A stretch of 40,248 nt of DNA, from positions 1 through 40,248 of the forward strand of contig JADIMU010000043.1 of the NCBI GenBank assembly GCA_017694495.1, given 5' to 3'. The DNA comes from Candidatus Aphodenecus pullistercoris (lineage in GTDB: Bacteria; Spirochaetota; Spirochaetia; Sphaerochaetales; Sphaerochaetaceae). Below the pieces are notes generated by a model. That model worked only from the letters and a program-made list of their open reading frames with translations, was not told where the DNA came from and searched no databases. The position numbers were made by a program, and so were the translations under genes. Of the stretch, positions 1 through 40,248 are shown one piece after another; the first letter of the stretch is position 1; the number at the start of each line of letters is the position of its first letter.

Positions 1-95
1 TGGCTGATGTGCATCGTCTTGTCGATGTAGTAGTTGCCTGAATTCCTGATTCTTATGAAATCCGTCCGTCCTACCGGTAGCGTCAGCTTTGCCAT
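1..95 (-). CDS. AAA-ATPase-like / PD-(D/E)XK nuclease family protein, N-terminus only
   Basis: Only the first 31 codons lie inside the window; the gene runs off the left edge. The translation begins MAKLTLPVGRTDF and continues to a Tyr-Tyr-Ile-Asp-Lys-Thr motif near residue 25. A 'lpvG..DF...r..g.yYvDKT' opening is typical of the AAA-ATPase_like family (PF09820), large proteins with a C-terminal nuclease-like domain that occur as multicopy genes in spirochaetes and Bacteroidetes. I chose the ATG at 95 because AGGAG (102-106) lies 6 nt upstream; the in-frame ATG at 101 would touch that site. The cellular role of the family is not settled. The call rests on one short motif. Confidence 0.55.
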   Translation of the reverse strand, partial: MAKLTLPVGRTDFIRIRNSGNYYIDKTMHIS

Positions 96-168
96 CTTCA
101 TCTCCTGCTGGAAGTATACCTTAGACCTGTCCGAAGGGCAAAGAGCATTGGAGAGGAAGAAACTACGC

Positions 169-197
169 TTGAGCGCTGTGTGATCAGGGGCTAGACT
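169..197 (+). promoter_or_regulatory. Promoter of the exported protein at 204
   Basis: TTGAGC (169-174), 17 bp spacer, TAGACT (192-197). Only 6 nt separate the -10 from the ATG at 204, so the transcript should start at or beside the start codon. GGAGG at 198-202 is too close (1 nt) to act as a normal ribosome binding site. Confidence 0.55.
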
Positions 198-203
198 GGA
201 GGC

Positions 204-737
204 ATGAGAAAGACGGCACTTGTACTTGGCCTTTGCCTGACAATGCTCTGCCCGCTTTTCGCCACGCAGAGCTTCGACATCGGGGATGGACGCACCCTCA
301 TTCTGAATGATGACGGCAGTTACGAGGTCGTGGATTCGTCATTCGACACATCCCGCATCATCGGAAGACAGTATGTCATCGACACGGACGCCCTGATCGA
401 CACCTTGATCGACGTGATAGCGCTGGAAGATCCAAGCATCCTTCTGCTTGGCCGCGACTTCGCCAGGAGTCTTCTGGTGGAGATGGGCATAGAGGAACTC
501 ATCAGCAGCGAGATTCCCGACCTGTCCTTCATCGTGCTCTCAGCCGACAGGATGCTCGTCACGATGAGCGGGGAGGATCCTGTGGAGTGCTCCTACTCCA
601 TCACAGGAGGAGGCTCGATTACGATCGATCTTGATGATGGAAGCGACCCCGTGAGAGGCTCCGTCAAGGAGGATGGATCGGCAATCGACCTGAAGTTCGA
701 CGGCATTACGATACGCCTCATTCCAGTCGACGCGTGA
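204..737 (+). CDS. Exported hypothetical protein, 177 aa
   Basis: I do not recognise a characterised family. Residues 1-20 form a signal peptide (basic MRK, hydrophobic core, likely cleavage after LFA), so the product is probably periplasmic or surface-exposed. The mature N-terminus reads FDIGDGRTLILNDDGSYEV, the 'dGr.viLndDGsy' pattern found after signal peptides in many small bacterial secreted proteins of unknown role. The rest is acidic, alternating short beta-like strands with a helical segment around residues 60-95. It stands alone. Its 3' end overlaps that of the convergent glycerate kinase gene by 20 bp. The start codon is preceded closely by a promoter, with no usable Shine-Dalgarno site. 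Confidence 0.7.
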   Translation: MRKTALVLGLCLTMLCPLFATQSFDIGDGRTLILNDDGSYEVVDSSFDTSRIIGRQYVIDTDALIDTLIDVIALEDPSILLLGRDFARSLLVEMGIEELISSEIPDLSFIVLSADRMLVTMSGEDPVECSYSITGGGSITIDLDDGSDPVRGSVKEDGSAIDLKFDGITIRLIPVDA

Positions 738-1842
738 TCGCGGCGAAGCGCAGCAGGTCGTCCATCGTCGCCCTCAGGTCGGCTTTGGCGCTGAGCCTCG
801 CCTCTGAGAAGGGCACGGCCCGTCTGTTCGTCGAGAAGACGGCGCATACGCCCTCCTCGTAGACCTTCGCGCACTCGAGTGCGTCACCCACAAGTGCGAT
901 GACTGGCACGCCCAGCCTCTTCGCCCGCCGTGCGATGCCGACGACGAGCTTTCCTGAAAGGCTCTGGCCGTCGATGCGGCCCTCGCCCGTGATTATCAGA
1001 TCGGCCTTGGCGGCCTTCTCCTCGAAGCCGATCGCATCGAGAAAGGCGTCCGACCCTCCCCTCAGCCTTGCACCGAGGAAGGCGACAAGGCCTCCCCCGA
1101 GGCCACCGGCGGCTCCGCTGCCGCTCATGCTCTGGACATCGACATCGAGCTTCGATGCAAGCGTCATCATGTTCCGGTCAAGGAGAGCCACCATGGCATC
1201 ATCCGCACCCTTCTGAGGTGCATAGATCCGGGCGGCGCCCTGAGGGCCGTAGAAGGGGTTTGACACATCGCATATGGCCACGACCTCAACTCCTTCAAGA
1301 CGTGGATCGAGATGGCTGTAGTCGATCGAGGCTATCCTGTCCAAGGCCGCTCCCACAGGAGTGAAGGCCTCTCCTCCATCGTCTAGGAAACGGATACCAC
1401 ATGCACAGGCAAGGCCGCAACCGGCGTCGTTCGTCGCGCTGCCGCCGAGGCCTATGAGGATGCGCCGGGCACCCTCGTCCAGAGCCTTGACGACCAGCTG
1501 GCCCAGGCCGTATGTCGTCGTGAGCGAGGGGTCGGGATGACCGTCGACGAGGCCAAGTCCGGCGGCTGAGGCCGTCTCCAGTACGGCTGTGGAAGAATCG
1601 AGCATGGCCCAGGTGGCCTCGACAGGTCGACCCCAGGGGCCAACAACTGTGGATGTGAGCCTCCTGCCACCGCAGGCGGCGAGGAAGGCCTCGACGGTGC
1701 CCTCACCTCCATCGGCGGCGGCATAGGACGAGACGGTCCAGTCGGGATGCACAGCCTCTATCGCCTCGCGCATGACTGAGGCGACCTCAAGGCTCGTCAT
1801 CGTCCCTTTGAATGAGTCTGGAAGCAGTAGGATTCTCGCCAT
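718..1842 (-). CDS. glxK: Glycerate kinase
   Basis: 374 aa, the usual length for the GlxK family (PF02595), which phosphorylates D-glycerate with ATP to 2- or 3-phosphoglycerate and feeds it into lower glycolysis. Family motifs are clear: the N-terminal LLLPDSFKGTMTSLEVA, then AAADGGEGTVEAF near residue 42, GLGGSATNDAGCG near 150, and ADLIITGEGRIDGQSLSGK near 280. It is a single cytoplasmic gene, divergent from the AAA+ gene at 1942 and convergent with the exported protein at 204. There is no Shine-Dalgarno sequence; a TTGACA/TCGAAT promoter ends 8 nt before ATG 1842. Nothing nearby supplies glycerate, so the source pathway is not indicated. Whether the product is 2-PG or 3-PG cannot be read from sequence. 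Confidence 0.93.
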   Translation of the reverse strand: MARILLLPDSFKGTMTSLEVASVMREAIEAVHPDWTVSSYAAADGGEGTVEAFLAACGGRRLTSTVVGPWGRPVEATWAMLDSSTAVLETASAAGLGLVDGHPDPSLTTTYGLGQLVVKALDEGARRILIGLGGSATNDAGCGLACACGIRFLDDGGEAFTPVGAALDRIASIDYSHLDPRLEGVEVVAICDVSNPFYGPQGAARIYAPQKGADDAMVALLDRNMMTLASKLDVDVQSMSGSGAAGGLGGGLVAFLGARLRGGSDAFLDAIGFEEKAAKADLIITGEGRIDGQSLSGKLVVGIARRAKRLGVPVIALVGDALECAKVYEEGVCAVFSTNRRAVPFSEARLSAKADLRATMDDLLRFAAITRRLE

Positions 1843-1850
1843 TCGACACT

Positions 1851-1880
1851 ATTCGAAAACTTATGAGGGATGGCTGTCAA
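1851..1880 (-). promoter_or_regulatory. glxK promoter
   Basis: On the minus strand: consensus TTGACA (1875-1880), 18 bp spacer, TCGAAT (1851-1856), then 8 nt to the ATG at 1842. Predicted transcription start is within 1-2 nt of the start codon. Confidence 0.55.
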
Positions 1881-1894
1881 GAAGGGCTGAGGCC

Positions 1895-1924
1895 TTCAAC
1901 AAGTCCCGCCCGGTAGGCTATCAT
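1895..1924 (+). promoter_or_regulatory. Putative promoter of the AAA+ gene
   Basis: TTCAAC (1895-1900), 18 bp spacer, TATCAT (1919-1924). The -10 ends 17 nt before ATG 1942 but only 5 nt before an in-frame TTG at 1930. A leaderless TTG start is therefore an alternative to the ATG. Confidence 0.4.
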
Positions 1925-1941
1925 ACCCTTTGGGAAGACAA

Positions 1942-2712
1942 ATGGAAAACGCCTCATACTACTTCAGCCAGATCGATGCCCAGCAGCTTCCTAGCCTTGA
2001 CAGGCTGGTATGCAGCGACAAGAACCGCAAGATGCTCGACAGCCTCGTCTTCGAATACCGTAATCGCGAAAGACTGGACGACATGCAGATCCCCCGCCGT
2101 TCGACCATCCTGATCCAGGGACAGAGCGGCACGGGCAAGGACCTGTGCGCCAGCGCCCTGGCCCATGAATGCGGCCTGCCCCTGAGGCTCGTCCACACGG
2201 CGAGCATCTTCAGCGAGGATGAGGACAGGAGCATAGAAAGGCTGCACGACCTCTTCCAGACAGTGATCGACGAGAGGGCGCTATACCTGGTCGCCGACCT
2301 GGGCAGTTCCCTCGACCTGTCGAGCCGCCACCGCACGGCCAGCTCGCTGGTCAGCGTCCTGAGGGCCAACAAGAACTACGGGCAGAGCCTCGTCGTCGTG
2401 ACCTCACGTCGCGGCTACGCCAAGAACGAGGCCTTCGCACGCATCTTCGACATGGTCCTGACCTTCACCAAGCCCAGCACCGCAGAGATAGACCGTCTCT
2501 TCAACATCTACTTTCCCTCCTTCCCGAAGAGGGAGATCACGAACCGCATCTATACGACGTGCGAGGACATGGTCCATGGAGATGTCACGAGGGCACTGGT
2601 CCAGGCCAGGATCGAGAGCGAGAGGACGGGCAAGGTCGTCAGCCAGAGCCAGCTGCTGAACATCTTCGTCGACAATCTGCACTCGATACGCTTCAGCTTC
2701 TCGGCTTCTTGA
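1942..2712 (+). CDS. AAA+ ATPase, 256 aa, function unknown
   Basis: A compact cytoplasmic ATPase. The Walker A motif GQSGTGKD lies near residue 61, inside STILIQGQSGTGKDLCASAL. The expected Walker B position reads ALYLVADLGSS: a hydrophobic strand ending in Asp but followed by Leu rather than Glu. The next strand, SLVVVTSRR, would be sensor 1. A helical lid follows (TAEIDRLF, then residues 205-245). The missing Walker B Glu suggests slow or regulated hydrolysis, or a Glu supplied elsewhere. No partner gene adjoins it; glxK is divergent and a transposase remnant on the other strand overlaps its last 20 bp. I chose ATG 1942; TTG 1930 would add four residues. The fold is confident, the function unknown. 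Confidence 0.75.
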   Translation: MENASYYFSQIDAQQLPSLDRLVCSDKNRKMLDSLVFEYRNRERLDDMQIPRRSTILIQGQSGTGKDLCASALAHECGLPLRLVHTASIFSEDEDRSIERLHDLFQTVIDERALYLVADLGSSLDLSSRHRTASSLVSVLRANKNYGQSLVVVTSRRGYAKNEAFARIFDMVLTFTKPSTAEIDRLFNIYFPSFPKREITNRIYTTCEDMVHGDVTRALVQARIESERTGKVVSQSQLLNIFVDNLHSIRFSFSAS

Positions 2713-2944
2713 CATCGACCCTGTCAGAAAAGTCGATTTCCTTCCAAGGATTTGAGTTGCCCTCGGGAAAGCACTTGTCGGGGCATAGTCTGCATGCCCC
2801 CTTGTTGATGTAGCGCCGCCTTCCGTCGGCCTTCACGCTCTTGAGCCTCAGCGTCTGCCCCATCGGACAGTAGACGACGTCCTCTTCCCTATCGCGGAGG
2901 AAGGCGTTGTTCTCGACCGCCCAGCGCACCTTGTCAGCATCCAT
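2693..2944 (-). pseudogene. Remnant of an IS1182-type DDE transposase (zinc-ribbon segment)
   Basis: 83 codons carrying VYCPMGQTLRLKS, then YINKGACRLCPDKC and WKEIDFS. The CP.G..L / Y.nk.aC..Cp.kC / WkeidF pattern is that of the cysteine-rich insertion in IS1182-like transposases. No DDE catalytic segment flanks it, so this is a fragment. Its ATG shares one base with the fhs stop codon (TGATG), which mimics translational coupling; I read this as a chance result of insertion and decay, though an expressed small zinc-binding protein is possible. No inverted terminal repeats were found around it. Confidence 0.5.
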
Positions 2945-4614
2945 CAGAAGAGTCCAGTGATGCGCCCGTCGTCCGTAACGTCGATCGACTCAGCCGCCGG
3001 GACTTTCGGCAAGCCGGGCATCGTCATGATGTCTCCGGTGTAGGCGACGATGAAGCCGGCTCCCGCAGACACCTTGATGTCCCTCACCGTGATCCTGAAA
3101 CCGACAGGGGCGCCAACCTTCTTCGCATCGTCGCTGAAGGAGTATTGGGTCTTTGCGATGCACACAGGCAGCCCACGGTAGCCCTCCTTCTCCGCCTTGC
3201 GGATCTTGGTGAGGACGCCCGGGGCGAAGTCGACGCCGTCCGCATGGTAGATGCGCGTCGCCACGGCCCTGATCTTGTCGGCGACCGACAAGTCGTCCGG
3301 ATAGGTGAATGAAGGATGCATCTGGCCTGACCGCTCCAGAGCCTCGAGGACGGCGTCGGCGAGGGCCAGTCCTCCTTCCCCGCCCTTGGCCCAGACCTCG
3401 GTCAGGCATACAGGAACGGCCAGACTGGCGCAGCAGGCCCTGATCGCCTCGATCTCCCGCGCGCTGTCGCCGCTGAAGCGGTTGATCGCGACGACGGGCT
3501 CGATGTTCCACACGTCCTTCATGTTCATGATGTGGCGCTTGAGGTTGCCCAAGCCCTTCTCCAGCGCCTCGACGTTCTCCAGACCCAGGTCGGCCTTGTC
3601 CACGCCACCGTGGCTCTTGAGCGCCCGTGTCGAGGCGACGAGGACGATGGCAGAGGGCATCATGGAGGACAGGCGGCACTTGATGTCGATGAACTTCTCA
3701 GCGCCCAGGTCAGCGCCGAAGCCCGCCTCGGTGACGACGACGTCGGCGCACTTGAGGGCCGCCCTCGTCGCGATGACGCTGTTGCATCCATGGGCTATGT
3801 TTGCGAAGGGTCCGCCATGGACGAAGGCGGGAGTGTGCTCCAGCGTCTGGACGAGGTTGGGCTTGAGTGCGTCCTTGAGGAGGGCGCATACGGCACCTGT
3901 CGCCTTGAGGTCGCCGGCCGTGACAATCCTGTCGTCGTAGGTGCGGGCGACGATGAGGCGGGAGACGCGCTTCTTCAGGTCTGCCATGTTCAGAGAGAGG
4001 CACAGCGTGGCCATGATCTCGCTTGCCGTCGTGATGTCGAAGGACTCCTCGCGCGGCGTGCCGTTGGCCTTGCCTCCCAGTCCGGTGACGATGAAGCGCA
4101 GCTGGCGGTCGTTCATGTCCATGCACCGGCGCCAGGTGATCCGCCTGGGGTCGATGCCGAGAGGATTGCCCTGCTGGATCGAGTTGTCGAGCATGGCGGC
4201 GATCAGGTTGTTGGCCGCCGTTATGGCATGGAGGTCTCCCGTGAAGTGGAGGTTTATGTCCTCCATGGGCACGAGCTGGGCATAGCCGCCGCCTGCGGCT
4301 CCGCCCTTCAGGCCGAAGACGGGTCCCAGGCTGGGCTCCCTGAGGGCAAGCGCCGTCCTGACACCCCGCCTCGACAGCGCGTCGGCCAGTCCTATGGAGA
4401 CCGTCGTCTTCCCCTCGCCCGCAGGCGTCGGGTTGATGGCCGTGACGAGGACCAGACGGCCCTTCTTGGTCCTGCCTTCCAGGGCAAGGTAGTCGACCTT
4501 GGCCTTGTAGCGGCCATAGGCTTCGAGAAGGTCCTCGGCGATGCCGAGGCTCTGTGCGATGCGGCCGATCGGCTCAAGCTGAGCGCTCTGCGCTATCTCG
4601 ATGTCTGAAAGCAA
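2944..4614 (-). CDS. fhs: Formate--tetrahydrofolate ligase
   Basis: 556 aa, full length for the family (PF01268). The enzyme joins formate to tetrahydrofolate with ATP, giving 10-formyl-THF for purine synthesis, and is a methyl-branch enzyme of the Wood-Ljungdahl pathway. Diagnostic motifs are the nucleotide loop [11 protein letters not shown] (around residues 62-72), [22 protein letters not shown] cut short here as [18 protein letters not shown] (from about 93), and [14 protein letters not shown] (around 266-279). The start is TTG 4614, set by GAGGTG 5 nt upstream; there is no upstream ATG in frame. The promoter overlaps the terminator of the preceding aminopeptidase/SMP-30 operon. No other one-carbon gene lies nearby. 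Confidence 0.97.
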
Positions 4615-4633
4615 TGTGGCACCTCTTTCCCCG

Positions 4634-4663
4634 ACTCTAGGGAAAAAATGGCGGCAGGGTCAA
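4634..4663 (-). promoter_or_regulatory. fhs promoter, embedded in a terminator hairpin
   Basis: Minus strand: TTGACC (4658-4663), 18 bp spacer, TAGAGT (4634-4639). The -35 lies at the loop/arm junction of the upstream terminator hairpin, and the spacer contains the hairpin's 3' arm and the T-tract. The predicted leader is about 13 nt and carries the ribosome binding site. Confidence 0.6.
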
Positions 4664-4684
4664 CAAGAAGCAAGCCCCTGCCGC
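4643..4684 (-). terminator. Rho-independent terminator of the aminopeptidase/SMP-30 operon
   Basis: Minus strand: 9-bp perfect stem GCGGCAGGG/CCCTGCCGC with a 16-nt loop, then C-A and six T. It lies about 30 nt downstream of the SMP-30 stop codon. Confidence 0.75.
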
Positions 4685-4715
4685 ACAGAAATGGGAAGTG
4701 TGGTCGTCCCAGCCC

Positions 4716-5546
4716 CTAGAGCCTGTAGAGGAAGCGGCCGGCAGGACGGTCATCCGAGCGGGTGAGTATGATGAGTCCATCGCCGTCGTCGGCCCGCCCT
4801 GCCGTGATGGCGAGCCTGCCGTCGGGGAAGATGCCCACGGCCGAGGTGCACTTCTTGCCCGTGTAGATGTGTCCGACCACCTCCGCCCTGTCGAAGTCGA
4901 GGATGGCGACGGCGCACTTGTTCCACAAGGCGACGTAGATCAGACCGCCCTCGGCGAGGGCCATGCCGTCGGGCGAGGAGCCGGCCGGGAAGCGGAAGCT
5001 CTTCTCCTCGACGAGTCTGTCGCCCTCGATGTGGAAGCGCCTGAGCGTGTCGGCAGGACTGTCGATGTGGTAGAAGTAGTCCTTCGTGAAGGCGATGCCG
5101 TTGGGCACCGTGAAGCTGAAGCCTTCCATCACGCGCTCGCCCCCGCGGTCGATCCTGATCAGGCGTCCCACCTGGGAGCGCGGACCGTCTATCATCATCG
5201 TGCCTATGTAGAGCGCCCCGTCCGGTCCCACGGCTCCATCGTTGAAGCGCATGCCCTCCCCAAGCTCCACCTTGCGGTAGGGTGTGAACGTGAGCCCATC
5301 CTTGTCGAAGAGCACGAGCTCCTGTGCCAGGGCGACGAGCAGGAACTTCTCATCATCCGTCTGGACGACCGCCGTACAATGGCTCGGCGTAGGAAAGCGC
5401 CTTCCCTCGCCCGTCCTGAAGTCGTACTGGTAGAAGCCAGGCGCGTTGATGTCCACAGCGTAGAGCGTATCGCGGCCGCTGTCGTAGAGCGGTCCCTCGG
5501 CGAGGGCGAAGCCGCCGGCGAGCATATCAACTTTGAAATCTTCCAT
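4716..5546 (-). CDS. SMP-30/gluconolactonase-family protein
   Basis: 276 aa, a six-bladed beta-propeller of PF08450, whose members hydrolyse sugar lactones such as gluconolactone using one divalent metal. By comparison with characterised members, the metal ligands should be Glu17 (in LAEGP), Asn149 (VPNGIAF) and Asp193 (SPDGMAL); all three are present, as is RFNDGAVGPDG at 100-110. There is no signal peptide, so it is cytoplasmic. ATG 5546 is 3 nt after the aminopeptidase stop codon and has GGAGG 8 nt upstream, so the two genes form an operon. The natural substrate is not evident; a peptidase partner gives no sugar context. The family call is firm, the lactonase activity inferred. Confidence 0.88.
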   Translation of the reverse strand: MEDFKVDMLAGGFALAEGPLYDSGRDTLYAVDINAPGFYQYDFRTGEGRRFPTPSHCTAVVQTDDEKFLLVALAQELVLFDKDGLTFTPYRKVELGEGMRFNDGAVGPDGALYIGTMMIDGPRSQVGRLIRIDRGGERVMEGFSFTVPNGIAFTKDYFYHIDSPADTLRRFHIEGDRLVEEKSFRFPAGSSPDGMALAEGGLIYVALWNKCAVAILDFDRAEVVGHIYTGKKCTSAVGIFPDGRLAITAGRADDGDGLIILTRSDDRPAGRFLYRL

Positions 5547-5549
5547 GAA

Positions 5550-6824
5550 TCAAGCCTCCAGATGCGCCTTGAAGAGCGCAGTAATATAGCCGACGTCCCT
5601 TGCTCCCGCCGTCTCCCAGCTCGAGTGCATGGCGAGCTGGGCAAGTCCCACGTCGGCAGAGGGTACGGAGAGGTGGCGGATCGAGAGGTTGCCAAGCGTG
5701 CTGCCACCCGTCACGTCGCTGTTGTTGACGAAGACCTGGACGGGGATGCCGGCCTTGCGGCATAGCATGCGCACCTGGCTGGCCGTCTCGGAGTCTGTCG
5801 TGTACTTCTGGTTGGCCGAGTACTTGATGGCAACGCCTCCATTCAGGACGCACTTGTTGGTCGGATCCGTCTTCTCGCTCCAGTTCGGATGGAGGGCGTG
5901 GCAATTGTCGGCGCTGACCATGAGGCTCGCCGCCTCGGCCATGGCCTTCTCCTCCAGGCCCTGGGAGAGGGAGGCGAAGATGCGGTCCCAGACACAGGAG
6001 AGGAAGTCGGACAATGCGCCCTGGCGGCTCGAGGAGCCGACCTCCTCGTTGTCGAAGAGGGCGATGAGCTTGAGCTTGTCGCCATCCTCGGCCTCCATGA
6101 TGGCCCTGTAGGCGGGATATGCGCACATCAGGTCGTCAAGACGGGGAGAGGAGATGAAAGCGTCATCGTCCCCCCAGAGGCAGCCGGCTGTGCGGTTGAC
6201 GAGGCTTAGGTCCCAGGAAAGGATGTCGTCCTTGTCCACATCGAGCTCCTTCGCGAGCAGCTTCCTGAAGCCCTCCTTGTCGGCACCTGGGCAAAGAAGG
6301 GGTTTGCACTCCTTCTGCACGCTGACCTTCTGTCCCTCGTTGACCTGCCTGTTCTGGTGGATCGCAAGCGAGGGGATCACAGCGATGGGCCGGGCGAAGT
6401 CGACGAGGCGGCATTCGACCCCTGTCCCCTTCGCGACCTGGACGCGCCCTGCCAGTGACAGCGGCCTGTCGAACCAGCTTGAATAGGGAAAGCCTCCATA
6501 GGTCTCGACGTTCAGCGTCGTGTAGAGGCCGCTCGAAGTCTCCTCGGGGCACTCCTTCAGCTTGAAGGTGGGAGAGTCGGTGTGGGCCGCGATCATGCGC
6601 GCCGAGCAGATCCGTCCACGGGGAATGGTGAATGCGATCAGGGATGAGCCTGAGCGCGTCACGAAATACCTTCCACCTTCTTCGAGGTGGAAGCGCTCCT
6701 TCTCCTCGAGCCTGGTGAAGCCCGCCCTTTCCAGTCCTGCGGCCATGTTGGCCACGACATGGTAGACGGAGGGGGAAGAGGAGATGAAGTCCAAAAGCCT
6801 TTCGGCCTCAACATGTTCACTCAT
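5550..6824 (-). CDS. apeB: M18 family aminopeptidase
   Basis: 424 aa, normal for M18 (PF02127) dinuclear-zinc aminopeptidases, which form dodecameric cytoplasmic particles and trim N-terminal residues, often acidic ones. The metal-site landmarks are present in order: AAHTDSPTFKLK (His81, Asp83), FDNEEVGSSSRQGA (the Glu-Glu pair), SADNCHALHPN, and HSSWETAG near the C-terminus. ATG 6824 was chosen because a TAGAAT -10 ends 7 nt before it; the longer reading would start upstream of that promoter. First gene of the operon with the SMP-30 protein and divergent from the Lnb-domain gene, with 60 bp between the two start codons. Confidence 0.93.
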   Translation of the reverse strand: MSEHVEAERLLDFISSSPSVYHVVANMAAGLERAGFTRLEEKERFHLEEGGRYFVTRSGSSLIAFTIPRGRICSARMIAAHTDSPTFKLKECPEETSSGLYTTLNVETYGGFPYSSWFDRPLSLAGRVQVAKGTGVECRLVDFARPIAVIPSLAIHQNRQVNEGQKVSVQKECKPLLCPGADKEGFRKLLAKELDVDKDDILSWDLSLVNRTAGCLWGDDDAFISSPRLDDLMCAYPAYRAIMEAEDGDKLKLIALFDNEEVGSSSRQGALSDFLSCVWDRIFASLSQGLEEKAMAEAASLMVSADNCHALHPNWSEKTDPTNKCVLNGGVAIKYSANQKYTTDSETASQVRMLCRKAGIPVQVFVNNSDVTGGSTLGNLSIRHLSVPSADVGLAQLAMHSSWETAGARDVGYITALFKAHLEA

Positions 6825-6831
6825 GGCCCCG

Positions 6832-6860
6832 ATTCTAGCAGTTTGCTCTGCCCCTTTCGA
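6832..6860 (-). promoter_or_regulatory. Aminopeptidase promoter
   Basis: Minus strand: TCGAAA (6855-6860), 17 bp spacer, extended -10 TGCTAGAAT whose hexamer is 6832-6837, then 7 nt to ATG 6824. No Shine-Dalgarno sequence. Confidence 0.55.
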
Positions 6861-6868
6861 GTCCTTTG

Positions 6869-6877
6869 TGCTAGTCT
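6869..6877 (+). promoter_or_regulatory. Extended -10 promoter of the Lnb-domain gene
   Basis: TGCTAGTCT (hexamer 6872-6877), ending 7 nt before ATG 6885. No convincing -35, as expected for an extended -10. It lies back to back with the aminopeptidase promoter. Confidence 0.5.
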
Positions 6878-6884
6878 TCCACAC

Positions 6885-8126
6885 ATGAGGAAGACAGCAG
6901 CGACACTCGCACTCATCATTCTGGCCCTCCTTCCGCTGGGCGCCCTCTCACTGCGTCCGGCACCGCTTGCCGACAGCTTCGAGAGCCTGGACAACCTTGC
7001 CCTCTTCGACTTCAGCGACGAGGAGGGACTGGACGAGGCCTATCTGGACCAGGTCCACTTCTACCTGGTGACCCAGGCCCCGGGAGATCCTGTCTACTCC
7101 TGGTTCGGCCATGTCGGCCTCCTGGTGGAGACGCCTGACCAGTCAGTCATGTACGACTGGGGAGTCTTCTCCTTCTCCGAGGGCTTCTACCTCAACTTCC
7201 TCTTCGGCCGCCTCTACTACCAGCTTCTGCCCTCCCACCCGGCCTCCTCGATGTCGCAGGCGGTGCGTGAGGACAGGAGGCTGACGATCCTCCCCCTCGA
7301 CTTCGACAACGCGGCCAAGCGCGGAGCCATAGCCTTCCTCAACTACAACGCACGGCCGGAGAACAGGACCTACCTCTACCACTACTACCTCGACAACTGC
7401 GCGACGAGGATACGCGACCTGATCGACAGCGCCACTGACGGCGCCTTCCGCCAGTGGGCAGAATCGGTCGACACGGGGCTTACGCTGCGTGAGTACAGCA
7501 CGGCCTACATGGAGCACAGCTGGCCTGTGGCCTTCACGCTGAACTACCTCCAGGGCCGCTCGATAGACGGGAGCGCAAGCCTCTGGGACGCATGTTTCCT
7601 GCCAGATGTGCTGATGGAGGCGGCAGCCACCTTCTTCTCACGGGAGGCACAGGTCATCAACGAAGGCAGGGATGTCGCACTGGGGGACGGGAACATCATC
7701 CTCGAGTCCTTCGTCGTCGGCCTCAGCCTCGCCATCGTGATGCACAGCCTCTTCAGGAGGAGCAGGAGGGCCTATGGCATCCTCTCCATTCCCGTCCACC
7801 TCTACTTCTTCCTGCTCTCCTCAGTGCTCCTCTTCATGAGCCTCTTCACGAACCATGACGTGACCTACGGCAACGAGAACCTCCTTGTCCTCAGCCCGCT
7901 CTTCGTCATCCCGCTCATCGACAGCATAAGGCTGGCAATGAAGCCGAAGTCCAGGGGACGGGTGACTGTGGCATGCTACCGCCTCTTCTCCATCATGGCG
8001 CTGACGGCCCTGGTCCTGAAGGGCCTCTTCCCGACAGTCTTCAGCCAGGACAACTTCGCCCTTTTCGCCTTCGTCGCCCCACTCTACCTCGCGATGGGCT
8101 TCGCTGGAGGGAAGAAGGATGTATGA
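6885..8126 (+). CDS. Lnb N-terminal domain (DUF4105) membrane protein
   Basis: 413 aa. Residues 1-22 are a signal peptide or anchor. Residues about 55-260 match the Lnb/DUF4105 domain (PF13387): WFGHVGLLVE places His76, and LDNCATRIRDLID places Cys172. This His...NC arrangement resembles the permuted NlpC/P60 papain-like fold, so a periplasmic thiol hydrolase is possible but unproven. From about 273 there are five hydrophobic segments, with the conserved-looking NHDVTYGNENLLVLSPLF between the second and third. The start is ATG 6885, just after an extended -10; a longer reading would run through the divergent promoter. It overlaps the next gene by 8 bp, implying coupled translation. The family is confident, the activity unknown. 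Confidence 0.85.
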   Translation: MRKTAATLALIILALLPLGALSLRPAPLADSFESLDNLALFDFSDEEGLDEAYLDQVHFYLVTQAPGDPVYSWFGHVGLLVETPDQSVMYDWGVFSFSEGFYLNFLFGRLYYQLLPSHPASSMSQAVREDRRLTILPLDFDNAAKRGAIAFLNYNARPENRTYLYHYYLDNCATRIRDLIDSATDGAFRQWAESVDTGLTLREYSTAYMEHSWPVAFTLNYLQGRSIDGSASLWDACFLPDVLMEAAATFFSREAQVINEGRDVALGDGNIILESFVVGLSLAIVMHSLFRRSRRAYGILSIPVHLYFFLLSSVLLFMSLFTNHDVTYGNENLLVLSPLFVIPLIDSIRLAMKPKSRGRVTVACYRLFSIMALTALVLKGLFPTVFSQDNFALFAFVAPLYLAMGFAGGKKDV

Positions 8127-8910
8127 CATCACGATCTGGGACTACCCTGACGATGCCGTCTTCTGCTTCAAGGACGTCCTCGCCTTCTGCATGCGCCATG
8201 AGGAGGCCCAGGCGATCCTCACCTCGACGCTGAGGGACTACAGGGACGAGAACCTCACAGACTACAGAGGGCCGCTTGAGGACATCGACGCATTGTCGTC
8301 ATCCTATGGAATCTCCGGCTACACATTGCAGTTCATCCTCTACATCACCCTCCTCGACGAAGCCGAGCGCAAATACCGCAAGGAGGGCCTTTCCGCCCTC
8401 TTCTACGACTCCTTCGACGACCTGAGGGTCAAGAATGGAGAATGTTGGACTGTGCACTCCGTCTATGGCACTTTCGTCGCCCCCTGGCTTGCCGGCTTCT
8501 TCCAGCGCACGCGCTTCGGCTTCGGCCGCCTCGAGGCCGAGAAGCGGACAGACGAGATCCGCATCCACATCCCCTCGAAGGGGAAGCTTCTGGAGGAGGA
8601 ATGCCAGAAGAGCTACGAGAGGGCATCAGCCTTCTTCCACCTCTCCCGCATCGCAACTGAAAGCTGGCTCCTCGCTCCCTGGCTGAAGGCCTTGGGAGAG
8701 GATAGCGGCATCGTGCGCTTCGCAAAGCGCTACAAGCTTGTCGAGGTCATCGAGGACAGGACGAACGCCGACGCCTGGCGGATCTTCGGCAAGTGCGACC
8801 CCACGAAGCCTGAGAGCCTCAGAGAGGACACGCGTTTGCAGCGCCTCGCAAAGGCCCATCTCGTTGCGGGAGGATCCCTCGACAGGGGCTACGGTTTCTT
8901 CACCATCTAG
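8119..8910 (+). CDS. GNAT_C-type acyltransferase-domain protein
   Basis: 263 aa, cytoplasmic. It resembles the two-domain 'acyltransferase domain-containing' proteins of Firmicutes (N-terminal helical GNAT-like part plus GNAT_C, PF18164). Landmarks are FGFGRLEAEKR at about 133, then IHIPSKGKLLEEECQKSY and AFFHL, and later TESWLLAPWLKALGEDSGI. These follow the family pattern 'fGRLqfe... iHIP..G.l....c..S...A..FF ... SWLL.P.l...l...SnI'. The substrate is unknown. The ATG lies inside the end of the Lnb-domain gene (ATGTATGA overlap), so the pair is transcribed and probably translated together. A hairpin follows the stop codon. Confidence 0.7.
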   Translation: MYDITIWDYPDDAVFCFKDVLAFCMRHEEAQAILTSTLRDYRDENLTDYRGPLEDIDALSSSYGISGYTLQFILYITLLDEAERKYRKEGLSALFYDSFDDLRVKNGECWTVHSVYGTFVAPWLAGFFQRTRFGFGRLEAEKRTDEIRIHIPSKGKLLEEECQKSYERASAFFHLSRIATESWLLAPWLKALGEDSGIVRFAKRYKLVEVIEDRTNADAWRIFGKCDPTKPESLREDTRLQRLAKAHLVAGGSLDRGYGFFTI

Positions 8911-8915
8911 AGATT

Positions 8916-8940
8916 GGGCCACCCCTCATCGGGATGGCCC
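8916..8940. terminator. Shared hairpin between convergent genes
   Basis: GGGCCA...TGGCCC outer stem with an inner CCC/GGG stem after one mismatch. Only a weak T-tract (TTGTC) follows on the plus strand. It lies between the acyltransferase-like gene and the ABC exporter gene and probably serves both. Confidence 0.5.
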
Positions 8941-8946
8941 TTGTCA

Positions 8947-10863
8947 TCACTCGAGCTCGAAGGCTCCTGTGTAGAGTTTGTAGTAGGTCCCGCGCTGGGC
9001 GATCAGCTCGTCGTGGGTGCCACGCTCTATGATGCGTCCATGGTCGAGGACCATTATGCAGTCGCTGTTGCGCACAGTCGAGAGGCGGTGGGCGATGACG
9101 AAGACGGTGCGGCCTTCCATCAGGCGGTCCATGCCTGACTGGACTAGGGCCTCCGTATGGGTGTCGATCGAGCTCGTCGCCTCGTCCATGACGAGGACAG
9201 GAGGATCTGCGACGGCCGCGCGGGCGATGGACAGGAGCTGGCGCTGGCCCTGGCTCAGGCCCTCGCCGTCGTTGTCGAGGTAGGTGTCGTAGCCCTTGGG
9301 CATCATCATGATGAAGTCGTGGGCGTTGGCCAGTTTGGCCGCGGCGATGACCTCCTCGTCGCTCGCATCGAGCTTGCCGAAGCGGATGTTCTCCATGATC
9401 GTCCCGCTGAAGAGGTGGGTGTCCTGGAGGATCATGCCCAGCGAGTGGCGCAGGTCGTCCTTGCGGATCTTGTTGATGTTGATGCCGTCGAAGCGGATCT
9501 TGCCGTCCTGGATGTCGTAGAAGCGGTTCAGGAGGTTCGTGATCGTCGTCTTTCCGGCACCGGTCGAACCGACGAAGGCGATCTTCTGGCCCGGCCTCGC
9601 GTAGAGCGTGATGTCGTGCAGCACGATCTTGTCCTGGACGTAGCCGAAGTCGACCTCATGCATCTCGATGTCGCCACGAACCGGCGTATAGGTGACAGGA
9701 GAGCCGTCGCTGTGGGGGTGCTTCCAGGCCCACTGGCCCGTCCTCTCGGCGCTCTCGGTGACCTTGCCGTCCTCGCCGGTGCGGCAGTTGACCAGGGTGA
9801 CATAGCCGTCGTCGACCTCGTCTGCCAGATCGAGGAAGTTGAAGATCCTCTCGGCTCCGGCGAGGGCCATCAGGACGAAGTTGGCCTGCTGGCTGATCTG
9901 GCTGACCGGGTTGGAGAAGCTCCTCGACAGCTGGAGGAAGGCGGCGAGCATGCCCACAGTGTAGCCTGCGGCGAAACCGCCGCCCAGAATGCATATGGCG
10001 CTGCCGACGAAGACCAGGATGACGTACTGGATGTTGCCGATGTTCATCGTGATCGGGCCCATCACGTTCGAGTAGCCGCCGGCCTTGGTCATGGTGCGGC
10101 ACAGCTCCTTGTTGATCTGGTCGAAGTCCTTCTCGCTCTCGCCCTCATGGCAGAAGACCTTGACGACCTTGCTGCCGTTGATCATCTCCTCGATGAAGCC
10201 GTTGACGCGGGCCAGGTTGGCCTGCTGCATGACGAAGTTCTTTCCGCTCTTCTTCGCGACGACGCTCGTCACATAGAACATCACAATGGTCGCGAGGACG
10301 ATGATGATCGTCAGCTGCCAGCTGTTGCGCAGCATGGCTATGAAGACCATGATGACGGTCAGCGATGAAGAGACGACGGCGACGAGCGACTGGCTGATCA
10401 TCTGCTGCAGGCTGTCGGCGTCGTTCGTGAAGAGCGACATCGTCGCGCCGTGCTGCGTCTGGTCGTAGTAGCTGATCGGCAGCCTCTCGAGCTTCTCGAA
10501 CATCCTGTTGCGGATGCTCATCAGGGCATCCTGGGCAAGGGTGACCATGATGCGCGAGTAGACGAAGACTGACAGGACTCCTATGGCCATGATTGCGGCC
10601 CAGCGCGCGATCGCGAGGGCGAGCTCGCCGAAGCCGACCTGGCCACCGGTCAGCATCGGGGTGATGTAGTCGTCGATCAGCGTCTCGATCATGTTGGACA
10701 CGAAGACCGTGACCAGGGACGAGATGACGATGCACACGAGGACGACGGCCAGTTTGAGGCCGTTGCCCTTGAGTATCTCTTTGAAGAGGCGCTTGAAGGT
10801 GGCCTTGCCATGCTTGGCTCGGGCTCCGCCCTTCAGGCCCCTGCTACTCATCGGACCCGGCAT
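8947..10863 (-). CDS. Heterodimeric ABC exporter, catalytic-site subunit
   Basis: 638 aa: six-helix exporter domain (about 40-340) followed by a nucleotide-binding domain. Walker A is GSTGAGKTT, Walker B VLVMDEATSSID with the catalytic Glu, and the switch region VIAHRLST keeps its His. The signature reads LSQGQ instead of LSGGQ. In characterised heterodimers such as TM287/288, BmrCD and LmrCD, this pattern marks the subunit with intact Walker motifs whose altered signature faces the degenerate site. A linker insertion of about 40 residues precedes the NBD (GEDGKVTESAERTGQWAW). Start ATG 10863 is set by GGAGGTG 6 nt upstream; GTG 10872 would overlap that site. It overlaps its partner's 3' end by 20 bp. 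Confidence 0.93.
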   Translation of the reverse strand: MPGPMSSRGLKGGARAKHGKATFKRLFKEILKGNGLKLAVVLVCIVISSLVTVFVSNMIETLIDDYITPMLTGGQVGFGELALAIARWAAIMAIGVLSVFVYSRIMVTLAQDALMSIRNRMFEKLERLPISYYDQTQHGATMSLFTNDADSLQQMISQSLVAVVSSSLTVIMVFIAMLRNSWQLTIIIVLATIVMFYVTSVVAKKSGKNFVMQQANLARVNGFIEEMINGSKVVKVFCHEGESEKDFDQINKELCRTMTKAGGYSNVMGPITMNIGNIQYVILVFVGSAICILGGGFAAGYTVGMLAAFLQLSRSFSNPVSQISQQANFVLMALAGAERIFNFLDLADEVDDGYVTLVNCRTGEDGKVTESAERTGQWAWKHPHSDGSPVTYTPVRGDIEMHEVDFGYVQDKIVLHDITLYARPGQKIAFVGSTGAGKTTITNLLNRFYDIQDGKIRFDGININKIRKDDLRHSLGMILQDTHLFSGTIMENIRFGKLDASDEEVIAAAKLANAHDFIMMMPKGYDTYLDNDGEGLSQGQRQLLSIARAAVADPPVLVMDEATSSIDTHTEALVQSGMDRLMEGRTVFVIAHRLSTVRNSDCIMVLDHGRIIERGTHDELIAQRGTYYKLYTGAFELE

Positions 10864-12583
10864 CCTTGGCACCTCCCAGCTGTACGTTGTAGAGAGACTG
10901 GTAAGTCTCGTTGCGGCTCATCAGCTCGTCATGGCTTCCGATGTCCTCGATGCGTCCATTGTTCATGATGATGATCTGGTCGGCATCGAGCACGGAGTTG
11001 ACGCGCTGCGAGATGATGATCTTCGTGGCCCCCTTCACATCCCTCCTGAGGGCCTGGCGGATCTGGCTGTCCGTCGCCGTATCGACGGCGCTCGTCGAGT
11101 CGTCGAAGATGATGACCTTGGGGTCCTTGAGCAGGGCGCGGGCTATGCAAAGCCTCTGCTTCTGTCCGCCGGAGAAGTTGTTTCCACCCTGCTCCACCGG
11201 ACTGTCGAGTCCGTCCTTGCCCTGGAAGATGAAGTCGGCGTTGGCTATCTTCAGCACCCTCTCCATCTCCTCGTCACTGGCGTCCTTGTCGCCCCACTGG
11301 AGGTTGCTCCTGACGGTTCCCGAGAAGAGCGTGTTCTTCTGCAGCACGACCGCGACGCGGTTGCGCAGCGCCGTCAGGTTGTAGTCGCGCACATCCTTTC
11401 CGCCGACCTTGACGGAGCCCTCGGTGACGTCGTACAGGCGGGCGATGAGGCTCACGAGAGAGCTCTTGCCCGAACCGGTCGAGCCGAGGATGCCTATCAT
11501 CTGGCCGGACTTGATGTGCAGGTCGATGTCCTTCAGGCACAGCGCCTGGCCCTTGCCGCCATAGGAGAAGCTGACGTGGTCGAAGTCGATGTCGCCGTTG
11601 GCGACCTCCTTCTCGCCTGGTCCGTCGAGCTCCATGTCGGCCTTGGTCGAGAGGACCTCGGCGATGCGCTCTCCGGAGGCGCGCGAGATCGTCATCATCG
11701 TGATGACCATGGCGATCATGATCAGCGACGAGAGGATCTGCATCGTGTAGGTGAAGGTGCTCATCAGCTGGCCTGTGCCCATCGAGCCGCCCATGATGAG
11801 GTGGGCGCCGAACCAGCATATGGCCAGCATGCATGCGAAGGAGACGGCCTGGACCATGGGGTTCATCATGGCCATCAAGCGCTGTGCCTTCACGAAGTCG
11901 TCGCGGATCGCCTTGCTCGAGCTGTCGAAGGCCCCGATCTGATGGTCTTCCCTGACGTAGGCCTTGACCGTCCTTATTCCGGTCAGGTTCTCCTCTACGA
12001 CCTTGTTCAGGCGGTCGTAGTTGTGGAAGACGCGGTTGAAGATCGGGTGGACCTTCCTCATCAGGATGTAGACGAGGATTCCGATCACGGGGATGGCCAC
12101 GGCGAAGATCGCCACGAGGGCGCCTCCCGTGTTGGCGACCATGATGATGGCGAAGATGAACATGACAGGGGCACGGAAGCAGATGCGCGTCAGCATCTGG
12201 AAGGCCATCTGGATGTTCTGCACGTCCGTCGTCATCCTGGTGATCAGCGACGAGGTCGAGAAGGAGTCGATGTTGCGGAAGGAGAAGTCCTGCAGGTGGT
12301 AGAAGATGTCGTGCCTGAGGTTCTTCGCGAATCCGCTCGAGGCCTTCGCGGCCGTGAAGGCGCCCGCCACGCCGAAGGTCAGCGAGAGGACGGCGGCAAG
12401 GACGATCAGGAGGCTCATCCTGACGATGTAGTCCATGTCGCCGGCGTAGACGCCATTGTCGATGATCAAGGCCATGAGCATGGGGATGAGGACCTCCATG
12501 GCGACCTCACCCACCATCAACAGTGGGGTGATGAGCGCAGGCACTTTGTACTCGCGCACGCTTTTTGACAATTGTCTGATCAT
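10844..12583 (-). CDS. Heterodimeric ABC exporter, degenerate-site subunit
   Basis: 579 aa, type IV exporter: transmembrane domain (about 15-310) fused to an NBD. Walker A is GSTGSGKSS and the signature [16 protein letters not shown], but Walker B reads VIIFDDSTSAVD, with Asp in place of the catalytic Glu, and the switch position reads IIISQRVNSV, with Gln in place of His. Both changes are hallmarks of the non-hydrolysing site in heterodimeric multidrug or lipid exporters. The start ATG 12583 gives MIRQLSKSVREYK; the upstream site is weak (GAAG). It lies 25 nt after the MarR gene, so the order marR-exporter1-exporter2 is one operon. Substrates are probably amphipathic drugs or lipids, an inference from MarR linkage. 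Confidence 0.93.
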   Translation of the reverse strand: MIRQLSKSVREYKVPALITPLLMVGEVAMEVLIPMLMALIIDNGVYAGDMDYIVRMSLLIVLAAVLSLTFGVAGAFTAAKASSGFAKNLRHDIFYHLQDFSFRNIDSFSTSSLITRMTTDVQNIQMAFQMLTRICFRAPVMFIFAIIMVANTGGALVAIFAVAIPVIGILVYILMRKVHPIFNRVFHNYDRLNKVVEENLTGIRTVKAYVREDHQIGAFDSSSKAIRDDFVKAQRLMAMMNPMVQAVSFACMLAICWFGAHLIMGGSMGTGQLMSTFTYTMQILSSLIMIAMVITMMTISRASGERIAEVLSTKADMELDGPGEKEVANGDIDFDHVSFSYGGKGQALCLKDIDLHIKSGQMIGILGSTGSGKSSLVSLIARLYDVTEGSVKVGGKDVRDYNLTALRNRVAVVLQKNTLFSGTVRSNLQWGDKDASDEEMERVLKIANADFIFQGKDGLDSPVEQGGNNFSGGQKQRLCIARALLKDPKVIIFDDSTSAVDTATDSQIRQALRRDVKGATKIIISQRVNSVLDADQIIIMNNGRIEDIGSHDELMSRNETYQSLYNVQLGGAKDAGSDE

Positions 12584-12608
12584 GTGCTTCGTTTTCTTTC
12601 CATCCAAA

Positions 12609-13040
12609 TCAGATGGTTGTGGCCTTCTCCAGTTTCTCCAGTATCCTGGAAAGGCTCGCGACCTCATCGCTGGACAGGCATCCGGCGATGCGTCGGTTGA
12701 GGGATCTCACCTCGCTGCTGAGCTTCTTCGCGACATCGAGTCCACTCGGGGTGAGGACCAGTCGGCGCTGTCTCTTGTCACCATCCGACTGGTGGCGCTC
12801 CACCAGCCCGCTATTGACAAGAGAGTCCACGAGCTGGCTGATTGCGGGTTTCGAGAGCCTGATGAAGTCATCGAGGTCCTTCTGGTAGATCGACCCGCCC
12901 TTGCGGTAGATGAAGACCACGACGTGCATCTGGTTCGTGCTGAAGCCGCAGGTGCGTTTGTATGTGAATTCCACCAAGTCGTTGCATCTGCGTCCAAAGT
13001 CGATCACATCCTGAATCAGTTCATCCACTTGTCTGCTCAT
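12609..13040 (-). CDS. MarR-family transcriptional regulator
   Basis: 143 aa, a winged-helix repressor of the MarR family. The DNA-binding region is KDLDDFIRLSKPAISQLVDSL cut here as LSKPAISQLVDSLVNSG, followed by the wing VERHQSDGDKRQRRLVLTPSG with its Asp-x-Arg core (GDKRQRRLVL). Terminal helices form the dimer interface. The start ATG 13040 follows GGGGGAAG with 2 nt between; TTG 13052 would lie inside that site. As first gene of the exporter operon it most likely represses its own transcription and that of the exporter until a ligand binds. A matching palindrome sits in its promoter. Confidence 0.92.
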   Translation of the reverse strand: MSRQVDELIQDVIDFGRRCNDLVEFTYKRTCGFSTNQMHVVVFIYRKGGSIYQKDLDDFIRLSKPAISQLVDSLVNSGLVERHQSDGDKRQRRLVLTPSGLDVAKKLSSEVRSLNRRIAGCLSSDEVASLSRILEKLEKATTI

Positions 13041-13053
13041 GTCTTCCCCCAAA

Positions 13054-13074
13054 ATTATATTGGTTTTGAAACAA
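13054..13074 (-). promoter_or_regulatory. marR promoter -10 and probable MarR operator
   Basis: Minus strand: perfect TATAAT (13054-13059). Directly upstream, in the spacer, 13060-13074 reads TTGGTTTTGAAACAA on the plus strand, a 15-bp near-palindrome (TTG-TT...AA-CAA). Its location and size fit an autoregulatory MarR operator. No strong -35 is visible. Confidence 0.5.
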
Positions 13075-13135
13075 GTTAATCATTCAGGATGCCACTCGTC
13101 AACAGCTGGAGGAACCATTTTTCGCAAGAGGATGC

Positions 13136-13170
13136 AAAAGGGGGCGGTCCGCATCGCTGCGTCCGCCCCC
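13136..13170 (-). terminator. Terminator of the pst-pho operon
   Basis: 8-bp GC stem GGGGGCGG/CCGCCCCC (13140-13147 and 13163-13170) with an inner CGCA/TGCG pair, followed on the minus strand by TTTT. It lies 22 nt after the phoR stop codon. Confidence 0.75.
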
Positions 13171-13191
13171 TTGACAGTGTCTCTGTTTTCC

Positions 13192-14856
13192 TCAGGCCCT
13201 TCCATCCGGGAAGCTGACAGTGAAGGTGCTGCCCTCCCCTTCCTCGCTCTCGAAGCTGAGGCCTCCGCCGAGGATCTGGCTGGCATGCTTGACGATCGAC
13301 AGGCCCAGTCCAGTCCCGCCTGTGGAGCGGGAATGGGAGGGGTCGACGCGGTAGAAGCGCTCGAAGATGCGCGCGAAGTGCTCCTTCGGGATGCCGATGC
13401 CGCTGTCGCTGACACGAAGGACGATCCTGCCATCCTGGCGGTGCAGCGAGATGCGCACCCAGCCGCCCTCGCGGTTGTAGCGGATCGCGTTGTCCGTAAG
13501 GTTGTAGACGATCTCATAGAAGAGGCGCTGCACACCTTGCATGGAGATCTCATCCACATCCTTCTCCAGAGTGACGCTGTGGCTCTCTGCGCTGCTCTGG
13601 AGGGCTTCGACGACAGACTCGACGATGGCTGCGCAGTCGACCTCCTCGCGGGGGAAGTCGTCCGTCTCGTCCAGCTGGCTGAGGCGGATGATGTCCTCCA
13701 CAAGCGTCACGAGGTGCTCGGCCTCGCTGTGGATGCGGCTGATGAAGGTCGCCTTGTCCTCATCCTTGACGAGGTTGTTCATCAAGAGCTCGGATGAGGC
13801 CAGGATGGAGTGCAGCGGCGTCTTCAGCTCATGGCTCACGTTGGCGCTGAACTCCCTCCTCATGCCCTCCGAGAGGACCTTCTCCGTCTCGTCGACGATG
13901 AGGATGCATGTGCCCAGGACCTTCTTGTTGTCGTCCTGGATCTGGTTGGCGATCAGGCGGTTGACGAAGCCGTTGCGCTCGAAGAAGTACTCGCTCCTGC
14001 CCTTTTCCTTGACCTCCTTCATCGCGTTCATGAACTCGGGCGAGCGCTCCAGCACGAGGATGTTCTTTCCTATGATGCCGGCCCCTCCGCCGAAGAGCTT
14101 CATCGCCGAGGCGTTGATGCTGACGATAAGGTCCCCGCTGTTGAGGATGACCATGCCCTCCCTCATGTTGTCCGTGATCGCGTTGAACTCCTTCTGGCGG
14201 TGGCGGATCGTGTCGATCTGCTTCTCGATCTGGCGGTTCTGGTTGTCGATGCGCACCAGGAGCGGGCTGAGCTCCTCGTAGGTCTCATTCTCCAGCGGAT
14301 TGTCCAGGTCGAGGTTGTTCAGCGGGTCGATGATCCTCCGGCTGATGCGCCGCGAGATGAAGGTGCAAAGCAGCGTCGCCAGGACGAGGACGACGAGCAT
14401 GTAGGGAATGACGCCGACCGTGATGCGGAAGACAGAGGCCTGGGTCACCGAGAGGCGGACCACGCTGCCGTCGCTGATGCGCACGGCGGAGTACAGCGTC
14501 TCGCGGCTCAGCGTGTCGGACAGCCTCCTGTCCTCACCATGTCCATGCTGGGCGGCGTCCTGGATCTCAGGCCTGTCGAGATGGTTCTCCATCTCGCTCT
14601 GCTCTGCGTCCGTATCGTAGATGACGTCTCCGTCGCTTCCCACCCAGGTGATGCGGTAGACGCTGCTGTCGAAGCTGTCGAAATAGCTCATGCCGAGCTG
14701 GTCGATGGCCTGGGCCATGAGCTCGGTCTGCGCCCTGAGGTTCTCGAACTCGATGTTGATGAAGTACGAGTTCAGGAAGGCCAGCGTCACCGCCAGGCTG
14801 AAGACCATGACGATGATGCATGAGACCAGGACGGAGCGGAATATGGTCTTGTTCAT
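13192..14856 (-). CDS. phoR: Phosphate-sensor histidine kinase PhoR
   Basis: 554 aa. Membrane helix 1 is at about 8-30, an extracytoplasmic loop at 31-144, and helix 2 at about 145-168. A PAS-like sensor region covers about 220-325. HisKA follows with FSANVSHELKTPLHS (phospho-acceptor His342), then the ATPase domain with N-box NLTDNAIRY (Asn456), DSGIGIP (484-490) and GTGLGLSIVKH (514-524). Its stop codon is followed by the operon terminator. The start overlaps the phoB stop by one base (TAATG). Placement after pstSCAB-phoU-phoB supports phosphate sensing; in the usual model PstSCAB and PhoU keep PhoR in phosphatase mode when phosphate is plentiful. Confidence 0.93.
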   Translation of the reverse strand: MNKTIFRSVLVSCIIVMVFSLAVTLAFLNSYFINIEFENLRAQTELMAQAIDQLGMSYFDSFDSSVYRITWVGSDGDVIYDTDAEQSEMENHLDRPEIQDAAQHGHGEDRRLSDTLSRETLYSAVRISDGSVVRLSVTQASVFRITVGVIPYMLVVLVLATLLCTFISRRISRRIIDPLNNLDLDNPLENETYEELSPLLVRIDNQNRQIEKQIDTIRHRQKEFNAITDNMREGMVILNSGDLIVSINASAMKLFGGGAGIIGKNILVLERSPEFMNAMKEVKEKGRSEYFFERNGFVNRLIANQIQDDNKKVLGTCILIVDETEKVLSEGMRREFSANVSHELKTPLHSILASSELLMNNLVKDEDKATFISRIHSEAEHLVTLVEDIIRLSQLDETDDFPREEVDCAAIVESVVEALQSSAESHSVTLEKDVDEISMQGVQRLFYEIVYNLTDNAIRYNREGGWVRISLHRQDGRIVLRVSDSGIGIPKEHFARIFERFYRVDPSHSRSTGGTGLGLSIVKHASQILGGGLSFESEEGEGSTFTVSFPDGRA

Positions 14857-15530
14857 TACGTGTTCTCTCCCCCAAGCTTGTAGCCGACTCCACGCACAGT
14901 CTCGATCACAGAGGCCTGGCTGCCGAGCTTCTGGCGCAGCGTCTTGATGTGGGCGTCGACGGTGCGCGTCTCGGTGCCTGCCCCCTGGAGCCAGATGCGG
15001 TCGAGGAGGGTCTCGCGCGAGAAGACGATGCCAGGATTCTCCAAGAGCAGCTCGAGAAGCTCGAACTCCTTGAGCGTCAGCGTCACCTTCTCTCCGGCAG
15101 ACATGACGACATGCTCGGCCTTGTTCAGGCTGATGCCGCCGTAGGTCAGGACTGTGGACTCCCTGTGGCCGCTGCGGCGAAGGACGGCCTTGACGCGGCT
15201 GACCATCTCCATCATGCCGAAGGGCTTGACGAGGTAGTCGTCAGCCCCGCAGTCGAGGCTCTCGACCTTGTCGTACTCGCTGCCCTTGGCAGTGGCCATG
15301 ATGACGGGTATCGAGCTGTACTCCCTCTTCTGCCTGAGGCGGCGGAGGATGGACACGCCATCCTCGCCTGGCAGCATGATGTCTAGTATGATCAGCTCGG
15401 GGATCGTCCCCTTGAGGGCCTCGAAGAGGGCCTGGCCATTGGGAAAGCCCATGGCCTTGAAGCCGACGCTCGTCAGTGTGTAGACCTCGATCTCGCGGAT
15501 GCTGTCGTCATCCTCAACGGCAAAGATCAT
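14856..15530 (-). CDS. phoB: Phosphate response regulator PhoB/PhoP
   Basis: 224 aa OmpR/PhoB-type regulator. The receiver domain has the acidic pocket EDDD (6-9), phospho-acceptor Asp50 in LIILDIMLPGEDG, Thr80 in MATAKG and Lys102 in VKPF. The C-terminal winged helix (about 125-222) has LTLKEFELLELLLENPG and TVDAHIKTLRQKLG, then the wing VRGVGYKL. ATG 15530 has GGAG 6 nt upstream and overlaps the phoU stop by four bases (ATGA). It probably binds the 11-bp-spaced repeats upstream of pstS. The PhoB versus PhoP name is a matter of nomenclature; context fixes the role. Confidence 0.94.
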   Translation of the reverse strand: MIFAVEDDDSIREIEVYTLTSVGFKAMGFPNGQALFEALKGTIPELIILDIMLPGEDGVSILRRLRQKREYSSIPVIMATAKGSEYDKVESLDCGADDYLVKPFGMMEMVSRVKAVLRRSGHRESTVLTYGGISLNKAEHVVMSAGEKVTLTLKEFELLELLLENPGIVFSRETLLDRIWLQGAGTETRTVDAHIKTLRQKLGSQASVIETVRGVGYKLGGENT

Positions 15531-16186
15531 TGAAGCTCCTCGTCTTTCCTGTGCACGCCGGTGATGGCGTACTCGACCCACTCGGCCACGTTGACGGCGT
15601 GGTCGCCGATGCGCTCGAAGTACTTCGCGATCATCAGGATGTCGCTTGCGTACTCGCCATCGATGGTCTTCTTGTCGATCGCGTCGATGACGGACCTCTT
15701 GATGCCGACGAAGAGCTCGTCGACGGTGTCGTCGTACTTGATGACCTCACCGGCCAGCTTCGCGTCCTGCTTGACGAAGGCGTCGATCGCCTCGCGCACC
15801 ATGCGCTTGGTGGCCAGTCCCATCTTCTGGATCAGGCTGTACTCGTCGACCTTGTGGGCCGTCGTATAGCTGATCATCTCGCCGATGTCGTCGGCCTGGT
15901 CGCCTATCCTCTCGAGGTCGGTGACCATCTTCAAGGCGGCGCTGATCTGCCTCAGGTCGCTGGCGACAGGCTGCTGATGGAGGAGCATCTTCATGCACAG
16001 CGCTGTGATCTCGCTCTCCTTCTCGTCGATCTCGCGCTCCCTTCTGGAGACCTCGGCGACGAGGGCCTCGTCTCCGTTCACAAGGGCCTCGACGCAAGTG
16101 TCGATCGCACTTTCGCACAGGCCTCCCATCTGTATCAGCTCGGTGTTGAGGTCACCCAGCTGCTCGTTGAATCTCTCGCGTGCCAT
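15527..16186 (-). CDS. phoU: Phosphate-signalling complex protein PhoU
   Basis: 219 aa, two three-helix PhoU repeats, each with a metal-binding E/D...ER(I)GDxA(D/V)N-like motif: LERIGDQADDIGE near 95 and FERIGDHAVNVAE near 197. PhoU links transporter state to PhoR and limits phosphate uptake. ATG 16186 gives MARERFNEQ; AGGAAGG lies 10 nt upstream. It begins just after the pstB stop codon and shares ATGA with phoB downstream. Confidence 0.96.
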   Translation of the reverse strand: MARERFNEQLGDLNTELIQMGGLCESAIDTCVEALVNGDEALVAEVSRREREIDEKESEITALCMKMLLHQQPVASDLRQISAALKMVTDLERIGDQADDIGEMISYTTAHKVDEYSLIQKMGLATKRMVREAIDAFVKQDAKLAGEVIKYDDTVDELFVGIKRSVIDAIDKKTIDGEYASDILMIAKYFERIGDHAVNVAEWVEYAITGVHRKDEELQ

Positions 16187-16187
16187 A

Positions 16188-16940
16188 TCAACCAAACCTT
16201 CCTGTGATGTATTCCTCCGTCTTCTTCAGCTTCGGGCGGCTGAAGAGCTCCTCGGTGTCACCCGACTCTATCAGCTCGCCAAGCAGGAAGAAGGCCGTCG
16301 TGTCGCTGATGCGCAGCGCCTGCTGCATGTTGTGCGTCACTATGACGATAGTGTAGTCCTTTTTGAGCTCTATTGCCAAATCTTCGATCTTGCTCGTCGA
16401 GATCGGATCGAGGGCGCTGGTGGGCTCGTCCATGAGGAGGACCTTGGGCTCGACGGCCAGGGCGCGGGCGATGCACAGCCTCTGCTGCTGACCGCCCGAC
16501 AGGCCGATGGCGTTCTTCTTCAGCCTGTCCTTGACCTCGTCCCAGAGGGCGGCGCCGCGCAACGACTTCTCGACGATCTCGTCGAGCTTGGCCTTGCTCT
16601 TGACGCCATTCGTCCTAGGGCCGTAGGCGATGTTGTCGTAGATGCTCATCAGGAAGGGGTTCGGCTTCTGGAAGACCATGCCGATGTCCCTCCTGAGGCC
16701 GTTGACGTCGACCTTGGGCGAGAAGATGTCCTGTCCTTCGTAGAGGACCTCACCTTCGATCCTGACACCGTCGATCAGGTCGTTCATCCTGTTGAGTGTC
16801 CTGAGGTAGGTCGACTTGCCGCATCCGGAGGGCCCGATCAGGGCCGTGATGCTCTTCTCCTCGATGTCGAGGTTTATGTCCTTGAGGGCCTGGCTCTGGC
16901 CATACCAGAGGTTCAGGTGGTGGGTTTCCAGTATTTTCAC
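16188..16940 (-). CDS. pstB: Phosphate ABC transporter ATP-binding protein PstB
   Basis: 250 aa, the standard PstB length. Walker A is GPSGCGKST, followed by PstB-typical [14 protein letters not shown]. The Q-loop region is [21 protein letters not shown], quoted here as [19 protein letters not shown]; the signature is [16 protein letters not shown], Walker [14 protein letters not shown], and the switch [13 protein letters not shown]. The start is GTG 16940, chosen because a longer open frame upstream runs inside pstA in another frame; AGGAG lies 9 nt before it and the GTG overlaps the pstA stop (GTGA). Confidence 0.96.
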
Positions 16941-17797
16941 TGTCCGTTTCTCCTTTCCATGAGCTTGCCCATGAACGTTGTGGCAAGGTTGATCAAGATG
17001 GTCAGAATGACCAGGATCGCGGCGATCGCGAAGGCGACCTCGAACTCGCCCTGCTCCTTCGCGTAGACGTAGAGGGCGACGGTCAGCGTGGCGCCCGAGC
17101 TCCTCAGGCCTTCGAAGAAGCCGTTGAGGTTGTGGGCGAAGCCTGTCGTGAACAGCAGCGCGGCGCTCTCGCCGAGGATCCTTCCGATCGAGAGGATGCA
17201 TCCTGTGATGATGCCGTTGATGCAGCTGGGCAGGACGACCGTCCTGATGACGCGCCACTTTCCGGCGCCAAGGGCGAAGGCTCCCTCCCTGTAGCTCTGT
17301 GGAACCGTCTTGAGCGCCTCCTGCGTCGTGCGCAGGATTGTGGGCAGGTTCATGATGACCAGGGTCATCGAACCGGCCAGAAGGCTCGTCTGCAGTCCGA
17401 GGAACTGGCAGAAGACGAGCATGCCCACCAGGCCGTAGATGATCGAAGGGATGCCTGAGAGCGTCTCGGCGGCGAACTCGATGAGCTCGACGACGCGGCG
17501 GTTCTTGGCGTACTCGTTGAGGTAGATCGCCGCACCCACTCCGATCGGGAGGACCATGACCAGCGTCGCGATGACGACGTAGACCGTGTTCATGATGTCG
17601 GGCAGGATGCCGATCGTGTGCCTCAGGTAGCTGGGCGAGGTCGACAGGAGGTCCCATGTGACCTCGGGCAGGCCCTTGGCGAAGACGTAGATGAGCATGA
17701 AGAGCGTAAGGGCGGTGACGATGCCGATCGAGATGTAGCACAGGGCCTTCATGACGGCGCACCAGACCTTCCTCTTGCTGGACAATGGCTGGATCAT
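16937..17797 (-). CDS. pstA: Phosphate ABC transporter permease PstA
   Basis: 286 aa inner-membrane permease with six predicted helices; the first is at about 17-42. The cytoplasmic coupling loop reads [22 protein letters not shown], shown here as [14 protein letters not shown], followed by [12 protein letters not shown], both typical of PstA. ATG 17797 follows AGAGGAG with 9 nt spacing and overlaps the pstC stop by four bases (ATGA). With PstC it forms the phosphate channel driven by PstB. Confidence 0.95.
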
Positions 17798-18660
17798 ACT
17801 GTCTGACTCCTCTTTTTGATCACGAGCAGCGTCGCGTTGATCAGCATGATGAAGAAGAAGAGCACGAGGGCGATCGAGAAGAGCGCCTGGCGCTGCAGTC
17901 CCGAAGAGTAGCTCATCTCGCTGGCGACGGCCGTGGTAAGGAAGCGGACGCTCTGGAAGAGGGATGGCATGTTGGCGACGTTTCCGGCGACCATCATGAC
18001 GGCCATGGCCTCTCCGATGGCCCTTCCTATGCCCAGGACGATGGCGGTGAAGATTCCGCTCTTTGCGGCGGGCACCGTGACGCGGAAGTAGGTCTCTGTG
18101 GTCGTGGCTCCCAGGGCGAGCGAGGCCTCCTCGTACTCGCGGGGCACGGCTTGCAGGTTGGTAAGCGACACGTTGATGACAGAAGGCAGGATCATGACTG
18201 CCAGGACGATGATCGCGGCAAGCAGGCTGGCTCCGTCAGGCACATCGAAGATCGCCATGATTCCTGGCACGAGGATCAGCATGCCGACAAGGCCGTAGAC
18301 GACAGAGGGGATGCCTGCGAGGACTCCGATGCACAGCTGCATGAAGGCGCACACCTTCTTGGGAGCCATCTTGGCGAGGTAGACGGCGGCGAAGAAGCCG
18401 ATTGGCACTCCGATGATGATGGCGCCGGCCGTACCGTAGATGCTGGTGAGGATGAAGGGAAGGATTCCATACTCGGGCTCAGCGGCAGTCGAGGCCCAGC
18501 GGGTTCCGAAAAGGAAGTCCACCAGGCCTATCTCCCTAATGGCAGGCAGCCCGGAGATGACCAGGTATACCGTGATCACCAATACCGAGCCGACTGCTAT
18601 GAGACCGAGGATCAGGAATATGAAGTGTATGACATCCTCTTTGGTCTTTTTAATGTTCAT
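17794..18660 (-). CDS. pstC: Phosphate ABC transporter permease PstC
   Basis: 288 aa, six-helix inner-membrane permease. PstC features include LFGTRWAS after the first helix (residues about 49-56), [12 protein letters not shown] near 115, the coupling loop [16 protein letters not shown] and [16 protein letters not shown]. It starts 24 nt after the pstS stop codon with AGGA 8 nt upstream, and is translationally coupled to pstA. The length is normal for the family. Confidence 0.95.
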
Positions 18661-18684
18661 ACTCCGTTTCCTGGCCAGTCTGTC

Positions 18685-19494
18685 TTAGTTGAGGGGGACT
18701 GCACCGGCTCCAGCGATGATCGGAGCGGCCTCGCTGCTGAGGGCGTAGTCGAAGAAGGACTGGGCAGCCTCGCTGAGGGGCTCGGCGCTCCTGGTGGCCA
18801 TGACGAAGGGGCGCTGGACCAGGTACTCGCCGCTCAGGACGGTCTCCTCGCTGGGAGCGACGCCGTTGACGGTCACGGTCTTGACGCTGTCGCTGACTGC
18901 GGACAGGGAGGCGTAGCCGATGGCGTTGGGGTTGGTGGAGACGGTGGTGATGACATCACCTGTGCTCGTCAGCTCCTGGCGGTACTGGCACAGGTCCTCG
19001 GTTCCGGTGATGGACTCGAAGCCGTCCCTCGTTCCGCTGCCAGCCTCGCGGCCGATCAGGACGACGGGGGCGTCGGCGCCGCCGACCTCGCTCCAGTTGG
19101 TGACCTCGCCGGTGTAGAGGGCTGCGATCTGCTCGAGGGTCAGGTCGTTGACAGGGTTGGAGTTGTTGACGATGATGGCGATTCCATCCAGAGCGAGGAC
19201 GGTCTCGGTCAGGCCACTGGCCTTCTCATCATCCGTAAGGGCGCGGGAAGCAAGTCCGATGTCGCACCTGCCCTCGCTGACTGCTGTGATGCCGCTGCCG
19301 CTGCCGGTCGGGTTGTAGGTGACTGTGACATTGGGGTTCTCAGCCATGTAGGCCTCGGCCAGGGATCCGATGACGGACTCCATGGAGGTGGAACCGTCGG
19401 TGGAGACGTTCTGGGTGGACTCGGAGGCGCCGTTGGCGAAGACGAAGCTGATGGCGCACAGGGCGACAAGAGCGATCATTGCAAGTTTCTTCAT
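18685..19494 (-). CDS. pstS: Phosphate-binding protein PstS
   Basis: 269 aa. A signal peptide (about 1-20, cleavage after FVFA) leads into ANGASESTQ; there is no lipobox Cys, so the protein is probably soluble in the periplasm. Phosphate-site motifs are GSTSMESVIGSLAEAY (Ser in the first loop), NPTGSGSGITAV, and REAGSGTRDGFESI. Start ATG 19494 follows AGGAG with 7 nt spacing; the longer frame upstream lacks a signal-peptide logic. First gene of the pst-pho operon. Confidence 0.94.
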   Translation of the reverse strand: MKKLAMIALVALCAISFVFANGASESTQNVSTDGSTSMESVIGSLAEAYMAENPNVTVTYNPTGSGSGITAVSEGRCDIGLASRALTDDEKASGLTETVLALDGIAIIVNNSNPVNDLTLEQIAALYTGEVTNWSEVGGADAPVVLIGREAGSGTRDGFESITGTEDLCQYRQELTSTGDVITTVSTNPNAIGYASLSAVSDSVKTVTVNGVAPSEETVLSGEYLVQRPFVMATRSAEPLSEAAQSFFDYALSSEAAPIIAGAGAVPLN

Positions 19495-19576
19495 TTCATT
19501 TCTCCTGAAATTGGAAGTTTTCCTTTTAGGATGGCTCAAGGCTATTCCAGGACTGTGAAATGAATGGGCAAGGGAT

Positions 19577-19594
19577 TGTAAAATCCGTGTAAAA
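19577..19594 (-). promoter_or_regulatory. Pho-box-like direct repeat upstream of pstS
   Basis: On the minus strand, two TTTTACA heptamers (19588-19594 and 19577-19583) separated by 4 bp, so repeating every 11 bp. This is the 7+4 architecture of PhoB/PhoP boxes, though the bases differ from the E. coli consensus. A third TTTTACA is at 19631-19637. The whole 19495-19655 gap is AT-rich; I could not fix a -10/-35 pair in it. Confidence 0.55.
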
Positions 19595-19655
19595 CAGAAA
19601 ATTTGTTACACAGGAAGCATTTGTCTGAATTGTAAAATGATTGCGATGTCTGATT

Positions 19656-20156
19656 TCACAATTCCGGCACAGAAAACGGGACGACTTCATGCCCCTCGCC
19701 TGTCAGAAGATCTGCAAGATCCACAGTCCTCATCCAGACAGTCGCCCTGTTGTCGTTCGGATGCAAGCCTATGATTCCACTGCCCTGCCAGAAGGAGGAA
19801 TCAAGATGGAGGACGACTGAGCGCGCCTCGTCGTTGAGCACGCCGAAGGGTGTGACGGAGCCAGGTGTCAGGCCCAGGTGCTCCATGAGCTCATCAGGAG
19901 ATGCGAAGCTCAGCGGACGCAGTCCCTCCTCCTTCCTGAAGGCCTTGAGGTCCAGCCTCCGGCCTCCCATGATGCTGACAAGGTGCCAGCTTCGGCGCCT
20001 GTCGTCGTGGAGGAAGAGGTTCTTCGCTTCCCGCTCTGGGTAAGGCAGAGTGAGGTCCCTGGCCTCCTCCATCGTGTTGACGGCCCTGTGCTCGGTGAGC
20101 TCATACCACAGATGGCGAGCATCAAGCAGTGCGATGACAGATTCTCGTGAATACAT
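19656..20156 (-). CDS. Prolyl-tRNA editing protein (YbaK/ProX type)
   Basis: 166 aa, the YbaK/aminoacyl-tRNA-associated domain (PF04073) as a free-standing protein. It should hydrolyse mischarged Ala- or Cys-tRNA(Pro) in the cytoplasm. Landmarks are YELTEHRAVNTMEEA near the start, EAKNLFLHDDRRRSWHLVSI (the conserved Lys-Asn-Leu-Phe segment), and LGLTPGSVTPFGVLND, the family's most typical motif. ATG 20156 is chosen because TGGACA/TACATT ends 6 nt upstream; the longer reading starts inside a large inverted repeat. It is monocistronic and faces the Pho promoter at its 3' end. Confidence 0.92.
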   Translation of the reverse strand: MYSRESVIALLDARHLWYELTEHRAVNTMEEARDLTLPYPEREAKNLFLHDDRRRSWHLVSIMGGRRLDLKAFRKEEGLRPLSFASPDELMEHLGLTPGSVTPFGVLNDEARSVVLHLDSSFWQGSGIIGLHPNDNRATVWMRTVDLADLLTGEGHEVVPFSVPEL

Positions 20157-20162
20157 GGCATT

Positions 20163-20202
20163 AATGTAGGACCGGTTCCAGAGCATGTCCAGAACCGGTC
20201 CT
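20163..20202 (-). promoter_or_regulatory. Promoter of the prolyl-tRNA editing gene inside an 11-bp dyad
   Basis: Minus strand: TGGACA (20186-20191), 17 bp, TACATT (20163-20168), 6 nt to ATG 20156. A perfect inverted repeat, AGGACCGGTTC (20168-20178) and GAACCGGTCCT (20192-20202), fills the spacer and flanks the -35. There is no T-tract on either side, so an operator is more likely than a terminator. Confidence 0.5.
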
Positions 20203-20216
20203 GAAGAATTGTGCAA

Positions 20217-20365
20217 GTAGCATCCGCCTTTCCGTCCGACGCACCTGAATGAGGGTAGCCGCAGGTGCGCCTTCGTCCTTTCTCTTTCCCGCCGGTCTTG
20301 GGAATGTGGCGGGAATCACAGGAGGCCGTATGTGGCCGGCTTCCAGGACAGTCGGGCCTCAGCGC
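20217..20365. other. Non-coding gap with two inverted repeats, 3' of rpsD
   Basis: Two hairpin-capable repeats are present: CGCACCTG/CAGGTGCG (20240-20247, 20262-20269) and TCCCGCC/GGCGGGA (20287-20293, 20308-20314). Neither has a following T-tract on either strand. They may end or stabilise the rpsD transcript. No gene is seen here. Confidence 0.4.
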
Positions 20366-20959
20366 TTACTTGCTGTAGTACTCGACCACGAACTGGTCGT
20401 TGACCTCGATTGGAATCTCGTTCCTCTCGGGAAGCCTCGTCAGCTTGCCGCTGAAGTCGGTGTCGTTCTTCTCGAAGTAGGGAACGTTGAAGGCAGGATG
20501 GCCAAGGAAGTGGTCCTTGAACTGCTCGTTGTTCCTGCTCTTCTCCTTGAGGGAGATGACGTCGCCCACCTTGACCTCGTAGGAAGGAATGTCGATCTTC
20601 TTTCCGTTGACAAGGATGTGGCCGTGGGTGACGAGCTGGCGTGCCAGGCGGATCGAGTTGCCGAATCCGATGCGGTACACACAGTTGTCGAGCCTGGTCT
20701 CGAGCTGGATGACGAGGGCGTCGCCGGTCATCATGCTGCTCTTGAGAGCCTTCTCATAATAGTGGCGAAGCTGCTTCTCGAGAACGCCATAGTAGGCCTT
20801 GAGCTTCTGCTTCTCGGTCAGCTGCTTGCTGTACTCGGTGGGCTTCCTCCTCTTCGCGAAAGCGGGAGCGCCAGCCCTGTTCATAGCCTTGGGATGTCCA
20901 CATACATTGACACCAAGTCTTCTGCACTGCTTAAATCTAGGAGCCATATTTCTAGCCAT
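20366..20959 (-). CDS. rpsD: 30S ribosomal protein S4
   Basis: 197 aa. S4 binds 16S rRNA early in small-subunit assembly and often represses its own translation. N-terminal [18 protein letters not shown] is followed by the S4 RNA-binding domain (about 87-150), with [20 protein letters not shown] (quoted in part: [10 protein letters not shown]) and [23 protein letters not shown] 20959 follows GGAGGG with 9 nt spacing. Here it stands alone, away from the alpha operon (rpsM, rpsK, rpoA) where it often sits. It has its own strong promoter. Confidence 0.97.
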
Positions 20960-20991
20960 TAGATTCAACCCTCCAGAAAATAAAGAATTCA

Positions 20992-21007
20992 CTGGACAAA
21001 AGTCCAG
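20992..21007 (-). promoter_or_regulatory. Hairpin at the 5' end of the rpsD leader
   Basis: Perfect 6-bp stem CTGGAC/GTCCAG with a 4-nt TTTT loop on the minus strand. It begins at about the predicted transcription start and lies 33 nt before the start codon. It could protect the mRNA end or take part in S4 autoregulation. Confidence 0.35.
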
Positions 21008-21014
21008 CCTTGAC

Positions 21015-21044
21015 AAGATACCCTTCTGTGGCAGGGAAAGTCAA
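21015..21044 (-). promoter_or_regulatory. rpsD promoter
   Basis: Minus strand: TTGACT (21039-21044), 18 bp spacer, TATCTT (21015-21020). The leader is about 50 nt and carries a normal ribosome binding site. Confidence 0.6.
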
Positions 21045-21067
21045 TATGCTGGAAGGCTCTGGAGATG

Positions 21068-21094
21068 AAAAAGGGAGAGCAAAGAGCCCTCCCC
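21068..21094 (-). terminator. ychF terminator
   Basis: Minus strand: eight-pair stem (GGGAGGGC with GCTCTCCC, one G-T pair) and TTTTT directly after. It begins 22 nt downstream of the ychF stop codon. Confidence 0.75.
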
Positions 21095-21115
21095 TGAAGT
21101 CGTCATCAAAAAGCG

Positions 21116-22222
21116 TCAGACGTTGAAGCGGAAGTGCATGATGTCGCCATCCTGGACGACGTAGTCCTTGCCTTCCAGGCGGAGTTTGCCCGCCTCCTTC
21201 ACCTTCTGCTCGCTGCCATACTTGAAGAGGTCCTCGCAATTGTAGACCTCGGCGCGGATGAAGCCCTTCTCGAAGTCGGTGTGGATGACACCGGCGCAGC
21301 GTGGAGCCTTGTCGCCCTCGTGGAAGGTCCAGGCGCGGTCCTCGTCGCTTCCCGCCGTGAAGAAGGTCCTGAGGCCCAGCGTCGCATAGGCCGAACGGAT
21401 CAGATTGTCCAGACCACTCTCCTCCAGACCGACGGCCTCGAGGAACTCCTTCTTCTCCTCTTCGGTGTCGAGGGCCGCGATCTCGGCCTCGATCTTGCCG
21501 CAGATGACGACGACGGGAGCGCCTTCCTTGTCGGCGATCGAACGCACTGTCCTCACATAGTCGTTGTCCTCTCCGATGGAGTCCTCGTCGACGTTGCACA
21601 CGTAGATGACAGGCTTCATCGTGATCAGGTGGAGGTCGTAGATGGCCTTGACCTCATCCTCGTCGGTGACGACGCTGCGGGCGCTCTTTCCGTCTCCCAG
21701 GGCCTCCTTGAGGCGCTCCAGGATGGGGATGACGAAGGCGTTCTCCTTCTGCTGCTCCTTGTCGACGCGCGAAAGGCGCACGATCTTGTCGTAGCGCTTC
21801 TCGACGGTCTCGAGGTCGGCGAGGGCCAGCTCGATGTCTATCGTCTCGATGTCACCTGCGGGATCGATCCTGTTGTTGACGTGTATGATGTCGGGGTTGT
21901 CGAAGCACCTGACGACATGGGCGATGACGCCGACCTCCCTGATGGAGGCGAGGAAGCGGTTTCCAAGGCCCTCACCCTGGCTCGCGCCCTTGACGAGGCC
22001 TGCGATGTCTACGAACTCGACAGTCGCGGGAACGACCTTGGCGGGAGGAATCAGGGAGACGATCCTGTCCAGCCTCTTGTCGGGAACGGCTACCATGCCG
22101 ATGTTCGGGTCTATGGTGCAGAAAGGATAGTTGGCGGCCTCGGCGGGAGCGCTGGTCACCGCCGAGAAGATTGTGGACTTGCCTACGTTGGGCAGTCCTA
22201 CTATTCCACAGTTGAGTGCCAT
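21116..22222 (-). CDS. ychF: Redox-regulated ATPase YchF (OLA1 family)
   Basis: 368 aa, full length. The G domain opens CGIVGLPNVGKSTIFSAVT (Walker A), with EFVDIAGLVKGASQGEGLGN as G3 (DIAG) and switch region; a helical coiled hairpin lies at about 130-200, and the TGS domain is C-terminal (HTDFEKGFIRAEVYN, ending DIMHFRFNV). YchF proteins bind ATP rather than GTP and associate with ribosomes; they respond to oxidative stress. ATG 22222 has GAGG 6 nt upstream and a good promoter about 20 nt further up. Confidence 0.97.
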   Translation of the reverse strand: MALNCGIVGLPNVGKSTIFSAVTSAPAEAANYPFCTIDPNIGMVAVPDKRLDRIVSLIPPAKVVPATVEFVDIAGLVKGASQGEGLGNRFLASIREVGVIAHVVRCFDNPDIIHVNNRIDPAGDIETIDIELALADLETVEKRYDKIVRLSRVDKEQQKENAFVIPILERLKEALGDGKSARSVVTDEDEVKAIYDLHLITMKPVIYVCNVDEDSIGEDNDYVRTVRSIADKEGAPVVVICGKIEAEIAALDTEEEKKEFLEAVGLEESGLDNLIRSAYATLGLRTFFTAGSDEDRAWTFHEGDKAPRCAGVIHTDFEKGFIRAEVYNCEDLFKYGSEQKVKEAGKLRLEGKDYVVQDGDIMHFRFNV

Positions 22223-22239
22223 TGTTAACCTCGCTGAGT

Positions 22240-22268
22240 ACTCTAGCGGAAAAAGGCACCCGTTTCAA
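22240..22268 (-). promoter_or_regulatory. ychF promoter
   Basis: Minus strand: TTGAAA (22263-22268), 17 bp spacer, TAGAGT (22240-22245). The leader is short (about 10 nt) and carries GAGG. Confidence 0.6.
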
Positions 22269-22288
22269 CAATCATGCCGCTGTAGACC

Positions 22289-22405
22289 TCAGCCCATCAT
22301 AGACTCAGTGAGCTTGTAAAGACCGAGGTTGTCATCCGACTTGGCGAGGGAATAGGCAGTGCCATCAACCTCGATGACAATCCTATCGTCCTCTGGACCA
22401 GTCAT
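22289..22405 (-). other. Possible small coding remnant, 38 codons
   Basis: From ATG 22405 the frame reads MTGPEDDRIVIEVDGTAYSL and ends ...YKLTESMMG. Codon choice looks like real coding sequence, and the open frame continues upstream to about 22460 (..SFYDGLSSYVLYRQ). There is no ribosome binding site and I recognise no family. It is probably the tail of a lost gene next to the broken antitoxin gene. Confidence 0.3.
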
Positions 22406-22458
22406 CTGTCTGTACAACACATAGGATGACAGGCCATCATAGAAAGAGGGGAAAGAGT

Positions 22459-22693
22459 TTGAGAGACACAGGAAGAGTCTACAGGCAGATTGACTTCCCT
22501 CCTCTGGCAGAAGGGCAGAAGAAGGAAATTGAGAAGCTTGAAACGATGAATGATGAGGAAATCGATACCAAGGATATTCCAGAGGTCGATTTCTCCGATG
22601 CCAACTTCTTCTATGCAGTCAAGGCACCTAAAGTATCGATAGAGACTGGACAATGTCATCCGCTGGGCCAGGATGCACAATTGCCCGATGTGA
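22459..22693 (+). pseudogene. Frameshifted antitoxin gene (BrnA/CopG-like)
   Basis: From TTG 22459, with GAGGGG upstream, the frame gives an N-terminus ending LETMNDEEIDTKDIPEVDFS. 'M.DeeIDtsDIPe' is the characteristic linker of BrnA-like antitoxins, which continue into a ribbon-helix-helix segment with a '.v.iRLD.dVi.w....' pattern. Here the frame reads KVSIET, whereas the +1 frame from 22646 reads LDNVIRWARMHNCPM and stops at 22693. One frameshift near 22640-22646 thus separates two matching halves. No intact toxin gene adjoins. The in-frame reading instead stops at 22701. Confidence 0.5.
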
Positions 22694-22748
22694 GCCCATA
22701 ACCAGAATATGATTTTCTGAACTTTTCACATTAAGCTGTACCTTGTTC

Positions 22749-22757
22749 TGCTACAGT
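22749..22757 (+). promoter_or_regulatory. Extended -10 of the flavodoxin-domain gene
   Basis: TGCTACAGT, ending 6 nt before ATG 22764. An in-frame ATG at 22758 directly follows the hexamer and is unlikely to be transcribed intact. No clear -35. Confidence 0.4.
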
Positions 22758-22763
22758 ATGCTC

Positions 22764-23312
22764 ATGGACAAGGTTCAGATCATCTATTCGTCGCGCTACG
22801 GCAGTGCGAAACGCTATGCCGAGAAGCTCGGCAGTCTCACGGGAGCCGATGTCAGGTCGGCGGACACGATCACTTCGTTGCCGGAGGCCGACACGATAGT
22901 CTACATCGCAGGCATCTACGCGGGAGGGATGAGGGGTCTCAAGCGCCTCTTCGGCTCATACAAGGGCAACAGCCACATCATCTTCGTCTCTGTAGGCATA
23001 GCGGATCCAAGCCTCATGGAGACGCGCAAGACGATCCTTACAGTGGCCGAGCGCCAGCTGCCACTCGCCCTCTTCTCGGCATCCGACTTCTTCCATCTGA
23101 GGGGGTGCATCGACTACTCGAAGCTCTCGCTTGCCCACAGCATCCTGATGAAGCTCATGAAGGCGCAGCTCAAGGGCAAGAAGAATCTCGACGACACAGA
23201 CAAGGCCTTCCTCGAGACCTACGGACAGAAGGTCGACTTCACAGATTTCAGCACACTCTCCCCGATAGTGAGGGCCATGGGAGCCGACGAGGTGAACATC
23301 TGGTCGAGATGA
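22764..23312 (+). CDS. Flavodoxin-domain protein (HemG-like)
   Basis: 182 aa. It starts MDKVQIIYSSRYGSAKRYAE: a beta strand followed by the flavodoxin FMN-phosphate loop (YSSRYGSAKRYA, where classical flavodoxins have T/S-x-T-G-N-T). The fit is to Flavodoxin_5 (PF12724), the family of the protoporphyrinogen oxidase HemG. YIAGIYAGGMRGLKR and FVSVGIADPS follow in the expected positions. No haem genes lie nearby, so an electron-transfer or quinone-linked role is as likely as HemG activity. It is a single gene 26 bp upstream of hflX. ATG 22764 is chosen from the promoter position; there is no ribosome binding site. Confidence 0.8.
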   Translation: MDKVQIIYSSRYGSAKRYAEKLGSLTGADVRSADTITSLPEADTIVYIAGIYAGGMRGLKRLFGSYKGNSHIIFVSVGIADPSLMETRKTILTVAERQLPLALFSASDFFHLRGCIDYSKLSLAHSILMKLMKAQLKGKKNLDDTDKAFLETYGQKVDFTDFSTLSPIVRAMGADEVNIWSR

Positions 23313-23324
23313 CCTGAGTCAGGC

Positions 23325-23330
23325 TAAGAT
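23325..23330 (+). promoter_or_regulatory. Putative -10 of hflX
   Basis: TAAGAT ends 8 nt before ATG 23339. No good -35: TGGTCG lies 18 bp upstream. There is no Shine-Dalgarno sequence before hflX. The spacing matches other heads in this window. Confidence 0.35.
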
Positions 23331-23338
23331 TCTGCCTG

Positions 23339-24568
23339 ATGATCGAGACGAGTGCGAGTGAGGAGAGGGTCCTTGTCGTGACCCTGGCTGAGAATGGTGA
23401 GGACGACAATGCGCTCAGGCGCATGGACGAGGAGGCGATAAACCTCCTCGACACGCTGGGCTTGCATGTCGTGTCCACACTCACCTTCCCCATCAAGAGC
23501 ATAAACAGCGCGACCTACATCGGCAGTGGACAGGCCGAGGAGGTCAAGCTCCACGCCCTGCAGTTCGACGCCACCCTCGTCTACTTCGACACGGCGCTAA
23601 GCGGACGGAACAACAGGAACCTGGAAGCCTTGCTTGAGCTTCCCGTCATGGACCGCAACGAGCTGATCATCGAGATCTTCGCCACAAGGGCGAGGACGAG
23701 GGAGGCCCGCCTCCAGGTCGCCCTGGCCCGCTGCCAGTTCCTCCTGCCCCGCCTCAAGCAGGGGGCCAACCCCTACTCCCAGCAGCGCGGAGGCGTGCGT
23801 GGTGCCAAGGGTGAGGGAGAGCGGCAGATCGAGCTTGACCGCAGACGGCTGGAAGAGGAGATCGGACGGCTGAAGAAGGAGATCGAGACGGTGCGCCGCC
23901 AGAGGCGCACGCAGCGCAAGCGCCGGCTCGCGGGCGACACTGTCTCCTTCGCCCTTGTCGGCTACACGAACAGCGGCAAGAGCTCGCTGCTGAAGGCCTT
24001 GACGGGTCAGGACACCTTCTGCGAGGACAAGCTCTTCGCGACACTCGACCCGCTGGAGAGGACCCTTGAGCTGGACATTGGCCTGAAGGTCCTCCTGTGC
24101 GACACTGTAGGCTTCGTCTCCCGCCTGCCCCACTTCCTGATCGACGCATTCAGCTCCACACTTGAGGAGGCGACGCTCGCCGACGCCCTCATCCTCGTCC
24201 TGGACGGCAGCGACGAGAAGATTGTGGACGACTACGAGACGACGCTTTCAGTACTTGGTGAACTTGAGGCCCTCGACAAACCCATGGCCGTCGTCTTCAA
24301 CAAATGCGACATGGAGCGTGGCGACGAGGTGGGCCTCGCGACGATCGCGGCGATGCGCAAGCCTTCCTTCTCCACCAGCGCGAAGACGGGGGAAGGCCTC
24401 GAGGCGCTGAAGTCCTGGATGAAGGACCAGGCCCTCTCGCTGAGCCATGTCGAGCGGATCACCCTGGCCCTGGACGATGCCCAGGCGATCGCGGAAGTCT
24501 ACGCACAAGGTGGGATCATAAGCGCCGACTACCAGGCGGAAAGCGTCACATTCACACTCAGAAAATGA
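23339..24568 (+). CDS. hflX: GTPase HflX
   Basis: 409 aa. N-terminal HflX domain (about 10-130) with YIGSGQAEEVK and NELIIEIFATRARTREARLQ; glycine-rich RGGVRGAKGEGERQIELDRR at about 150; coiled helices to 195. G domain: Walker A GYTNSGKSS (208-216), DTVGF (255-259), NKCD (321-324). HflX binds the 50S subunit and splits stalled ribosomes after stress. The region normally written LSPSQQRNLE reads LSGRNNRNLE here. The gene is monocistronic and followed by a hairpin; it starts 26 nt after the flavodoxin gene but appears to have its own -10. Confidence 0.95.
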   Translation: MIETSASEERVLVVTLAENGEDDNALRRMDEEAINLLDTLGLHVVSTLTFPIKSINSATYIGSGQAEEVKLHALQFDATLVYFDTALSGRNNRNLEALLELPVMDRNELIIEIFATRARTREARLQVALARCQFLLPRLKQGANPYSQQRGGVRGAKGEGERQIELDRRRLEEEIGRLKKEIETVRRQRRTQRKRRLAGDTVSFALVGYTNSGKSSLLKALTGQDTFCEDKLFATLDPLERTLELDIGLKVLLCDTVGFVSRLPHFLIDAFSSTLEEATLADALILVLDGSDEKIVDDYETTLSVLGELEALDKPMAVVFNKCDMERGDEVGLATIAAMRKPSFSTSAKTGEGLEALKSWMKDQALSLSHVERITLALDDAQAIAEVYAQGGIISADYQAESVTFTLRK

Positions 24569-24572
24569 CTGA

Positions 24573-24591
24573 GGGCCCCTGTGCGGGGCCC
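24573..24591. terminator. Hairpin between hflX and the decarboxylase genes
   Basis: Perfect 7-bp stem GGGCCCC/GGGGCCC with a TGTGC loop between convergent genes. No T-tract on either side, so termination strength is uncertain. Confidence 0.5.
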
Positions 24592-24620
24592 CCGAGCGAT
24601 GGCTGTCCAGACTGGACGCC

Positions 24621-24749
24621 TTACTTGTTGTCCTTGTCCTTCTTCCTTCCTGTGATCTTGTTCAGGACCACGAGGGCGACGAAGAGGATGCCCAGAGAGA
24701 GGGCCAGAAGACCCCAGCTCTGGAGGGCGATGACGATTGCTTCTCCCAT
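24621..24749 (-). CDS. Small membrane protein, decarboxylase gamma-subunit-like (OadG)
   Basis: 42 aa, shorter than typical gene-calling cut-offs. It starts MGEAIVIALQSWGLLALSL, has one hydrophobic helix (about 4-31) and ends in a charged tail (GRKKDKDNK). The strong site AGGAGGT lies 4 nt before ATG 24749. It follows oadB by 12 bp. OadG subunits have a single N-terminal helix followed by a charged tail and stabilise the alpha-beta complex of Na+-pumping decarboxylases; this one has almost no tail. Position and topology carry the call, since sequence similarity at this length is not informative. Confidence 0.6.
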   Translation of the reverse strand: MGEAIVIALQSWGLLALSLGILFVALVVLNKITGRKKDKDNK

Positions 24750-24761
24750 AGTGACCTCCTA

Positions 24762-25862
24762 TCAGCCGAAGATCGGCAGCAGCTCGGAGAGCAGCAGTCC
24801 TCCGGCGAGGACGGATGCGATCTGGCCGGAAACGTTCGCGCCGAGGGCGAAGGGCAGCAGGTGGTTCTGCTTGTTCGCCTCGATACCGACCTTCTGGACG
24901 ACGCGGCTGGACATCGGGAAGGCCGAGATTCCAGCACCACCGACCAGCGGGTTCACCTTCTTGTCCTTGGGCAGGAAGATGTTGACTATCTTGAGGAAGA
25001 TGACGCCGCAGGCCGTGTCGAAGATGAAGGCGACAAGACCGAAGGCCATGATCATCAGCGTGGCGGGCTGGAGCAGCGCCTCGCCCTTCATCATCGGGCT
25101 GATGGCCAGTCCGAGCAGGAGGGTGATGAGCGGGCTCAGCATGTCCTGGGCGGCCCTGGAGAGGCTGTCGAGGACGCCGCACTCGCGCAGCAGGTTGCCG
25201 AACATCAGCATGCCGACGAGGGCTGCCGAGTCGGGAGCCATGATGCCGCACACGATGGTCGTGACGATCGGGAAGATGATTCTGGTCGTCTTGGAGACTG
25301 CACTGGGCTTGTAGTGCATCTGGATGGCCCTCTCCTTCCTGGTCGTGGTGGCCTTGAGGACGATGGGCTGTATCATGGGCACCAGTGCCATGTAGCAGTA
25401 GGCGACGATCAGGATGGCCGCGACGTAGTTCGAGTGCAGCCTCTGGGAGACCAGGATGGCGGTCGGTCCGTCGGCGGCTCCGATGATGCCGATCGAGGCG
25501 GCGTCATTGAGCGGGAAGCCGAGGAGGGAGGCGAGGATCATCGAGATGAAGATGCCACCCTGTCCGGCCGCGCCGATGAAGATCAGCCAAGGCTTGGAGA
25601 TGAGCGGTCCGAAGTCGATCATAGCTCCGATGCCGATGAACAGGAGAAGAGGGAACGCCTCTGCGCTCTCGATGCCGACGTTGTACAGCCACTGCAGGAT
25701 CGCGTTGTCCTGGAGCATGACTGAACCGGGCAGGTTGACGAGAATCGCGCCGAAACCCATGGGGAGGAGGAGTGTGGGCTCCATCCCCTTCTTGATGGCG
25801 AGGTAGATCAGGATGAATCCCACGCCGATCATGATGATGTCCAGTATCTGATTAGTGTCCAT
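24762..25862 (-). CDS. oadB: Na+-translocating decarboxylase beta subunit
   Basis: 366 aa integral membrane protein of the OadB/MmdB/GcdB family (PF03977), which moves Na+ outward as biotin-bound carboxyl groups are decarboxylated. Family motifs: GIGAMIDFGPL near 77-87, AASIGIIGAADGPTAIL around 121-137 (containing the essential Asp), MFGNLLRECGV near 228, and NPLVGGAGISAFPMSSRVVQ near the C-terminus. No alpha (carboxyltransferase) or biotin-carrier gene adjoins, so the substrate (oxaloacetate, methylmalonyl-CoA or glutaconyl-CoA) cannot be told. ATG 25862 is 9 nt after an extended -10, with no ribosome binding site. It forms an operon with the small gene downstream. Confidence 0.92.
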   Translation of the reverse strand: MDTNQILDIIMIGVGFILIYLAIKKGMEPTLLLPMGFGAILVNLPGSVMLQDNAILQWLYNVGIESAEAFPLLLFIGIGAMIDFGPLISKPWLIFIGAAGQGGIFISMILASLLGFPLNDAASIGIIGAADGPTAILVSQRLHSNYVAAILIVAYCYMALVPMIQPIVLKATTTRKERAIQMHYKPSAVSKTTRIIFPIVTTIVCGIMAPDSAALVGMLMFGNLLRECGVLDSLSRAAQDMLSPLITLLLGLAISPMMKGEALLQPATLMIMAFGLVAFIFDTACGVIFLKIVNIFLPKDKKVNPLVGGAGISAFPMSSRVVQKVGIEANKQNHLLPFALGANVSGQIASVLAGGLLLSELLPIFG

Positions 25863-25871
25863 AACATCGGT

Positions 25872-25900
25872 ATGTTAGCACAAAGGAAAACGAGTTTCGA
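25872..25900 (-). promoter_or_regulatory. oadB promoter
   Basis: Minus strand: TCGAAA (25895-25900), 17 bp spacer, TGC-TAACAT with hexamer 25872-25877, then 9 nt to ATG. The -35 and spacing match those of the aminopeptidase promoter. Confidence 0.5.
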
Positions 25901-25986
25901 CAGGCGTCAAGGCCATTTCGGCAAATATCAAAAGTCTTCCAGAATCATCAACGACATTCCATTGAAAAACTTCCTGCATTTTTTTG

Positions 25987-26015
25987 TTGACCGGTTTAGA
26001 AAACCGATTTACGAT
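25987..26015 (+). promoter_or_regulatory. Sugar-operon promoter with palindromic operator
   Basis: TTGACC (25987-25992), 17 bp spacer, TACGAT (26010-26015). The spacer contains CGGTTTAGAAAACCG (25992-26006), with perfect 6-bp arms around a 3-nt centre. A repressor bound there would block polymerase, and the LacI-type regulator encoded in the operon is the obvious candidate. The rest of the 25901-26078 gap is AT-rich with nothing else recognised. Confidence 0.55.
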
Positions 26016-26078
26016 ATACTAAAGAACGGAAAAATGCACATTCTTCCGCGCTATTTTACAAAAGGAGAAAGAAAGAGA

Positions 26079-27416
26079 ATGAAAAAGACATTGACCATTC
26101 TGCTCATCGCCCTCCTCGCCGTATCCAGCGTCTTCGCGCAGGGCGGCAACGAGAGTGCCGGAAAGACCGAAGTCTACTTCCTGAACTTCAAGCCGGAAAT
26201 CGCAGACGTCTATACGAGCGTGGTCGAGCCCGCCTTCGAGGCCGCCTATCCGCAGTACGACCTCAAGGTCGTCACGGCCGCCTCGAACCAGTACCAGCAG
26301 ACGCTGAGGAGCGAGCTGACCAAGAGCGCGCCCCCGACGATCTTCCAGGTCAACGGACCTGTCGGCATCGCCGAGAACGTGACCACCGTCGCTCCGCTGC
26401 AGGACACCGACTTCTACAACCTGCTGGCAGACAAGGGCATGGCCCTCTCGCTTGACGGCAACGTCGTGGCAGTCCCCTACGCAGTCGAGGGCTACGGCAT
26501 CATCTACAACGACGCCATCATGCGCAAGTACTTCGCCCTCCCCGACAAGGCCGTCTCGATCAGCAGCGCCGAGGAGATCACCGACTTCGAGACCCTCAAG
26601 GCCGTCGTCGAGGATATGAGCAAGCATCTTGACGAGCTGGGAATCCAGGGCGTCTTCGCCGCAACCTCCTTCGCTCCCGGCAGCGAGTGGAGATGGACGA
26701 CCCACCTCGTGAACCCCGCCATCTGGGCAGAGTTCGGAGACCTGGCCACAGCCCAGGAGGCCGCGACCTTCGAGTTCCAGGCCACCGAGAACTTCAAGAA
26801 CCTCTTCGACCTCTACCTGAACAACTCCGCCACGAGCAAGGGTCTGGTCGGATCCATGGCTGACGCCGACTCCATGGCACAGTTCGCCCTTGGCCAGTGC
26901 GCCATGGTCCAGAACGGCAACTGGGCCGCCGCCCAGATCCTCGGAACCCAGGGCAACGTCGTCTCCGACGAGGACATCAAGTTCCTGCCCCTGTACATGG
27001 GTCTCGACGGAGAGGAGAACTACGGCATCTGCATCGGAACCGAGAACTACCTCGCCTTCAACAAGAACGCTTCGGCAGAGGCCCTCGAGGGTGCCGACAC
27101 CTTCCTGACCTGGCTCTACAGCAGCGAGGAAGGCAAGCAGATCGTCACCAACGACCTGATGTTCATCACGCCCTTCTCCTCCTTCTCGCCTGAGGAAGTC
27201 CCCAACGACCCGCTCGCCCGCCAGGTCAACATCTGGATGAACAAGGACGGCGTCAGCTCGATTCCTTGGGTCTTCGGTGGAATCCCCTCCGAGCAGTGGA
27301 AGGCCGACTTCGCACAGGCCATGCTCGAGTATATCAATGGCAACTACACCTGGGACCAGGTGACGCAGACCGCCATCGACGCTTGGGCACGTGAGGCATC
27401 GCTTACCGGGAGGTAA
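26079..27416 (+). CDS. Sugar ABC transporter substrate-binding protein
   Basis: 445 aa, cluster-B solute-binding protein (family 1, MalE-like, PF01547/PF13416). A signal peptide (1-20, cleavage after VFA) leads to QGGNESAGKTEVYF, with no lipobox Cys, so it is periplasmic. Family features: QTLRSELTKSAPPTIFQVNGP, PYAVEGYGIIYNDAIM (the typical 'P....g.gl.YNk...'), MAQFALGQCAMVQNGNW, and a Trp-rich hinge near the C-terminus (SSIPWVFGGIPSEQW). The sugar is not readable from sequence; linkage to 4-alpha-glucanotransferase suggests maltodextrin or another alpha-glucoside. ATG 26079 has AAAGGAG 11 nt upstream. A terminator lies between it and the permease genes. Confidence 0.92.
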   Translation: MKKTLTILLIALLAVSSVFAQGGNESAGKTEVYFLNFKPEIADVYTSVVEPAFEAAYPQYDLKVVTAASNQYQQTLRSELTKSAPPTIFQVNGPVGIAENVTTVAPLQDTDFYNLLADKGMALSLDGNVVAVPYAVEGYGIIYNDAIMRKYFALPDKAVSISSAEEITDFETLKAVVEDMSKHLDELGIQGVFAATSFAPGSEWRWTTHLVNPAIWAEFGDLATAQEAATFEFQATENFKNLFDLYLNNSATSKGLVGSMADADSMAQFALGQCAMVQNGNWAAAQILGTQGNVVSDEDIKFLPLYMGLDGEENYGICIGTENYLAFNKNASAEALEGADTFLTWLYSSEEGKQIVTNDLMFITPFSSFSPEEVPNDPLARQVNIWMNKDGVSSIPWVFGGIPSEQWKADFAQAMLEYINGNYTWDQVTQTAIDAWAREASLTGR

Positions 27417-27432
27417 TGGCTGCCAGTAGCAG

Positions 27433-27470
27433 AAAAAGCCGTCATTTCAGTCCGATTTGGCGGCTTTTTT
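27433..27470 (+). terminator. Intra-operon terminator after the binding-protein gene
   Basis: AAAAAGCCG...CGGCTTTTTT: stem of A/T and GCCG/CGGC pairs ending in six T, 17 nt after the binding-protein stop and 30 nt before the first permease start. Partial termination here would make more binding protein than permease. Confidence 0.75.
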
Positions 27471-27499
27471 CATAAACCCACACAAGAGGTCCTCTTCTC

Positions 27500-28345
27500 A
27501 TGGAAAAGACATTAAGGAAATACTTTCCTCTATTCGCACTGCCCGCGCTGATCTGCTTCGCGCTGGCCTTCCTGATTCCATTCGTCTGGGGCTTCGTGCT
27601 CAGCTTCTGCGAGTTCCAGATCATCACAGAGCCGACCTTCGTAGGCATCGACAACTACGTCAGGGCCTTCACCGTCGACAACTACTTCACACAGGCCTTC
27701 TGGTTCACGCTGGGCTTCACCATCGTGACAGTCATCTCGATCAACATCCTGGCCTTCACGCTGGCTCTGGTGCTCACGCGCAACGTACCCGGCACCAACG
27801 CCTTCAGGACGATCTTCTTCATGCCCAACCTGATCGGAGGCATCGTCCTGGGCTGGATCTGGCAGGTGGTCCTCAACGGCGTGCTCGCCAACTTCGAGCA
27901 GACGCTGCTGTCCAACTCCAAGTTCGGCTTCTGGGGCCTCGTGATCCTCATGAACTGGCAGAACGTCGGCTACATGATGGTCATCTACATCGCCGCCATC
28001 CAGAACATCCCGACGGACATGCTCGAGGCGGCGGCCATAGACGGCGCCAACTCCTGGACGACGCTGTTCAAGATCAAGATCCCCGCAGTCATGCCCTCGA
28101 TCACGATCTGCCTCTTCCTGACGCTGACCAACGGCTTCAAGCTCTACGACCAGAACCTCGCGCTGACCAACGGTGCGCCTAACCACCAGACGGAAATGCT
28201 CGCTCTGAACATCTTCAACACCTTCTACTCCCGCACCGGCTTCGAGGGTGTGGGCCAGGCGAAGGCCGTGATGTTCACCATCCTCGTCGCGGCCATCGCC
28301 CTCGTGCAGCTCGCGGCTACAAGAAGCAGGGAGGTTGAGAACTGA
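27500..28345 (+). CDS. Sugar ABC transporter permease (MalF/UgpA type)
   Basis: 281 aa, six predicted membrane helices beginning at about residue 10. The EAA coupling loop reads DMLEAAAIDGANSWTTLFKIKIP, of which EAAAIDGANSWTTLFKI is the core, the standard 'EAA---G---------I-LP' motif that contacts the ATPase. It opens with ALPALICFALAFLIPFVWG, typical of MalF-like subunits. The start has AGAGGT 9 nt upstream. It is followed 1 nt later by the second permease. Confidence 0.94.
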   Translation: MEKTLRKYFPLFALPALICFALAFLIPFVWGFVLSFCEFQIITEPTFVGIDNYVRAFTVDNYFTQAFWFTLGFTIVTVISINILAFTLALVLTRNVPGTNAFRTIFFMPNLIGGIVLGWIWQVVLNGVLANFEQTLLSNSKFGFWGLVILMNWQNVGYMMVIYIAAIQNIPTDMLEAAAIDGANSWTTLFKIKIPAVMPSITICLFLTLTNGFKLYDQNLALTNGAPNHQTEMLALNIFNTFYSRTGFEGVGQAKAVMFTILVAAIALVQLAATRSREVEN

Positions 28346-28346
28346 C

Positions 28347-29189
28347 ATGGCAATGGTAGGAAAGAAATATACGAAGTGGATCATCTTCGCCGTCCTCCTC
28401 ATCGTGGCGGCCCTGATCATCTTCCCCATCCTCGTGGTCCTGATGAACTCCTTCAAGGCCAACCTCTTCATCTCGTCGACCGGCGCCTTCGTCCCGCCCA
28501 ACGAGCAGAGCTTCGTAGGCATCCAGAACTACACGAACGGAATCGACAGGATCAACTTCTTCAGCGCCTTCGGCTACTCGCTCTGGATCACGGTCGCATC
28601 GGTCATCTTCATCCTTCTGCTGACGAGCATGCTCGCCTGGTACATCACGCGCGTCCATGGCAAGGTCACGAGCATCATCTACTACCTGCTCACCTTCTCC
28701 ATGATCGTGCCCTTCCAGATGGTCATGTTCCCGATGAGCAAGTTCGCCAACATGATCCACATCGACAACCCTGTTGGCATCATCATCCTCTACGTGGGCT
28801 TCGGCTGCGGCATGTCGACCTTCATGTTCTCAGGCTTCATCAAGAGCATCCCGATCGCCCTCGAGGAGGCCGCCATGATCGACGGCGCGACGCCGGTGAG
28901 GACCTTCTTCTCCGTCGTCATGCCCATGCTCAAGAGCACGGCGATCACAATCGCCATCCTCGAGACCATGTGGGTCTGGAACGACTACCTCATGCCCTAT
29001 CTGGTCATCGGAACGGAGTACAGGACGATTCCTGTCGCCGTCCAGTACCTCAGGGGCGGCTATGGATCGGTCGACATGGGCGCCATGATGGCAATGCTCG
29101 TGCTGGCAATGATTCCCGTCATCGTCTTCTACCTCTTCTGCCAGAAGTACATCATCAAGGGTGTGCTCGCCGGCGCTGTGAAGGGTTGA
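28347..29189 (+). CDS. Sugar ABC transporter permease (MalG/UgpE type)
   Basis: 280 aa, six predicted helices. The EAA loop reads ALEEAAMIDGATPVRTFFSVVMP, with EEAAMIDGATPVRTFFSVV as core; the family's N-terminal pattern 'FPilvvlmnSFK' is present (IIFPILVVLMNSFKAN). ATG 28347 begins 1 nt after the upstream stop; GGGAGG lies 12 nt before it. An in-frame TTG at 28335 touches that site and is unlikely. No ATPase gene is in the operon, so a shared MsmK/UgpC-type ATPase elsewhere must energise it. Confidence 0.94.
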   Translation: MAMVGKKYTKWIIFAVLLIVAALIIFPILVVLMNSFKANLFISSTGAFVPPNEQSFVGIQNYTNGIDRINFFSAFGYSLWITVASVIFILLLTSMLAWYITRVHGKVTSIIYYLLTFSMIVPFQMVMFPMSKFANMIHIDNPVGIIILYVGFGCGMSTFMFSGFIKSIPIALEEAAMIDGATPVRTFFSVVMPMLKSTAITIAILETMWVWNDYLMPYLVIGTEYRTIPVAVQYLRGGYGSVDMGAMMAMLVLAMIPVIVFYLFCQKYIIKGVLAGAVKG

Positions 29190-29220
29190 GGACAGACCAC
29201 TGCTGTCAAGGAGGCGGAGG

Positions 29221-30261
29221 ATGCACGCAGGAGAGAAGAAGAGATGCACCATCGCGGACATAGCCCGCGAGGCCGGCGTGTCGAAGACCTCGGTGTCCTT
29301 CGCCTTCAACAGTCCGCACAGGATAGGCGACGAGACGAGGAAGCACATCCTCGAGGTCGCCCGACGATTGAAGTACGTGCCTGACCCCAGCGCGCGCAAC
29401 TTCTCGCTCGGACGCACCCAGACGCTGGGCTTCCTCCTGCCCCAGGCCGTCGACACCTGTCTGGCGAACCCCTACATCGTGGAAGTCATGAAGGGACTGG
29501 GCCAGGTGTGCCAGGAGCACGGCTACATGCTCACCCTCATCCCGCCCCTGAACGACTCCGTCTACGAGGCCGTCAAGAACGCGACGGTCGATGGGCTCAT
29601 CACACTGGGCTACATGGTCCACGGAGGTGTGGGCAGCCTCGTCGACGTCAGGGCCATGCCCCTCGTGATGATCGACGGCGGCGAGGGTGGACGACACCTG
29701 TCGGTGAACATCGACGACATGGGAGCCGCGAGGCTGCAGCTGGAGCGCGTCCTCTCCCTTGGCCACCGCCGCATCTCGATCCTCTCCCTGCCCGCCCCCA
29801 CTTTGACGCCCAACGTCGACGACAAGGGCATCGTGGGCCGCCGTCTGGCCGGCTACAGGGAGGCGCTGGAAGCCTATGGCCTCAGTCTGGACGACCTCAG
29901 GTGCCTCCAGGGAGAGGCGACCTGGCAGGCAGGCTGGGACCTGGCATCAAGCCTCGCCGAAGGCGGGACCACATGCATAGTGACGATGAGCGACGTCCAG
30001 GCCCTGGGCATCATCGACCGTCTGGGCGATGATGGACTGTCCGTACCCCGGGACATCTCGCTCGTCGGCTTCGACAACATCAACAGGGGCATGGCATCGC
30101 GCCCACACCTGAGCACGATAGACCAGCCAGGTTTCGAGAAGGGCCAGATGGCCGCAATGACCATGTTCGACATACTCGACGGAAAGAGCGTCGAGAAGGC
30201 GCCGCTGGTGGGCTACTCCTTCGTCGATGGAGGAACCCTGGCGCCACCCAAAGGAGAATGA
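29221..30261 (+). CDS. LacI-family transcriptional regulator
   Basis: 346 aa. N-terminal helix-turn-helix CTIADIAREAGVSKTSVSFAFN (quoted in part: IADIAREAGVSKTSVSFAF) and hinge helix PDPSARNFSLGRTQTLGF; then a periplasmic-binding-protein-like effector domain (about 65-340) with SLVGFDNINRGMASRPHLST, seen as DISLVGFDNINRG. ATG 29221 follows AAGGAGG with 6 nt spacing. Placement between the permease and malQ genes makes it the probable local repressor, acting at the palindrome in the operon promoter, released by the imported sugar or a derivative. Confidence 0.93.
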   Translation: MHAGEKKRCTIADIAREAGVSKTSVSFAFNSPHRIGDETRKHILEVARRLKYVPDPSARNFSLGRTQTLGFLLPQAVDTCLANPYIVEVMKGLGQVCQEHGYMLTLIPPLNDSVYEAVKNATVDGLITLGYMVHGGVGSLVDVRAMPLVMIDGGEGGRHLSVNIDDMGAARLQLERVLSLGHRRISILSLPAPTLTPNVDDKGIVGRRLAGYREALEAYGLSLDDLRCLQGEATWQAGWDLASSLAEGGTTCIVTMSDVQALGIIDRLGDDGLSVPRDISLVGFDNINRGMASRPHLSTIDQPGFEKGQMAAMTMFDILDGKSVEKAPLVGYSFVDGGTLAPPKGE

Positions 30262-30262
30262 T

Positions 30263-31819
30263 TTGGACATCAGCAACGCACGTTACAGTGGAATCCTCTT
30301 CCATCTGACAAGCATACAGACGCCCTATGGCATCGGAGACCTGGGACGGGGAGCCTACGCCTTCGTCGACAAGCTGGAGCGCACAGGAGCCACGCTCTGG
30401 CAGATCCTCCCACTCGGCCCGACAGGCTACGGCAACAGCCCCTACGCCTCGCGCTCGACCTTCGCAGGCAACGAGCTGCTGATCGACATCGAGGAACTGG
30501 TGTGCAAGGGCTGGCTCGACAAGAGCGAGATCGCCTTCCCGCCCGACTTCCCGAAGGGCCACGTCGACTTCGACAAGGTGCGCTCCTACAAGCTTCCCCT
30601 GCTGAAGAAGGCGGCGAGGACCTTCCTCATGACGAACAAGAAGTCGAAGGAGTGGCGCGCCTACAAGGCCTTCAAGGAGGCCAACGCCTCCTGGCTCGAC
30701 GGCTATGCCGTCTTCATGACGCTCTACGACGAGAAGTACCAGGACGCGAGATGGATGCGCTGGAGCGAGAAGTACTGCCCCGAGACGCTGAAGAAGTGGG
30801 ACAGCGCGGGTGAGATCTACCGCGCCCTCCAGTTCTTCTTCCTCCAGCAGTGGCTGGACCTGCGCCGCTATGCGAATTCGAAGGGCATCAGGATCATAGG
30901 CGACATCCCCATCTTCGTCGGGGCCGACAGCGCCGACACCTGGAGCAACATAAAACTCTTCAAGACGAACGCAAAGGGCGAGTACAGCGCGATCTCAGGC
31001 GTGCCGCCGGACAACTTCTCCTCCACTGGCCAGAGGTGGGGCAACCCCGTCTACGACTGGCGCGTCCACGAGGAGACGGGCTTTTCCTGGTGGATCGAGC
31101 GCATCCGCAAGCAGCTCGAGTTCGTCGACATCATCCGCATCGACCACTTCCGCGGCTTCGACGCCTACTGGGAGGTCAAGGCCTCCTGCCCGACGGCGGA
31201 GGACGGCAAGTGGGTCAAGGCTCCGGGCAAGGCCTTCTTCAAGGCCCTGGAGAAGGAGCTGGGAAGGCTGCCCATCATTGCGGAGGACCTGGGCTTCATG
31301 ACGGAGAGCGTCAATCGCCTCAGGAAGGACAACCACCTGCCTGGCATGAAGATCTTCCAGTTCGGCTTCTCCCGCCTGAGCGACGGCTCCTTCAACCCCT
31401 ACGACACCTTCCTTCCCCACAACTGGGAGGAGGACTTCGTCGCCTACCCTGGCACCCACGACAACCAGACATTGCGCGGCTGGTTCGATAGCCAGGACGA
31501 GGGCATGAAGGACATAGTCAGGCAGTACCTGGGTTCGAATGACGAGGAGATCGTCTGGGCCTTCCTGACCCACCTGATGCAATCCCACGCCCAGTACGCG
31601 ATCATCCCGCTGCAGGACATCCTGGAGCTGGGCGACGAGGCGAGGATGAACACGCCAAGCACATGCAACGACATCAACTGGTCCTGGAGCGTCGACATCG
31701 ACGACTTCAACGACTGGAGGATCGCCCGACTGCGCCACCTCGTGGAGATCTCGGGCCGAAACGGCCTGACGGTCGAGGAGAGGCTGAAGCGGATCGGCGA
31801 CAGGAAGAAAAAGGAGTGA
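30263..31819 (+). CDS. malQ: 4-alpha-glucanotransferase (amylomaltase)
   Basis: 518 aa, GH77. The enzyme transfers alpha-1,4-glucan segments between maltodextrins and releases glucose. Typical motifs: RYSGILFHLTSIQTPYGIGDLG (in part: HLTSIQTPYGIGDLG), WQILPLGPTGYGNSPYAS, IGDIPIFVGADSADTW, PPDNFSSTGQRWGNPVYDW (the 250s-like loop), IRIDHFRGFDAYWEV (nucleophile Asp in RIDHFRG), IIAEDLG (acid/base Glu) and YPGTHDNQTLRGW (transition-state Asp). The start is TTG 30263, set by AAGGAG 6 nt upstream and located 1 nt after the lacI-type stop; a longer frame would run back into that gene. Last gene of the operon before a strong terminator. Confidence 0.95.
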   Translation: MDISNARYSGILFHLTSIQTPYGIGDLGRGAYAFVDKLERTGATLWQILPLGPTGYGNSPYASRSTFAGNELLIDIEELVCKGWLDKSEIAFPPDFPKGHVDFDKVRSYKLPLLKKAARTFLMTNKKSKEWRAYKAFKEANASWLDGYAVFMTLYDEKYQDARWMRWSEKYCPETLKKWDSAGEIYRALQFFFLQQWLDLRRYANSKGIRIIGDIPIFVGADSADTWSNIKLFKTNAKGEYSAISGVPPDNFSSTGQRWGNPVYDWRVHEETGFSWWIERIRKQLEFVDIIRIDHFRGFDAYWEVKASCPTAEDGKWVKAPGKAFFKALEKELGRLPIIAEDLGFMTESVNRLRKDNHLPGMKIFQFGFSRLSDGSFNPYDTFLPHNWEEDFVAYPGTHDNQTLRGWFDSQDEGMKDIVRQYLGSNDEEIVWAFLTHLMQSHAQYAIIPLQDILELGDEARMNTPSTCNDINWSWSVDIDDFNDWRIARLRHLVEISGRNGLTVEERLKRIGDRKKKE

Positions 31820-31843
31820 GAAGAGGACAGTAAATGTCCCCTT

Positions 31844-31884
31844 GTCCCGGCTGGGAGTGAGGTCCTGGCCGGGACTTTTTTTTT
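31844..31884 (+). terminator. Terminator of the sugar operon
   Basis: 8-bp stem GTCCCGGC/GCCGGGAC, inner loop, then nine T. It ends on the last base of the convergent cysteine-cluster gene. Confidence 0.9.
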
Positions 31885-32477
31885 CAGCTCGCGCCCTGGT
31901 CAATCATCAACTTGTAGAGCATGATGCGCCCTGCCTCCTCGAGGACGGCCTCGTCCATGAGCCTCCGCTCGCATGAGCTCTGGAGCTCGTCCACAGCCTC
32001 GCCGTACTCGTCCATCAATGGGATGCGTATGCCTGATGATGTGAGGCCCTCCTCGTCGATCGCGTCGACGCGGGAGCCCTCCTCCGGCAAGGCGCAGCCG
32101 CCGAAGCGCAAGCCCCTCCTCGTCCGGCTCGCAGCCGAGCAGAAGACGCGGCACACGATGGGTCTGACCGCATAGGCCGTGCACCTGTGGCTTGATGGGT
32201 CATACAACGGACAGGCCGAGTGGCTCATGCTCCAGTGCTCGAGGAAGTCCAGGTCGCGGCCCTGGACGTCGACCAGAGTCTGGGCGATCGCCAGAGCCTC
32301 GAGGCGCGTGACGTCAGGTATGAAGCGCTCGCAGCAGCGGCCGCACACTGTCGGACAGCTGATCGAGAAATGTCCTGTGAAAAGGTCGAAGTCGTGCTCG
32401 ATCGAGGCGTAGTAGCTCCTGATCCTCACCAAGTCGTCGTAGAGGGCTGTGCCCCTGTATGCATCAAGGTCGTCCAT
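31884..32477 (-). CDS. YkgJ-type cysteine-cluster protein
   Basis: 197 aa, cytoplasmic. SCPTVCGRCCERFIPDV gives the CxxxCxxCC cluster near residue 48, followed by ACPLYDPSSHRCTAYAVRPIVCRVF; this is the CxxCC...CP.l....C.iY..RP..CR.f pattern of the zinc- or iron-chelating family (PF03692). The remaining part is helical and acidic. Family function is unclear, with metal binding the only common theme. ATG 32477 gives MDDLDAY; a GTG at 32498 is an alternative. It is divergent from the flavodoxin gene and its 3' end abuts the sugar-operon terminator. Confidence 0.82.
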   Translation of the reverse strand: MDDLDAYRGTALYDDLVRIRSYYASIEHDFDLFTGHFSISCPTVCGRCCERFIPDVTRLEALAIAQTLVDVQGRDLDFLEHWSMSHSACPLYDPSSHRCTAYAVRPIVCRVFCSAASRTRRGLRFGGCALPEEGSRVDAIDEEGLTSSGIRIPLMDEYGEAVDELQSSCERRLMDEAVLEEAGRIMLYKLMIDQGAS

Positions 32478-32524
32478 TCTGGACGAGTCTTCTAGCACTG
32501 CTGTGGCATTCTTTGCAAGGCCTC

Positions 32525-32554
32525 TTGCACAAATGGGACAAAGCCGGGTATCCA
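32525..32554 (+). promoter_or_regulatory. Promoter of the flavodoxin gene at 32561
   Basis: TTGCAC (32525-32530), 18 bp spacer, TATCCA (32549-32554), 6 nt to ATG 32561. No Shine-Dalgarno sequence. Confidence 0.4.
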
Positions 32555-32560
32555 GAAGTC

Positions 32561-33028
32561 ATGAAAAAAGCGGTCATAGCATACTTCACACGCTCTGGAA
32601 AGAGCCGTCAGGTGGCACAGGAGCTTGCAAGGATCACAGGTGGCGAGCTGTGCCAGGTCGAGAACAGGGAAGCCTACCCTGAGGACTACAGGAGCCTCGT
32701 GGCCCTCGTCATGGATGAGGAGAAGCGCGGAGTGAAGCGCCCTCTAGCCCCGCTTGGGGCCGACTTCAGCGCCCTGGACAGGCTATACATCGTCTCTCCC
32801 AACTGGTTCGGCACCATAGTCCCGCCGATCAAACGCCTCCTCGAGGGTCTGGACCTCAACGGCAAGGAGGTGGCGCTTGTCATCACGCACGGGGGCAGCG
32901 GATGCGCCAAGGCGCCGGATGATGTCAGGAAGCTCGCACTGGGTGCCCGCTTCGTCGGCCAGCTCGCGCTGAATGTGGACGAGGGCGGCGTCGCCGGAAA
33001 GCTGGAAAACTGGACAGCAAGCCTCTAG
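32561..33028 (+). CDS. Flavodoxin family protein
   Basis: 155 aa. It starts MKKAVIAYFTRSGKSRQVAQ, with the FMN-phosphate loop FTRSGKSRQVA (Thr-x-Ser-Gly-x-Ser/Thr type) of the Flavodoxin_4 group (PF12682). LYIVSPNWFGTIVPPIKRLL, shown here in full family form 'P.w.g..pPpi..fl', and ITHGGSGCAKAPDDV complete the fold. It likely transfers electrons using FMN. ATG 32561 fits both the conserved N-terminus and the promoter; the longer frame upstream adds unrelated sequence. It is monocistronic and convergent with rpsI, sharing a hairpin. Confidence 0.87.
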   Translation: MKKAVIAYFTRSGKSRQVAQELARITGGELCQVENREAYPEDYRSLVALVMDEEKRGVKRPLAPLGADFSALDRLYIVSPNWFGTIVPPIKRLLEGLDLNGKEVALVITHGGSGCAKAPDDVRKLALGARFVGQLALNVDEGGVAGKLENWTASL

Positions 33029-33033
33029 ATGCA

Positions 33034-33063
33034 CCAGGACCGTCCCTTTCGAGACGGTCCTGG
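33034..33063. terminator. Hairpin between flavodoxin and rpsI genes
   Basis: Perfect 11-bp stem CCAGGACCGTC/GACGGTCCTGG with an 8-nt loop. No T-tract on either side; probably serves both convergent transcripts. Confidence 0.6.
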
Positions 33064-33083
33064 CATTCCAAGGAGTTGTAGAA

Positions 33084-33506
33084 CTACCTCTTGGAGAACT
33101 GGAAGCGGCGGCGTGCTCCGCGCCTGCCGTACTTCTTCCTCTCGACCATCCTGGGGTCGCGGGTCATGAAGCCGGCGTCGTGGAGGGCCTTCCTGTAGGC
33201 TTCCTCGTTCTCGGCGCACAGGGCGCGGGCGATGCCGTGGCGGCAGGCTCCGGCCTGGCCCTTGATTCCACCACCGCAGACGTTGATCAGGACATCATAC
33301 TTGTCCGCCGTCTCGGTGACGACCAGGGGCTGCTTGACTGTGAAGACGGAGATGGCATCGACGAAGTACTCGTCGATGGCCTTGCCATTGACGATGATGT
33401 TGCCGTTGCCCTCTCTGAGATAGACACGGGCGACAGAGGTCTTGCGGCGACCCGTTCCGTATCCGAGATTGACGATTTCCTTCTTCTCAACTGTTTTCTT
33501 GGCCAT
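33084..33506 (-). CDS. rpsI: 30S ribosomal protein S9
   Basis: 140 aa. S9 contacts 16S rRNA and the P-site tRNA through its C-terminal tail. [19 protein letters not shown] near the start, [19 protein letters not shown] in the middle, and the canonical end [20 protein letters not shown] finishing FSKR. ATG 33506 follows AAGGAG with 7 nt spacing, 11 nt after the rplM stop codon: the usual rplM-rpsI operon. Confidence 0.98.
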
Positions 33507-33517
33507 CTTCCGACTCC

Positions 33518-33946
33518 TTAGATTTCAACTGCGATCGGCTTCTGCGCGGCATGCGGATGCTCGGCGCCGGCATAGACCTTGAGGTTGGTGAACAGGGCGC
33601 GACCCAGCTTTCCGTGGGGCAGCATGCCCTTGATGGCGTGCTCCATGGGGAAGCAGGGCTTCCTCTCGATGACCTGGCCGTAGGTCTCGACCGTCAGTCC
33701 ACCCGGATACATGGAGTGGCGATAGTACTTCTTGTCGAGGACCTTGTTGCCTGTGACTGTAGCCTTGGCGGCGTTGATGATGATGACATAGTCACCCATG
33801 TCCTGGTGAGGAACATACTCGGGCTTGTTCTTGCCCCTGAGAATTCTGGCTGCCGCGACGGCGACACGACCAAGATTCTTACCCTCAGCGTCAATGAGAT
33901 ACCATTTCTTCTCGACTGACTGCGGCTTTACGAAAATAGTCTTCAT
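33518..33946 (-). CDS. rplM: 50S ribosomal protein L13
   Basis: 142 aa, standard length. Motifs: [45 protein letters not shown] and [13 protein letters not shown]. An early-assembling 23S rRNA-binding protein. ATG 33946 has AAGGA about 9 nt upstream. First gene of the rplM-rpsI operon. Its promoter must lie in the 33947-34200 gap, but no convincing pair was found. Confidence 0.98.
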
Positions 33947-34200
33947 ACCATTTTTTCCTTAGTAGAATGTCCAGTCGTCACGCACTCTGACCACAGGCTC
34001 ACCATTTCCTTGCAGGAAGAAGGGTGTCGGGATGGAAAGCGGGGAAAGGCTTCTTGCCATCCGGCTCCACTTCCGCGGGCCCTGAAGGAATCCCGGGCAC
34101 TCCGGCATCGCCGAAGTGATGGGCGCATGAAGACCCGTCCTCCACACGGGAAGACGCAAGATGCACTTTAACGTCTTTGCCCTGTGCGTGTCCAGTACCC
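33947..34200 (-). other. rplM upstream region with a possible 33-aa leader ORF
   Basis: 254 bp without a recognised gene. One short frame on the minus strand, 33959-34060, starts with ATG after GGAG (4 nt spacing) and reads MARSLSPLSIPTPFFLQ and on to ...DDWTFY. It stops 12 nt before the rplM start, a position that would suit a leader peptide, but I see no attenuator-like paired hairpins. The region should also contain the rplM promoter and the end of the pcrA transcript. Confidence 0.3.
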
Positions 34201-36408
34201 TCAAAGCTTTTTCAGGTTGCAGAACTCCGTGTTGTATATGGCCTTGCGCCCGTTCTCGTAGCTGACGCGCACGATGGTCCGTCCACCCTTGGTCTCGGCG
34301 CTGACGATCTCGCCCACCCCATAGTCGGGACTCGAGACGCGGTCGCCCACCGAGAATGTCTGTGTGTTGCGCTGTCTTTGCACAGCGCGCGTCGGCGGCT
34401 GGGGAAAGGATGAGGCCGAGCTGGCGACAGGTCTGCCGTAGGCGTAGCGCTGGCTGTAGGACGACTGGCGGCTGTCGACGCTGCGTCCTGTCGTGATGCT
34501 GCCCTGGTAGAGGTTCTCGGGCAGCTCCGTCAGGAAGCGGCTGGGACTCTGGTACATGCGCTGGCCCCAGAGCATGCGCGCCTTGGCCCAGGTCAGGTAG
34601 AGTTCGCTGCGGGCCCTCGTGAGGGCGACATAGAGGATGCGCCTCTCCTCCTCGACGTCGGCCTGGCTCATGTCCATCCTGTTGCCAGGTATGATGTCGT
34701 CCTCCAGGCCCGTCACGAAGACGGTGTCGAACTCGAGGCCCTTCGTGTTGTGCATCGTGATCAGCTTGACGACATTGGGGTCCGTGCTGATCCGTCCATC
34801 CCCCTCTTCGCCCGGCAGGCTCGAGTTGTCCAGCGTGACGGTCTCCATGAAGGCGGCCAGGCCCTCGTAGGAAGGGGCGAAGGACGACATGGCCGTCACC
34901 AGGGCGTTGAGGTTCTCCAGGCGGCTCTTGCGTATGGCCTCGTCCTCCTCCTTCGAGTAGAGGTCGAGGAAGCCGAAGTCCTTCATGCATGCAGTGGCGA
35001 AGTCCTGGAGCGGAGATGCCGACTCGAGCATGCCCTTCACCTTCCTGTAGGCCTCGAGGAAGGCGGTGACCCCGCCCTTGGCCCCCTTGGTCAGACCAGC
35101 CGAGAGCAGGCTGTCCTCCATGGCGTCGATGGTATGGTCGCTGATGGAGAGGATCTTCTGGAGAGCGCTCTTGCCTATGCCGCGCGCAGGCTTGTTGACT
35201 ATCCTGGTGAAGGAGACCTTGTCGCGGGGGTTCATCACGAGGGCGAAGACGGCGAGCATGTCCTTGACCTCCTCGCGCTCGTAGAAGCGCAGGGCGCCGA
35301 CGACCTGGTACTTGATCCTCGCCTGGACGAGGGCCTGCTCGAAGGGGCGCGACTGGGCGTTGGTGCGGAAGAGGATGGCCGTATCCTTGGCTCCGAGGTC
35401 GCGGCCGATCATGCCTACGACGGCCAGGGCCTCGTCCTCCTCGCCGTAGCAGTTGACCAGTCGGGGAAGAGGTCCTGCCGGATTGTTCGTGAAGATCGTC
35501 TTCTTGTGCCTGGAGCGGTTGTGGCTGATCAGCTCGCCTGCCAGGGCTATGATGTTCCCGCTTGAGCGGTAGTTCTCCTCGAGCTTGATCTGCCTGACAT
35601 TGGAGTACTGGCGGCTGAAGGAGAGTATGTTGCCTATGTCGGCTCCGCGGAAGCGGTAGATGCTCTGGTCGTCGTCGCCGACGACTACGAGCTGGGTCGA
35701 CTGTCCCACGAGGTTCTTCAGGAAGCGGAACTGGCTGCCGTTGGAATCCTGGTACTCGTCGACGAGGATGAGCCTGTAGCGGCGGTGGAGCGCATCCTTG
35801 ACGTCAGGATTCTCCTCAAGCAGCTCGTTCGCCTTGAGTATGAGGTCGGCGAAGTCCATGCACTGGGCCTGACGAAGACCATTCTCGTAGGCCTGGTAGT
35901 GCATGCGGAAGGCGGGCAGGTCGCCGCCGTCCAGCTTCTGGTCGTCAGGCATTATGGCCATGTCCTTCAGCAGCGAGATGCGCTTCGCATAGGCCTTCAG
36001 CTGCTGCTTGCCTTCTCCTGGGAAGAGGTTTGAAAGGAGGGCCAGACTGTCCGCGTCGTCGTAGATGTTGAAGTTGTGGTCGTAGCCCAGGCGGTCGGAG
36101 TACTTGCGCAGGAGGCCTGCGCCGTAGGAGTGGAAGGTCTTGATTTCGAGGCCGCTGAGGTCCCAGCCCTCGCCGAGCATGCGCTCGACGCGCACCCTCA
36201 TCTCCTTGGCCGCCTTGTTGGTGAAGGTCACGGCCAGGATCTGCCAGGGGCGGTAGCCCAGGTCGCGGATCGAATGGACGATCTTCGTCGTGATGACCCT
36301 CGTCTTGCCGCTGCCGGCGCCGGCCAGCACGAGGAGCGTGTGCTCGTCATCGAGCACGGCCTCCCTCTGCGGTCCGTTGAGGGTGTCGAGAATGTCCTCT
36401 TCAGCCAT
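34201..36408 (-). CDS. pcrA: ATP-dependent DNA helicase PcrA/UvrD
   Basis: 735 aa superfamily 1A 3'-5' helicase for repair and removal of recombination intermediates. Motifs in order: Q-motif LNGPQREAV, Walker A LAGAGSGKTR (I), AVTFTNKAAKEMR (Ia), LILVDEYQDSN (II), VVGDDDQSIYRFRGAD (III), KLEENYRSS (IV), MHNTKGLEFDTVFV (V) and EERRILYVALTRAR (VI). The C-terminal tail (about 680-735) is the Tudor-like RNA-polymerase-binding domain of PcrA: VGDRVSSPDYGVGEIVS. Its ATG lies 8 bp inside the end of rimO, so the two are one operon. Confidence 0.96.
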   Translation of the reverse strand: MAEEDILDTLNGPQREAVLDDEHTLLVLAGAGSGKTRVITTKIVHSIRDLGYRPWQILAVTFTNKAAKEMRVRVERMLGEGWDLSGLEIKTFHSYGAGLLRKYSDRLGYDHNFNIYDDADSLALLSNLFPGEGKQQLKAYAKRISLLKDMAIMPDDQKLDGGDLPAFRMHYQAYENGLRQAQCMDFADLILKANELLEENPDVKDALHRRYRLILVDEYQDSNGSQFRFLKNLVGQSTQLVVVGDDDQSIYRFRGADIGNILSFSRQYSNVRQIKLEENYRSSGNIIALAGELISHNRSRHKKTIFTNNPAGPLPRLVNCYGEEDEALAVVGMIGRDLGAKDTAILFRTNAQSRPFEQALVQARIKYQVVGALRFYEREEVKDMLAVFALVMNPRDKVSFTRIVNKPARGIGKSALQKILSISDHTIDAMEDSLLSAGLTKGAKGGVTAFLEAYRKVKGMLESASPLQDFATACMKDFGFLDLYSKEEDEAIRKSRLENLNALVTAMSSFAPSYEGLAAFMETVTLDNSSLPGEEGDGRISTDPNVVKLITMHNTKGLEFDTVFVTGLEDDIIPGNRMDMSQADVEEERRILYVALTRARSELYLTWAKARMLWGQRMYQSPSRFLTELPENLYQGSITTGRSVDSRQSSYSQRYAYGRPVASSASSFPQPPTRAVQRQRNTQTFSVGDRVSSPDYGVGEIVSAETKGGRTIVRVSYENGRKAIYNTEFCNLKKL

Positions 36409-37735
36409 CGATCAGCACAGCCTCCAGGTCGAGGCCGCGCACGGCCCTGATGCCCACCTTGACGACATCACCCTCCTTCAGGCCCTCGCCCATTATGACG
36501 GTCAGACCGTCGACGTCCGGCGCCTGGCTGTAGATGCGTGCGATGGCGAGGTCCTCGCCCTCGATCGGCTCCTCAACGAGGGCGCGCCAGGTGGTGCCCA
36601 CGAAGCGGCCAAGCCGGCGCTCGGTGATGGCGCTCTGCCTCTCCTCCAGCTCCTTCTGCCACTTCACGGCCTGGCGGTGGGCCTTGTCGTGCTCCTTCTG
36701 ATTCCTCATAGCCCAGGCGGGAGTGTCCTCCTCCCTGGAATAGGTGAAGGAGCCCATCCAGTCCAGCTCGGCCTCGTCGACGAAGCGCTTGAGGTCCTCG
36801 AAGGCCTCCTCGTCCTCGCCGGGGAAGCCCAGCATGAGGGTGCTGCGTACTACCGCCTCTGGAATCGCGTCGCGGATGCGCCTTATGAGGGCGACGTAGG
36901 AGGACCTGTCACCCGTCCTCCTCATGCCTCTGAGCACCTTCGGATGGCTGTGCTGGAAGGGGATGTCGAAGTATGGAAGGATCTTCTCCTCCTTCGCCAC
37001 GAGGGGGATGAGGTCCTCTGGAAAGGCGTCGGGATGGATGTAGAGCATGCGTATGACGAAGTCGCCCTCGAGGTGGGCGAGTTTCGCGACGAGGTCGGTG
37101 AAGAGGGAGCGGCCTCCTGTGAGGTCCGTGCCGTAGGCGGCCAGGTCCTGGGCGACGAGGTTGATCTCCCATATGCCACGCGAGACGAGGTCCTTGACCT
37201 CTTCGATGATGTCCTCCTGTCTCCTCGAGCGCAGCGGGCCGCGGATCAGGGGGATGGCGCAGTAGGCGCAGCGGTGGTCGCAGCCTTCGCTGATCTTCAC
37301 ATAGGCGCTGCCCTTGCGGGAGAGGAGCTGGCTGCGGCGGCAGTCGTCTTTCCCCTCCCTGTAGTCGGGATGGAGGACGATCTGGCCCTCGTGTGGGCTC
37401 TCGAGGCGCTCGAGCAGCCCGGTGAAGGCCGACAGGTCCCTGTTGCCGAAGATGGCGTCCGCCTCAGGCAGCTCGAGCTGGTCCCAGTAGCGCTCGGCGA
37501 GGCAGCCGGCAAGGACGACCTTCCGGTCGGCGTAGGCCTGGCGCAGGGAGAAGAAGGTGTCGACCGCCTCCTTCTTCGCGCTCTCGATGAAGCCGCAGCT
37601 GTTGACCACGATGAGGTCGGCCTCACTGGCCTGGGCCACCGGCGTCCAGCCCGCATCGCGGGCAAGGGTGAGCAATATCTCGCTGTCCACCTGATTCTTG
37701 GCACAGCCAAGACTCTCTACATAAATTCTCTTCAT
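36401..37735 (-). CDS. rimO: Ribosomal protein S12 methylthiotransferase RimO
   Basis: 444 aa. RimO adds a methylthio group to an Asp of ribosomal protein S12, using two [4Fe-4S] clusters. N-terminal MTTase domain cysteines are Cys11 (SLGCAKNQ), Cys47 (NSCGFIE) and Cys78 (AGCLAERY); the radical-SAM cluster CxxxCxxC is Cys152, Cys156 and Cys159 (GCDHRCAYCAIPLIRGP). A TRAM domain ends the protein. The SLGCAKNxVDSE opening favours RimO over MiaB. ATG 37735 lies 9 nt after TAAGAT, with no ribosome binding site. Operon with pcrA. Confidence 0.96.
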   Translation of the reverse strand: MKRIYVESLGCAKNQVDSEILLTLARDAGWTPVAQASEADLIVVNSCGFIESAKKEAVDTFFSLRQAYADRKVVLAGCLAERYWDQLELPEADAIFGNRDLSAFTGLLERLESPHEGQIVLHPDYREGKDDCRRSQLLSRKGSAYVKISEGCDHRCAYCAIPLIRGPLRSRRQEDIIEEVKDLVSRGIWEINLVAQDLAAYGTDLTGGRSLFTDLVAKLAHLEGDFVIRMLYIHPDAFPEDLIPLVAKEEKILPYFDIPFQHSHPKVLRGMRRTGDRSSYVALIRRIRDAIPEAVVRSTLMLGFPGEDEEAFEDLKRFVDEAELDWMGSFTYSREEDTPAWAMRNQKEHDKAHRQAVKWQKELEERQSAITERRLGRFVGTTWRALVEEPIEGEDLAIARIYSQAPDVDGLTVIMGEGLKEGDVVKVGIRAVRGLDLEAVLIDG

Positions 37736-37744
37736 CGTCTGACC

Positions 37745-37797
37745 ATCTTAACGGTTTTGCCCGCATCTGGACAGAGGCCGCGCACCGGTGGGACAAT
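37745..37797. promoter_or_regulatory. Back-to-back promoters of rimO and the HExxH/DUF2786 gene
   Basis: Minus strand (rimO): TGTCCA (37768-37773), 17 bp, TAAGAT (37745-37750), 9 nt to ATG. Plus strand: TGGACA at the same 37768-37773, 18 bp, GACAAT (37792-37797), 6 nt to ATG 37804. One hexamer thus serves as -35 for both directions, so the two promoters should compete for polymerase. Confidence 0.45.
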
Positions 37798-37803
37798 CCG
37801 GTC

Positions 37804-38814
37804 ATGAATCGGCGCATACTCAAGTACAGCAGAAGATCGCTCGAAGTCTCGAAGCGGCTGAGGGAGGACCTCTCCCCCTGCCCACCCATCCTCTTCGCCG
37901 AGCTTGGGGAGAAGACGCTGGGCCTCTACGACAGCCATGATGATGTGATCCTCATCTCGAGCGGCCTGACATCCATGCCCTATGGGACGCTGCGCCAGAT
38001 CGCCCTCCATGAGAAGGCCCACCGCCTGAACTGGATAGTCAACGGCTCGCTGGAGCACGATGCCGGCTTCCGTGAGCTGTGCCGTCAGCTGGGCGTGGAC
38101 GAGGGCTACGAGAAGGCCCGTGTCGCGATCTCGAGACACAGCGGCCTCGTCGAGCGCATACGCAAGCTCAAGGCCCTCGGCGAGAGCCCCTTCGAGGCCG
38201 AGAGCCAGGCGGCTCTGGCGAAGGTGCGCTCCCTGATGGCCTCCTACGCCATCGAGGATGAGGAAGGGGACGATGACTCGATATGCATGGGCGACCTCTG
38301 GGGCCCCGTAGGGCGCATGCCCTACTCCGTCCAGGTCCTCAGCCGCATCGTCCAGCTCCACACGGGCGTCTTCGTCGTCAAGGAGCACCTGGGCGGTGGG
38401 ACGAGGCTGCGCGCCTATGGTCGGCGGGACGAGGTCGAAGTCGCCCTCTACCTGATGGAAGTGCTCCACAATGCCCTGGAGAAGGAGCTTGCCCGCCGCC
38501 GCGCCCTCACGCCTGACCTCTACTACGGAGTGGGCGGGACGAACAGCTTCTACGCAGGCGTCCTCGCGGCCATGAAGGAGCGCATGGAGAAGCATGATGG
38601 GGACAGGAGCGAGGAGAAGGCCCTCACCCTCGCCCAGGCCGACAACGAGGAGAGGGCCAGGCGGATCGTCTTCCAGGATTGCCGCATCACGAGGAGGTCA
38701 GGAAAAGGCAGGCTGAACAGGGCCGCCTATGCCGGCGGTCAGGACTACGGCTCCTCGCTGACAATCGCAAAGGGCATAGGAAAGGACAGCCATGGGCCGT
38801 TGATGCTCAGCTGA
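37804..38814 (+). CDS. HExxH (SprT-like) domain fused to DUF2786
   Basis: 336 aa, cytoplasmic. Residues about 60-97 read IALHEKAHRLNW...LEHDAGFRELCRQLG: a HExxH motif (His69, Glu70, His73) followed by a His (85) in the 'H...F..lc..lG' context of SprT-like zinc proteases. Residues about 114-152 match DUF2786: VERIRKLKALGESPFEAES, then AALAKVRSLMASYAIE. The C-terminal half (about 165-300) resembles the segment that follows DUF2786 in other proteins. SprT-like enzymes cut DNA-protein crosslinks or cleave chromatin proteins; DUF2786 has no known role. Neighbours rimO-pcrA (repair helicase) are divergent. ATG 37804 follows GACAAT by 6 nt. The fold match for the protease part is by motif only. Confidence 0.65.
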   Translation: MNRRILKYSRRSLEVSKRLREDLSPCPPILFAELGEKTLGLYDSHDDVILISSGLTSMPYGTLRQIALHEKAHRLNWIVNGSLEHDAGFRELCRQLGVDEGYEKARVAISRHSGLVERIRKLKALGESPFEAESQAALAKVRSLMASYAIEDEEGDDDSICMGDLWGPVGRMPYSVQVLSRIVQLHTGVFVVKEHLGGGTRLRAYGRRDEVEVALYLMEVLHNALEKELARRRALTPDLYYGVGGTNSFYAGVLAAMKERMEKHDGDRSEEKALTLAQADNEERARRIVFQDCRITRRSGKGRLNRAAYAGGQDYGSSLTIAKGIGKDSHGPLMLS

Positions 38815-38829
38815 CTTGAAGACTAGAAT
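38800..38829 (+). promoter_or_regulatory. aroA promoter
   Basis: TTGATG (38800-38805), 18 bp spacer, TAGAAT (38824-38829), 6 nt to ATG 38836. The -35 lies in the last codons of the preceding gene. No Shine-Dalgarno sequence (only CGGGGC before the ATG). Confidence 0.55.
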
Positions 38830-38835
38830 CGGGGC

Positions 38836-40122
38836 ATGAAAAGACTCAGCCCCTCCCCTGTCGGTGGCAGCCTCTGGATTCCATCCAGCAAGAGCCAGAC
38901 GATCAGGGGACTCCTCATAGCCCTCGCCGCCCACGACAGGTCCGTCCTTGAGAACCCGCTCTACAGCGCCGACACTGAAAGCTGCATGACGCTGCTCGAG
39001 AAGGTCGGATGCACCCTCGTCAGGAATGAGCACAGCATCCTCGTCGACTCGAGCCGGGTCGACGGACGTGGAAAGAGCATCGACATCGACACTGGCAACA
39101 GCGGGACGACGACCTACCTGGCCTATGGCATCCTCGGCACCCTCGGCTACGACAGCATCCGCCTGCATGGCGACGGCCAGCTCAACAGGAGGCCGATCGC
39201 CCCACTGGCGGAAGCCTACGCCGACCTGGGTCTGGAAGGAAGGTGCACGGATGGCTGCCCGCCTGTGACGATCACAGGCCATCTCAATGGGGGAAAGACC
39301 TCGATCGAGTGCCCGACGAGCCAGTGGCTCAGCTCCCTCCTCCTCTCCCTGCCCCTCGCCGAGGGTGACAGCATCGTCGACGTGCCCCTCCTCTACGAGA
39401 AGCCCTACGTGGGCATGACGCTGGACTGGCTCGACTGGCAAGGCATCAGCTACACGATCACAGAGGACATGCAGCATGTCGAGATCCCCGGAGGCCAGAG
39501 CTACCATCCCTTCACCCGCGCGATCGCGGGCGACTGGTCCTCGGCCTCCTTCTTCCTCGCCGCAGCCGCGATCACGGGAAGCAGGCTGACGCTCCACGGT
39601 CTGGACAAGGACGACAGCCAGGGCGACAAGGCCGTCGTCGACATCCTGTGCGACATGGGATGCACCGCCGTCTGGAATGATGGCGCACTGACGATCGAGG
39701 GACCTGAGAAGCTGCGAGGCGGCCAGTGGGACATCAACGCGACACCGGACGCATTGCCCATCCTCTCGGTCCTGGCCTGCGGTGCATCGGGTCCCGTCAG
39801 GCTCTACAACGTCGCGAGCGCACGGATAAAGGAGACGGACCGCATCAGCGCCATGGCCGGCATACTCACCCAGCTCGGTCTGAAGGTCGACGAAGGGAGC
39901 GACTACATCGAGATCCAGCCGGGCAGGCTGAAGGAGGACCTCGTCCTGCCTGGCCACGGCGACCACAGGATCATCATGGCCGAGGCCATCCTCTCCCTCG
40001 TCTGTCCCCTGACGATCGACGACGAGAGGGCGGCGGCAGTCACATTCCCGACATTCTTCACCTTGCTCGAGAGCATCAGAAAGGAGGCGTCAACGACCTG
40101 CAGCACAAGGCTGCAGACATGA
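38836..40122 (+). CDS. aroA: 3-phosphoshikimate 1-carboxyvinyltransferase (EPSP synthase)
   Basis: 428 aa. Joins shikimate-3-phosphate and phosphoenolpyruvate to EPSP in aromatic amino acid synthesis. Motifs: IPSSKSQTIRGLLIA near 15-29 (substrate Lys/Ser/Arg), DTGNSGTTTYLAYG around 91-104, QLNRRPIAPLAEA, a mid-protein AGDWSSASFFLAAAA, then RIKETDRISAMA and GHGDHRIIMAEA. The residue after GNSGT is Thr, and the usual 'G.a.t.mR' is absent, as in divergent EPSP synthases; I cannot assign class I or II. It is a single gene without other shikimate genes nearby, with its own promoter. Confidence 0.94.
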   Translation: MKRLSPSPVGGSLWIPSSKSQTIRGLLIALAAHDRSVLENPLYSADTESCMTLLEKVGCTLVRNEHSILVDSSRVDGRGKSIDIDTGNSGTTTYLAYGILGTLGYDSIRLHGDGQLNRRPIAPLAEAYADLGLEGRCTDGCPPVTITGHLNGGKTSIECPTSQWLSSLLLSLPLAEGDSIVDVPLLYEKPYVGMTLDWLDWQGISYTITEDMQHVEIPGGQSYHPFTRAIAGDWSSASFFLAAAAITGSRLTLHGLDKDDSQGDKAVVDILCDMGCTAVWNDGALTIEGPEKLRGGQWDINATPDALPILSVLACGASGPVRLYNVASARIKETDRISAMAGILTQLGLKVDEGSDYIEIQPGRLKEDLVLPGHGDHRIIMAEAILSLVCPLTIDDERAAAVTFPTFFTLLESIRKEASTTCSTRLQT

Positions 40123-40248
40123 GGAGGAGACTCCGAATGCCTGACGTTGACTAGCCCCAGTGATGAGGCTCAGGCCTCTGAACTACGTTGGTCGGGAATA
40201 TATAGGCACCAGTGGATGTGGCTCTAGTCCACTGCTTCTGCGGTGCAT
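40123..40248. other. Non-coding right edge with nested inverted repeats
   Basis: No gene of useful length is seen. GAGGC/GCCTC is at about 40164-40177. At 40210-40216 and 40228-40234, CAGTGGA pairs with TCCACTG, and outside it GCACC (40206-40210) pairs with GGTGC (40242-40246). This could be an RNA structure or the start of a feature that continues beyond the window. Confidence 0.3.

Follow-up and report, generated by a model that had tools for sequence, protein, structure and literature searches.

The question raised by this locus is what a SprT-like metalloprotease domain does when joined to a DUF2786-DUF7168 module, which has no named function yet is carried by phages of many hosts. The joined protein is encoded by an open reading frame (ORF) on a 40,248-nucleotide contig of Candidatus Aphodenecus pullistercoris (Spirochaetota, Sphaerochaetaceae), the whole of which is called the window here. 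An earlier note, made from the sequence alone, had described the ORF as a SprT-like HExxH domain fused to DUF2786 and had proposed a role in DNA or ribosome maintenance. In the literature searched, a part of all literature, the combination of SprT-like domain and DUF2786 was not found described, DUF7168 was unmentioned, and DUF2786 was mentioned a single time in each of five papers. Each domain is already known, and the combination of the SprT-like domain with DUF2786-DUF7168 would, judged from sequence, be the new part.

Domain layout, active site and predicted structure

The gene and its product comprise the following features (window coordinates):
37804..38814, + strand: SprT-DUF2786-DUF7168 fusion protein, 336 amino acids plus stop (ORF and Pfam matches)
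37804..38124, + strand: SprT-like zincin domain, residues 1-107 (PF10263; model aligned to SPRTN 6mdx)
38008..38022, + strand: HEKAH, putative zinc-binding and catalytic motif, residues 69-73
38056..38070, + strand: H85, putative third metal ligand, with F89 (HDAGF)
38146..38256, + strand: DUF2786 helical hairpin, residues 115-151 (PF10979)
38326..38667, + strand: DUF7168, residues 175-288 (PF23771; separate model of residues 101-336)
38149..38787, + strand: phrog_421 region, residues 116-328 (PHROGs, E 4e-24)

The start codon is ATG, and the alignment of relatives, whose starts were chosen by hand, runs from residue 1 with I5 and S9 nearly invariant. The profile search for SprT suggested in the earlier note returned a match to PF10263 at residues 37-99 (E 5e-5), scoring 23.6 bits against a cut-off of 25.6 by hmmscan and 26.0 bits in genome mode, while all five additional relatives, drawn from other genera (L076, L083-L086), scored 29.8-39.7 bits, above the cut-off. 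The SprT-like, DUF2786, and DUF7168 models were all matched at E ≤0.01 by 16 of 16 aligned family members, and since the relatives and the genome-mode score also exceeded the cut-off, the SprT assignment is not due to chance and the fusion is well supported as a conserved arrangement. Some of the 16 also matched YgjP-like, WLM, DUF6782, and M90 peptidase models, more weakly. In the C-terminal half of the window protein, DUF2786 scored 39.9 bits (E 4.2e-10, cut-off 23.9) and DUF7168 57.5 bits (E 1.5e-15, cut-off 25.5). The earlier assignment of residues 110-300 to DUF2786 therefore holds for residues 115-151 only, most of that half being DUF7168, which had gone unnamed. The usual bacterial SprT layout is a SprT-like domain plus Zn_ribbon_SprT (PF17283); the fusion protein shares the PF10263 domain but carries DUF2786-DUF7168 where bacterial SprT has the zinc ribbon, and PF17283 was absent from the eight families matched at E ≤0.01 by any of the 16 members. 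The window protein had no NCBIfam match, a sequence search of solved structures gave nothing useful, and profile searches returned weak zincin matches only (e.g., abylysin E 0.1 and SPRTN E 0.075).

The family ORF was collected from 69 loci, which reduced to 68 distinct sequences after removal of one duplicate and to 65 uncut sequences after exclusion of three truncated by contig ends. H69, E70, H73, H85, and F89 were invariant in 68/68 distinct sequences and were the only invariant positions within the first 104 residues of the 65 uncut sequences, among which the median pairwise identity was 31%. The C-terminal half of the uncut set retained eight invariant positions (K121, L122, S128, E133, A137, G206, G252, and G312). 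As the earlier note had it, HEKAH spans residues 69-73 and the third histidine is H85, within H85-D-A-G-F89-R-E-L-C93-R-Q-L-G97; H73 and H85 are separated by 10-13 residues in the uncut sequences, and the third histidine is followed by the pattern [D/S/G/T]-x-x-F. The SPRTN equivalent of this His-x-x-x-F pattern is HGPEF. From these residues we infer metal binding and proteolysis. Soon after the third putative ligand, position 93 (38080-38082) is cysteine in 62 of the 68 sequences and alanine in six, and C93 could, speculatively, be a regulatory cysteine of the cysteine-switch type.

An AlphaFold model of the whole protein built from a 16-row alignment had a mean pLDDT of 81 and a pTM of 0.74, with block pLDDT values of 79-95 for the SprT part, 60-71 for the DUF2786 stretch, and <50 for the last 13 residues. 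The N-terminal part was modelled in zincin order (block pLDDT 85-95), with strands at 29-32, 40-43, and 48-52, a helix at 60-80 bearing HEKAH, and H85 just before a helix at 87-96, followed by DUF2786 helices at 102-126 and 131-148, where the block pLDDT is the low value given above. Foldseek's own PDB E-values were non-significant (best 0.011, jannalysin), and structural Z scores were obtained by realigning its 1000 highest-ranked PDB chains. The twelve best alignments among these 1000 were to SPRTN, Wss1, and the minigluzincins abylysin, selecase, and jannalysin (Z 8.6-6.6), and the best were confined to residues 5-117 of the model. SPRTN 6mdx aligned over residues 9-107 (Z 8.6, rmsd 3.0 Å, 94 aligned residues), abylysin 4jiu at Z 8.6, selecase at Z 8.1, and Wss1 at Z 8.0 (5xbv) to 7.6 (5jig), the S. 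pombe Wss1 at 29-30% identity. The likeness to SPRTN and Wss1, both zincins with HExxH and a downstream histidine, concerns fold and active site only, as the fusion protein differs in having DUF2786-DUF7168 directly after the protease; Wss1 resembles it further in being without SPRTN's zinc-binding subdomain, according to an excerpt of one study (PMC9240642). A predicted protease fold with an intact-looking active site is well supported by sequence and model together.

Distribution and neighbourhood of the fusion gene

A first protein search took in 61 genomes and found the fusion in 16/16 from the window's own genus (its own genome included), in 1/21 from the rest of the family, and in none of 24 from the remainder of the class, two of which yielded DUF2786-region matches only. 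A profile of the 16 members then matched 67 of 139 family genomes in four of 22 genera, namely 16 in the own genus (g1), 48 in a second genus (g16), two in g18, and one in g9, so that occurrence of the gene throughout the genomes sampled from two genera (48/48 in g16) is well supported. No match to this profile was found in the other 18 of the 22 sampled genera, and the lineage's relatives therefore live without the fusion gene. Across the phylum, DUF2786 occurred in 19/296 genomes, and 21 DUF2786-region loci (L019-L039) compared with the family profile gave seven complete fusions, none of them outside g1 and g16, 12 loci matching only from model position 120 on and thus without SprT, and two with no match. 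Among the sampled phylum genomes the fusion was thus limited to a single family; the genome searches were centred on the window's phylum and statements of spread apply to that sample. A scan of genome contigs matched nine records, all nine labelled "uncultured Spirochaetales bacterium".

Elsewhere in the phylum SprT-like matches were not uncommon, occurring in 87/296 genomes, 45 of them above the cut-off, a count in which many matches cover only part of the model and which may include YgjP-type relatives alongside true SprT. The control genome of Corynebacterium glutamicum matched both SprT-like and DUF2786, at the genome level. The fusion gene was the sole SprT-like match in six carrier genomes; an additional SprT-like gene with a weaker match was present in two other carriers (G012 and G373), and four family genomes without the fusion had zero SprT-like matches. 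A second type of SprT-like fusion was observed in one genome each of g1 (L087, 1942-2928, + strand) and g16 (L088, 1425-2216, - strand), where a SprT-like region of 20.2 bits, below the cut-off, is joined to about 200 residues that lack any convincing Pfam match and look alike by eye; the L087 gene sits between a Fic/DOC gene and one for a small C2H2 zinc-finger protein.

The surroundings of the fusion gene in the window are:
34201..36408, - strand: UvrD/PcrA/Rep-type helicase (best model PcrA TIGR01073, 612.8 bits, under the cut-off of 911.2)
36401..37735, - strand: rimO, divergent neighbour (TIGR01125, 413.9 bits vs 356.95)
37768..37797, + strand: promoter-like site TGGACA-18-GACAAT (consensus match only)
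38836..40122, + strand: aroA, downstream same-strand neighbour (TIGR01356, 338.5 bits vs 287.25)

The divergence from rimO and the UvrD/PcrA-type helicase described earlier was borne out by ORF coordinates and NCBIfam, and rplM and rpsI, like rimO and aroA, scored above their NCBIfam cut-offs. The -35 hexamer said to be shared between the divergent genes was not recovered, as each of the three promoter-like sites that a scan of 37600-38900 detected is on the + strand. The nearest site ends six bases before the ATG, and a transcript from it would therefore be nearly leaderless. No Rfam match was found over 36000-40248 and no tRNA in the window. A flavodoxin-like protein (PF12682, 42.3 bits) is encoded at 32459-33028, beside the ribosomal protein pair.

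Within the own genus, rimO adjoins the fusion gene divergently in 12/16 genomes and aroA follows directly in 9/16, the remaining genomes showing partly contig ends and partly neighbours separated by some kilobases. The g16 neighbourhoods were viewed in 14 of the 48 genomes, hand-chosen and with flanks, and contained rimO in 12 and aroA in seven of the fetched stretches, several with intervening genes or altered order. The rplM-rpsI pair also lay near the fusion gene in several genomes, and neither rimO nor aroA was present in the neighbourhoods of the three g18 and g9 loci. Because the neighbourhood is partly common to two genera, we take the fusion gene to be a long-standing part of the chromosome, probably inherited vertically, and not a recent acquisition.

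The C-terminal half and its stand-alone relatives

The two halves of the protein differ in charge, with median pI values across 65 sequences of 5.5 for the SprT half, 9.8 for DUF2786, and 9.3 for DUF7168; the median charge of the C-terminal half was +9.4, ranging down to -2.5, and that of the window protein is +3.6. A second model of residues 101-336 alone had a mean pLDDT of 83.5 and a pTM of 0.70, with core blocks at pLDDT 93-97 over residues 161-260, and the modelled DUF7168 core runs strand-helix-strand-strand-helix from residue 159, plus further helices. KH domains, several of them solved with single-stranded DNA (ssDNA), recurred among the matches of this model at non-significant E-values, and the KH-like match of DUF7168 reached Z 5.0-5.6 in the whole model and 4.1-4.8 alone. 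The predicted resemblance is weak, and no KH assignment is made for DUF7168, as its Z scores were tied with those of RNA polymerase L/K subunits and microcompartment shell proteins.

Stand-alone members of the same family as the C-terminal half occur in phages and some bacteria; they differ from the fusion protein in lacking SprT and are mostly 200-330 amino acids long, with two shorter pieces of 60 and 106 amino acids. phrog_421 was matched by 6/6 phage relatives scanned, and a search of viral models gave 27 matches at E ≤0.001, six named DUF2786 or DUF7168 and the rest uncharacterized or nameless. Carriage of the SprT fusion by phages was considered from long BFVD proteins (Colly_1, A0A6J5R8L4) aligned over 333-366 columns and was not borne out in the one gene followed up, that of Colly_1, which has an N-terminal DUF2786, a longer middle, and no SprT. 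In Maribacter phage Colly_1 (L140, 3407-5030) the gene immediately before the stand-alone DUF2786 gene is annotated as a matrixin-family metalloprotease, a zincin and DUF2786 thereby occurring as separate genes.

Ten hand-chosen phage records containing a relative were viewed, and in six of them it lay near replication or transposition genes. In Xanthomonas phage Mallos a Gp2.5-like ssDNA-binding protein (phrog_112) and a Cas4-family exonuclease are encoded to one side of the gene and DNA polymerase and helicase to the other, with small genes intervening. In PaMx74 the relative has polymerase, helicase, and a putative DNA-binding protein nearby; in Erebus it shares its stretch with genes for exonuclease, helicase, RNase H, and polymerase, and queuosine-type genes adjoin it. 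It stands beside a primase-helicase in ART and after transposition genes in two Mu-like phages. It was not directly among replication genes in the other four (TSW001, Me-ZS1, Colly_1, and Soups), where thymidylate synthase and dUTPase are nearby in TSW001, the surrounding genes are mostly unnamed in Me-ZS1, and an HNH endonuclease adjoins with an exonuclease about 2 kb off in Soups (a weak match, E 0.9). Likewise, the relative on a Nostoc plasmid is not directly among replication genes, the nearest DNA-repair gene being dinB about 2 kb off. A DUF2786 protein of Stenotrophomonas phage AXL1 is listed under DNA replication, repair, and packaging in the portion of its description consulted (PMC9206674). 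The phage setting of the stand-alone relatives, often near DNA-replication genes, hints at the module's role.

Proposed function and its alternatives

That the DUF2786-DUF7168 module is joined to a SprT-type protease throughout a lineage provides a "Rosetta stone" link, which predicts that the module acts on DNA. Since a zinc ribbon was undetected in the 16 members and the protease is succeeded by a module of phage type that is mostly basic, this module may direct the protease to DNA. The reading we prefer, for which the chances appear about even, is that of a chromosomal, lineage-kept, DNA-directed zinc protease. Its N-terminal SprT-type zincin would bind one zinc via H69, H73, and H85, with E70 as the general base, and the DUF2786-DUF7168 half, standing in place of the zinc ribbon of ordinary bacterial SprT (or of the zinc-binding subdomain and basic region of SPRTN), would keep the enzyme on DNA, probably single-stranded or junction DNA. 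This tethering would confine proteolysis to proteins trapped on, or crosslinked to, that DNA, and DNA-protein crosslinks would be the substrate. The SPRTN protease relies for its activity on a pair of DNA-contacting elements next to its core, namely the zinc-binding subdomain and the basic region, and responds to junctions of single- and double-stranded DNA, as stated in the excerpt of the SPRTN study (PMC9240642). Weighing against the DNA-directed reading are the non-significant Foldseek E-values, the tie of the KH-like match with other folds, the only mildly basic C-terminal half of the window protein, the 18 sampled genera with no match, the four phage records and the Nostoc plasmid in which the relative is away from replication genes, and the second SprT-like gene of two genomes. 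A limited search of the literature, including sources available in part, found no report of activity for any bacterial SprT. If the DNA-directed reading is true, a protease-plus-sensor design would be added to bacterial crosslink repair.

A bolder extension, offered tentatively, is that DUF2786-DUF7168 is a sensor of single-stranded or damaged DNA that is used alone in phage replication complexes, and that in one spirochaete lineage it became joined to a SprT protease, the product being retained as that lineage's standard enzyme of DNA-protein crosslink repair. If true, this would give the first functional handle on a widespread module.

The main rival is a signalling protease similar to PprI/IrrE, in which ssDNA arising from damage would switch on cleavage of one specific repressor and so launch a response. 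PprI/IrrE is likewise a zincin solved with ssDNA, IrrE 3dte and PprI-ssDNA 8sln both align to the N-terminal domain (Z 5.5), and a nucleic-acid-sensing partner domain and one conserved gene per genome would suit a regulator. We nevertheless consider it unlikely, as SPRTN, Wss1, and the minigluzincins align better, Pfam gives SprT-like and no IrrE-type family among the three matched by the window protein at E ≤10, and the common neighbours identified (rimO, the helicase, aroA, rplM, and rpsI) include no repressor, a class of gene not sought systematically.

An RNA- or ribosome-associated protease tied to rimO, rplM, and rpsI is less likely again. KH domains are often RNA-binding, and the weak KH-like resemblance of DUF7168 would fit such a role together with rimO nearby and rplM-rpsI in several genomes, but rimO is usually divergent, its adjacency is gone in some carrier genomes, and several phage relatives of the C-terminal half lie near DNA genes. 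Of the role proposed in the earlier note, the DNA part is thus the better supported, by the SPRTN/Wss1-like fold, the C-terminal half that is basic in most members, and the phage relatives near replication or transposition genes, while the ribosome part derives from the neighbours rimO, rplM, and rpsI only.

Slightly more doubtful still is a phage-derived defence or counter-defence protein. The C-terminal half belongs to a phage family, and polyvalent proteins of mobile elements are often fusions of a zincin with the ssDNA-binding ArdC-N domain, as reported in the part of the source consulted (PMC5512222), a comparable joining of a nucleic-acid-binding part to a zincin, although with another binding domain, order, and genomic setting. 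Against this, the window protein had no match in PADLOC or among plasmids and one weak, partial match among phages, and all genomes sampled from two genera have the gene, in many cases at the same place in the chromosome. Scans of viral contigs with two fusion queries and one stand-alone query, using exact short patterns, also found no relative; these negatives are weak because the stand-alone query found none either. Finally, a metal-binding scaffold, no longer active as a protease and serving only to bind nucleic acid, would accord with proteolysis of the fusion protein being a prediction, but is very improbable given that E70 and all three histidines are kept in every distinct sequence.
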